45,514 nt of DNA from Lachnospiraceae bacterium (GTDB lineage: Bacteria; Bacillota; Clostridia; Lachnospirales; Lachnospiraceae): positions 3,659 through 49,172 of the forward strand of contig JAIDPF010000051.1 in NCBI GenBank assembly GCA_029062895.1. The letters are read 5' to 3'. The notes beneath the pieces are model-generated. The model worked only from the letters and a program-made list of their open reading frames with translations, did no database searches and was not told where the DNA came from. Every line of letters starts with the position of its first letter. Positions within the stretch are counted from its first letter, which is position 1. Of this stretch, positions 1 through 45,514 are shown one piece after another. A program made the translations under genes and the position numbers.

Positions 1-1404
1 CGTTACACTATCCGGTATCGTAATTTCCGTCAGACCACTGCAACCATGAAATGCATAATCACCAATGCTCGTTACACTATCCGGTATCGCAATTTCTGTT
101 AAGTTATAGCAGCCACTAAATGCATTGTTACCAATGCTGATGATGGTATCCGGTAGTGTAATTTCCGTTAAATTCCAGCAATTCTCAAACGCGCTATTTC
201 CGATTCTCGTAACCGAGTCCGGTATTGTGATCTCTGTTAACCATGCACAATCAGAAAATGCACCGGTGTCAATGCTTGTTAAAGAATCAGGTATCACGAT
301 CTCCGCCAGACCATTACAGCCGCTAAACGCACCCTTGCCAATATTTATTAAGGAAGACGGCAACATGAGTTCTGTTAATCCACTGCAATTCTTAAATGCG
401 TCATCACCAATGTTTGTTACACCATCCAACAGTTCGATCTGCTGTAGGCTGCTGCAGTCGGAAAATGCACTTTTAGCAATGCCTGTTACACCGTCCGGCA
501 ATCTGATCCCTCTCAATCCGCTGCAGCTGGAAAATGCACCTTCACCGATCCTCGTTACACCATCTGGCAACTCAATCTCCCTTAAACTGCTACAGCCATA
601 AAATGCCTTATCACCAATACTTGTTATGCCGTCCGGCAAATCAATCTCTGTTAAATTCCTGCAATTATAAAATACCTCCGGTTCAATGCTTGTCAGGCTG
701 ATCGGCAGTCCGATCTGCACCAGACTGCTACAGCTGAAAAACGCGCCTTTGCCAATACTTGTTACACTGTCCGGCAGCATGATCTCTCTCAAATCACTGC
801 AAACACAAAATGCCCTGTCCCCAATATTTCTTACACCATCCGGTATTACTATATTCCTCAAACTGTAGCAGGCCAAAAATGCACTCTCACCAATGCTTGT
901 TACTCCATCCGGCAGATTAATCTGCATCAGACTGCTGCAACCGGAAAATGCGTTCTCGCCAATGCTTGTCAGAGACGACGGCAGGACAATTTCTGTCATA
1001 TTATCACAATCCTTAAACGCCGCGCCGCCAATGCTCGTTACGCCTTCATCAAGAATCACTAATCCTATCCGACTCTTCAAACTATACCATGGCGCACTGC
1101 CTGCAGAAGATATGTATTCATCCATTTCCCCAGTACCGGTAATAACAAGGACTTCATCTTTATAATACCATTCCAGAGTTTCACCGCATACGCCGCTTTC
1201 TTCCGGTGAATCCATTGTCACCATGATCAGACCGTTTGCCGGACTGACCGCCTGCTGTCTGACAGTCGCCGCTTGATTGCCCGACTGCGTCGCCCTCTGC
1301 TGATTCACGTAAGTGTCTAGCAAATAATTCACGCCGAAGAAAGCCCCTGCTATGGCGATCACTGCTATAATTGTAATCATTGTAATAACTTTATTATTTT
1401 TCAT
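1..1404 (-). CDS. BspA-type leucine-rich-repeat surface protein, 3' end outside window
   Basis: The minus frame stays open for 468 codons from ATG 1404 to base 1, so the protein continues past the left edge. A GGGGGAA ribosome-binding site precedes the start. Residues about 7-27 are a hydrophobic anchor. After a spacer, from about residue 113 there are roughly 15 tandem units of about 23 residues with the pattern LPDxVTSIGxxAFxxCSSL, which is the LRR_5/BspA (Treponema pallidum) type. Such proteins are usually exposed at the surface and used in adhesion or host interaction. The plus-strand frames here are antisense shadows of the repeats. The family call is firm. The ligand and any C-terminal anchor cannot be seen. 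Confidence 0.93.
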   Translation of the reverse strand, partial: MKNNKVITMITIIAVIAIAGAFFGVNYLLDTYVNQQRATQSGNQAATVRQQAVSPANGLIMVTMDSPEESGVCGETLEWYYKDEVLVITGTGEMDEYISSAGSAPWYSLKSRIGLVILDEGVTSIGGAAFKDCDNMTEIVLPSSLTSIGENAFSGCSSLMQINLPDGVTSIGESAFLACYSLRNIVIPDGVRNIGDRAFCVCSDLREIMLPDSVTSIGKGAFFSCSSLVQIGLPISLTSIEPEVFYNCRNLTEIDLPDGITSIGDKAFYGCSSLREIELPDGVTRIGEGAFSSCSGLRGIRLPDGVTGIAKSAFSDCSSLQQIELLDGVTNIGDDAFKNCSGLTELMLPSSLINIGKGAFSGCNGLAEIVIPDSLTSIDTGAFSDCAWLTEITIPDSVTRIGNSAFENCWNLTEITLPDTIISIGNNAFSGCYNLTEIAIPDSVTSIGDYAFHGCSGLTEITIPDSVT

Positions 1405-1571
1405 TCATGATTCCCCCAGCGTCCACCTTATATGATACGCACATATCCAAACTCCGTTGTCTACCTAAAAAAGTGTGCCTTGGGCTGCACTCTTTATCTG
1501 TTAAATCCATATGATTCTATTCTTGTTCCAATTTCCAATAAGTTCCCTATATTTTTCTCATATTATAATAA

Positions 1572-2048
1572 CTACTCAACCCGCATTTCTATTGCATTAT
1601 TTTCAATATCATAAAATGTTTCCTGATAGGTCCTGATATTATTTAATCTCACAGAAACATCAGCATTCCAAACACCATTATCTTCATATATATCAATCTC
1701 AATATCGGGAACGTACATTTTATACCAATTTGTTTTAAATACCCGAATCCTTGGTTCTATATTGATTTCTTCTGTACTGATCAAAAAAGCATATTCATAC
1801 ATCCCATATCTCGTCCCACTGTTTCTAAAAGAGACACCGGAATCCATAAAGGCTTTTCCATACGTTACTTTTTCATTTTTCCCCTCTTCATATGTACATT
1901 CTAACCGCTCCACCAGATATTCTTCTCCGTTGATCATTACTGATATCGTTCCCCTCAGCCTAAATCTCAAAAGATCAATCAACATTATAATCCCAAGCAG
2001 TACAAAAATGCTTATGATTCCAATTATGATCATTGTTTTCTTCTTCAT
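1572..2048 (-). CDS. small membrane-anchored protein of unknown function
   Basis: A 158-residue protein with a Lys-rich start and a hydrophobic segment at about residues 5-27 (signal anchor, no lipobox Cys). About 130 mostly polar residues follow, rich in Glu, Tyr and Asn, and would lie outside the membrane. An AGAGG site precedes ATG 2048. I do not recognise the extracytoplasmic domain. It has alternating hydrophobic/charged stretches suggesting beta strands and no Cys residue outside ECTYEE. It is probably transcribed alone, between the BspA-like gene and the hairpin element beside tlpA. Confidence 0.7.
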   Translation of the reverse strand: MKKKTMIIIGIISIFVLLGIIMLIDLLRFRLRGTISVMINGEEYLVERLECTYEEGKNEKVTYGKAFMDSGVSFRNSGTRYGMYEYAFLISTEEINIEPRIRVFKTNWYKMYVPDIEIDIYEDNGVWNADVSVRLNNIRTYQETFYDIENNAIEMRVE

Positions 2049-2167
2049 ATGGGGTTTCCTCTAACTTCAATCAACTTTTGTATTACTTCATTCTTAATTT
2101 CATTATATTGTCGACATATTATAATTGCAACATGAAAAATGGCTTTTATGCTTACTTCGCCATATCC

Positions 2168-2296
2168 GCAGTGCACCATTCGGAAACCCTTCGGGTTTCC
2201 TCATTCACGGGCTTCGCCCTATGTTCGCTCCTGCAATTATATGTCGCTCGTAAGCAAGCTTTCGGCGACATATAATTGCACTCACTCACGCACTGC
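2168..2296. repeat. multi-hairpin palindromic element with short terminal inverted repeats
   Basis: The ends are GCAGTGC (2168-2174) and GCACTGC (2290-2296), a 7-bp inverted repeat. Inside are three hairpins: GGAAACCC/GGGTTTCC with a 3-nt loop (2182-2200), GGGC/GCCC around 2209-2219, and a perfect 16-bp inverted repeat TGCAATTATATGTCGC / GCGACATATAATTGCA (2232-2247 and 2265-2280). The right end abuts the tlpA stop codon (2297-2299). It has no coding capacity. It resembles a MITE/REP-type element and may also end tlpA transcription. No second copy was seen in the window. Confidence 0.7.
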
Positions 2297-2986
2297 TCAT
2301 TGCTTTCGCGTATATTTCAATCCATAATATTCCTGTAGATATCCCGTAAACGTACTTTCCGACATAGCGCCTAATTGGGAAGTGATCAGCTTTCCATTGG
2401 CATCGATAAACAGCGTCATGGGTATTGCTGTCACCCCATACGCCTGATACGCTTCATAGGATGTATCAAAGTAAACCGGGAAAGAATACCCATTCTCCTC
2501 AATGAACTGTTTCGTGCCATCTACCGTTTCCGAATAGCCATCCGTCATATTGACCATTAAAAATGTGATCTCATCCTGATACTCCGCATAAGCATCTTCA
2601 AATGCCGGCAGCTCCGATTTGCAAGGTCCGCACCAGGTTGCCCAGAAATTGACTACAATCGGCTTCCCATAATAATCCGAAAGGCTGACCTGACCGCCTT
2701 CCCAATCCTGCACTGTAAAATCTACTGCCGGTACTGTTCCCTCCACCGGTACTTGTATCGATTCCTCCGGATCGTCTTTTTCCGTATCCTGATCGTCTGT
2801 ATCCTGATCGACCGTATCTTGATCATCCGTTTCCTGATCGTCCGCTTCCGTTTCTTTTCTGTCAGTTGTTTCTTCTTTATGATCCGCTATTTCCGCACTA
2901 TAATCCGAAGTAAGTATTTGATATCCCACAACAGCTGCCGCCATCACCACAATAAATACCACCAAAAGCATGATCGTTTTTTTCAT
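2297..2986 (-). CDS. TlpA/ResA-like membrane-anchored thioredoxin
   Basis: 229 residues: signal anchor at about 5-26, then a highly acidic D/E/T/Q linker (about 30-78) with DDQDT-like repeats, then a TlpA-type thioredoxin fold (about 83-225). The redox motif WCGPC has its cysteines at 119 and 122, and the cis-Pro is in GVTAIPM (P189). Such proteins act outside the membrane to reduce disulfides, and receive electrons through CcdA. ccdA lies 44 nt upstream in the same direction, which supports that coupling. The gene ends directly against the hairpin element at 2168-2296. The client protein is unknown. Confidence 0.92.
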   Translation of the reverse strand: MKKTIMLLVVFIVVMAAAVVGYQILTSDYSAEIADHKEETTDRKETEADDQETDDQDTVDQDTDDQDTEKDDPEESIQVPVEGTVPAVDFTVQDWEGGQVSLSDYYGKPIVVNFWATWCGPCKSELPAFEDAYAEYQDEITFLMVNMTDGYSETVDGTKQFIEENGYSFPVYFDTSYEAYQAYGVTAIPMTLFIDANGKLITSQLGAMSESTFTGYLQEYYGLKYTRKQ

Positions 2987-3030
2987 AATAATGCATGTCT
3001 CCTTATCTTAAATGATATCAATCTTATTCT

Positions 3031-3684
3031 TCAGCCTAATATATGCATCATGGAATTCAACACTCCGAATGCCGTCAGGATTCCCACCAAAATCAAAAAA
3101 CATCCGCAGATCCGATTGATCCACCGGTAATTCTTTTTGATCCTTTGAAAGATCACATTTAACTGCTCCGTCAGAACTGCGGCAAGCAGAAATGGGATTC
3201 CCAGTCCCAAAGAATATATCAAAAGCAGCAGACCACCCCTAAGCGCATCTGCCGAAGAAGATGCCATCATGATCGCAGATCCTAAAAACGCTCCCACGCA
3301 TGGCGTCAAATTGACAGAGTAGATCATGCCAAATAACAGAGCTGACAAAATACCGGTAATCTCATGCTCGCCCCGGATTCCCTTGAAAAACGGCAATGGA
3401 ATCAACTCCAGATAACTAAGTCCAAAAAAAATAATGACAACACCGGAAATAACATTAACAATCGTCCGGTATTTGATCAGAAAAAATCCGAGGCTTCCCG
3501 CGAATATCCCAAGACTTGTAAACACGATGGTAAAACCCAAAACAAAAGCACATGCCCTGATAATCACATGACTTTTCTTATCCGCGCCGCCTGCAAAATA
3601 GGAAATATAGACCGGCAGCATTGGCAGCATGCAGGGCGATATAAAAGAAATCATTCCTTCCAAAAAAGTAATAACAAACTGCAT
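3031..3684 (-). CDS. ccdA: CcdA-type transmembrane thiol-disulfide electron carrier
   Basis: 217 residues with six hydrophobic segments. The two redox cysteines sit in SPCMLP (C18) and LTPC (C129), the CcdA/DsbD-beta arrangement. CcdA passes reducing power from cytoplasmic thioredoxin to extracytoplasmic thioredoxin-like proteins such as the TlpA protein encoded next. I chose ATG 3684 because GGGAG lies 8 nt upstream; an in-frame ATG at 3699 has no comparable site. It lies 33 nt downstream of the Na/Pi transporter gene and may be co-transcribed with it. Confidence 0.92.
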   Translation of the reverse strand: MQFVITFLEGMISFISPCMLPMLPVYISYFAGGADKKSHVIIRACAFVLGFTIVFTSLGIFAGSLGFFLIKYRTIVNVISGVVIIFFGLSYLELIPLPFFKGIRGEHEITGILSALLFGMIYSVNLTPCVGAFLGSAIMMASSSADALRGGLLLLIYSLGLGIPFLLAAVLTEQLNVIFQRIKKNYRWINRICGCFLILVGILTAFGVLNSMMHILG

Positions 3685-3717
3685 ATCAGCGACTCCCATA
3701 CGAAACTTTTAAGCAGA

Positions 3718-5514
3718 TTATACCATATCTCCTTCCATGAAGGAATCTTCTGAAAGTGAATACTTTCTTCGATACAACATCACCTGTTTTCTGTAAAACT
3801 CACTGTTTTCCTTTGTAAGTCTTGCATACTGGTGCAGTGCGAACTTATTCGTTTCGACCGCGATCTCTTCTTCCGCAATATTGGAACAGTGTCTCGCAAT
3901 CCGGTCTAAAGAATTTACAATATCTGTCAGCGCCATTCCCAATTCAACAGAGCATTTTCCCTTTTCCAGCCGTTTGTTATGATTATTTCTGATCTTTCCC
4001 TTCAAAGATGAGATCACCTCAGCCAACGGATCCACCCTTCCCGCCATCTCCTTATCTTCATGAACGAAGCAGCTCACCGCATTTTCCACGATTTCATAGG
4101 TCGCGCGAAAAATCAACGCCTGTTCGAAGGATGCTTTTTTAGAAAATTTCCTTTTCTTTTCATTCATCTTTTGCAGCATATAAGCGATACTTTTCAGATA
4201 ATCCGAGATTCGTTCAAATTCGGTCATGCATTTACCAAACTTATTCACCAGCTTACTATCTTTCTCTGAAAGTTGTTTGGACGCAAGCTTTGTCAGATAG
4301 CTGCCCAGCTCATCCTCCTTACCATCTACAATATCCTCAATCCTGATGATGCGCGCGATATCGTCCTTATTATATTTGTCAGCGGATTGGACGGAAAGCG
4401 CCATTGCCTCTTCTACCAGTTTTGCCATTTCACAAAGCGCGCTTTTACATTGCGCCACCGCAAACGCGGGCTGTTCCAGAAACCGTTCATCCGGAGGGTT
4501 ATATGCCGGACGCGTTTCATCACTTTCCATTTCCTCTTTGGTAACGGGCAGCGCGATATAGGTCAGCTTCTCGATCCATTTTGCCAAAGGCAGCAAAAGC
4601 AGAGTTGCGCTAATATTAAACAAACTATGGATCAGGGCGATCGAACCACCGCCCGCCACATTTTTCAGGAAACTAAAATGCAGGAAAAAATTCATTGTAT
4701 AAAATATGATCATGAAACCGATCGTTCCGATCAGATTAAAGTAGAGATGTACCAGAGAAGCGCGCCTTGCGTTTCTACCCGCGCCCACGCCGGAAAGAAG
4801 CGCTGTAATACAAGTGCCGACATTCTGTCCCAGAATGATCGGAATCGCAGCGCCGATGCTGACTGCACCAGTTGCGCAGATCGCCTGCAGAATTCCCACC
4901 GACGCTGTGGAACTCTGAAGCACTGCAGTTAATACCGCTCCCACGATCATTCCCAAAACTGGATTCTCGAACACCGTAAAAAGCTTCATAAATTCCGGCA
5001 CATCGGCCAGCGGTTTGACGGCATCGCTCATCGTCTCCATGCCAAACATCAGAACCGCAAATCCAAGCAGAATCGTTCCGATATCGTTTCTTTTATCATT
5101 TTTCAGAAAAATCAGAAAAATCGCGCCGACTGCAGCAAGAACAGGCGTAAAAGAAGACGGGTTTAACATCCTAAGAAAAAAATTACCGCCTTCAATGCCT
5201 GTCAGACTAAGCACCCATGAAGTGATCGTCGTACCGACGTTAGCTCCCATAATAACGCCGACCGCCTGTGACAGCTTCATGATCCCCGAATTGACAAATC
5301 CTACCACCATAACCGTCGTCGCGGAAGACGACTGAATGACTGCTGTTACAACTGCGCCTAAGGCTACAGCTTTGATGGGATGATTGGTCATGTGCTCAAG
5401 AATCTGCTCCAACCTTCCCCCGGCAAGCTTAGAAAGCGCATCCCCCATGGTCTTCATCCCGTACAGGAATAATGCCAGACCACCTATCAACGTGAGTAAA
5501 GCAAAAAAATCCAT
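3718..5514 (-). CDS. Na+/phosphate cotransporter (NptA/YjbB family) with PhoU-like C-terminal domain
   Basis: 598 residues. The N-terminal 340 form the Na/Pi-cotransporter II membrane domain with its internal duplication, marked by QSSSAT (61-66) and QSSTAS (200-205). The C-terminal part (about 355-580) is soluble, helical and PhoU-like. Family members move inorganic phosphate across the membrane with sodium, and the PhoU-like region is thought to regulate this. The DUF3892 gene lies 24 nt upstream and ccdA 33 nt downstream, all on the same strand. The length is normal for the family. Confidence 0.92.
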   Translation of the reverse strand: MDFFALLTLIGGLALFLYGMKTMGDALSKLAGGRLEQILEHMTNHPIKAVALGAVVTAVIQSSSATTVMVVGFVNSGIMKLSQAVGVIMGANVGTTITSWVLSLTGIEGGNFFLRMLNPSSFTPVLAAVGAIFLIFLKNDKRNDIGTILLGFAVLMFGMETMSDAVKPLADVPEFMKLFTVFENPVLGMIVGAVLTAVLQSSTASVGILQAICATGAVSIGAAIPIILGQNVGTCITALLSGVGAGRNARRASLVHLYFNLIGTIGFMIIFYTMNFFLHFSFLKNVAGGGSIALIHSLFNISATLLLLPLAKWIEKLTYIALPVTKEEMESDETRPAYNPPDERFLEQPAFAVAQCKSALCEMAKLVEEAMALSVQSADKYNKDDIARIIRIEDIVDGKEDELGSYLTKLASKQLSEKDSKLVNKFGKCMTEFERISDYLKSIAYMLQKMNEKKRKFSKKASFEQALIFRATYEIVENAVSCFVHEDKEMAGRVDPLAEVISSLKGKIRNNHNKRLEKGKCSVELGMALTDIVNSLDRIARHCSNIAEEEIAVETNKFALHQYARLTKENSEFYRKQVMLYRRKYSLSEDSFMEGDMV

Positions 5515-5538
5515 GTATGCCCGTAACTCCCCTCGCTT

Positions 5539-5832
5539 TTAACCGCTCACAGACGGCAGATTGCCAAGATTGTTACTTTCCGTACCATCCGGCAGGGATT
5601 TCAGATATTCCGTATCTCCACGATGCGCAATACCCACGCCATTGATCTCACCGGCTTTTGCCATAGCAACGCCTTCTTCCTTAGAAACTGTCTGTCCGTC
5701 AGAAAGCTGATAACCAACGATCTTACCACTGCTCTTTACCAGACCTACAATATCTTTCGCATTGGCGGAAGTATTGGGAATCTCATCCAGCGCATTACGG
5801 GCCAGCGCAGAGCCAAATTCACTATCCTTCAT
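5539..5832 (-). CDS. DUF3892 family protein
   Basis: About 97 residues from ATG 5832. The central VGLVKSSGKIVGYQLSDGQ and NGVGIAHRG segments match the small DUF3892 domain, which has no known function. The frame extends further upstream, but the early part looks non-coding. ATG 5844 is the main alternative start. The 25 nt ending 2 nt before ATG 5832 (5835-5859, with GGAAAGG) are identical to the sequence upstream of the cupin gene start at 43957, which supports a start in this place. The gene precedes the Na/Pi transporter by 24 nt. Confidence 0.75.
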   Translation of the reverse strand: MKDSEFGSALARNALDEIPNTSANAKDIVGLVKSSGKIVGYQLSDGQTVSKEEGVAMAKAGEINGVGIAHRGDTEYLKSLPDGTESNNLGNLPSVSG

Positions 5833-5834
5833 AA

Positions 5835-5859
5835 TAATAACCATACCTTTCCGTAACCT
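5835..5859 (-). repeat. 25-nt leader repeat, copy 1
   Basis: An exact 25-nt match to 43961-43985. On the minus strand it contains ACGGAAAGGTATGG and ends 2 nt before ATG 5832 of the DUF3892 gene. The other copy ends 3 nt before the cupin gene start. It includes the likely ribosome-binding site. Confidence 0.75.
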
Positions 5860-6006
5860 GCCGATTTTCGACGACGAAAAGCGTAAGCTTTTTGTTGTAT
5901 GCTGACGCAGGCACAATATTTGTAAACCATTTTTTAATGATTAAAAATAGTATTTACAACGATGGAAATAGATATGTTGGTAATTTTTGAAAACAAAGGA
6001 CAGTTT

Positions 6007-6942
6007 TTAAGTTCGATAACCCAATGATCCGTGAACCGGATCAGATGCTCCATATTCTTTTAATATCTCAATATATTCTTCTCCCAAAATACTGGGCGGC
6101 ATATTTTTGCGTTTCAGATAGCCAATCGTCATGGTATCTTCCGTATCTAATGGAACCGACACGTAATAACCGCCATTTAAATCCTCACAGATAATACCGG
6201 AGCAGAGTGTATAACCGTTCATTCCTGTCATAAGATTGAGCATAGTCGCTCTGTCATCCACCTTGATGATCTGCTTATATTCCAAGGTACTCAGCACTTC
6301 CTCCGCGAAATAAAAAGAATTCTTATCCCCCTGCTCAAAGGAAAGACAGGGATAATCCGCAAGCTCCTCAAATTGAATCAGCTTTTTGGACGCCAACGGA
6401 TGCTCTTTGCTTAGATAAACAGATATCCCGCAGGTAAACAACGGAATAAATTCCAGTTCATTCTCCAGAAAAATTTTATTCAGCACCTTTTCATTAAAAT
6501 CATTCAGATATAAAATCCCCAGTTCACTCCGATAGTTTTTGACATTATCGATCACTTCATGGGTCTTTGTCTCATGAACGGCCAGTTCAAATTCATCCGG
6601 CGTATAGCGGTTCGCCAGCTTGATAAATGCCTCCACCGCAAAGGAATAATGCTGCATGGATACGCTGAACCGCTTTTTAGCCTGCTTTTCGTCTGCATAT
6701 CGTTCCTCCACCAGTTTATTTAGTTCCACCATCTGTCTGGCATAACTTAAAAATTCTTCTCCCTGTGCGGTGAGAAGCACACCCCTGTTGGTGCGGATAA
6801 ACAAATTGGTATGAATTTCCTCTTCCAGCTCCCTGATGGCTCCCGATAATGCCGGCTGCGACACAAATAATTCTGCCGCAGCCTTATTCATGGACTTGGT
6901 CTCTGCAATTTTTACTACATACGTCAACTGTGCAAGCGTCAT
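6007..6942 (-). CDS. LysR-family transcriptional regulator, probably of sulfur metabolism
   Basis: 311 residues: winged helix-turn-helix at about 1-60 (MNKAAAELFVSQPALSGAIR is the recognition region) and a LysR effector-binding domain at about 90-300. It follows the O-acetylhomoserine sulfhydrylase gene and cysK on the same strand. LysR proteins such as CysL/YtlI/CysB commonly control sulfur assimilation, and O-acetylserine-type ligands are frequent. The role here is inferred from position. A hairpin at 6980-7002 separates it from the gene upstream, so it may depend on read-through or a weak promoter. Confidence 0.88.
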   Translation of the reverse strand: MTLAQLTYVVKIAETKSMNKAAAELFVSQPALSGAIRELEEEIHTNLFIRTNRGVLLTAQGEEFLSYARQMVELNKLVEERYADEKQAKKRFSVSMQHYSFAVEAFIKLANRYTPDEFELAVHETKTHEVIDNVKNYRSELGILYLNDFNEKVLNKIFLENELEFIPLFTCGISVYLSKEHPLASKKLIQFEELADYPCLSFEQGDKNSFYFAEEVLSTLEYKQIIKVDDRATMLNLMTGMNGYTLCSGIICEDLNGGYYVSVPLDTEDTMTIGYLKRKNMPPSILGEEYIEILKEYGASDPVHGSLGYRT

Positions 6943-6979
6943 ATATTCCCTGTTCTCCGCTTCTATAAATATCTTAAGA

Positions 6980-7002
6980 AAGCACTGATTACATCAGTGC
7001 TT
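6980..7002 (-). terminator. hairpin terminator after the O-acetylhomoserine sulfhydrylase gene
   Basis: AAGCACTGAT and ATCAGTGCTT pair perfectly over 10 bp with a 3-nt loop. On the minus strand the stem runs into TTTCTTAAG, a short T tract. The sequence also resembles the dispersed palindrome at 17789-17823. Confidence 0.6.
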
Positions 7003-7010
7003 CCTTTTAA

Positions 7011-8294
7011 TTATTTTACAGCTTCAAAACCTCTTTCGAGATCGGCAATAATATCATCAACATGTTCCGTACCGATGGAAAGCCGGACGGTGTTCTGCTT
7101 GATCCCCTGATCTGCGAGTTCCTCCTCCGACAACTGGCTGTGGGTCGTCGTCGCAGGATGAATGACAAGACTCTTGGAATCCGCAACATTAGCAAGCAGG
7201 GAGAAGATCTCCAGATGATCAATAAACTGGAATGCCTCTTTCTGTCCGCCCTTGATCTCAAAGGTAAAGATCGAACCTCCGCCATTCGGGAAATACTTCT
7301 GATATAACTCATGATCCGGATGCTCCGGCAGAGACGGATGGTTTACATGCTCAACCAACGGATGGTTGGAAAGATATTCTACCACCTTCTTAGTATTCTC
7401 TGCATGCCTGTCAAGCCTTAAAGAAAGCGTCTCCACGCCCTGTAACAGCAGAAATGCATTAAACGGCGAGATCGTTGCGCCCATATCCCGAAGCAGGATA
7501 GCGCGGATGTATGTAACAAAGGCCGCAGGTCCGACAGCATCCACAAATGATACGCCATGATAGCTGGGATTCGCTTCCGCAATGTTCTTATATTTGCCGC
7601 TTACCTTCCAGTCAAATTTTCCGGAATCTACAATAATACCTCCAAGTGTAGTTCCATGCCCACCGATGAATTTGGTTGCGGAATGTACCACGATATCCGC
7701 TCCATGTTCGATCGGACGGATCAGATACGGCGTACCGAACGTATTGTCGATCACAAGGGGAAGTCCGTGCTGATGTGCAATCTTCGCAATCGCATCAATA
7801 TCCGGGATATCCGAGTTCGGGTTACCAAGAGTTTCAATAAAAATTGCCTTGGTATTCGGTCTGACCGCTTCCTCAACCGCCTTTAAGTCATGGGCATCTA
7901 CAAATGTTGTTTCCACTCCATACTGTTTTAATGTATGGGCAAGCAGATTATAAGTGCCGCCATAGATCGTCTTCTGTGCCACGATATGGTCACCGGCCTG
8001 CGCCAGCGCCTGAATCGTATATGTGATAGCAGCTGCTCCGCTTGCCAGCGCCAGCGCTGCAACGCCGCCTTCCAGCGCTGCAATCCTCTTTTCCAGCACA
8101 TCCTGCGTGGAATTGGTCAATCTTCCATAGATATTGCCCGCATCCGCAAGTCCAAATCTTGCCGCCGCATGGGCAGAATCATGAAATACATACGACGTGG
8201 TCTGATAGATCGGCACCGCCCTTGAGTCCGTCGCCGGATCCGGTTGTTCCTGTCCTACATGAAGCTGTAATGTCTCAAACTTATATTTACTCAT
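7011..8294 (-). CDS. O-acetylhomoserine sulfhydrylase / Cys-Met PLP enzyme (MetY type)
   Basis: 427 residues of the Cys/Met metabolism PLP-dependent family. The PLP lysine is in [11 protein letters not shown] (K208), the tyrosine/arginine motif is NIYGRLTN, and the length and the insertion before [15 protein letters not shown] fit the MetY (O-acetylhomoserine + sulfide to homocysteine) branch rather than the shorter MetB/MetC. ATG 8294 is chosen because GGGAGG lies 9 nt upstream; ATG 8303 is too close to it. It lies downstream of cysK with its own promoter region, and the LysR gene follows. Confidence 0.93.
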
Positions 8295-8350
8295 AGTTCT
8301 CATCCTCCCATCTGGATATAAATTATTATGCAGTTCTTAACTGTAAGTTC

Positions 8351-8379
8351 AGTATAATACATTTTTTGTTATTTGTATA
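8351..8379 (-). promoter_or_regulatory. candidate promoter of the O-acetylhomoserine sulfhydrylase gene
   Basis: On the minus strand TATACA (8374-8379), a 17-nt spacer and TATACT (8351-8356). The weak -35 fits a promoter that needs an activator such as the neighbouring LysR protein. Confidence 0.45.
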
Positions 8380-8380
8380 A

Positions 8381-8395
8381 TATAGAAAAACTATA
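8381..8395. promoter_or_regulatory. candidate operator (dyad) upstream of the sulfhydrylase promoter
   Basis: A perfect inverted repeat TATAG-AAAAA-CTATA directly upstream of the putative -35. LysR-type operators are short interrupted dyads in this position. GTATAATA is also repeated directly at 8352 and 8375. Confidence 0.4.
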
Positions 8396-8457
8396 CTTAG
8401 TTATAATATAAACTTATAACAAGCTTTAGGTGTTTTTGCAACCTTTTTTTAATATTT

Positions 8458-8480
8458 CATTAGGGAGACGCTGATCAAAA
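8458..8480. repeat. dispersed short palindrome, degenerate copy
   Basis: CATTAGGGAGACGCTGAT here matches the minus strand of 17823-17806 (CATTAGGGAAACGGTGAT) at 16 of 18 bases. It lies in the gap between the sulfhydrylase gene and cysK. Confidence 0.4.
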
Positions 8481-8531
8481 CGTTTCACTCACCGCATTTG
8501 CGCTGCAAAGCAGCATATTCTTTTACGAACA

Positions 8532-8573
8532 TAAAAATACGCTTCCAATGTCAGCTCCCTGACATTGAAAGCG
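8532..8573 (-). terminator. intrinsic terminator of cysK
   Basis: A 15-bp stem with one mismatch (arms at 8540-8554 and 8559-8573, including AATGTCAG/CTGACATT) with a 4-nt loop. On the minus strand it is followed by TATTTTTATG. Confidence 0.8.
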
Positions 8574-8595
8574 CAATTCCAACAGCTTCGTTATC

Positions 8596-9531
8596 CTATC
8601 CTGCAAACATCGGTGTCGAAAGGTATCTGTCCCCCGAATCTGGAAGAAGCACCACGATATTCTTTCCGGTATTTTCCGGTCTCTGCGCCAGCAGGACTGC
8701 TGCCTTTAATGCAGCTCCCGAGGAAATCCCTACAATGATGCCTTCCGCCAACGCAAACGCGCGACCCTCGGCAAACGCATCATCATTTTCAATCGTAATG
8801 ACTTCATCATATATCTTAGTATTTAGTATGGAAGGTACAAAACCTGCGCCGATTCCCTGTATCTTATGCGGTCCCGCAGTATTCTGAGAAAGCACCGGAC
8901 TTCCTTTCGGCTCCACCGCAACGACCTTTACATCCGGATTTTGTTCTTTTAAATATTCCCCCACACCGGTAACCGTACCGCCGGTGCCGACGCCTGCAAC
9001 AAAAATATCCACTTTGCCATCCGTCTGCCGCCAAATCTCAGGTCCCGTCGTTGCTCTATGGATCGCCGAATTGGCCGGATTATCAAATTGCCCCAGTATG
9101 ACAGATCCTTCTATCTCATTGTGTAATTCTTCCGCTTTTGCAATCGCGCCCTTCATACCTTTCGCGCCTTCTGTCAGAACAAGCTCCGCTCCATACGCTT
9201 TTAACAGATTTCTCCGTTCAACGCTCATGGTATCTGGAAGCGTCAGGATCGCCTTATATCCCTTTACTGCTGCAATCGAAGCCAGACCGATACCCGTATT
9301 ACCGCTTGTGGGCTCGATGATCGTTGCGCCCGGTTTTAATCTGCCACTCTTTTCTGCATCCTCAATCATCGCCAGCGCTACCCTGTCCTTCACAGAACCG
9401 GCGGGATTCAGATATTCCAGCTTCGCAATAATATTTGCTCCCGTCACTCCCAATTTTTCCATATAGCGGCTTAATTGCAACAAGGGGGTTCCCCCGATCA
9501 GTTCCAATGCGCTTTCCTTGATTTCTGACAT
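8596..9531 (-). CDS. cysK: cysteine synthase (O-acetylserine sulfhydrylase A type)
   Basis: 311 residues of the fold-type II PLP family. The PLP lysine is in NPAGSVKDR (K48), the phosphate/substrate loop is TSGNTGIGL (75 onward), and the C-terminus has [10 protein letters not shown], as in CysK. It makes cysteine from O-acetylserine and sulfide. GGAGG precedes ATG 9531 by a normal distance. A consensus promoter lies at 9583-9611 and a terminator at 8532-8573, so it can form its own unit. The next gene downstream makes homocysteine from sulfide, so the two supply both sulfur amino acids. Confidence 0.95.
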
Positions 9532-9582
9532 TATTTATTACCTCCATTTTTAATATTTTCCTGACAAACTTATGTTTTTGAA

Positions 9583-9611
9583 ATTATAGTTCCTACTGAA
9601 TCCAATGTCAA
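9583..9611 (-). promoter_or_regulatory. sigma-A promoter of cysK
   Basis: On the minus strand a perfect TTGACA (9606-9611), a 17-nt spacer and a perfect TATAAT (9583-9588), about 50 nt upstream of the cysK start. Confidence 0.8.
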
Positions 9612-9629
9612 TAACTTTGCTAATAGCAA

Positions 9630-9672
9630 TAAAATAGAACCAGATATCATTTTCAGTAATATCCGGTTCTAT
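9630..9672 (-). terminator. intrinsic terminator of the GMP synthase gene
   Basis: ATAGAACCGGATATTA pairs with its near-complement ending at 9634, with a few-base loop, followed on the minus strand by TTTTATTG. It lies just upstream of the cysK promoter. Confidence 0.7.
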
Positions 9673-9686
9673 CTCTTTTATTAGCA

Positions 9687-10670
9687 TTATTCAAATTCTA
9701 TCGTCCCCGTCGGCTTTGGCGTAAAGTCATAAAGCACTCTGTTCACGCCCTTCACCTCATGGGTGATCCTCTCTGTCAGATGGCACATAAGATCATAGGG
9801 GATATTTTCTACTGTTGCCGTCATGGCGTCCGTCGTATTGACCGCACGGATGATCACGGACCACTCAAAGGCACGTTTTCCATCCTTGATGCCGGTGGAT
9901 TTAAAGTCCGGTACAACCGTGAAATACTGCCATACCTTACCTTCCAGACCATTTTTAGCAAATTCTTCCCGCAGGATCGCATCTGATTCACGTACCGCTT
10001 CCAATCTGTCACGGGTGATCGCGCCCGGACAACGGACACCCAGTCCCGGTCCCGGGAACGGCTGACGGAATACCATATTATCAGGCAGCCCCAGCTGCTT
10101 TCCTACAATACGCACCTCATCCTTGAACAAAATCTTGACCGGCTCCACCAATTCAAATTTCATATCCTCCGGCAGACCGCCTGCGTTATGATGTGCCTTG
10201 ATACCTTTCTCACTCTCCAAAATATCAGGCCAGATCGTCCCCTGTGCAAGAAACTCTATTCCATCCAGCTTCCGCGCTTCCTCTGCAAATACCTCGATAA
10301 ACTCATTGCCAATGATCATTCTCTTTTTCTCCGGCTCGTCAACTCCTGCCAGCTTATCCAGAAAACGGTCTGTCGCATCCACATAGATCAGGTTTGCCTT
10401 CATCTGATTTTGGAATACTTCGATCACCTGCTCCGGTTCGCCCTTACGCAAAAGTCCGTGATTCACATGTACACATACCAGCTGCTGCCCAATCGCCTTG
10501 ATCAGCAGCGCTGCCACGACGGAAGAGTCCACGCCTCCCGATAATGCAAGTAATACCTTTTTGTCACCCACCTGCGCACGTACTTCTTTGATCTGCTCCT
10601 CAATAAACGCATCTGCCAATTCAGGCGTTGTGATTCTGCTCATGTCCTCCGGACGTCTGTCTGCTGCCAT
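9687..10670 (-). CDS. guaA: GMP synthase ATP-pyrophosphatase subunit, lacking the glutaminase domain
   Basis: 327 residues from ATG 10670, chosen because GGAGG lies 7 nt upstream. The PP-loop SGGVDSS (44-50) and the C-terminal dimerisation domain (FPGPGLGVRCPG to PTGTIEFE) are typical of GuaA. The N-terminal class I glutamine amidotransferase of ordinary bacterial GuaA (about 190 residues) is absent, and none lies next to it. The upstream DNA carries the PadR/FtsW-like unit. It would aminate XMP to GMP using free ammonia or a separate GATase subunit, as in archaeal GuaAb. A full-length guaA elsewhere is possible. Confidence 0.9.
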   Translation of the reverse strand: MAADRRPEDMSRITTPELADAFIEEQIKEVRAQVGDKKVLLALSGGVDSSVVAALLIKAIGQQLVCVHVNHGLLRKGEPEQVIEVFQNQMKANLIYVDATDRFLDKLAGVDEPEKKRMIIGNEFIEVFAEEARKLDGIEFLAQGTIWPDILESEKGIKAHHNAGGLPEDMKFELVEPVKILFKDEVRIVGKQLGLPDNMVFRQPFPGPGLGVRCPGAITRDRLEAVRESDAILREEFAKNGLEGKVWQYFTVVPDFKSTGIKDGKRAFEWSVIIRAVNTTDAMTATVENIPYDLMCHLTERITHEVKGVNRVLYDFTPKPTGTIEFE

Positions 10671-10849
10671 TTTCATACCTCCACTTTTGTTTAATATAAT
10701 AGGCAATTGCAAAACTTCTATTTTCCCATATTTTAGTTGCACAACGGAAGTTTGCGAACATAGAGTCTCACAATTGTCTAGTTTGATATAATTACTTTAA
10801 ACTTTCTATATTTAACTATATCATATATTTAGTTGTATGAAAACAGTGT

Positions 10850-12220
10850 TTAAAGTCCGATCGTAAATTTCATTTGAAATGTCTTTCCCGGCACCTTCAC
10901 ATTCTTTGGATAGACATCTTTGTATCGGTAAATGCTCATAATAATGCCCACCAAAGCATAACATAATAAAATATTGCTTCTTCCTGCAGACAGGAATGGA
11001 AGAAATGATGCTGCAGGCGGAATTACGCCTACTGTGCTCAATATATTAATGACCGTGCTTAATAAAATAATCATTCCACAGCCGAATCCCATAACCAGTC
11101 CAATCTCATTTTTTTGCTTCACAGAGACGGAAAAAATAGAGATGATCAATACGGCCAGTGCAGCTATAATAAGCGTTCCTGCGATACTTCCATAACTATT
11201 TAAAATATAGGAAAATATATAATCACTATTACAATCAGGAATGGTTCCCATCACATCTTTTCCGCTATTTCCTATAAACGCTATATCTGTACACAAAGAT
11301 CTAAGTATATTGCTCAAATAAGATGCGTCGCCGGTTGCAAACAGCCATGCCCGGATTCGAGCTTCCTGGTATGCCGCCAGGAAATGAAATGCATACATGA
11401 AAAAAAGTAAAATTATGGGCAATATTATCAAAACCGTACATAAGATCACAAGAGTTCTTTTTATCGGAATTTTAAACCACCCTTTTATGACGGCAGTCGA
11501 GAGCTGTATCAGCATACTGACCATTAATATTGTTGTAACAACAAGATTGGGAATTCTAAATGTAATGATCACAGGAATCAACAGCCATACAAGAGCTTTT
11601 AGAAGCGAAGCCACTCCGCCTCCCCTGTATTTATAAAGTATTGCTCCATAAATTGGTACGTAAAACATCATAAGCGTGGTTGCAGATAATCTGACCGGTC
11701 CAAATCCCCAATAACGTCTTCCATTCATATCCGTACCAAAAATCCCAGAAATGCATAAAATACCCATACATATTATAAATGCGCCAATGAACTTAGAATA
11801 CTTTGCAATTGTGGTATAATCCAGAAAATAGATTGCACACATTACAACAAACCCAAGTATTACTGATGTAACAAATCCTGTTCCGGAAAGCGCATAATAT
11901 TGCGGAATATCAGATGAAATTTCTGCAATATGATAGGAGATCGACTGCTGAATAAAAATGCCTAACAGACTTAGAATCCCTACAATGACAATCAGCTTCC
12001 ACGCTACCCGCGGCTTATGAACCTTATCCAAAGAGATCCCGGTCTCTACCGGATCCCCCATATCGGCAACTGCGTTTATTTCCGCTTCCTTTGCCGTCAT
12101 CCCATGGGCAATATTATCCTTGATCTGATCTTCCATATGTTTTCGTATCTCATCGGATATGTAAGGTCTTGCTTTTTTGCAGCGAATTTGAGATAAAAGT
12201 TTTTCCAAATATTCTTCCAT
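10850..12220 (-). CDS. HAAS-domain protein with FtsW/RodA/SpoVE-like membrane domain
   Basis: 456 residues. Residues 1-70 (EEYLEKLLSQIRCKK to AVADMGDPVE) are a HAAS/DUF1700-type cytosolic domain. The rest has about ten membrane segments. Traces of the SEDS (FtsW/RodA) signature remain: GFGPVRLS, FIGNSGKD, DYIFSYILNSYG and a C-terminal SAGRSN before the last helix. The usual catalytic-region residues (LPEAHTDFIF, SYGGSS) are altered. It overlaps translation with the PadR gene (stop 12224, start 12220), a common pairing in which PadR represses a HAAS membrane protein. It is probably not a housekeeping peptidoglycan polymerase. Confidence 0.78.
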   Translation of the reverse strand: MEEYLEKLLSQIRCKKARPYISDEIRKHMEDQIKDNIAHGMTAKEAEINAVADMGDPVETGISLDKVHKPRVAWKLIVIVGILSLLGIFIQQSISYHIAEISSDIPQYYALSGTGFVTSVILGFVVMCAIYFLDYTTIAKYSKFIGAFIICMGILCISGIFGTDMNGRRYWGFGPVRLSATTLMMFYVPIYGAILYKYRGGGVASLLKALVWLLIPVIITFRIPNLVVTTILMVSMLIQLSTAVIKGWFKIPIKRTLVILCTVLIILPIILLFFMYAFHFLAAYQEARIRAWLFATGDASYLSNILRSLCTDIAFIGNSGKDVMGTIPDCNSDYIFSYILNSYGSIAGTLIIAALAVLIISIFSVSVKQKNEIGLVMGFGCGMIILLSTVINILSTVGVIPPAASFLPFLSAGRSNILLCYALVGIIMSIYRYKDVYPKNVKVPGKTFQMKFTIGL

Positions 12221-12223
12221 CGT

Positions 12224-12553
12224 TCACACCCCCATTGCCAAAACATTTGATACCGCGGTCTGGTATTCCTTCCACTCAGAAGTCTTTTTTTCTAATAAAC
12301 TTTTTCCTTCTTTCGTGATACTGTAATACTTTCTCGTTTTTCCGGCATATTCCTGTTCATAAGCCGTAAGTAATCGCTTTTCTTCCAGACCGTGTAATAA
12401 TGGATACAATGTACCTGCTTTTAACTCAAATACATTATTCGATTTCTTTCTCAAGGTATCAATCATCTCATACCCATACATATCCTTTTCTTCAAGTAAT
12501 TTGAGCAAAAGCATTGTCATACTTCCCGACACCAATGTTTTATCTACTGACAT
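12224..12553 (-). CDS. PadR-family transcriptional repressor
   Basis: 109 residues. The winged helix (about 10-85) has MYGYEMIDTL, TLYPLLHGLE and YYSITKEGK, the PadR hallmarks. The start is set by GGAGGGG five nt before ATG 12553. It sits 3 nt upstream of the HAAS/FtsW-like gene, forming a two-gene operon. The DNA just upstream has tandem 15-bp repeats (12567-12610) that probably form its operator, implying autoregulation. Confidence 0.93.
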   Translation of the reverse strand: MSVDKTLVSGSMTMLLLKLLEEKDMYGYEMIDTLRKKSNNVFELKAGTLYPLLHGLEEKRLLTAYEQEYAGKTRKYYSITKEGKSLLEKKTSEWKEYQTAVSNVLAMGV

Positions 12554-12566
12554 TTCTACCCCTCCT

Positions 12567-12610
12567 ATATCGGTAATCTATATATCGGATATCTATATAT
12601 TATATCGACG
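12567..12610 (-). promoter_or_regulatory. candidate PadR operator: tandem repeats
   Basis: On the minus strand ATATAGATATCCGAT is followed directly by ATATAGATTACCGAT, and CGATATA occurs three times across the segment. The repeats start next to the ribosome-binding site of the PadR gene, so bound repressor would cover the transcription start. Confidence 0.6.
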
Positions 12611-12646
12611 ATCTACATATGTCAAGAGAATTATAAAATAAAATGT

Positions 12647-12674
12647 AAAAAATCCTCTGCCGTAAGGCAGAGGA
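12647..12674 (-). terminator. intrinsic terminator of the hybrid histidine kinase gene
   Basis: TCCTCTGCC / GGCAGAGGA (9-bp perfect stem, 4-nt loop) followed on the minus strand by six T. Confidence 0.9.
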
Positions 12675-12696
12675 CCAAACACTCCATCAATCCCTC

Positions 12697-15600
12697 CTAA
12701 TTATCTTTACCAAGCACCTCATCCAGTACCTCCATCAATGTCTTTACATCAATCGGCTTTGCAATATGACCATTCATTCCGCTCTTCAAAGCTTCCTGCT
12801 TATCCTCCTCAAAGGCATTTGCCGTCATTGCAATTACAGGAAGTGATGCCAATTCACGATTCTCCAGATTTCTGATTGCCCTTGTGGCATCATAGCCATT
12901 CATCACAGGCATCTGGACATCCATCAGTATCACCTGATAATATCCTGCTTCAGAAGCGCTCAGCATATCCACGGCAACCTGACCATTTTGGGCAACTTCC
13001 ACGGAGAATCCTGCTTCCTCCAAAATCGCAACTGCAATTTCCTGATTTAACTCATTATCTTCCGTCAGCAGAATACGACCCTTGCGAAGTGGCGCTTTCT
13101 CCTCGGAAATCAATTTGACATTTTTATCTGTATTGACGATGGAATCCAGACATCCGTACAGTTCTGAGAAAAACAGCGGCTTACCGCAAAATGCGGTCAC
13201 TCCCGCCTCTCTTGCCTCATCCTCAATGTCGCACCAGTCATATGCTGTAAGAACAATGATCGGCACGTCCCTTCCTACCTCCTGACGGATTTCCTTTGCC
13301 AACTCAATACCATTCATGTCAGGCAGAACCCAGGCAATAATATATACAAAATACTCATCACTACGCATGACAGCCTGACGCGTACGCAAAACAGCCTCTT
13401 TTCCCGATATGGTCCACTCCGCCCGCAGACCAATCTGCTGAAGCATGCAGGATACGTTGTCACATGTATTAAAATCACCATCTACTACTAATGCCCTAAA
13501 ATCACTCAGCTCCGGGATTTCCTGACATTCCTTCTTTGATTCGCTCACGCGCAACGAAAAGGTAACAATACATTCTGTTCCAACGTCCTGTTTACTATTT
13601 ACGATGATGGTACCATTCATCATATCCACAATATTTTTGGTAATCGACATTCCAAGTCCAGTTCCCTGAATACCACTGATCGTAGAGTTACATTCCCGCT
13701 CAAAAGGATCAAAAATATGAGATAAAAATTCCTTACTCATACCAATGCCGTTATCCTTAATTTGAAATTCAAAATCTGCATAACCTTCTGAAGCGCTGCC
13801 CTTCTGAATTAACAACATGCTGACCATACCGCCTGAAGGCGTATATTTGATGGCGTTGCTCAGCAGGTTCAAAAGCACCTGATTTAAACGCAGCCGGTCA
13901 CAATATACCTCTTCATTCTGAACATCCACCGCATCCATATGTAAATCCAGCTGCTTTGCGTGAATATCCGCCTGAATGATGCTGCGCAGTCCATGTATAA
14001 TTTCGGGTAGGCTGCACAACTCCTCCTCCAAATGGATTTTACCGCTCTCAATACGGCTCATATCCAAAACATCATTGATCAGGTTCAGCAAATGATTGCC
14101 TGAAGTCATGATTTTTTTCAGATATTCCTCCACCTTTTCCTTATTATCAATATGCGAAGTCGCCAACGCCGTAAATCCAATGATTGCATTCATCGGTGTA
14201 CGGATATCGTGGGACATATTGGAAAGGAATGTACTCTTTGCCTGGTTCGCGCGATTCGCCTGTGAAAGCGCATTCTCCAACAGTTCCTTCTTTTCCCTTT
14301 CCGCACGGGTTTCCTCATCCACGCTGCGAAATCCCAAAACAATACCATGATTCTGATCCCATTTTCCAGCGCGTACAATTTTTAACTGAAAATACTGCAG
14401 CTCACCGCAGCAAGTAGTGCGGTAATTGATATGGTATATCGACTTTTTGGAAAGTTCCTCTTCCAACTGCTGTCGTGAAACAGCCTTCCGCAACGGCTCT
14501 TTGTCCTCCTCATAAACCCCTGCCTCTATGTATCTCTCCAGCGCATCCTCCAAGATCAAATCTCCTGAAAAAATAGGAGCTAATATATCATTTTTACATT
14601 CACCGATCCGAAGCGCCCTTCCCATTCCTGTATTCAGATCAAAGAAACATACAAGGTTAAAATCAATACTAAGGGCATGGATCAGCGCCTCCTGCTTCCG
14701 TTTATCCTTCTGCCGTTCTTCCTCCTCCTGCAGTTTCTGGGCGGTACGATCTAACAAAAACCTCTGACAGTATGTTTCACCGTTCTCCTCCACAAGCTTA
14801 AAGCTTCCCAGAACATAAAGGAGCTTCCCGTCCGAATGACGGACACGGTACTCCATACTGATGCTGTCGCCTATCTTTTTCAGAGATTTGATGGCTTTCT
14901 GCATCTTCACCTTATCCTCATCCACTACAGAAGGGGAAACCATATAAAATCCATCCTTTTCCATCTCCTCCAGCGAATGGAATCCCAATATATTTAAAGC
15001 AGCTTGGTTGATGCTGATAATTCGCTTTCCATCCATTGTATGGCACATCATACCGCAGTCCGTTGTCATAAAAAGCATTTCCAGCGTCTGGTTTTTCTTG
15101 ATCAGTTCCTCAGCATATGCGCGCTCTTTTGTTACATCGATCGCCACTCCCACGGTTCCCATAACGCTGCCGTCCAGATCGTACAGCGGGGATTTATATG
15201 TAGCAAGAATTTTTTTCCCTTCACCGGTCTGAATGATTTCATCGGAAACAAAAGTCTTCTTCTGTTTCATAACTTTATTTTCCGATTCAATACAAGCAGG
15301 ATCATCCTGTTCCACATCCCAGATGTATGCGTGTCCGCGTCCCTGCACCTGCTCCTTGGTTTTATTCACCGTTTTACAGAAATAGTCATTGACTTTCTCA
15401 TGAATCCCGTTTTTATCCTTATACCAAACCAGATTCGGCATGCTGTTGATCGTGCGGTCTAAGTACTGTGCGGTCTGCCAGAAATCCTTTTGCATTTTAT
15501 AGGACTGCTGCCATTGCCGGAAGCGAAAACGCATTTCCTCCTCTGTCATCGGCAAAGTCCAGATATCCGTAACTTCAGACAGACAGTCTCTCAAATCTGA

Positions 15601-15858
15601 GAACTGTCCCTGTTCTGTCAGAAGGATCATTGCAGTCTCCGGTTTCTTCCATTCAATCAGCTTTTGTACTTCCGTTTTTGCATCTGCATCACTTAAGTCA
15701 GCCAAAATAATATTGGCGCTTTCTGCCAACTCTTTTTCCGGACTCTTGCTTTCTACAAATTCATGTACAAAAGATTCCAGCGCAGGCATGCCTTTGATAA
15801 TTTCCAAAAGCTGACTCTGCTTACCAATCATATAAAAACATACATGGCAACGATACAT
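12697..15858 (-). CDS. cytosolic PAS-containing hybrid histidine kinase with two receiver domains
   Basis: 1053 residues with no membrane segment. Order: degenerate receiver-like N-terminus (about 1-115), PAS (about 130-250), PAS (about 255-385), a third PAS-like region, HisKA with SHDIRTPMNAIIGF (H550), HATPase (NAIKYTPSGG, DNGIGMS, GTGLGMSI), receiver 1 (about 790-905) and receiver 2 (about 920-1045). Receiver 2 has the phospho-Asp in ILMDVQMP (D980). In receiver 1 the matching position is Ala (A842, IIAWVLPDMNG), so it should not be phosphorylated. AGGGGG precedes the start. No partner regulator is adjacent, and the signal is unknown. Confidence 0.92.
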   Translation of the reverse strand: MYRCHVCFYMIGKQSQLLEIIKGMPALESFVHEFVESKSPEKELAESANIILADLSDADAKTEVQKLIEWKKPETAMILLTEQGQFSDLRDCLSEVTDIWTLPMTEEEMRFRFRQWQQSYKMQKDFWQTAQYLDRTINSMPNLVWYKDKNGIHEKVNDYFCKTVNKTKEQVQGRGHAYIWDVEQDDPACIESENKVMKQKKTFVSDEIIQTGEGKKILATYKSPLYDLDGSVMGTVGVAIDVTKERAYAEELIKKNQTLEMLFMTTDCGMMCHTMDGKRIISINQAALNILGFHSLEEMEKDGFYMVSPSVVDEDKVKMQKAIKSLKKIGDSISMEYRVRHSDGKLLYVLGSFKLVEENGETYCQRFLLDRTAQKLQEEEERQKDKRKQEALIHALSIDFNLVCFFDLNTGMGRALRIGECKNDILAPIFSGDLILEDALERYIEAGVYEEDKEPLRKAVSRQQLEEELSKKSIYHINYRTTCCGELQYFQLKIVRAGKWDQNHGIVLGFRSVDEETRAEREKKELLENALSQANRANQAKSTFLSNMSHDIRTPMNAIIGFTALATSHIDNKEKVEEYLKKIMTSGNHLLNLINDVLDMSRIESGKIHLEEELCSLPEIIHGLRSIIQADIHAKQLDLHMDAVDVQNEEVYCDRLRLNQVLLNLLSNAIKYTPSGGMVSMLLIQKGSASEGYADFEFQIKDNGIGMSKEFLSHIFDPFERECNSTISGIQGTGLGMSITKNIVDMMNGTIIVNSKQDVGTECIVTFSLRVSESKKECQEIPELSDFRALVVDGDFNTCDNVSCMLQQIGLRAEWTISGKEAVLRTRQAVMRSDEYFVYIIAWVLPDMNGIELAKEIRQEVGRDVPIIVLTAYDWCDIEDEAREAGVTAFCGKPLFFSELYGCLDSIVNTDKNVKLISEEKAPLRKGRILLTEDNELNQEIAVAILEEAGFSVEVAQNGQVAVDMLSASEAGYYQVILMDVQMPVMNGYDATRAIRNLENRELASLPVIAMTANAFEEDKQEALKSGMNGHIAKPIDVKTLMEVLDEVLGKDN

Positions 15859-15946
15859 AAAAATATCCCCCTGTAAACTGCATCAAATAACTACAGCAAT
15901 GTATTTTTTAAATTCATGATCCGACTTTAAATCAAATAAATTTCAT

Positions 15947-15974
15947 ATTATATTTTATCAACTGCAAACTTCAA
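15947..15974 (-). promoter_or_regulatory. candidate promoter of the hybrid kinase gene
   Basis: On the minus strand TTGAAG (15969-15974), a 16-nt spacer and a perfect TATAAT (15947-15952). An overlapping TTGACA lies at 15975-15980, but 22 nt from the -10. Confidence 0.5.
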
Positions 15975-15996
15975 TGTCAATGCAGAGAACTACAAA

Positions 15997-16026
15997 CAAA
16001 AACGCAGACCGCTTGATCTGCGTTTT
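15997..16026 (-). terminator. intrinsic terminator of the sigma/anti-sigma operon
   Basis: AACGCAGA / TCTGCGTT stem with an 8-nt loop, followed on the minus strand by TTTTTGTTTG. A T-rich tract on the other side means it could also work from the plus strand. Confidence 0.75.
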
Positions 16027-16077
16027 GCATTTTTAGTCTTCATGCTGCTCAAGTTTTAGCCAGACACAATCCTTGAT

Positions 16078-16722
16078 TTACCAGGGAATATTCAGCTCCT
16101 TCTTGGCTTCATTAAACCACTGCGCCGACGTACTGCCGTCCTCTTCTAAGTTGATACCGGTGGAATAACCGCCTACCCATTCACCGTCCACATCCTTGAT
16201 AAACTCCCCATATCCATAATCCTCAATGCTGCCCGAATTTAAACCAATCAGCCAGATATGCGTATTGCCTTCCTCATCCTCATAATCATACATATATGCT
16301 ATTGTTTCGGAAACCAAAGACGTGATATCCGTCTGCTGATCATTTACAATAAAGATCATGCGTCCATCTTGTATGACCACCGGTTCCGTAAGATCTTCAG
16401 TATAAAGTATCCCTTCCGTCATTGTGTCTCCGTTTTCATCCACCGTCTCACGTATTTCAAAATTGCCACCCCATCCAAAGATATTGCTCAAGAGCTCTCC
16501 GCCATACGCATAAGCTGTCACGCCCGCTGCCAAAACGACTGCCACGCCGATACATGCCGCGGCAAATTTACTCGTAAAAGATTTACGTTTCATATTGATC
16601 ACCATGCCTTTCTCTAAATCCGAAATATCAGACTTTTTTCTGCTTTCCCCTAAAGGAATTGTCCCGGAAGCATGGAGCACGCAAAACGCCTGTTTATATT
16701 TTTCTTTATTCGTCATCGTCAT
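16078..16722 (-). CDS. probable anti-sigma factor, single-pass membrane protein
   Basis: 214 residues. A short cytosolic segment (about 1-47) with EKYKQAFCVLHASG is followed by one membrane helix (about 50-70) and about 145 outside residues rich in Asp, Glu and Gly. Start ATG 16722 (GGAGGGG upstream) lies inside the last codons of the ECF sigma gene, so translation is coupled. Position and topology fit an anti-sigma factor holding the ECF protein until an envelope signal. I do not recognise the outside domain. A possible internal start at 16593 (AAAGG, MKRKSF) would remove the sigma-binding part. Confidence 0.75.
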   Translation of the reverse strand: MTMTNKEKYKQAFCVLHASGTIPLGESRKKSDISDLEKGMVINMKRKSFTSKFAAACIGVAVVLAAGVTAYAYGGELLSNIFGWGGNFEIRETVDENGDTMTEGILYTEDLTEPVVIQDGRMIFIVNDQQTDITSLVSETIAYMYDYEDEEGNTHIWLIGLNSGSIEDYGYGEFIKDVDGEWVGGYSTGINLEEDGSTSAQWFNEAKKELNIPW

Positions 16723-17191
16723 TCCACCCCTCCTGTAAAACTTTTTTCAGCAGCTTACGGCCTCTTGCCAGACAAACTTTCGTATTACTTTCCGTAATAT
16801 GTAATATTTGCGATATTTCCCGGATGCTGTAATCTTCATAATAGAATAAATGGATCACGATCCGATACTTCTCAGGAAGTTTCATGACCTCCTCAAACAA
16901 GGTCTCCGCCTCCGGCGTCTCAAATGCCAATGTTTCCATATATTCTTCCAGCGGAACGCTTGTCCTCCGCCAAAAAGACAGATTAACATTTTTTGCTTTA
17001 TTAATTGCCACCCGTAACAGCCACGCCCGTATATGCTGCTCGCTTTCAAACTGCTTGCTTGTTTTGTAGTATTGGAAAAATGTATCCTGCACAACATCAT
17101 CCGCATCGGCCGCATTTTTACAGATATTAAACGCCACCGAAAACAGGTTATCCTTATATTTTTCCATTACTGCCTGTATTTCTGTTTTCAT
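16706..17191 (-). CDS. ECF-type RNA polymerase sigma factor
   Basis: 161 residues. Region 2 is at about 8-75 (NICKNAADADDVVQDTFFQ, the DDVVQDTF core), and region 4 at about 105-155 (LPEKYRIVIHLFYYEDYS, then the IREISQILHITESNTKVCLARG helix-turn-helix). The length is normal. The next gene overlaps by 17 nt and is a probable anti-sigma factor. The promoter region is shared with the divergent GntR operon. On the minus strand TGTAAC at 17258-17263 resembles an ECF -35 and could give autoregulation, but the -10 is not clear. Confidence 0.92.
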   Translation of the reverse strand: MKTEIQAVMEKYKDNLFSVAFNICKNAADADDVVQDTFFQYYKTSKQFESEQHIRAWLLRVAINKAKNVNLSFWRRTSVPLEEYMETLAFETPEAETLFEEVMKLPEKYRIVIHLFYYEDYSIREISQILHITESNTKVCLARGRKLLKKVLQEGWNDDDE

Positions 17192-17298
17192 GAGTACTCC
17201 CTCATAATTCTCTTTAAAAGGCCTTTCAATAATAATACAATTAAGGGGGATAATAAGTTACAGAATAATATAAGATTTTCAGATTTTTTATTTTATTG

Positions 17299-17327
17299 TT
17301 GACAGATAACTGGAATCATGATACTAT
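17299..17327 (+). promoter_or_regulatory. sigma-A promoter of the GntR/ABC operon
   Basis: Perfect TTGACA (17299-17304), a 17-nt spacer and TACTAT (17322-17327). Confidence 0.8.
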
Positions 17328-17329
17328 AA

Positions 17330-17352
17330 CTGTACTACTTGAAGCAATACAG
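17330..17352. promoter_or_regulatory. candidate GntR operator
   Basis: CTGTA (17330-17334) and TACAG (17348-17352) form an interrupted inverted repeat just after the -10, where a bound GntR repressor would block initiation. YtrA-type regulators normally repress their own ABC operon. The arms are short, so confidence is limited. Confidence 0.4.
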
Positions 17353-17418
17353 ATAATACAATTTACATGGAAATACTACAAAAACTAATACCAATCCATG
17401 AGACAAGGAGGTGATAAA

Positions 17419-17790
17419 TTGATCGAACTGGATTATCGCAGTAAAAAACCAATCTATGAGCAGATCATTGAACAAATTAAACTCTTGGTGATTAAAGGGC
17501 ATTTAAGTCCTGGGGATTCGATTCCTTCTGTCCGAAAGATGGCACAGACCCTGGATATTACACCCTCCACCGTAGCGAAGGCATATCAGGAGCTTGAACG
17601 TCAGAAAGTGATCGAGACGATTCGGGCAAAAGGGACCTATATAACCACCATGCCAAACATGGAACCCAATACGGAGGATCTGGAAAAGATTCAAAAACGG
17701 ATTCAGAGCGAGCTGATCGAACTGAAACGTATCGGTTATTCCGAGAAAGATGTGGTGAATTTGGTAAAGGAAATCTATTCTTCCATCTAA
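17419..17790 (+). CDS. GntR-family regulator, YtrA type
   Basis: 123 residues: GntR winged helix at about 8-75 (PIYEQIIEQIK, PGDSIPSVRKMAQ, ITPSTVAKAYQELE) and only a short C-terminal helical tail (about 80-123), as in YtrA regulators of ABC operons. The start is TTG 17419, preceded by AAGGAGGTGAT, a near-perfect anti-16S complement at correct spacing. The in-frame ATG 17398 has none. The ABC ATPase and permease genes follow. The usual role is repression of the operon until a cell-wall-active compound is present. Confidence 0.9.
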   Translation: MIELDYRSKKPIYEQIIEQIKLLVIKGHLSPGDSIPSVRKMAQTLDITPSTVAKAYQELERQKVIETIRAKGTYITTMPNMEPNTEDLEKIQKRIQSELIELKRIGYSEKDVVNLVKEIYSSI

Positions 17791-17823
17791 GGAAGTGCTG
17801 ATTAAATCACCGTTTCCCTAATG
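17789..17823. repeat. dispersed short palindrome
   Basis: AAGGAAGTGCTGATT and AATCACCGTTTCCCTAATG form an imperfect palindrome between the GntR and ATPase genes. Related sequences lie at 6975-7004 and 8458-8480. Confidence 0.45.
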
Positions 17824-17860
17824 TTATGGCAAAAATATTTCAGAAAGGAAAGATAAGCAA

Positions 17861-18790
17861 ATGTTAGAGATCAAAAACTTACATAAAGGCTACAATAATC
17901 GACCGGTTATCCATGGTATTGATATATGCATTCATCAGGGCGAGATCCATGGTTTGATTGGTTCCAACGGAGCCGGCAAAACCACATTGCTGAAATGCGT
18001 TACAGGAATCTATAAACCTGCGCAGGGAACAATACTCTATGATGAAAAGGATATCTATGATAATCCGGAAGTGAAAGCCAAAGTGGCGTATGTTTCAGAG
18101 CAGCTTGATTATATCAATATCTATTCTGTGGCAGGAATGGCATCATACTATCAGAACTTCTACGACACATTTTCCAGAGAGAAATTTGATGATCTGGTGA
18201 AATGTTTTGATATCAATCCCAAAAAGAACATCGGCACGTTGTCCAAGGGGCAAAGAGCAAAATTGAATTTTTCTTTGGCGATTGCACAGCAGCCAAAGTA
18301 TCTGATCATGGATGAACCTGAGAGCGGTATGGATGCGGAGGGCAAAGCGATGTTCCGCGATATTCTGATTGAAGAAGTAGATAAAGAACAGATCGGAGTG
18401 CTTTTTTCCTGTCATGATCTTGCGGATGTAGAGCGCATGTGCGACAGTGTGACCATGATGGAGGTGGGAGAGGTTTTTGCGCAAAAATCCGTGGATGAGT
18501 TTATGGAAAGTGTCCAGAAATGGAAGGGCATTCTGCCACAGAAGCCAACGGATAAAACACTGTTTGACATGACTGTCCATGCGGCATCCAAGATAGGAGA
18601 TTTATCAGAATTTTACACCGTGGGAAAGCGGGAAGATAACGAATACCTATTGAAGAAGCTGGGCATCGAAGATTATTCCAGGCAGCAGATTACACTGGAG
18701 GAGATTTACATCCTTTTAAAGAAAAGATATCTGCAGAGAAAAGGAAGGACGAATGACATCCCAAAAGAAGGAGGACAGAAGAATGAGTGA
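17861..18790 (+). CDS. ABC transporter ATP-binding protein
   Basis: 309 residues: Walker A GSNGAGKTT (34-42), a Q-loop region around SEQLDY, a signature LSKGQ (127-131, with Lys for the usual Gly/Ser, as is common in this group) and Walker B YLIMDEP (147-153). The C-terminal 90 residues are an accessory domain. It follows the YtrA-type regulator, and its end overlaps the permease start by 8 nt. It would energise export or a resistance/sensing function with the six-helix permease. The substrate is unknown. Confidence 0.92.
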   Translation: MLEIKNLHKGYNNRPVIHGIDICIHQGEIHGLIGSNGAGKTTLLKCVTGIYKPAQGTILYDEKDIYDNPEVKAKVAYVSEQLDYINIYSVAGMASYYQNFYDTFSREKFDDLVKCFDINPKKNIGTLSKGQRAKLNFSLAIAQQPKYLIMDEPESGMDAEGKAMFRDILIEEVDKEQIGVLFSCHDLADVERMCDSVTMMEVGEVFAQKSVDEFMESVQKWKGILPQKPTDKTLFDMTVHAASKIGDLSEFYTVGKREDNEYLLKKLGIEDYSRQQITLEEIYILLKKRYLQRKGRTNDIPKEGGQKNE

Positions 18791-19709
18791 TATAAAAAAA
18801 TTATTCAAAAGAGACCGCTTTTACTGGGGAATCATAACAGTGATCATGGCAATAGTCATAATTTATATGTTGACGAATGTATCAGGATTGTATCATCATA
18901 AATTCTTTCATCTGGAGGATTACGCAGAACGTGTACAATGGATGCGTTTATTTTGTGATAACCATCCAGAGCTGATGTGTGATTTTTGGAATGAATTTAC
19001 GCAGCTACGCTATCAAGACGGTATTTATTTAGATGATATTTCAAATGAGTTTTTGAAACATATGGCGTTAGTGACCGTGATTGTGATATTGATTGCGCAG
19101 GCGGTCAAATTGTTGGTACAGGAGACTCGCAACCGCGCAGAAGTACAACGCATATTTCCTGTAAAGTCACGCAATTTACTAATCTATCATTACCTAAGCG
19201 GATTGTTTTCGATAGGAATTCTTTTACTGATACAAATAGCGCTCATCCAACTGGATATACTGTATCTTGAAAAAAATATAGGCGTCATTTTTACTAATAA
19301 AGAAGATCTTTGGAGTTATGCCGGATTTACCATACTTTTATTCATGCTGCTTTATTCTCTGTTACTCACTTGCAAAAAGGTGACAAACCATGTTCCGGGA
19401 ACTATCTTTACATTGATAGTAACGGCGATCGGTTTAATTTGGGGATACTGGAATATTCTATTTTGGGGATTCTGGATATATTTTTCAATTGTCCTTTTAA
19501 TCGGTCTCTCCTACATCGCGGATCAAAAAAAGGACTATGCAAGAAATGGTTTTTATGCTTTTCAGATCGCGCATTGGATAGTGATGGGTATTGTATTTGC
19601 AGAAATATATTTCCTGTCCCGTGGCATACGTTCCATTCCTATAGCGATTGCAACCTCCGCGCTGATTACCACCGGCGTACACTTTATTGCGAGACCGAAA
19701 AAGATATAA
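18783..19709 (+). CDS. ABC transporter permease
   Basis: 308 residues with about six to seven hydrophobic helices and a Lys/Arg-rich N-terminus (KKLFKRDRFYWG). GGAGG precedes ATG 18783, which overlaps the ATPase stop (ATGAGTGA). A loop of about 60 residues after the first helix carries HLEDYAERVQW and DFWNEFTQL and may lie outside. The context matches YtrA-type operons, where regulator, ATPase and a two-domain or single-domain permease are co-transcribed. It has no family motif I recognise beyond topology. Confidence 0.82.
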   Translation: MSDIKKLFKRDRFYWGIITVIMAIVIIYMLTNVSGLYHHKFFHLEDYAERVQWMRLFCDNHPELMCDFWNEFTQLRYQDGIYLDDISNEFLKHMALVTVIVILIAQAVKLLVQETRNRAEVQRIFPVKSRNLLIYHYLSGLFSIGILLLIQIALIQLDILYLEKNIGVIFTNKEDLWSYAGFTILLFMLLYSLLLTCKKVTNHVPGTIFTLIVTAIGLIWGYWNILFWGFWIYFSIVLLIGLSYIADQKKDYARNGFYAFQIAHWIVMGIVFAEIYFLSRGIRSIPIAIATSALITTGVHFIARPKKI

Positions 19710-19715
19710 AAGAAG

Positions 19716-19756
19716 GGGGCTGATTTATGATTACAAATATCAAATCAGCCCCAATA
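19716..19756. terminator. bidirectional terminator between convergent genes
   Basis: GGGGCTGATTT / AAATCAGCCCC stem (arms at 19716-19726 and 19742-19752). T-rich tracts lie on both sides (TTCTTTT on the minus strand). Confidence 0.65.
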
Positions 19757-19803
19757 ATTATTAATCTCTAACATATAATCTTACAAATTTCTTATTCTTG
19801 TTA

Positions 19804-22530
19804 TCAAACCAGCTTTTCCAGCATCCCTATCAACTTTTCCTTTTCACCACTGCCATTTGTCCAAAATCTCAATAACGGAATTTCATACAACTCCAAAATG
19901 TGATTCTTCAACAGATCTCTCGAAGCCTGTACCGTATCTTCTTTGTGATATTCGTATCCGTCAACTTCAATCGCCAACACAGGCTTTTTGCCAATTCTGT
20001 TAAATATCAGAAAATCCAAATGTGTGGCCGGATTCATTGCATACTGACATTCCCGTTCACTTAATAATTCTGTATTCTTAATCAGCATATTCAACGGAAA
20101 ATGACTAACGACATCCAATCTTGAATACTTATCATCAGCAAGAATTTCGTCTATTAATGCATACATTAGATTTTCCGAATCATATTCTGATACCTTTTTA
20201 TGTTTCTGCAGGTATGTGATTCTTCCCTCAGTATACTGCTTGTATAGGTAATCAAAAATTGAGTATGTCTTGCTTTCGACAACCTCAAAATTATTATATT
20301 GGATATAATCTATTAAATCTGTTATATTATGTTCTTTTTCCTGTTCATTTCCTGTTACAACTAATATCAATTTCTTTTTTGCTCTTGATACGGCAACGTT
20401 GATCAAGTATGGATCATCTGCAAAATCTGATATTTCATCATCCACTGTGGATATGATAATATTCTCTTTTTCCTTGCCCTGAAATTGATGTACTGTTGCA
20501 GTTTCAATACCGCTAATCTCCTTGTTCAAAGCCTTTACTTGATTTTTATATGGCGCAATAATTCCTGTGTCCTCTGAATTCAAACCATATTTAGGTATGA
20601 TTTCATTTTTAATTACATCTATTTGACGCTGACTATAATGATTCCGCGCATGATTGCCTGCTACTGTTTTAATCACAGATAAAACATCTTCTTCCCCCTT
20701 ATCCGTTGTCATTATAATCAACTCTCCACGGTAAAATTTCTGGTTGCAAAAATTGATTATCTTAGGATGACATCTATAATGTTCTCGCAACAAGGTTTTC
20801 TTTACATCTGGCATAACATCCAGAATCGATTGTAAAAAACTTTTCGTATACTGATATCCTTCATTAACATGAAAACTGTCAAATATTGCTTTTGCCTTCG
20901 CCTTGATATCATCCGTAACGACATTAGGAAGCTGCTTGGTATCTCCTACTATAACAACATTTCTTGCACAGGAAAGCGCCAGCGCTCCGGTTGCAATATC
21001 CACCTGTGACGCCTCATCCATGATAAGGTAATCATATACCACGTTTGAATTCAAGCTGTTTCTTGACGAAAATGTTGTACTTAATATCACCGGATATTCC
21101 GCCAAAACTTTATAGGGTTCTTTCCAAAAATGATCTTCATTAAATATTTTACGGCTGTCGTTAACTTCATATTTTCTTGCCAGTTTGTCCTTTAATACCA
21201 CCATTGACTGACTACACAAATCCTCAAGCAGATCCTGATTAACAGTATTCAAATATCTTTCAATTTCTTCAATTTCCGCAGACAGCTCCGCTTGCTTTGC
21301 ACGATAATACATAGCCTGAAGCGTAGTAATGATTCTTGTCATATCTTGTTTGTAAAAATCCCAATCTGTGATACCATATTTGAATAAGGCTTTTATCTTA
21401 AACGGAACGCTGATTGTTTTCTTCTTTTCCAAAATCAACTGAAATTCCTGCCACAGCATCATCCAATGCTTTGATGAAAGTTTTTTCTTAAACTTTATAC
21501 TTACATTATCAACATCCTTTTTCTCAGCATATTGATCAAAATATTCTTTTTCTGTACTCAACTGAGAATATTCTTGTCTTAAATATGCCAATCTCTCCTG
21601 TTTATCAAAAACCATTTTTAATTGTCTGGATTGCTCTAATATTTTATTCTGTAATACATCCGGATTTTCTTCCGTCTTCCACAACGAAAAATCAGGATAA
21701 TTCCTGTCCTGATGTTCAACAAATAATCTCTTATTTTCAAAACTACCTAATGTCGCAGCTATAAAGCCTAAATTATATTTTGACGAGGATAATTTCTCAT
21801 ACACATTTTCCGTAGCCGAATTATTATTAGAAACCACCTGAACGGTTTTTCCCTGCATTAGTATATTGGCAATAATATTTAATATGGTTTGTGTCTTACC
21901 CGTTCCGGGCGGTCCCTGAATAACACTAATCTGATTTTCCATGGCGTTTTTTACAGCTTTGTACTGGCTATTATTACATCCAAAGGGGAAAATCGGTATA
22001 TACTCATGCCTCATTTTAGCAGTCTTTAATTCAGACGGATTTAAATACTTTGCTAACGCAACATCATTACCTATAAAAGTTATTTTTTCAAAACTTTTCG
22101 TCAATAACTTTTCGCCGGTTTCCTCATTCTTAATATTACTTAACCCTGCAATCTTCTTTATGTAATCAAATACATTTGCACATTGACTTTGATTCAGACA
22201 TGACTCAATAATATTTAATTCGCTCTGTCGATAATCTCTTTCACTGCCATTACCAAAACAAATATGCCAGTAAAACTCATATGCTCTTCCAAATATATAT
22301 ATTTCTTTTATATCAAAAAACTCTTTTCCTTCTCTACTAATACGATACATGTTGGGATTTAAAACTATTGGATCAGTCAATTTTTTTACATTCGAATACA
22401 AATATGAGTACGTTTTTCCATTATTAAATTTTACATCCCATTTCTTGGTATCACTATTATAACGGCATGACATGATTTCCGATGTCTTTATTTCGCCCTT
22501 AATAATGATCATATATTTTCTTGTATTCAT
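19804..22530 (-). CDS. SF1 (Upf1-like) helicase with C-terminal nuclease-like domain
   Basis: 908 residues. The N-terminal 60 residues contain MSCRYNSDTKKWDVKF..GKTYSYLY, which recalls a small KTSC-like fold. Helicase motifs: Walker A GPPGTGKT (206-213), motif II LIMDEASQ (about 501), VGDTKQLP (about 524), HYRCHP, VHQFQGKE and NVAVSRAKKKL. About 260 residues of charged insertion lie between motifs I and II. The end (about 838-905) has DFLIFN..LAIEVDGYEYH, a Vsr/DUF2726-like PD-(D/E)XK arrangement. It is strongly AT-rich, a single gene between terminators, with a possible -10 TATAAT at 22573-22578. Similar architectures are phage-defence genes. The start is uncertain, with ATG 22512 as an alternative. 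Confidence 0.85.
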   Translation of the reverse strand: MNTRKYMIIIKGEIKTSEIMSCRYNSDTKKWDVKFNNGKTYSYLYSNVKKLTDPIVLNPNMYRISREGKEFFDIKEIYIFGRAYEFYWHICFGNGSERDYRQSELNIIESCLNQSQCANVFDYIKKIAGLSNIKNEETGEKLLTKSFEKITFIGNDVALAKYLNPSELKTAKMRHEYIPIFPFGCNNSQYKAVKNAMENQISVIQGPPGTGKTQTILNIIANILMQGKTVQVVSNNNSATENVYEKLSSSKYNLGFIAATLGSFENKRLFVEHQDRNYPDFSLWKTEENPDVLQNKILEQSRQLKMVFDKQERLAYLRQEYSQLSTEKEYFDQYAEKKDVDNVSIKFKKKLSSKHWMMLWQEFQLILEKKKTISVPFKIKALFKYGITDWDFYKQDMTRIITTLQAMYYRAKQAELSAEIEEIERYLNTVNQDLLEDLCSQSMVVLKDKLARKYEVNDSRKIFNEDHFWKEPYKVLAEYPVILSTTFSSRNSLNSNVVYDYLIMDEASQVDIATGALALSCARNVVIVGDTKQLPNVVTDDIKAKAKAIFDSFHVNEGYQYTKSFLQSILDVMPDVKKTLLREHYRCHPKIINFCNQKFYRGELIIMTTDKGEEDVLSVIKTVAGNHARNHYSQRQIDVIKNEIIPKYGLNSEDTGIIAPYKNQVKALNKEISGIETATVHQFQGKEKENIIISTVDDEISDFADDPYLINVAVSRAKKKLILVVTGNEQEKEHNITDLIDYIQYNNFEVVESKTYSIFDYLYKQYTEGRITYLQKHKKVSEYDSENLMYALIDEILADDKYSRLDVVSHFPLNMLIKNTELLSERECQYAMNPATHLDFLIFNRIGKKPVLAIEVDGYEYHKEDTVQASRDLLKNHILELYEIPLLRFWTNGSGEKEKLIGMLEKLV

Positions 22531-22638
22531 TGCTTGTTATCTCTTTACTCCAAATTTTTTAATTTGTAATGCATTATACATGTTTACAATATAACATAAT
22601 ATAAACCTTTTCGACACTTTCTGCAATTCTATTTCCAT

Positions 22639-22663
22639 AAAAAATCCGATTACAGACAATCGG
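22639..22663 (-). terminator. hairpin with T-run on the minus strand, upstream of the helicase gene
   Basis: CCGATT / AATCGG (22646-22651 and 22658-22663, 6-nt loop) followed on the minus strand by TTTTTT (22644-22639). No minus-strand gene is visible between this hairpin and the divergent gene at 22785, so it may insulate the helicase gene, attenuate its transcript or end a short RNA. Confidence 0.5.
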
Positions 22664-22718
22664 TTCCTTATTTTATGTTCACACTGCTCCTCCGACAGAA
22701 TAACTATACTGCCCGGTT

Positions 22719-22745
22719 ACCGTTTTTCATTCGTTTCATATAATA
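22719..22745 (+). promoter_or_regulatory. candidate SigK-type (mother-cell) sporulation promoter
   Basis: AC at 22719-22720, a 16-nt spacer and CATATAATA (22737-22745), which fits the SigK -10 CATAnnnTA. It also resembles a SigE -10. A normal -35 for the overlapping TATAAT is missing. The product is spore-like. Confidence 0.4.
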
Positions 22746-22784
22746 TGATAACAGAAAAACATCCTACGAGGAGAATTAAAACCT

Positions 22785-24602
22785 ATGGCAATCGGCTATT
22801 TAAGTATACAGGCACGGACAGCCAATGATGCCGTACCCCTTGAAGGCGTATCGGTTAAGGTCTTGGACGATGAGGGAAATACAATCTATACGTTGACCAC
22901 CGATGAAAACGGTGAAACACAGACAGTCCCATTAGAAACCATTGATAAAAGCTTTTCCCAGAATCCTTATTATTCCGGAACTCCATATAATAACTATAAT
23001 GTATTGGCACAGGCAGCGGGATTTAACAACCTTTATATTTCCAATATTCCTATTTTTGACGGTGAAACAGCAACGCTCCCGCTGACTTTGATCCCCATGC
23101 AGGAATTGCAGCGCAGTCCGGCGCAGGCTGAAATCAATATCGGCGGACCGGCTATTTCCATGCAGGTCCGAAGGAATCAGGAAGGCTCTGTAGCATCGCC
23201 ATACGTGCTGCGTCAGGTTGTAATCCCCAATCCCATTACGGTACATCTTGGTGCGCCGAGTGCATCCGCTTCCAATGTACAGGTCTCATTTCCTGATTAT
23301 GTGAAAAATGTTGCAAGCAGTGAAATATACCCAACCTGGCCTGAGGCTGCCCTGACCGCCAACATCTACGCCATCATTACCTTTGCCCTCAACCGCGTTT
23401 ATACGGAATGGTACAGAAGCCGCGGCTACAGCTTTGATATTACGAACAATACCGCCTATGACCAATATTTTGTCTACGGGCGGCCAATTTATGACTCCAT
23501 CAGCCGGATCGTTGATCAGATCTTTAATGAATATGTCCGCAGGCAGGGACAAAACGCTCCCTACTTTACCTCTTTCTGCAACGGAACCACTTCCACCTGC
23601 AACGGGTTGTCGCAGTGGGGAACGGTTACACTTGCAGACCGCGGACTGACACCGATACAGATCCTCCGCTCCTACTATCCGGACGATATCGAAATCGCAG
23701 AAACCAACATCGTGACAGGCGTTCTTTCCTCCTATCCCGGAAGCCCCTTGAAAACAGGCAGTACCGGATTGAACGTACAGACCGTACAGACCTATTTAAA
23801 CCGTATCAGGAAAAACTATCCCGCGATCCCCGCCATCACGGACGAGACCGGGACTTTTGGCAACAGTACCAAAAATGCCGTGGCAAAATTCCAGAGTATT
23901 TTCGGGCTCCAATCCGACGGCATCGTGGGAAAATCCACATGGTATAAGCTTTCAAGCCTGTATTCCTCTGTGACAAGACTTGCCGAATTAGACAGCGAAG
24001 GAGATACGCTTGGCATAGGAACGGTTCCCCCATCCTCCATCCTGCGTCAGGGGTCAAGAGGGCAGGATGTCATTACCCTGCAATATCTGTTAAACGTGAT
24101 TTCCGAGTATTATCCCGGCATTACCGCGCCGACGCAGGACGGCATCTTCGGCAGCGGAACACGTCAGGCTGTCATAGACTTTCAGGAAACTATGCAGCTT
24201 TCTCCTGACGGCACAGTGGGACCTCTTACATGGCAGGCTCTTTATAAGGTATATCAGGGAATCGTGCAGAATATCCCCCCGACAGCACCCGGGACGGACA
24301 CATTTGAATATGTGGTAAAGGCAGGCGACAGCCTGTGGCTGATTGCCAGAAGATACAACACGACGGTTGACACCATCAAAAATATAAACGGATTAACAAG
24401 CAACATGATCACTACCGGACAGATTTTAAAAATACCGGCAGGGCAGAACGCCCCTTATATCGAATATACCGTACAGTCCGGAGATAGCCTCTGGCTGATT
24501 GCCAGAAAATACGGTACGACCGTTGACGCCATCAAAAATTTAAACGGACTGACCAGCGATCGGCTGAACATCGGGCAGGTACTGCGTATCCCCGAAGTCT
24601 GA
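22785..24602 (+). CDS. SpoIID-domain protein with two PG-binding and two LysM domains
   Basis: 605 residues. Order: a carboxypeptidase-regulatory-like beta domain (about 8-75), a linker, a SpoIID-like domain (about 165-305; YVKNVASSEI and GLSQWGTVTLADRGLTPIQI), two PG_binding_1 domains (about 325-390 and 420-490) and two LysM domains (508-550 and 558-603; both have AGDSLWLIAR or SGDSLWLIAR). SpoIID proteins cut denuded glycan strands during engulfment. There is no signal peptide, which fits a mother-cell-made spore coat/cortex protein. GGAG precedes ATG 22785. The LysM repeats are nearly identical, indicating recent duplication. Confidence 0.88.
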   Translation: MAIGYLSIQARTANDAVPLEGVSVKVLDDEGNTIYTLTTDENGETQTVPLETIDKSFSQNPYYSGTPYNNYNVLAQAAGFNNLYISNIPIFDGETATLPLTLIPMQELQRSPAQAEINIGGPAISMQVRRNQEGSVASPYVLRQVVIPNPITVHLGAPSASASNVQVSFPDYVKNVASSEIYPTWPEAALTANIYAIITFALNRVYTEWYRSRGYSFDITNNTAYDQYFVYGRPIYDSISRIVDQIFNEYVRRQGQNAPYFTSFCNGTTSTCNGLSQWGTVTLADRGLTPIQILRSYYPDDIEIAETNIVTGVLSSYPGSPLKTGSTGLNVQTVQTYLNRIRKNYPAIPAITDETGTFGNSTKNAVAKFQSIFGLQSDGIVGKSTWYKLSSLYSSVTRLAELDSEGDTLGIGTVPPSSILRQGSRGQDVITLQYLLNVISEYYPGITAPTQDGIFGSGTRQAVIDFQETMQLSPDGTVGPLTWQALYKVYQGIVQNIPPTAPGTDTFEYVVKAGDSLWLIARRYNTTVDTIKNINGLTSNMITTGQILKIPAGQNAPYIEYTVQSGDSLWLIARKYGTTVDAIKNLNGLTSDRLNIGQVLRIPEV

Positions 24603-24630
24603 CGGAGTCTGACCATATTTTAAAGGGGAG

Positions 24631-24668
24631 GTGTCGCACTACTTCAATAAGTGTGGCAGCGCTTTTTC
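24631..24668 (+). terminator. candidate terminator of the SpoIID/LysM gene
   Basis: CGCACT / AGTGTG with a G-T pair and flanking partial complementarity, then GCGCTTTTTCT on the plus strand. Confidence 0.45.
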
Positions 24669-24670
24669 TC

Positions 24671-24712
24671 AAAATTAAGAGCCGGACTTTGTGAAGCCCG
24701 GCTCTTAATTTT
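24671..24712. terminator. strong bidirectional terminator between convergent genes
   Basis: An A/T-flanked stem AAAATTAAGAGCCGG / CCGGCTCTTAATTTT with one internal mismatch. It serves the SpoIID/LysM gene from the left and the permease gene from the right. Confidence 0.85.
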
Positions 24713-24717
24713 AATTG

Positions 24718-26826
24718 TTATTCCCGTATTCCGACGATCTGTTCCGCTTTGTGCAGAGCAGTTCGGTATACGATATACAAAAACATAATAATGAACAGGG
24801 CAAATCCCAGAAGAAGTGCAAGCGTCTTTAACTCTGTTCCGGTATATCGTCCATCGTTAAACCAGCTCATGGCTGATGAAAACAGGAAACCGATCAGACA
24901 TCCGAGCACTGCCGGATACTGGAAAATCTTAACCAGCTGTTTTGCCAGAATATTCCGCTGATATGCTTTTCCGGCACCGAGCTTAGAAAGATTCTCAAAT
25001 AATGTCCGGTTATCGGAGGCTATGGAAATGCTGCGTACATAGGACATGATCGCGGCTGCTGTCAGTGTAATAATAGCGATATACAAACTGAGCATGATAT
25101 ATACACAAAATGTCTGCATAAACATTTCATTGGTGACCACAACAAAAGCGGGTGCATATTTCCAATCGCCTAAAAGGAGCGCGTTATCCATGGACATATC
25201 AATTTTTCCTGCCAAAGCATATTCGTGACCCTGTTCTGTTGCAAGCTTTTCTTCCTGTGCGTCATATAATCCCAGATGATTGGACAGGTCTGTTGCATGT
25301 CCCACATATTGACGCATCAGATCATAGGCAAACGGGTAGGACCCTGATAAATCTTCCGTATCAAAAAGGATGAGGTGCTCTTTGTGGATTTCCGTAAGGC
25401 CTTCCGCAAGGAGCGCATAATCCTGATTATTCAGCACATAGGCATAAGGGTCACTCATAGCCGCCAGAGCATCATATTCCAGCGTTCCGCTGTTGGTAAG
25501 GGAAAGTGATCTGCCGGTATCGGGATTGGAAGCCTCCCATAGACCGTCCGTAAAGTCCCAGATGTTCTCTTTATAATCAGTGGGAGTAACCGTTTTATAA
25601 GTACCGGAGGGCACATCGGCCTTCCGTCCGGTCAGACATTCATAACTGTCTTCAGAGAAAAATAGCGCATATTTGCTCCTAGAATTTTCTACAGTGATAT
25701 ACTGCATATCATCATTGAGATCCCTGCATTTGAATGAAATGAGGAAATTACATGCGTCCGCTTCTCCGAATTCTTTTATTTCAACACCATAGGAGTCGGC
25801 GGTTCTTTGGACATCCTCTTTTGTGATCTGTACTTCCGGCGCGGGGTAATGCAGGGCAAATCCTTTTGAATTTGTCAAATCAAACAGGGCGCTGCTGTCG
25901 GCATAGAGGGCCCCGTAATAACCTGCAAAAATGCAGGAAAAGAGCAAAAGCACGATTACACACATGTTTCTGGTTGCAGATTTGGCAAAAAAACGCATCA
26001 TGCTGATGGAGACCATGTTTTTATAGAATTTCTCCTTTTTCTTTCCGAGACGGTTCTGTGCCACAATATTTAAAAGCACCAGATAAATACCTGCCAGCGA
26101 AAAGAGATAGAACAGGTTTGTAAGGTCCGAAAGCCTTCTATGAAAAACATAGGCTGATATGGAAGGAAGCGCAAGTCCACCGAGAATTCCCACAAATATG
26201 AGAACAATGCCGACCGTAAAAGTCCATGGTTTGATCTCTTTTACCATTTCTGTTTTGTGCTGCGTCTTCAGGATTTCCATAATATCGGTACGCTTTACGA
26301 ATTTCTGTCCGGAAATACCAAGAAGCAGGCAGAGGATCATGGCAAAAGCGATCCCAACGATAAAACCATCAAATCCAAACTGATATTTCATTTCGCGGGT
26401 TGATACTAAAAACGTTTCAAATAATTTCCAGATGAGGAAAGAGGCGGGTATGGCGGCAAGAAACCCCCATACCGCAGCCACGGCAGTGATAGATGCAAGT
26501 TCCCGGAACAATACTTTTTTTAACGTTTTTTTACTCTCCCCAAGCGCCAGAAAAATGCCGTACTCGCGGCTTTTATAGCGAAAAAACAGTCCGGATGCAT
26601 ACATCGTAAATATGAGACAGCCGACGGCGGTAATTCCTAAAAGCAAATTGGCCATCTTGCGTGTATCACCGCCCTGTGCCAGAAAATTCTGCACAGTGGG
26701 TCCGTAATACATCAGGGAAAAAGATGTGATCAAAAGCACAGAAAGAAAGATACAGAATCCCAGTATACGGTTTTGACCTTTGTTCTGTTTATGCAGTTTT
26801 TGAAAAATATGATTAAGCTTCATCAT
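24718..26826 (-). CDS. FtsX-like permease of a BceAB-type ABC exporter
   Basis: 702 residues: one N-terminal helix (about 22-42), three helices by about residue 175, further helices in the middle, a large outside domain (about 310-560) between helices 7 and 8, and three C-terminal helices. This is the BceB/YtsD topology used to sense and remove peptide antibiotics that bind lipid II cycle intermediates. The start (ATG 26826 or the next ATG, 26823) overlaps the end of the ATPase gene. The divergent LytTR/GHKL genes probably control it. Which antibiotic is handled cannot be read from sequence. Confidence 0.88.
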   Translation of the reverse strand: MMKLNHIFQKLHKQNKGQNRILGFCIFLSVLLITSFSLMYYGPTVQNFLAQGGDTRKMANLLLGITAVGCLIFTMYASGLFFRYKSREYGIFLALGESKKTLKKVLFRELASITAVAAVWGFLAAIPASFLIWKLFETFLVSTREMKYQFGFDGFIVGIAFAMILCLLLGISGQKFVKRTDIMEILKTQHKTEMVKEIKPWTFTVGIVLIFVGILGGLALPSISAYVFHRRLSDLTNLFYLFSLAGIYLVLLNIVAQNRLGKKKEKFYKNMVSISMMRFFAKSATRNMCVIVLLLFSCIFAGYYGALYADSSALFDLTNSKGFALHYPAPEVQITKEDVQRTADSYGVEIKEFGEADACNFLISFKCRDLNDDMQYITVENSRSKYALFFSEDSYECLTGRKADVPSGTYKTVTPTDYKENIWDFTDGLWEASNPDTGRSLSLTNSGTLEYDALAAMSDPYAYVLNNQDYALLAEGLTEIHKEHLILFDTEDLSGSYPFAYDLMRQYVGHATDLSNHLGLYDAQEEKLATEQGHEYALAGKIDMSMDNALLLGDWKYAPAFVVVTNEMFMQTFCVYIMLSLYIAIITLTAAAIMSYVRSISIASDNRTLFENLSKLGAGKAYQRNILAKQLVKIFQYPAVLGCLIGFLFSSAMSWFNDGRYTGTELKTLALLLGFALFIIMFLYIVYRTALHKAEQIVGIRE

Positions 26827-27565
26827 CGTCTCCTCCTAACTCTCTTAATACATCCAACAGTTCATCCATAAATTCCCGTCTGCTTCCCTGTTTTGACAGT
26901 TCCTGATGGATCTGTCCGTCTTTTAGCACGATGACACGGTCACAGAAGGATGCGGCGTAGCTGTCATGGGTCACCATAAAAATAGTGGCATTCATTTGTG
27001 TTTTTGCCTGAAGAAACGCATCGATAACTGCCTTACAGGACTTGCTGTCCAGATTGCCCGTTGGCTCATCAGCAAGGATGATATAGGGATGATTCATCAA
27101 TGCACGGGCTACAGCAGTCCGTTGCTTTTCTCCGCCGGATATTTCTGCCGGATACTTCTGCATGATCTTCTCGATTCCAAACAGAGAGCAGAGTTTTTCA
27201 GCGGTGGCTTCCATCTGCGGAATCGGTTTATCCGCGATGACCTGAGGCAGACAGATATTTTCAAATACGGTCAGCCCATCTAAAAGCATAAAATCCTGAA
27301 AAACAAACCCCAGATGACGGTTGCGGAATGCTGCCAGCTGTTCCTCCGGGAGATGGGTGATATCTTTGTCGTTTAAAGAAATCGTTCCCGAATCATGGGG
27401 GATAAAGCAGGAAATACAATTCAGCAAAGTGGTTTTTCCGCTCCCGGAAGGTCCCATTACCGCCACAAACTCGCCTTTTTGGATATGAAAAGAAACATTT
27501 TTCAGAACAGGATAGGTAAGGGTTCCTGTTTGATAACTTTTTTTCAGATTAGAAACTTTCAACAT
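26813..27565 (-). CDS. ATP-binding protein of a BceAB-type ABC exporter
   Basis: 250 residues of the MacB/LolD/BceA group. Walker A GPSGSGKTT (38-46), Q-loop FVFQDF (88-92), signature SGGEKQR (143-149), Walker B YIILADEPTGNLDS (about 157-170) and switch VTHD. AGGAG precedes ATG 27565. Its C-terminal GGDDDEA coding DNA includes the permease ribosome-binding site and start. It is divergent from the regulator gene over a 203-bp gap with repeated motifs. Confidence 0.94.
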   Translation of the reverse strand: MLKVSNLKKSYQTGTLTYPVLKNVSFHIQKGEFVAVMGPSGSGKTTLLNCISCFIPHDSGTISLNDKDITHLPEEQLAAFRNRHLGFVFQDFMLLDGLTVFENICLPQVIADKPIPQMEATAEKLCSLFGIEKIMQKYPAEISGGEKQRTAVARALMNHPYIILADEPTGNLDSKSCKAVIDAFLQAKTQMNATIFMVTHDSYAASFCDRVIVLKDGQIHQELSKQGSRREFMDELLDVLRELGGDDDEA

Positions 27566-27657
27566 GATATTTTCTCCTTTTTTGCATTTTGAATTTATTG
27601 AACTTATTAAGCTTATTGTAGAAAAGGCGGGTCAAAAAACACAGCGTCGCAAATGGT

Positions 27658-27717
27658 ACGAATGGAATAGTTTTTGGAAAGTTTGGAAGGATTGGTTTTG
27701 GGAGAATGGACGAATGG
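27658..27717. promoter_or_regulatory. direct repeats in the divergent exporter/two-component promoter region
   Basis: ACGAATGG occurs at 27658-27665 and 27710-27717, 52 bp apart (about five helical turns), with several TTGG runs in between. On the minus strand a TTGACC (27630-27635) lies 22 bp beyond the nearer copy and may be the exporter -35. LytTR proteins bind direct repeats at such spacing, so this is a candidate site. Confidence 0.35.
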
Positions 27718-27768
27718 GGAAAAATATGATAGGTTAAACAAAGGTGTGGAATATTAAGGAGAAAATAT

Positions 27769-28467
27769 ATGAGAATCGGCATTTGTGATGATGAAAAAGA
27801 ACTACGCACCTCACTGCGAAGAGTCATAGAGCGGGTAGCGCAGCTAGACGGACTGGAATATAAAGTCAGTGAATATGGATCCGGGGAAGAAATTCTAAAA
27901 GAATTGAAAGCGGATGCTCCTGAGCTATTGTTTCTGGACATTGAGATGGATGGCATAGACGGCATGGAGGCGGCGAGAGCGATCCGGAAAACCCATAAGG
28001 ATATGGTGATCATTTTTGTGACGGCTTATCCGGATTTTGTATTTCAGGGCTATGAGGTACATGCCTTTCATTATATATTGAAGCCCTACAAAGAAGAAAA
28101 GATAAAAGAAGTATTCCGCAAGGCGTTAGAAGAACTGAACCTACAGGCAGAACAGTATTACGCGGTGGAACAGAAGTCGGGCACTCTGCGGCTTCGTCTG
28201 AAAGAAGTCCGCTATTTTCAGAGTGACCGCAAAAAGGTGATTGCGGAAACGGAAGATGGAAAGATAGAATTTTACGGAAAACTGAACGATATAGAAACTG
28301 CTCTGCCGGGTTATTTTATCAGGATACATAACCGTTATCTTGTTAACTTAAATTACGTGACAAAAGTGGAGAGCAGCCAGTGTATCTGCGCGGAAAAAAT
28401 GCTTCCCGTAAGCCGAGGCTGTAAACAGAATCTTGCAGTGGCATTTGCCAAAATGATGCTGCGGTAA
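27769..28467 (+). CDS. LytTR-family response regulator
   Basis: 232 residues: receiver domain (1-120) with CDDE at the start, phospho-Asp in LFLDIEM (D57) and KPY for the conserved Lys, then a LytTR DNA-binding domain (about 135-230; LRLKEVRYFQSDRKK and FIRIHNRYLVNLNYV). AAGGAG precedes ATG 27769. The sensor kinase gene follows after 12 nt. The divergent BceAB-type exporter is the likely target. Confidence 0.94.
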   Translation: MRIGICDDEKELRTSLRRVIERVAQLDGLEYKVSEYGSGEEILKELKADAPELLFLDIEMDGIDGMEAARAIRKTHKDMVIIFVTAYPDFVFQGYEVHAFHYILKPYKEEKIKEVFRKALEELNLQAEQYYAVEQKSGTLRLRLKEVRYFQSDRKKVIAETEDGKIEFYGKLNDIETALPGYFIRIHNRYLVNLNYVTKVESSQCICAEKMLPVSRGCKQNLAVAFAKMMLR

Positions 28468-28479
28468 CAGGAGGATATC

Positions 28480-29757
28480 ATGATTGTTTTTCTTATCAAT
28501 ATATTCGGTTATGTGATCAGCTTTTCGGCGGGATATTTTTTTTATAAGCTTCTGGCAGGTTTCCTGCAAACGAGAAAGTCAATCCTATTACGTCTGGCCG
28601 GCTGGTATTTGCTGATGGTATCCTTAACGATGCCTGCCCTGCCGAATGACCCGGTGAATATCACGTTGACGATGCCATTATTTCTGATTGGACTCATACT
28701 GGCTTATGCCGAAAGCTGGGTCGTATGGATTTCCACCGCACTTATTTTTTATCCTATCATGGTTGCGTATAATTATATGTGGTATGACTTTACCGGCAGG
28801 ATTTTCTTCCGTTTTTTTGCAGAGTACGGGGGAAATGCCAATCATATTTGTTCAACGTTGTCATATGCCAGCGTGCCGCTATTCTGGTATTTTGTGTGGC
28901 GGAAGTATGGAAAAAGGCTGGAACGGATCACCCGCTTTCTGGATAAAAAATCATGGATTTTGCTGGATGTTATCTGTCTGGCGTCCTTGGCGTCCGTTTT
29001 TGTCAGTATTTATTATACGCCTGAAGAAACTTATAAAGTATATCCCTGCATGATCGCCAGTATCGTAACGGGGATCGGCTGCCTCCTGCTTGCTACCTAT
29101 CTCGCAGAGCGAATCCAGACAGAACAGGAAAGAAGAAAATTGCAGCTGCAGCATGACTATTATGGAGAACTGGAAAGAAATCAGATACAGATCAGAAAGC
29201 TGCGTCATGATATGAACAATCACCTTGCCGCAGTTGGCGGACTTCTGGAACAGGAGAAGACAGAGGCGGCATTGGAGTATCTTCATGGATTGTATGAGCA
29301 TATGCAGACGGGGAGCCGTCTGTTTAGCACTAACAGTATTGTCAATGCGCTTTTAAACCTGAAATATAATGCGGCGTTGGAGGAGGAGATCGATACTTTT
29401 TTCCATATCGGCATTGACGGGCTGACAGAAATCGACGATATCAGTCTGTGTACCCTGTTCGCGAATTCGCTGGACAATGCCATAGAAGCATGCAGGAAGA
29501 TCACGGATAAAGAGAAACGCAGACTGTCATTGAAAGCCAGATATTCGGAGAATGGATACTTCAGTCTGGAAATTTCAAATTCCAAAATCAATCCCGTCCG
29601 CGAGAAACAAGGCTCCTTTATGACCGATAAGGATAATCAGAAAATGCACGGACTTGGTATCGCGTCCATGAAAGAAATTGTGGAAAGGTATAAAGGAACG
29701 ATTGATATTCAATATACAGAAGATGAATTTACGGTGGTGATTTTGATCTCTTTTTAA
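28480..29757 (+). CDS. GHKL sensor histidine kinase (AgrC-like)
   Basis: 425 residues: about seven membrane helices in the first 200 residues with short loops, then a coiled stretch and the kinase core. The phospho-accepting His is in LRHDMNNHL (H243), the N-box is NSLDNAIEAC and the glycine-rich box is MHGLGIASMKEI. The membrane part has no large outside sensor domain, so sensing probably occurs in the membrane or through the exporter. AGGAGG precedes ATG 28480. It is 20 bp from the convergent recD2 gene with no evident terminator. Confidence 0.92.
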   Translation: MIVFLINIFGYVISFSAGYFFYKLLAGFLQTRKSILLRLAGWYLLMVSLTMPALPNDPVNITLTMPLFLIGLILAYAESWVVWISTALIFYPIMVAYNYMWYDFTGRIFFRFFAEYGGNANHICSTLSYASVPLFWYFVWRKYGKRLERITRFLDKKSWILLDVICLASLASVFVSIYYTPEETYKVYPCMIASIVTGIGCLLLATYLAERIQTEQERRKLQLQHDYYGELERNQIQIRKLRHDMNNHLAAVGGLLEQEKTEAALEYLHGLYEHMQTGSRLFSTNSIVNALLNLKYNAALEEEIDTFFHIGIDGLTEIDDISLCTLFANSLDNAIEACRKITDKEKRRLSLKARYSENGYFSLEISNSKINPVREKQGSFMTDKDNQKMHGLGIASMKEIVERYKGTIDIQYTEDEFTVVILISF

Positions 29758-29777
29758 AAATTTATCAAACCACACAA

Positions 29778-32057
29778 TTATGAAATTTCCTTTTTATTTT
29801 CGGATAGCCCGCCTGACTCCAGCCTCTCCCGAAGCATGGTATTTCTCTTTGTAACAGTCACGTTTTGCACCGCATAGCTAAGCGCTTTCTTTGTTCCTAC
29901 TATGACCAGCGCCTTTTTCGCCCTCGTGATCCCCGTATAGATCAGATTACGCTGCAGCATCACATAGTGGTTCATCAATACAGGCATAACGACGATTGGA
30001 TATTCCGATCCCTGCGCCTTATGAATGGTGGTCGCATAGGCATGAACCAGCTCATCCAGTTCCGTTACGTCATATACAATGCTCCTGCCGTCAAAATCAA
30101 CAGTAAGGGTTCTGTCCGTCTCATTTACAGACTCTATGACTCCGATATCTCCGTTAAAAACTTCCTTATCGTAATTATTCCTGACCTGCATTACCCTGTC
30201 ATCCGTCCGAAACGCATATCCGCTCCTGCGCAGACATTCCTTGGGCAGCGTTACTTTCCCCCTGCCCCGTATAAAGATCTCCTGCTCCGCCGGATTCAGT
30301 GCCTCCTGCAGGGACAAATTCAGATTCGTCGCCCCTACCACGCCTCTCTGCATAGGGGTAAGCACCTGTATCCGGTGCGGCTCTATCTGGTAATATTTCG
30401 GCAGTTTTGTCTGCACAAGCTTAACAATCTGTGAAACTACAGCATCGGGGTCCTCATTTTCCAGAAAAAAGAAGTCGGACGATTTACCGTTACTGATATC
30501 CGGCATCTTACCCTCATTAATACGATGCGCATTCATGATGATGCGGCTTGTCTGTGCCTGACGGAAGATCCTTGTAAGCCGCACCACAGGGAAAGCGCCC
30601 GAATCAATAATATCCCGCAGCACATTCCCCGCCCCTACGGAAGGAAGCTGGTCGATATCCCCCACCATGATCAGGCGCATTGTGGGTGGTATCGCTTTCA
30701 ACAGTGAGTTCATCAGGATAATGTCAATCATGGAACACTCGTCGACAATCAGCACATCCCCTTCCAGCGGATTCTCTTCATTCTTCTGATACCCTTCCGG
30801 CGGCTTACATTCCAGCAGCCTGTGAATGGTCTTGGCTTCCAGCCCCGTTGCCTCTGTCATCCTTTTAGCAGCCCTTCCGGTAGGCGCTGCAAGCAGTATC
30901 CGCAGACCATAGGCACGGTAAGCGGCAATGATCCCATGGGTCGTGGTCGTTTTCCCCGTCCCCGGGCCACCCGTCAGTACCATGACCTTCGCTGTTGCCG
31001 CCTGACGGATGGCATCCGCCTGGATCTCATCGTATTCCATACCTGTCTTGTCCTGAATTGCGGTAATATCAACCGACAGATTATCACTTCCGGCATGCTT
31101 ACGGGCCTCCGTCAGCTTGGCATAAAGACTGTCCCCCGCAGGAGACGCCGCCAGCTTTTTCAACTTTCCCGCAACACCGATCTCCGCAAAATAAAAAGGC
31201 GGCAGATAAATTGCCTGCACCGGATTGCCATCTTCACACATTCTGACAATGTTCTTCTCAAGGATAAGCTCCTTATTCCGAAGCATATCGTCCATCGTCA
31301 TGATCACTGTCTCCGGCGATGCCTCCAATAGTTCCGCCGCTTTATCAATAAGCTGCTGCTTCTCCGCATACACATGCCCCTCATCGGAAAGTTCCGAAAG
31401 GGTATACATCAGTCCGCTCCGCAGCCGGACATAAGACTCTCTGCTAAATCCCAGCTTCATTGCAATCTGATCGGCAGTTCTGAAACCAATCCCCCAGATA
31501 TCATCCGCCAGCTTATAAGGATTTTCTTTCATCACTGCGATGCTGTCATTGTCGTATTGCTTATATATTTTGGCAGCATAAGAAGCAGATACCTGATGCT
31601 CCTGCAGAAACAGCATGATATTCTTTACTTCTTTCTGCCTCGCCCATGACTCGGCAATCATCCTGACGCGCTTTTGTCCGATTCCATCAATCTCGATCAG
31701 GCGTTCCACCTGTTCCTCTATGACATGAAACGTATCCTCTCCGTATTGTTGCACAATCTTTTTTGCATACTTCGGACCCACGCCCTTGATCAGACCGGAG
31801 CCAAGATATTTCTCCATTCCGTAGACTGTTGCGGGCAGCGTTTCCTCCCATTTTTCGGCAATGAACTGCCTGCCGTACTTAGCGTCCACTTTCCAGCTGC
31901 CTTCTGCAATCAGTACAGAACCTACATTAGCATCGATCATATTGCCGATGACCGGAACCGGCTCACTATAACCCTTCAGCCGGCACTTAAGAACCGAATA
32001 TCCGTTTTCCGGATTCTGATATGTTATTCTCTCCACCACACAACGAATCTTTATCAT
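29778..32057 (-). CDS. recD2: RecD2-type ATP-dependent DNA helicase
   Basis: About 759 residues, normal for RecD2. An OB-like N-terminus (about 1-75) and helix-hairpin-helix repeats (LIEIDGIGQKR) come before the SF1B core: Walker A GGPGTGKTTT (about 361-370), APTGRAAKRM, motif II VDECSM, MVGDIDQLPSVG, LTRIFRQ, and the C-terminal ATTIHKAQGSE and YTGITRAKKAL. It unwinds DNA 5' to 3' in repair and acts without RecBC. ATG 32057 overlaps the stop of the gene before it (TGATG); a GTG one codon earlier is the alternative. It is the last gene of a four-gene run. Confidence 0.93.
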   Translation of the reverse strand: MIKIRCVVERITYQNPENGYSVLKCRLKGYSEPVPVIGNMIDANVGSVLIAEGSWKVDAKYGRQFIAEKWEETLPATVYGMEKYLGSGLIKGVGPKYAKKIVQQYGEDTFHVIEEQVERLIEIDGIGQKRVRMIAESWARQKEVKNIMLFLQEHQVSASYAAKIYKQYDNDSIAVMKENPYKLADDIWGIGFRTADQIAMKLGFSRESYVRLRSGLMYTLSELSDEGHVYAEKQQLIDKAAELLEASPETVIMTMDDMLRNKELILEKNIVRMCEDGNPVQAIYLPPFYFAEIGVAGKLKKLAASPAGDSLYAKLTEARKHAGSDNLSVDITAIQDKTGMEYDEIQADAIRQAATAKVMVLTGGPGTGKTTTTHGIIAAYRAYGLRILLAAPTGRAAKRMTEATGLEAKTIHRLLECKPPEGYQKNEENPLEGDVLIVDECSMIDIILMNSLLKAIPPTMRLIMVGDIDQLPSVGAGNVLRDIIDSGAFPVVRLTRIFRQAQTSRIIMNAHRINEGKMPDISNGKSSDFFFLENEDPDAVVSQIVKLVQTKLPKYYQIEPHRIQVLTPMQRGVVGATNLNLSLQEALNPAEQEIFIRGRGKVTLPKECLRRSGYAFRTDDRVMQVRNNYDKEVFNGDIGVIESVNETDRTLTVDFDGRSIVYDVTELDELVHAYATTIHKAQGSEYPIVVMPVLMNHYVMLQRNLIYTGITRAKKALVIVGTKKALSYAVQNVTVTKRNTMLRERLESGGLSENKKEIS

Positions 32058-32797
32058 CACTTCTTCAAAGCAGCGCTTAAGCTGTTCGGTATCCCTCTGG
32101 GTCCCCTAACCGCAAAAATACCGTATTCCTCCTTCAGTATATCAAATGTAAATCGATCCGGCTGGTAGCGCTTCTGAAGCTTCACTTTCATTAACGCATT
32201 GATCGTCAGATTCTTATCCGCATAATCATATGGTATATCCGTCTCTGTCACCTTACACCGGAACAGTATCGCCGACACCGGAGCCGCTACATACATAAAG
32301 ACCGTATCGCCCGTCTTGATTCCGCTGCCCTGCTTCCATTCAATCTCATCCGCATCGTCGAAGGCATGCAGAATGTCATAGAACTTTGGATTGGCGGGAA
32401 TCAGCCACTCCTTAGACGGACGGATTTTCTGTTTCTTCTTTGACGAAGCGGTTGCCGCAAAACTCATGTCAATCAGTTCATAAACCCTCTCCCACGCCAC
32501 GGTTCCGTCCAGCAGCACGCTGATCCAGTGAAACTTATTCATATGGTAAGCCGGCAGGATACCGTCTTCCTGAAGCAATACATCTTTAAAGAACGGATCG
32601 TCTATCTTCAGATTTATGACATCCACATCCTCCCCGGCGGGAAGCCCCAGCTTTTCTCTCCCAACTTCCATGACCAGTGCAAACCACTTATTGTTGTCGG
32701 TATGCCGGAACACGGCATTCATGTCATATTTTCTCCACGGATATTCCGGCAGTACCTTGTATTTCTTTTTTATGTAATCAAAAACAAACTCTCTCAT
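32057..32797 (-). CDS. MmcQ/YjbR-like domain fused to an EVE/PUA-like domain
   Basis: 246 residues. The first about 115 (MREFVFDYIKKKY to DLIDMSFAAT) match the MmcQ/YjbR CyaY-like DNA-binding fold (FALVMEV, VINLK, HWISVLLDG). The rest (about 135-246; GSGIKTGDTVFMYVAAP, AILFRCKV) resembles EVE/PUA-like domains that bind modified bases or RNA. GGGGAG precedes ATG 32797; ATG 32818 lies upstream but is less well placed. Translation is coupled to recD2. The joining of these domains next to a repair helicase hints at a nucleic-acid role, but this is inference. Confidence 0.75.
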   Translation of the reverse strand: MREFVFDYIKKKYKVLPEYPWRKYDMNAVFRHTDNNKWFALVMEVGREKLGLPAGEDVDVINLKIDDPFFKDVLLQEDGILPAYHMNKFHWISVLLDGTVAWERVYELIDMSFAATASSKKKQKIRPSKEWLIPANPKFYDILHAFDDADEIEWKQGSGIKTGDTVFMYVAAPVSAILFRCKVTETDIPYDYADKNLTINALMKVKLQKRYQPDRFTFDILKEEYGIFAVRGPRGIPNSLSAALKK

Positions 32798-32810
32798 TTC
32801 GTCTCCCCGT

Positions 32811-33197
32811 TCAATCAACAGAGCCTGTATAAGCAGTCCATCCGCAGCCCAATTGTTTTAATTCCCTCTCGATATCCAATGACAGACTTGCATACAACTC
32901 AGCCTCAATTCCCGGCATCCCCGATATCTTGTAAAATTTATCCTGATAGACAAATTGCGTCCCCGCATATTTTTCAGGACAGGAAGGCACAAAGCTTTCC
33001 TTTGCCTTTTGTGCTTTCTCGCGCCATCTTAGTATAAACTCCCTAAGTTCCGGCGTCAAAGCCTCTATAGATTCATCGCTGTATATTGGGATAGGATTGA
33101 GCCATGTATCAATATCCATCCATATTTCGGTTTGTCCGTCGTTCATTAACTGAAAATAGCCGTCAGTATCATCCGGCTTCTTGTAAAGAACCGCCAT
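32811..33197 (-). CDS. small soluble protein of unknown function
   Basis: 128 residues from ATG 33197, chosen for AGGAG six nt upstream; the frame extends to 33236. It has no membrane segment or signal peptide. The composition is acidic, with several Trp and Tyr (IWMDIDTWLNPIP, WREKAQKAKESF). I do not recognise it. It lies 13 nt before the YjbR/EVE-like gene and 51 nt after the zinc-ribbon gene, all on the same strand, so it probably belongs to the recD2 operon. Confidence 0.7.
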   Translation of the reverse strand: MAVLYKKPDDTDGYFQLMNDGQTEIWMDIDTWLNPIPIYSDESIEALTPELREFILRWREKAQKAKESFVPSCPEKYAGTQFVYQDKFYKISGMPGIEAELYASLSLDIERELKQLGCGWTAYTGSVD

Positions 33198-33248
33198 TTT
33201 TATCTCCTTTCGTCCATAAAGCTTCCTACATTGCACCCCTGTGATTAC

Positions 33249-34127
33249 CTACCAATCGGAATCCCAATCATCCCAGCCGGAATCCCAATCAGAACCGCTG
33301 TCCCAGTCATAATCGGAATCCCAATCATTATCATAGTCCCAATCATCATCATCGTAGCTTGGGCTATCATGATGGTCGTCATACCACTCGTCCCAATCGG
33401 AGGCACCATACTCTTCATCGTAAGAATAACCCTCGTAATAATTCTCGTAATCCTCGAACAGATCCCATTCGGAAGCGGCATCATAACTAGACCATGTATC
33501 GGAAGCGGCATTCCAGATATACCAAGAGTCCCCATAATCATGGTAATACATATCAGAGTCGTAACTGTAATAACCTGAAGACGCGTATGGCAGTTTGTCT
33601 CGGTTAGTGTATTCTACAAAAAGTATAATAAATATCGGAAGCAATAAGGACATGATGCTCACTGCCACGGCAATAATTGTATGTAATATAAGCTTTTGAC
33701 TAAAATTCCTACTTTTGCCTGATCCCTGTGTACCACTTTCGTAAACGTCCGGCTTTCTGTGTGCTTTTTGTTCAGCCACTCTTGCCTTCATCTTCTGATA
33801 AAGCTCGTTTACGGCATATGCCTCGTCTTTGCCGCGATAACGTTCCGCCCGGGAACCATCAGACTTATTTTTATAAACCACAAAATCTCCCGAAACGGAA
33901 TCTTTATATATACCATATGCACGGGCGGTTCTTACATCCTGCCCGATATATGTACGCATCTCGTCAAGCGGCAGATGATGCCGTCTGGCCCACTCAAGAA
34001 GCTCACTGATAGTTTTAGGGGCCCCTGCAGCAGTTCTGTTTACACAGTCATTAGCAGCGCCGCAATTGGGGCACTCCAGCTCGGTATCACTGTAATTACT
34101 TCCACAATATTTACATTGAATCAACAT
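33249..34127 (-). CDS. zinc-ribbon membrane protein with Trp/Asp-repeat tail
   Basis: 292 residues. N-terminal zinc ribbon with Cys at 5, 8, 19 and 22 (CKYCG, CPNCG), a cytosolic region (about 40-140; TARAYGIYKDSVSGDFVVYKN), one membrane helix (about 147-170) and about 120 outside residues of extreme composition: Tyr/Ser/Asp first, then short Asp-Trp units (SDWDSGWDDWDSDW-like) to the end. The tail DNA is made of imperfect 9-18 bp repeats around GATTGGGATTC. AAGG precedes ATG 34127. The function is unknown. It is the first gene of the likely recD2 operon. Confidence 0.72.
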   Translation of the reverse strand: MLIQCKYCGSNYSDTELECPNCGAANDCVNRTAAGAPKTISELLEWARRHHLPLDEMRTYIGQDVRTARAYGIYKDSVSGDFVVYKNKSDGSRAERYRGKDEAYAVNELYQKMKARVAEQKAHRKPDVYESGTQGSGKSRNFSQKLILHTIIAVAVSIMSLLLPIFIILFVEYTNRDKLPYASSGYYSYDSDMYYHDYGDSWYIWNAASDTWSSYDAASEWDLFEDYENYYEGYSYDEEYGASDWDEWYDDHHDSPSYDDDDWDYDNDWDSDYDWDSGSDWDSGWDDWDSDW

Positions 34128-34247
34128 ACCTTGTCACCCTTCACCTTCTTCAACAATGTATTTCACCTAAATTTTATATTATCCGAACTGCAAGCAAAAA
34201 ACAAGCATGATAAATCTTTCCCCAATCTACTTACGATACCAGATACG

Positions 34248-34862
34248 CTATATACTGTCCGGCAGACAATTCAAATACATATCAAGTGCATCCGTACTTT
34301 CCTCTAATACTTTCATCAACTTATCAGATGGGTTTGCATAAACAATCCTATAATCTTCTTCTCCAAAATCCCTATGTACCGTGAACGCCAATCTTTCCTG
34401 CTCCAAATCAAACGATGCGTCTACACCTGCTTTATTTCCTCTTGCATCCAGACGAATCCATCGATCCAATGATTTGATATAAACAGCATTTAGCGCATGA
34501 ATACAAAATCCCGTTTCCGGCACATCTCCCAAGGTAAGCCGCTGATAGCAAATACCTGCCGGTATCCCGCATGCACGAAGCAGCGCGGCAAGAAGATTGG
34601 CCTTTGCCCAGCATATCCCTACGCCCTGTTCCAAAACCTCTGTGGCGGACTTTGTTACTCTCTTGTCCTGGACATCCCATGAGTGTTTTATAGTATCACG
34701 TACAAACTCATAGATTGCCTTCATCAGAGAAATTTCATCTGTATATTTTTGTTTGAATTCCTCTGCTTTTGATAAAATACTGCCATCGTTCCAGTTGATG
34801 TATTTTGACACCGATAAATATTCTTCTATGGGATCTTTTATAATTAGTTCTTTCATTATCAA
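34248..34862 (-). CDS. transglutaminase-like domain protein
   Basis: 204 residues. The catalytic triad pattern is visible: Cys in GVGICWAKANLLAALLRACGIPA, His in GFCIHALNAVYI and Asp in RWIRLDARGN. This is the transglutaminase/protease-like superfamily in a short cytosolic form without signal peptide. The start is TTG 34862 directly after the stop of the HAD gene, with AAGG seven nt away, or ATG 34856. In bacteria these domains are often proteases or peptide-modifying enzymes, and the substrate is unknown. Confidence 0.83.
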   Translation of the reverse strand: MIMKELIIKDPIEEYLSVSKYINWNDGSILSKAEEFKQKYTDEISLMKAIYEFVRDTIKHSWDVQDKRVTKSATEVLEQGVGICWAKANLLAALLRACGIPAGICYQRLTLGDVPETGFCIHALNAVYIKSLDRWIRLDARGNKAGVDASFDLEQERLAFTVHRDFGEEDYRIVYANPSDKLMKVLEESTDALDMYLNCLPDSI

Positions 34863-35651
34863 CTAATAACCTTGCCCTTCCAGCATGACATTTTGCAAAT
34901 AATATCCAATTCCATCATGGTCATTGTCGCCTATCACATAGTCCGCAACTGCTTTTACTTCATCTATTGCATTTCCCATGGCAACTCCGATACCACATAG
35001 CTTTAGCATTCCTATATCTGCAAAATCATCACCAAACGCTATGATTTCATCCGTAGTGATTCCACACTCTCTGCATATATGTAAAATCGCATTTTCCTTT
35101 GTGGCTGTTTTCTTCGTAAACTTGTACCAATAACCATCCGAAAAGCGAACACAGTCACAATCCGGTAAATTTTGCCGTAGCTTTTCTACCACCTTTTCAT
35201 CAAATATTTCCACGCACATTTTTAAGGATTCTTGTTCAAAATTATGAAAATCTGTGTATATACTATCTCCCCAGCTTTTATCCTGTTGTTTCGGGTCTAT
35301 TTTATAATTCCAATAATGTGCATCTACCGTATCGATTGATATTTCACAGTCCTCTCCACATATTTGTCTTGCCTTTTGTATCAACTCCATTGTTTCTGTT
35401 TTGGTAAACTCTGCTTTATAAATATATTCCTGCCTGCATTTTACCAAAGCTCCTGCACTGGAGATCACCACATCAGGATTTAATTCTGCAATAAATTCCA
35501 TACAATTCTTCTCACTTCTTGATGTGGATACTCCAATCATGATCCCCTGTTTTCTACATTTTTCTAACTCCTGCATTGTAACTTTGGAAATTGTTTTGTC
35601 ACTTCGTAGTAATGTTCCATCCAGATCAAATAATAGCAGCTTACATTTCAT
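34863..35651 (-). CDS. Cof-type HAD-superfamily hydrolase
   Basis: 262 residues of HAD class IIB. Motif I FDLDGTLL has the two Asp at 9 and 11, motif II Thr/Ser is in VSTSRS, and motif IV is IIAFGDDFADIGML near residue 208, followed by GVAMGNAIDEVKAVADYV. These enzymes dephosphorylate sugar phosphates or similar small molecules. GAGG lies eight nt before ATG 35651, inside the end of the preceding GNAT gene. The substrate cannot be inferred. Confidence 0.93.
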   Translation of the reverse strand: MKCKLLLFDLDGTLLRSDKTISKVTMQELEKCRKQGIMIGVSTSRSEKNCMEFIAELNPDVVISSAGALVKCRQEYIYKAEFTKTETMELIQKARQICGEDCEISIDTVDAHYWNYKIDPKQQDKSWGDSIYTDFHNFEQESLKMCVEIFDEKVVEKLRQNLPDCDCVRFSDGYWYKFTKKTATKENAILHICRECGITTDEIIAFGDDFADIGMLKLCGIGVAMGNAIDEVKAVADYVIGDNDHDGIGYYLQNVMLEGQGY

Positions 35652-35654
35652 ACC

Positions 35655-36185
35655 CTATGCCTCACCATTTTCGGAATTCATTTTAGGAATGAACTTTCTT
35701 CCGTCAGAATCAGTATCTGTAGAACCTTTATACAGTTGTTTTTCCATAATTTCATATGCAAGTATCACTTCATTTTCTACAGGATGACGCTCATGCTTTA
35801 TGGTTGAAAAACCCAGCTTTTCATAAAGCGCTGCCGCAGGCAGGGAAGCATCCAGATATGCCTTATCATATTTTTCACTAATCTGTGCTTCTATATTTTT
35901 TATAATAAATGTGCCATAACCCTTTTTCTGATATTCCGGCAACACATAAACCCTTGTGATGTGGTTATCCACGAAACAACCTGTTGCGACGATTTCATCA
36001 TCTATCTTAAGTACACTCACATAACCATTTTCGATATCTTTTAATATCGCGTCCCAATTGTGATGCTCACAGAAAAATTTCACTACTTCTTGCGGATAAT
36101 ATTTCGGATATATTGTTTTTATAGTATGCTGCACTACATCATATACAGCCTGTATGTCTTTAATGGTTGCTAATTCATATACCAT
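35655..36185 (-). CDS. GNAT-family N-acetyltransferase
   Basis: 176 residues. The acetyl-CoA loop is YVLPEYQKKGYGTFII (about residues 80-95), followed by the usual AALYEKLGF. The last 30 residues form an extra tail. GGAG precedes ATG 36185. It starts 15 nt after another GNAT gene on the same strand. The acceptor is unknown. Confidence 0.9.
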   Translation of the reverse strand: MVYELATIKDIQAVYDVVQHTIKTIYPKYYPQEVVKFFCEHHNWDAILKDIENGYVSVLKIDDEIVATGCFVDNHITRVYVLPEYQKKGYGTFIIKNIEAQISEKYDKAYLDASLPAAALYEKLGFSTIKHERHPVENEVILAYEIMEKQLYKGSTDTDSDGRKFIPKMNSENGEA

Positions 36186-36200
36186 CGTTTTTCTCCATTT

Positions 36201-36641
36201 TTACATATCGATCCACTGAATAAATGCTGTCTTATCCGAACTGTTATAACCGGCATTTCGATAGAAGTTTAGTGTACTTTCTTCTTTCGATCCAGTCAGC
36301 AACATCATCTTATAGCAGTCATTTTCTTCTGCAATCTGTTTTGCATAGTTCAGACAGGCAGTAGCATATCCTTTCTTTCGATAGTCGCCGTGTGTCACCA
36401 CGTTTTCAACAAGCGCATATGGTCTTACATTTCTTGTAAGATTCGGAATAATCACACATACGCAGGACGCCACGATCTTACCATCCACTTCACAAATAAT
36501 AAGATGGTGATTTTTGTCGTTCACAATGCTATCCCATGTATTTCTTAACTGCTCTGAATCTTCCGGAATACTCGTCTCATGAAGATACAGGTATAACTGT
36601 AATATTTCCTCTAAATCGGCTTTATCTGCTTCTCTGATCAT
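36201..36641 (-). CDS. GNAT-family N-acetyltransferase
   Basis: 146 residues, the minimal GNAT length. NVVTHGDYRKKGYATACL is the acetyl-CoA binding loop, and LNFYRNAGY the terminal element. AGGAAACC precedes ATG 36641. It is the second of two consecutive GNAT genes with a different sequence, so not a recent duplicate. Confidence 0.92.
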   Translation of the reverse strand: MIREADKADLEEILQLYLYLHETSIPEDSEQLRNTWDSIVNDKNHHLIICEVDGKIVASCVCVIIPNLTRNVRPYALVENVVTHGDYRKKGYATACLNYAKQIAEENDCYKMMLLTGSKEESTLNFYRNAGYNSSDKTAFIQWIDM

Positions 36642-36684
36642 ACTTGGTTTCCTCTATCTCCTTAACATATTTTTGCATATTGAT

Positions 36685-37521
36685 CTACCTTGCTAATAAA
36701 TAACAGATAATTGCCTGCTGTACCTCCAATAAAGGTTTCTTGAACTCATAACCTACAAAATAATCGCTGTTAATCACATCTTCTGAAACCTCTTCACCTC
36801 TATAAAACGGCGGACACGGATTTAATATAGCGCCCACATTTGCCTTTTTCATATGTTGCAATGTTATTTGATACTCTTTAAATTCTTCTTTTGCCTTAAC
36901 AGGTATTGAATCGGTACATATTATGTCTTTCCCTAAAACAGCTTCTTCCAAGTTTGAATACGATTTGATATTTTCCAATTCATAACCTTCCGGACAACAT
37001 TGTTCCAATTCAAACCCTATTAATCCGGCCGCCTTTTTCCAAGTATTCCCTATGTTGCCTTTTGCACCTACAAATAAAAATTTCTTATTTTCAATATCAT
37101 TGTAAATTTTTGATAATGCATATAAATCTGTAATAATTTCGCATGGATGGTTTTCTGAAGTCATTGCATTAATAATCGGAATACTTGCATACTGCGCCAT
37201 GCTTTTCACCACTTCAATATCACTATGGCGAACCACAACAGCATCTACCCAATTCTCCAAATATCCAATCGCGTCTTCTATTTTCTCCTTTTTATCAAGC
37301 GCTGATGGCGGAAAAAGAATAGTCTTTCCTCCCAATTCTTGAATTCCTTTTTCAAAGGTTACTCTTGTACGGATACTGCTCTCTGGAAAGAACAATACAA
37401 TTGTCTTTCCTTCCAAAAGTTTTTCAGTACCCTTATTTTCTGTAAGTTTATCCGCTAAATTAAATATTTCATATATTTCTTCTTTAGAAAAATCATTTAT
37501 AAAAACCAGCTTTTTACCCAT
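36685..37521 (-). CDS. aspartate/ornithine carbamoyltransferase-family protein with altered motifs
   Basis: 278 residues, shorter than usual OTCase (about 310-335). The carbamoyl-phosphate motif is SSIRTR (48-53), close to STRTR. The usual HPxQ is HPCE (125-128), replacing a Gln that contacts carbamoyl phosphate. NPCPPFYRGEEV matches the HCLPxxRGEEV region of OTCases, but the ornithine-binding DxxxSMG is missing (ICTDSIPVKAKEE there). AAAGGAG precedes ATG 37521. It stands among accessory genes, not with arginine or pyrimidine genes. The substrate is probably not ornithine. Confidence 0.82.
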   Translation of the reverse strand: MGKKLVFINDFSKEEIYEIFNLADKLTENKGTEKLLEGKTIVLFFPESSIRTRVTFEKGIQELGGKTILFPPSALDKKEKIEDAIGYLENWVDAVVVRHSDIEVVKSMAQYASIPIINAMTSENHPCEIITDLYALSKIYNDIENKKFLFVGAKGNIGNTWKKAAGLIGFELEQCCPEGYELENIKSYSNLEEAVLGKDIICTDSIPVKAKEEFKEYQITLQHMKKANVGAILNPCPPFYRGEEVSEDVINSDYFVGYEFKKPLLEVQQAIICYLLAR

Positions 37522-37580
37522 ACATTTGGCTCCTTTAGTTATTTATCAAATCAATTTCCTTAGGTACGGCAACCCATTTT

Positions 37581-37991
37581 TTACATACTACGTTTTAAAG
37601 CAAGATTTTTTCTTATCCGTTCTGCTATTTCTGAATTTACAGCCTTTTCTTCGCTGCAAAAAGTCCAGCCAAATCCATCATCCACATATCTTGGAAAAAT
37701 ATGTAGATGATAATGTCCTATATCATTAAATGTACCACCGTTTTGCATAATACTATAACCATCTAGACGGTATATCTCTTTTAATGCTGTTACGATTTTC
37801 TTCGATACAATCATCAAGTGTGCCAGCAATTCATCCGGAATTTCGTCAACGTCCAAATAATGTTGTTTTGGAACCAATAATACATGCCCTTCATTAATCG
37901 GTTCCATATCCATAAATGCCATAACAAACTCATCTTCATATACAAAATCCGTTTTGATCTGTTCTTTATGGCAAAATACACATTCACACAT
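37581..37991 (-). CDS. HIT-family nucleotide-binding hydrolase
   Basis: 136 residues from ATG 37991; GGAG lies 11 nt before it, and a TTG start at 38012 is possible. The histidine triad is GHYHLHIFPR (H93, H95, H97). An N-terminal CECVFC pair may bind zinc. HIT proteins split nucleoside phosphoramidates or dinucleoside polyphosphates. It starts close behind the GNAT gene (stop 38016). Confidence 0.92.
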   Translation of the reverse strand: MCECVFCHKEQIKTDFVYEDEFVMAFMDMEPINEGHVLLVPKQHYLDVDEIPDELLAHLMIVSKKIVTALKEIYRLDGYSIMQNGGTFNDIGHYHLHIFPRYVDDGFGWTFCSEEKAVNSEIAERIRKNLALKRSM

Positions 37992-38015
37992 CGCATTCTC
38001 TGCTCCAGTCAATCT

Positions 38016-38789
38016 TTATTCCACTTCCATCATTGGATCAACGACCTCCTTAGGCTTTGCCGTCATTTCAACCCATGCGGGAATGAATCCACATTTAATG
38101 GCATTCCGTACAGATCTGATATTGGACCATGCGGAACAATAAAATGGTACTTTTCCTCTTTTTAAAATTTCCAGCGCCAACATGCTTGTACACGCTGCTG
38201 CGATACCTTTTCTTCTATATTCCGGCAAAACATCCACCCCGATCTGCCACATGGTATCACAATCGGCGGAACATCCTGCAAGTCCGATGAGTTTTTCAGA
38301 ATCATATGCCCCAACGCCCAGAACATCCAATTCTTTTCGTTTCTCGCATAAAGCATTGCCCCATTCCAGCTTGTACAGGTCCGCAAAATCCGGCTGTTCT
38401 AAAATTTTCAGTTCATAATCGCAGGACAAAGCATGCAGTCTTTCCAGATCCGGCAGATAATATTCCGCCATAAAACATACCTTCTGCCGTTTTTCCGACA
38501 GTTTGTCATTCAGCCAGTGCATATCCGGGGTTTCAAAGCAGTGATAAAACTGATATCTGCCTATGTATTCTTCAACAATGTCCCTATACTCGTCCCGCAC
38601 CGATGCAACAATGTTATTTCCATAAGAAACCAGATTGCAGGTAATCGGTTCTTCATAATATTTTCGCGCGGCTTTACCTACCCCGGATTTCACAATCACA
38701 TGATGATCACAGAGAAAATCCTCTGCGTTGCAATTAATATCCAGCGCAGACTGCTCCATTGCTATTCTAAGGATCTCCTCGTTTGTCAT
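38016..38789 (-). CDS. GNAT-family N-acetyltransferase with long N-terminal extension
   Basis: 257 residues from ATG 38789 (AGAGG upstream; ATG 38816 lacks a site). The first about 125 residues are a separate domain beginning EEILRIAMEQSALDINCNAEDF. The C-terminal half is the GNAT fold with QIGVDVLPEYRRKGIAAA as the acetyl-CoA loop and NIRSVRNAIKCGF near the end. This two-part form is common in clostridia. The acceptor is unknown. Confidence 0.88.
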   Translation of the reverse strand: MTNEEILRIAMEQSALDINCNAEDFLCDHHVIVKSGVGKAARKYYEEPITCNLVSYGNNIVASVRDEYRDIVEEYIGRYQFYHCFETPDMHWLNDKLSEKRQKVCFMAEYYLPDLERLHALSCDYELKILEQPDFADLYKLEWGNALCEKRKELDVLGVGAYDSEKLIGLAGCSADCDTMWQIGVDVLPEYRRKGIAAACTSMLALEILKRGKVPFYCSAWSNIRSVRNAIKCGFIPAWVEMTAKPKEVVDPMMEVE

Positions 38790-38867
38790 AACAATCCTCT
38801 CTTTCCTACTTGCCATAAATACTGATATCTATCCACAACTTCACAACCCATCAGCAACACCGACCTT

Positions 38868-39251
38868 CTAAACAGTAATTTCAATTTGATTTCCCTCAAT
38901 CGCTACAACACAACTCTCATAATACCCGTCACCGGTCATTCTGAGTCCGCTTAGGATTTCATATCCATCTTTCTCCATTTGTACTGTCAACGAATCGACT
39001 TTTTCCTTGCTTCCTACACTAAATGCAACATGAATTAAACCTGTTCTTCGAAGTGATTTATCGGGATCATCCATATCGGGATGATTCATAATCTCTAATC
39101 TGGCTCCATCTCCAAATGTCAAAAAATAGGATCTGAAACCTGTCTTTTCGTTATGATACAGATTATTTGACACAGCGCCCAGATACTGTTCAAAAAATTT
39201 CCTTGCGCTCTCCAGATCATTCACATACATAGCAACATGCTCTATCTTCAT
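38868..39251 (-). CDS. VOC/glyoxalase-family protein
   Basis: 127 residues, one complete VOC unit: IEHVAMYVNDLESARKFFEQYLG at the start, GDGARLEIM in the middle and HVAFSVGSKEKVDSL then YYESCVVAIEGNQIEI at the end. Metal ligands (His4 and Glu residues) are present. GGAG precedes ATG 39251. Members act in glyoxalase, antibiotic binding or dioxygenase reactions. Which applies here is not visible. Confidence 0.9.
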   Translation of the reverse strand: MKIEHVAMYVNDLESARKFFEQYLGAVSNNLYHNEKTGFRSYFLTFGDGARLEIMNHPDMDDPDKSLRRTGLIHVAFSVGSKEKVDSLTVQMEKDGYEILSGLRMTGDGYYESCVVAIEGNQIEITV

Positions 39252-39276
39252 CTAAGCACTCCTTATTTCTTCATAA

Positions 39277-39624
39277 CTATAATTTTTCTTTCCATTCTGC
39301 TTCCCTAAAACCGACAAGCACAGCATCTCCGTTAATGATAAGAGGACGTTTCACAAGCATCCCATTTGTAGCCAGAAGTTTTAACTGTTCTTCTTCACTC
39401 ATAGCAGGCAGCTTGTCCTTAAGATTCATTTCTTTATAAAGCAGCCCACTGGTATTGAAGAATTTCTTCAGTGGAAGTCCACTTTTCTGATACCATTCCT
39501 TTAATTCATCATAAGAAGGACGATCCTCCACAATATGACGCTCTGTATATACCATATTGTTCTCATCCAGCCACTTTTTGGCCTTCTGGCAGGTTGAACA
39601 TTTCGGATAACTAATAAATAACAT
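39277..39624 (-). CDS. ArsC/Spx-family thioredoxin-fold protein
   Basis: 115 residues from ATG 39624, chosen because GGAG lies eight nt upstream (in-frame ATG 39654 is weaker). The N-terminal CSTCQKAKKWL (CxxC) and FFNTSGLLYKEM, LLATNGMLVKRPLI and VGFREAEW are typical of the Spx/MgsR/YffB branch of ArsC-like proteins. These are either reductases or RNA polymerase-binding stress regulators. The present form lacks features that decide between them. Confidence 0.9.
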   Translation of the reverse strand: MLFISYPKCSTCQKAKKWLDENNMVYTERHIVEDRPSYDELKEWYQKSGLPLKKFFNTSGLLYKEMNLKDKLPAMSEEEQLKLLATNGMLVKRPLIINGDAVLVGFREAEWKEKL

Positions 39625-39666
39625 TTCTTCATCTCCTATCATATAAAAATTCAATTTTATTCTTAT

Positions 39667-40140
39667 TTATCGTAATTTGCAAATCATTATAAATTCTTCT
39701 TCGTTCTCGTCAACCACCTCAAATCCTACTTTTTTATACATCTTAACTGCATAGTTTGCTTTCTGTACAGATAGGGAGGTCTGCTGATATCCTTTCTCTT
39801 TTAGGAATTGCAACATAGCCTTCATAAGCGCTGTACCAATCCCTAAGTTCCTGTACTCTTCATAAAGAGATATAGCAACTGAAGGCGTTGCATCATCAAT
39901 GTGCCCATAGTCATTCATGATCCGCACCCATACTGCGCCTATTATCTTTTCGTTTGTTTCTGCAACGAAACACCAATCATCCGCTTTGCCAAAATCAGCA
40001 ACATACACTTGCAGTTCCGGCTGTCGGATAATAGACTTTGGCGGCTTTTCCATTCCTTCGGGAATAAAAATTGCTTCATACAGAAAATCCGATAGTATTG
40101 GATACTCACTTTCTCTAATTTCCCGAATTTGATAGTCCAT
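39667..40140 (-). CDS. GNAT-family N-acetyltransferase
   Basis: 157 residues. SLYEEYRNLGIGTALMKAML is the acetyl-CoA loop and VKMYKKVGFEVV the final motif. The N-terminus (DYQIREIRESEYPILSDFLYEAIF) is typical for clostridial GNATs. GAGG lies very close to ATG 40140. It precedes the ArsC/Spx-like gene by 42 nt on the same strand. Confidence 0.92.
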   Translation of the reverse strand: MDYQIREIRESEYPILSDFLYEAIFIPEGMEKPPKSIIRQPELQVYVADFGKADDWCFVAETNEKIIGAVWVRIMNDYGHIDDATPSVAISLYEEYRNLGIGTALMKAMLQFLKEKGYQQTSLSVQKANYAVKMYKKVGFEVVDENEEEFIMICKLR

Positions 40141-40167
40141 ACCTCTTACTCTCCAATCAAACCACTG

Positions 40168-40755
40168 TCACACAAAACGCTTCTCGTTAGCATGGGCATA
40201 ATATATTACTTTCGGATGATAACTCATAACAAGTTTCCAGTCACTTTGTAAAGCAACATTTTCCTCATAAGCGTCAAGGTATTCCACCGGTTCTAAATCG
40301 CCTACTACACATTCTCCGTTGTCAAAAATTACAGAGATGCTATCCTTACTATGGCTTGCAGTCGAAATCATTTCCCCCGCAATCCCTATATTGGCCAGAA
40401 ACTTTCTACTTTCCTTAAGCGTAATTATGACGGCAGTCTTTTCATCAATAGGCTCATATGACAAATGTTTTTCCCGCTTAAATATTTCATCAGCAAAATG
40501 CACATATTCATATTGAATATCAAGGAGTACTAATTTTATTCCCAATTTTGTCAGCTCACTAACAAGCCCGATATGATCCGGATGATAATGCGTTGCCAGA
40601 ACATAAGTAATATCGTCTATTGATATCTGATTTTTCTTTAGCTCTTTATAAAAAGCTGACAGCGTTCCCGCGTAATCCGTATCAATCAATATACCGCCGT
40701 TTTCTCCACGCACAAAATATGTATTTGTATTCCCATATTTTAATCTTGTTACCAT
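40168..40755 (-). CDS. metallo-beta-lactamase-fold hydrolase
   Basis: 195 residues. The metal motif is THYHPDHIGL (H56, H58, D60, H61). Further ligand positions are in STASHSKDSI and VVGDLEP. The length is that of minimal MBL hydrolases, without an extra domain. GGGA precedes ATG 40755. It is a broad family (lactonases, thioesterases, glyoxalase II-like), so a precise reaction cannot be given. Confidence 0.9.
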   Translation of the reverse strand: MVTRLKYGNTNTYFVRGENGGILIDTDYAGTLSAFYKELKKNQISIDDITYVLATHYHPDHIGLVSELTKLGIKLVLLDIQYEYVHFADEIFKREKHLSYEPIDEKTAVIITLKESRKFLANIGIAGEMISTASHSKDSISVIFDNGECVVGDLEPVEYLDAYEENVALQSDWKLVMSYHPKVIYYAHANEKRFV

Positions 40756-40807
40756 ATTCCCAAAATCTTCATGATCTATTTTTTACTCGCAAAGTCAAAT
40801 TATATAT

Positions 40808-41311
40808 CTACTTTAGCAAAGAGTACATTTTCATGTCGATGACTTTCCCATTCTTGACAGCATTGTTTCTCAACGTACCCTCATATTGAAAACCCGCTTT
40901 TTCAAGCACTCTGCAAGATGCGACGTTATATGCAAACGGCTCTGCATAGATACGGATAATATCGCTTTTGCTGAAAACATATTCACATATTTGCTTTACT
41001 GCTTCGGTCATAATTCCCCTACCCCAATATTCTTCCGCAATATAATATCCAAGCTCTGCAGTCTGCCGATGAATGTTTCGTTGACGAAAAACACCAATGC
41101 TGCCAATCACTTTGCCGTCTACCGTAATAGCAAATGCAAAGGTGTCATTTTCATTTTCTGAAAGCATAGCAGAAATAAAAGCCGCCCCGTCTTCCTCTGT
41201 GTAAGGATATGGCAATCCGTCCCGAAGATTATCCTGTATTTTTTTATTTGAAAGAGCTATAGACAAATCTTTTGCGTCTGATAACTCCCATTTCCTTATA
41301 CTACAAGTCAT
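40808..41311 (-). CDS. RimJ/RimL-type GNAT acetyltransferase
   Basis: 167 residues from ATG 41311; GGAG lies before it, and the start overlaps the stop of the membrane-protein gene (ATGA). The extended frame to 41425 is in the upstream gene. Typical features are RKWELSDAKDLSIALSNKKI at the start, ELGYYIAEEYWGRGIMTEAV (acetyl-CoA loop) and SCRVLEKAGFQYEGTLRNNAV at the end. Such enzymes acetylate protein N-termini or small acceptors. Confidence 0.92.
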   Translation of the reverse strand: MTCSIRKWELSDAKDLSIALSNKKIQDNLRDGLPYPYTEEDGAAFISAMLSENENDTFAFAITVDGKVIGSIGVFRQRNIHRQTAELGYYIAEEYWGRGIMTEAVKQICEYVFSKSDIIRIYAEPFAYNVASCRVLEKAGFQYEGTLRNNAVKNGKVIDMKMYSLLK

Positions 41312-41769
41312 TTCTCTCCTGCCTCCCCGATAACTATGGATTTCTTCCTTTGTATCAATAGTTTTATGCCTAATAGAAACACAAAACCGCCAAGTAATAT
41401 AAAGAATAACCATACAACATTCCAATATGTTGAATTTACATCAAACATCAATAACAAAAGTCTATTCCAAAATTCTAATCCAACTGCAATAGCAAATAAA
41501 TCAAATAACACATAGATCCCACCAAAAAGATAAATCCATCTCCACCAGTAGTTGTTATGCCAGTTTAAGATAAAAGTAATAACTCCCAGAATACATAGTA
41601 TAGCTAATACCCCCATCAACGCAAAATAGAATAAACCCTTATTTTCTAATATACCCATCCAAAACCCGGCATAAGAATTCCTGTCTATTAAAGCCCATAT
41701 TCTATGTAAATGAAATAAACCGAAAGCCATGAAAAACCATGGCTCCCATATTAATATTTTCTTTTTCAA
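41308..41769 (-). CDS. small integral membrane protein of unknown function
   Basis: About 153 residues. The start is taken as TTG 41769 because GGAGGAG lies six nt before it; a TTG at 41784 would put that site inside the gene. Four hydrophobic helices (about 6-25, 43-66, 75-97, 110-135) are followed by a short basic tail. Many Trp and Phe residues lie at the membrane borders. I do not recognise the family. Its stop overlaps the RimJ/RimL-type gene. Confidence 0.75.
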   Translation of the reverse strand: MKKKILIWEPWFFMAFGLFHLHRIWALIDRNSYAGFWMGILENKGLFYFALMGVLAILCILGVITFILNWHNNYWWRWIYLFGGIYVLFDLFAIAVGLEFWNRLLLLMFDVNSTYWNVVWLFFILLGGFVFLLGIKLLIQRKKSIVIGEAGEK

Positions 41770-41861
41770 ACTATTCTCCTCCAAATATGATTTCGGCTAC
41801 ATTTTCAAGTTACCATAAACATGACTAAAATGAATTATCTCAAATAATATACCCGTAATAT

Positions 41862-42533
41862 TTATCGCATCAATCCTCCATGAAAATAACATTCATAAAC
41901 CTTTTCATTGTTGCAATATATTTCTTCATATCCCTGATACCAGTGAAAATCCCCTGTGACTTTACATTTGTAAATATATTCTCCTGATTGATAAAATTCA
42001 GGTCCTCTATATGGCATATCATGAGTTGCCTGTCTCAATGCTTCTTTCAGGAAGTTACCACTAAAGTTTTCTCCTAATACTCTACCTAGATAATTCATTG
42101 CATAAATAGCTTTTCCCTCTTTCCAAATAGCCTCTTCTCCAGCAAACTTTTCGCCACCAATATATGTATCATGATATACATACTGTCCTTCTTCATATCT
42201 AAAATCATGAGAATCTAATCTTGTAGCGTTTACCTCATTCATAAAAGCAGCATATGTATTAACATTTGCTTTCAATCGGAAATCAATTATTTCATCAACA
42301 TTATTTGCTACACTTTTTATTGGTAATATGCTACACTCTTGGTCTTTAACCAAAAAATCAACTGTAACATTCATAAGATTGCTAATTTGAATAATATTTA
42401 CAATGTCTGGATACGACTGACCTGACTCCCATTTGGCGATAGCTTGTCTTGATACATTTAATTTTTCTGATAATTCCTCTTGTGTATAACCTTTACTTTT
42501 TCGTAAAATCTGTAATTTTTCTGGAAAAATCAT
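41862..42533 (-). CDS. XRE-family regulator with DUF5680 domain
   Basis: 223 residues. The Cro/CI-type helix-turn-helix is at about 5-60 (GYTQEELSEKLNVSRQAIAKWESG). The C-terminal domain (about 85-223) runs from VDEIIDFRLKANVNTYAAF to YECYFHGGLM and matches DUF5680, a domain often fused to XRE regulators and thought to sense something small. AGGAGG precedes ATG 42533. A perfect dyad at 42605-42619 could be its operator. Confidence 0.9.
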   Translation of the reverse strand: MIFPEKLQILRKSKGYTQEELSEKLNVSRQAIAKWESGQSYPDIVNIIQISNLMNVTVDFLVKDQECSILPIKSVANNVDEIIDFRLKANVNTYAAFMNEVNATRLDSHDFRYEEGQYVYHDTYIGGEKFAGEEAIWKEGKAIYAMNYLGRVLGENFSGNFLKEALRQATHDMPYRGPEFYQSGEYIYKCKVTGDFHWYQGYEEIYCNNEKVYECYFHGGLMR

Positions 42534-42604
42534 ATTTCTATACCTCCTGATACAAGCTTATCAAAAAAATTGTTCCACGTCAGTAAACATCTAGTTGCAT
42601 TATT

Positions 42605-42619
42605 TCTACTTTTAGTAGA
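42605..42619. promoter_or_regulatory. candidate XRE operator
   Basis: TCTACT-TTT-AGTAGA, a perfect 6-bp inverted repeat 72 bp upstream of the XRE regulator start. It is flanked by TTGCA and TGCAA about 45 bp apart. XRE regulators bind such short dyads. Confidence 0.4.
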
Positions 42620-42651
42620 CAAATTTAAATTAGTGCAATAAGACTAAATAT

Positions 42652-43308
42652 TTAATCAAAATATTCTTTAAGAACAATTCGAATAGGTTCCCTTATATCA
42701 GTATTATCCGGTCCATACATTTTCTCCTCAAAATAATGAACTTTATTTGATACTCCCCAAAAGTTTTGATTAAGCCACTCTTCCTTATCTGCACCATATT
42801 TGATAAGCAAATCAAGGACTTCAAATAATCTCTTTTTGGTTATTTCCTGTATATCTGGATAAGCTCCCTTGCGTTCCAAAATCATTTCTGCATCATTTAC
42901 TGCCGTACCTATCGGAAGCATTTCTGATGATGTTTTCCGATTAGGATTGGCTCCTTTCTCAAGCAATCTTTTAATTAAATCCATATACTTTTCAGAATGG
43001 CTATACTGTTTATAACATAATGCAGAAAATACACATATTATAGCATCATGCAGGACAGGCATGCATACGCTATGAGGCGGCACAAGTGCAGGATCTTCCA
43101 TGAAATCAGCGTCAGCACCCTTTTCAAGCAATAACTCTATAATTTCAAATTCTCCACATTTAATCGCTACTTGTAATGGTGATTGCCCTATATCCTTTTT
43201 AGGTGCTTTTGCATTGTAAACCTCGTTTACAACAGCGGCATTTTTTGTTATTGATGCCCGCACTGCTTCAATATCGCTATGCCTTATATCTTTAAATAAT
43301 CTATTCAT
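42652..43308 (-). CDS. ankyrin-repeat protein
   Basis: 218 residues with at least three ankyrin-like units: QSPLQVAIKCGEFEIIELLLEKGAD, then YMDLIKRLLEKGANPN, then LFEVLDLLIKYGADKEEW. It has no signal peptide or membrane helix and so is a cytosolic protein-binding scaffold by family. GGAGG precedes ATG 43308. A decayed coding remnant lies upstream, and the XRE gene follows 118 nt downstream. Confidence 0.88.
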   Translation of the reverse strand: MNRLFKDIRHSDIEAVRASITKNAAVVNEVYNAKAPKKDIGQSPLQVAIKCGEFEIIELLLEKGADADFMEDPALVPPHSVCMPVLHDAIICVFSALCYKQYSHSEKYMDLIKRLLEKGANPNRKTSSEMLPIGTAVNDAEMILERKGAYPDIQEITKKRLFEVLDLLIKYGADKEEWLNQNFWGVSNKVHYFEEKMYGPDNTDIREPIRIVLKEYFD

Positions 43309-43341
43309 TTCATTCCTCCAAATTCCGATTTGTAAATTTGA

Positions 43342-43618
43342 TTATATCACTTCAATTCCCCATATACCACCATAAAATATAGGGTATAGCAGCCCGCTAC
43401 ACCCCATTTTCTTATAAACATAACTTTGCCTTTCACAATAAACTTCTGTTTTGCCTTCTGTCGATACCCCCATTTTCTTATACAAATAACAGCTTTGGGA
43501 TTCCTGCAATATCGCAGATTTTAATTATGTTTTCTAAATTTTTCTAACCAATAATGTTGTTCATCATCCAGCTCATTGATATCATTTTTCTAATCATATT
43601 CTTTCTTCCACAAAACAA
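43342..43618 (-). pseudogene. decayed coding remnant, possibly GNAT-like, with internal duplication
   Basis: The 310-bp gap between the cupin and ankyrin genes contains broken minus-strand coding. One frame gives DINELDDEQHYWLEKFRKHN then stop (about 43585-43523). Another frame gives about 60 codons ending at TAA 43342, including CYLYKKMGVSTEGKTEVY and then SYVYKKMG. The YKKMG unit is repeated because CCCCATTTTCTTATA occurs at 43402 and 43468, a 66-bp (22-codon) duplication in frame. YKKMG followed by GKTE is a common GNAT C-terminal pattern. No start codon or ribosome-binding site is present. The assignment is tentative. Confidence 0.45.
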
Positions 43619-43957
43619 CTATAATATTCTCTTTCCGCCAAAAGCATGAATGGTTCTCGTTCCTTTGGTAACTCTACCATGGTGAGGAATCCCCTTTGGT
43701 ATCAAAAGTTCATCTCCAGAATGTAAAATATGCTCTTTTTCATCAAATATCTCTACATACTCCCCAGAAACGCAAAATACATATTCATCAAATTCATGAA
43801 CATTCTCTTTAGAATTTCTATCAGAATAATACGTCCAAAAACAAATTTGACTTCCATCTGCTCCTTCATAGTAATACCCATCAATATCTGGAGTGTTTTG
43901 TTGGGTACTGTCAATGTGATTCAATTGATTCTTCATAAAATCCGGAAACTCTTTCAT
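43619..43957 (-). CDS. cupin-domain protein
   Basis: 112 residues from ATG 43957. A single small cupin barrel: ENVHEFDEYVFCVSGEYVEIF (motif 1) and GDELLIPKGIPHHGRV (motif 2), with likely metal ligands His and Glu in both. The extended frame upstream (to 44002) is probably leader. The 25 nt ending 3 nt before the start are identical to the leader of the DUF3892 gene at 5.8 kb. The function is unknown; such cupins often bind small ligands. Confidence 0.85.
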   Translation of the reverse strand: MKEFPDFMKNQLNHIDSTQQNTPDIDGYYYEGADGSQICFWTYYSDRNSKENVHEFDEYVFCVSGEYVEIFDEKEHILHSGDELLIPKGIPHHGRVTKGTRTIHAFGGKRIL

Positions 43958-43960
43958 AAT

Positions 43961-43985
43961 TAATAACCATACCTTTCCGTAACCT
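43961..43985 (-). repeat. 25-nt leader repeat, copy 2
   Basis: Identical to 5835-5859. On the minus strand it contains ACGGAAAGGTATGG and ends 3 nt before ATG 43957 of the cupin gene. Confidence 0.75.
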
Positions 43986-44043
43986 TCGAATTTAGGCCAC
44001 AACTTAAATAGAACCAGAACTTTTCTATGCCGATTCTATCGGA

Positions 44044-44460
44044 TCATTTTATCTGTTCCATACAATATTTTTCAATCCGTTCTATAACTTCATCAGCTAC
44101 CGCAATCTGACGTTCAGCTTCTTCCCGACTTGCAATATAGAAATCATCATAATCGCTTGCGTGACGTATTTCTTCCGCTTCGCAGATTTTCCTTCCAAGC
44201 TCCCTTGGAAATATCTCTGTTTTAACATAATCTTTATTAAATTTTCCAATTGCATCCTTGTGACGTTTAAAAGCATTTCCATCTAAAGCATGGATTGCAT
44301 TTATTGCATTGAAAATAGCATAATAAGCTCGATTATTCGCTCCCTTATATTCATCCGCATCAAATAATATTTTTGCCGATTTCAAGTTTTCTTTGGCAGT
44401 CTGGATACGATACAGACATAAATCTTTTTGTGTCCCTACATCTTCTTTAGGCTGCTCCAT
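44044..44460 (-). CDS. HEPN-domain protein (toxin-like partner of the MNT protein)
   Basis: 138 residues from ATG 44460 (GAAGGAG upstream). The helical HEPN fold is seen in LYRIQTAKENLKSAKILFDADEYKGANNRAYYAIFNAINAI and a C-terminal EEIRHASDYDDFY (R99, H100). Strict RNase HEPN toxins have Rx4-6H; this one has RHASDY, a variant common in this subfamily whose activity is unclear. Its start lies 14 nt inside the MNT gene, so the two are co-translated. Confidence 0.9.
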   Translation of the reverse strand: MEQPKEDVGTQKDLCLYRIQTAKENLKSAKILFDADEYKGANNRAYYAIFNAINAIHALDGNAFKRHKDAIGKFNKDYVKTEIFPRELGRKICEAEEIRHASDYDDFYIASREEAERQIAVADEVIERIEKYCMEQIK

Positions 44461-44788
44461 ATAAGACCACTCCTTCTTTATGAATATTTGCATAAAAAGG
44501 ATAATTTTCAACCCATTTTCTAAAATGCGCCTCGCTTTTAGCAATCGGCTTTATATCAATACCATTATCTAAATTAAAATCATAGGTCATATAAGAAAGT
44601 GTCTGGCTATATGCCTTTAACTCAAGATCAGATATATCAAGCAATATCATAATATCTATATCGGAATCCGGTCTAAAATCTCCTCTGGCATAAGAGCCAT
44701 ACAAAATTACTCTTTGTAAATGCGAGCCATATATTTTTTTAATTTCTGAAATATACTGTTGCATCAAATTCTGCATTGTTTGAGGCAT
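44447..44788 (-). CDS. MNT-type nucleotidyltransferase (antitoxin-like)
   Basis: 113 residues from ATG 44788, set by AAGGAGG. The minimal nucleotidyltransferase motif GSYARGDFRPDSDIDI (31-46) keeps GS and both catalytic Asp (D43, D45). In MNT/HEPN (type VII) pairs the nucleotidyltransferase adds AMP to the HEPN toxin and silences it. Here the MNT gene comes first, the common order. The upstream gap holds short dyads near a divergent gene. Confidence 0.92.
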   Translation of the reverse strand: MPQTMQNLMQQYISEIKKIYGSHLQRVILYGSYARGDFRPDSDIDIMILLDISDLELKAYSQTLSYMTYDFNLDNGIDIKPIAKSEAHFRKWVENYPFYANIHKEGVVLYGAA

Positions 44789-44847
44789 AACCATACCTCC
44801 TTTCTGTTTTTCCTTAAAAGCTGTATGTCTTTTAATCACATTATACC

Positions 44848-44901
44848 CGTAAGTTTACGTTTCCACAACCCGAATTTACTCTTTTAATAGCGTAAATTTA
44901 C
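44848..44901. promoter_or_regulatory. dyads in the divergent MNT / nucleoside phosphorylase region
   Basis: CGTAAGTTTACG (44848-44859), GAATTTAC (44872-44879) and the perfect palindrome GTAAATTTAC (44892-44901) are spaced about 20-23 bp. AGCGTA and TACGCT also face each other across 44889-44917. This pattern suggests a helically phased operator for one of the two flanking units. Confidence 0.4.
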
Positions 44902-45017
44902 TGTAGAAATATACGCTGTCAAAACTCAAGAAACAACTTTTATTTTGACAAATATCATGCTATAATAATCGGAAAACTATAACAACTATTTAGCCAAAGG
45001 AAATCGAGGTTCGTAAA

Positions 45018-45514
45018 TTGCAAACAATATTTCAAAGAACAGAAATTTCAGAACCGGCCTTGTTTAGTCCGTCCGACACAACAAAACGAATCGAGAATTT
45101 CCCGGAAATTTGTATTTCCACATTTTCCGAAAACATCATTCAAAAATTTTCTTCTTTGGATAACGTAGAAAAAATAGCAGAACTCTGCTCCGCAAGCGGC
45201 ACACTACCTATTTACAAAATCAATTACAAGAATACCGCGATTGCTTTTTACCGTTCTATGGTAGGCGCACCTGCCTGTGTTGCGTGTTTTGAAGAAATCA
45301 TAGCTATGGGAGCCAAAAAATTTGTTTTGTTCGGTTCTTGCGGAGTATTGGACGATAATAAGGTAAAAGATAACATTATTATCCCTGTTTCCGCTGTCCG
45401 TGATGAAGGTACAAGTTATCATTATATAGCGCCCTCACCGGAAATCGAAGCAGACGCACATTCCATACAAATATTAGAAAACGTTTTAACAGATTGTGGC
45501 TACTCCTATGTAAA
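45018..45514 (+). CDS. nucleoside phosphorylase, 3' end outside window
   Basis: 165 codons are seen from TTG 45018 (CGAGG eight nt before) to the right edge. Features of the PNP/uridine phosphorylase family: YKNTAIAFYRSMVGAPACVACFEEII and the phosphate/nucleoside loop GAKKFVLFGSCGVL, then IIPVSAVRDEGTSYHY. It cleaves nucleosides with phosphate, and the uridine phosphorylase branch seems likely. A TATAAT at 44961-44966 could be the -10, but the TTGACA at 44945-44950 is too near (10 nt) to pair with it. The substrate is not fixed by what is visible. Confidence 0.85.
   Translation, partial: MQTIFQRTEISEPALFSPSDTTKRIENFPEICISTFSENIIQKFSSLDNVEKIAELCSASGTLPIYKINYKNTAIAFYRSMVGAPACVACFEEIIAMGAKKFVLFGSCGVLDDNKVKDNIIIPVSAVRDEGTSYHYIAPSPEIEADAHSIQILENVLTDCGYSYV

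Follow-up and report, generated by a model that had tools for sequence, protein, structure and literature searches.

How a solitary gene for a helicase fused to a nuclease serves its host, and whether it falls into any known class of anti-phage enzyme, is the question raised by P0001, which lies in a 45,514-nucleotide stretch of Lachnospiraceae DNA analyzed here as a whole (the window). A preliminary description had presented P0001 as an AT-rich gene, alone between terminators, that encodes one 908-residue protein and might be a single-gene defense system. These basic observations were borne out. The protein is encoded by a single ORF, the GC content of the gene is 33.7% against 41.8% for the remaining window, and terminator-like stem-loops lie on either side (Table 1). 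A structured leader 5′ of the start codon was considered and rejected (z 0.74). By eye, the neighbors of P0001 in the window are ordinary-looking genes, and there is no defense island there.

Table 1. P0001, its predicted parts, and the surrounding insertion, in window positions
Feature	Position	Strand	Basis
Helicase-nuclease gene P0001	19804..22530	-	Single ORF, ATG start, 908 aa
Small β-barrel 1, KTSC-like, residues 1-52	22375..22530	-	KTSC 17.9 bits; domain model pLDDT 89.9
Small β-barrel 2, residues 55-110	22201..22368	-	Strands in models; possible tandem copy of barrel 1
Stalk-like linker, partly helical, residues 115-180	21991..22188	-	Model, confidence low in places
RecA-like domain 1, first part, residues 181-270	21721..21990	-	AAA_11; invariant residues
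Walker A GPPGTGKT, residues 206-213	21892..21915	-	Invariant in 47 sequences
Mostly helical insert, residues 271-478, lying between motifs Ia and II	21097..21720	-	Model
RecA-like domain 1, second part, residues 479-560	20851..21096	-	Motifs II (DE 505-506), III (GD 529-530)
RecA-like domain 2, residues 561-745, motifs IV-VI	20296..20850	-	AAA_12; invariant residues
DUF2726 nuclease, residues 781-908	19807..20190	-	Pfam 6.3e-13; model α/β order
Strong stem-loop at gene 3′ end, terminator-like on both strands	19715..19752		Fold z -3.4 minus, -4.1 plus
Stem-loop upstream of gene, within insertion, terminator-like on both strands	22646..22663		Fold z -2.7, -2.5
Inserted segment, 2,982 bp, P0001 its only gene	19728..22709		16 bp instead in close relative G794

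From the N to the C terminus, P0001 comprises two small β-barrels, an Upf1/Dna2-like SF1 helicase with an insert, and a DUF2726 nuclease; the full-length structure model is of moderate quality (pLDDT 71.7, pTM 0.54). Both the helicase motifs and the Upf1-like core fold are present, and Pfam AAA_11 (residues 185-538, 2.4e-26) and AAA_12 (residues 562-724, 9.9e-25) match above their cut-offs. The closest solved relatives of the helicase include both DNA and RNA kinds. The split SF1 helicase recognized earlier is thus real, but its motifs I and II are farther apart than the ∼260 residues first estimated: from the end of Walker A (residue 213) to the start of motif II (DEAS, residue 505) there are ∼290 residues, of which ∼208 form the mainly helical insert (helices in the model at residues 290-337, 397-429, and 434-454). 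The alignment comprised 47 sequences of at least 850 residues, the window protein plus 46 relatives; L013 and L016 are incomplete because their contigs end. In all 47, the helicase retains Walker A, D505-E506, Q509, G529-D530, Q533, R586, T679, H681, Q684-G685, and R716. The most variable parts are the insert, which is the least conserved region (residues 271-475; mean identity 0.47), and residues 61-180 (0.50); such variability might fit a part of the sequence devoted to recognition.

The C-terminal end, previously likened to Vsr/DUF2726 nucleases, matches DUF2726 (PF10881) at residues 784-906 with 49 bits against a cut-off of 24.7, and a DUF2726 match at E≤0.01 is found in 20/20 diverse members scanned, P0001 itself being one of them. 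E827, D839, E855, D857, G858, and Q868 are kept in 47/47 sequences, and the DFLIFN..AIEVDG stretch contains D839, E855, D857, and G858. The active-site residues, the loss of which would have spoken against a nuclease, are thus in place. The same helicase and nuclease residues are also invariant in a diverse subset made up of the window protein plus 19 relatives with 33-66% identity to it. DUF2726 is classed as a REase-fold DNase in PMC3710099.

The N terminus had been called KTSC-like. A small barrel is indeed predicted there, but the KTSC label is a hint only, as the Pfam match (PF13619, residues 17-44) falls below the curated cut-off of 25 bits. KTSC is matched in 2/20 diverse family members (E≤0.01; P0001 among the 20), and residues 1-180 match a single PDB sequence, that of a KTSC protein (E 0.26). 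It is possible that barrel 2 is a tandem copy of barrel 1: hhalign paired the two at E 0.0027, with a reported probability of only 4.6%, and gave E 0.43-0.97 for five other pairings. DUF4011 is absent among the Pfam matches listed (25 of 28, E≤1), in agreement with the earlier view that the N terminus is unlike DUF4011; a DUF4011 type was rejected accordingly. Two further related helicases are encoded in the same genome: one that also has a Vsr/DUF2726-like end but a different N terminus, WYL-like by eye (L088:7020-10061, G000:C86; 1013 aa), and one in a 1991-aa ORF with 30-31% identity in pieces (L089:1304-7279, G000:C107).

The clearest view of how P0001 came to its present position is given by the close relative G794, in which the sequences matching window positions 17820-19727 (90.6%) and 22710-24614 (94.0%) are just 16 bp apart (blastn, L118). 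The pair of genomes, G000 and G794, therefore presents a single gene present or absent by itself. In G820, the same LysM gene is preceded by a different set of genes together with 26 bp similar to the nuclease end, and in G795, the gap is occupied by genes that by eye resemble sensor kinases. Since the contents differ among these three genomes, the insertion site seems to turn over. The 26-bp stretch (L119:10620-10645), which lies beside the LysM gene, is a possible relic of a lost P0001 copy. Transposon marks were rejected, the repeat pair at both insertion ends being absent.

Other signs of transfer were mixed. The gene is lower in GC than its flanks in 51/60 loci, by a mean of 4.9 points, and in the tree, two copies from the window’s own family (L104, L106) group with copies from other families (support 99/95). 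In both G302 and G102, P0001 identity reaches 83%, compared with 58% and 72%, respectively, for a cysteine synthase encoded in the window. Over 13 genomes, the synthase is less conserved than P0001 in 2, equally conserved in 1, and more conserved in 10, and this yardstick therefore supports transfer only for G302 and G102. The result weakens one among several signs of transfer; the empty site stands. Of the 62 copies, 11 are split or truncated at places other than contig ends (L020, L024, L031, L054, L057, L058, L082, L085, L087, L103, L105), although sequencing errors may account for some of them. The window also holds a RecD2-like gene (29778-32060), with a second copy in the same genome at 42%. 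Among 16 other genomes, it is near-identical only in G820 (98%) and G344 (85%), and because of this narrow near-identity, it may also be mobile.

Relatives of P0001 are patchily spread. At E≤1e-60 and with its own genome counted, we found the protein in 1/35 genomes of its genus (its own genome only), 18/397 of its family, and 14/398 of its phylum; in the family and phylum searches, full scoring was limited to two candidates per genome, and these tallies may be low. Relatives also occur in Bacteroidota, Pseudomonadota, and Actinomycetota, with full-length ones in several phyla. In E. coli, 643/5,426 complete genomes have a near match, which covers at least 80% of the gene in 637, and all 654 places are chromosomal. 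In 6 of the 25 E. coli records listed (H18-H23; O157:H7 among them), the match crosses two annotated features and is probably a broken copy. Relatives are also carried by nine viral contigs, several of them near-duplicates of each other, and by 7 plasmid records, some of which look chromosomal by gene content or size.

A housekeeping role at one conserved locus, which the preliminary description had named as an observation that would count against defense, was rejected. No neighbor is common to the whole family among 62 distinct loci surveyed (genes within five places, from which clusters were drawn); the largest cluster, which includes an SF2 helicase, covers 8 loci, the spread is patchy, and G794 has an empty site. 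The next clusters, of 5-6 loci, come from a subgroup of near relatives whose surroundings are alike and consist of phosphatase-like, HTH-NUDIX-like, and third genes (names by eye). Within this subgroup (L005, L006, L010, L023, L028, L092), a downstream AlbA_2-like gene (by eye) is found in 6 loci and an HTH-NUDIX-like gene in others (5 loci); a partner gene is possible there. Elsewhere, L022, L086, and L098 have a NUDIX-like gene plus a large gene of the helicase cluster nearby.

Several relatives lie near phage or defense genes. An integrase adjoins the relative in L144 and L149, and a head-type phage gene lies near that in L148 (predicted viral contigs). Below NCBIfam cut-offs, we observed a type III restriction-like gene with two DEAH helicases (L080), a DRT-like reverse transcriptase (L011), and a RadD/EcoAI-like helicase (L079). 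SNF2, N-6 methylase, and TIR genes lie upstream of the relative in a Parabacteroides record (L056). In the E. coli regions inspected, the relative resides in islands adjoining IbrA/IbrB-like genes or is a fragment amid transposase remnants. In strain SC407, a set of DEAD/DEAH helicase, ATP-binding, and TerB-N genes, the make-up of which fits Shango, is 3.8 kb from the relative.

Neighbors within three genes and of at least 110 aa were scanned with PADLOC models (E≤1e-15) at 59/62 loci, the near-copies L005, L054, and L057 being left out. The Lachnospiraceae half matched 41 families over 131 genes, and the other half matched 112 families over 139/141 genes (L082:4037-8737 and L084:3302-8101 excluded for length). 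DUF3427 and NUDIX were each seen in 3/139 scanned neighbors of this second half. A control of 17 stretches from the second half’s genomes matched 55 families over 123/148 genes (25 left out for length), where families are not equivalent to genes. In each of the three scans, 25 of the families matched were listed. The control matches include UvrD (by GajB models), DinG, and mad3 models, and housekeeping-type helicases are among the control genes matched. Because control genes also match PADLOC, the totals prove no enrichment, and the argument rests on the kinds of system, which among the scanned neighbors include SngC, REase_III, type IV restriction, AbiD, and DRT. In the Lachnospiraceae half, nearly all of the families listed were matched by one gene each, and defense company is therefore thinner in the window’s own subgroup than in distant relatives. 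As to whether homologs lie in defense islands, which the preliminary description had proposed to survey, some relatives have defense genes or integrases beside them, but the window gene lies among ordinary-looking neighbors.

From the domains, conserved active sites, patchy spread, empty site, and defense-gene or prophage company of some relatives, we consider it likely that P0001 is a mobile, stand-alone helicase-nuclease that protects against phage as a single gene. The anti-phage part of this reading is drawn from the scattered relatives that sit in defense islands and prophages of distant bacteria. Neither of the observations that could have overturned the original proposal was made, and P0001 keeps its status as a candidate single-gene defense system. 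A bolder version, for which we see an even balance, is that P0001 represents a cross-phylum one-protein immune family that works without partners, in which tandem KTSC/SH3-like barrels and the insert sense a phage-specific nucleic-acid state and license a Vsr-fold nuclease fed by a 5′-3′ helicase.

Mechanistically, recognition of the substrate or restraint of the enzyme would fall to the N-terminal barrel pair and the variable insert. The Upf1/Dna2-like motor would move 5′ to 3′ on single-stranded nucleic acid, and ATP-driven translocation would deliver the DUF2726 nuclease to the strand, which would be cut. Phage replication might be stopped directly or through death of the infected cell. We judge single-stranded DNA of phage replication intermediates to be the somewhat likelier target, over RNA, because DUF2726/Vsr-type nucleases and helicase-nuclease defenses mostly act on DNA; the Upf1-like core is compatible with RNA as well.

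The leading alternative, although we think it unlikely, derives P0001 from the CoCoNuT CnuH line as an offshoot that stands alone and acts on RNA or translation complexes, with its partners lost or supplied in trans. In PMC11090510, type III-B CnuH is described as an Upf1-like helicase with a helical insert after Walker A and a Vsr fusion. By this description, it is the closest published architecture to P0001, which shares the Upf1-like SF1 helicase, the post-Walker A helical insert typical of CoCoNuT type III, and a fused Vsr-like nuclease, so that the overall layout agrees. However, the described CnuH has an N-terminal winged helix and is encoded beside McrB/McrC-type genes and CnuA, whereas P0001 is solitary, with window neighbors that by eye are other than McrB/McrC-type genes, and has two predicted β-barrels. 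McrC (PF10117) was not found in the window’s genome (97.92% complete); it was found in 8/30 genomes carrying a relative and adjoins the relative in 1 (G405).

That P0001 acts in DNA repair or recombination as a bacterial counterpart of Dna2 seems improbable to us. The P0001 helicase core resembles Dna2 (PDB ID code 5ean) in sequence and fold, and the joining of nuclease and helicase is shared. Dna2 carries its nuclease at the N terminus, and to our knowledge, Upf1 and Ighmbp2 have no nuclease; the nuclease layout of these eukaryotic proteins (PDB ID codes 5ean, 4b3f, and 2xzp) thus differs from that of P0001. The very patchy spread, the lack of a family-wide locus among the loci surveyed, the empty site in G794, the frequent decay, and the defense and prophage company of some relatives all argue against a repair role. 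That P0001 mainly serves mobile elements, in the competition or upkeep of prophages or plasmids, and not its host is highly improbable: relatives do lie beside integrases on predicted viral contigs and in the plasmid records, some of them chromosomal-looking, but all E. coli places are on chromosomes, the insertion contains no second gene, and such service overlaps with defense, as prophage cargo often excludes other phages.

How, then, does the candidate defense protein P0001 compare with known systems? Eleven PADLOC families match it, every best stretch falling within residues 185-746. ProA and Mokosh MkoA/MkoC share a homologous helicase core with P0001, the best PADLOC matches being at 2.8e-45 and 5.9e-45; the best MkoA/MkoC stretches fall within those same residues. 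No NCBIfam model reaches its cut-off; Hhe, ProA, and PLuB are far below, with best stretches in the helicase. Membership in Hhe (DUF4011-helicase-Vsr, NF042953), an anti-phage protein that likewise has an SF1 helicase in one large polypeptide, was rejected, as the match reaches 96.4 bits where the cut-off is 2000 and its best stretch (497-673) falls in the helicase; so was membership in ProA (NF058533) at 136.6 bits against 1500. In PMC3710099, MTES_1575-type giant proteins combine an SF1 helicase, Vsr, HEPN, and transglutaminase; P0001 resembles them in having an SF1 helicase and a Vsr-fold nuclease on one chain, with a weak PF18741 match (21.8 bits, below the cut-off of 38.2), and differs from this description in that HEPN, transglutaminase, and wHTH are absent among the Pfam matches listed.

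The preliminary description had suggested a separate type. P0001 does stand apart from the DUF4011 type, but it is better regarded as a variant than as wholly separate, since helicase-Vsr fusions other than the DUF4011 type are in print (PMC11090510, PMC3710099). In the literature searched, antiphage helicases with a Vsr-like nuclease came up only in the two versions of the CoCoNuT paper; DUF2726 is named in 5 papers, never in a title or abstract, and a one-protein immune family was not described under it. A fusion of this kind has precedents, but we found no description of the solitary form, the N-terminal barrels, or the cross-phylum spread. If protective, P0001 would amount to an entire helicase-nuclease immune protein at roughly half the size of the Hhe and ProA models (1797 and 1903 positions), with near matches in 643/5,426 complete E. 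coli genomes and a scattered presence in gut Clostridia, and yet outside the defense models tried. With putative sensor, motor, and cutter on one chain, it would be convenient for asking how helicase movement activates a nuclease.
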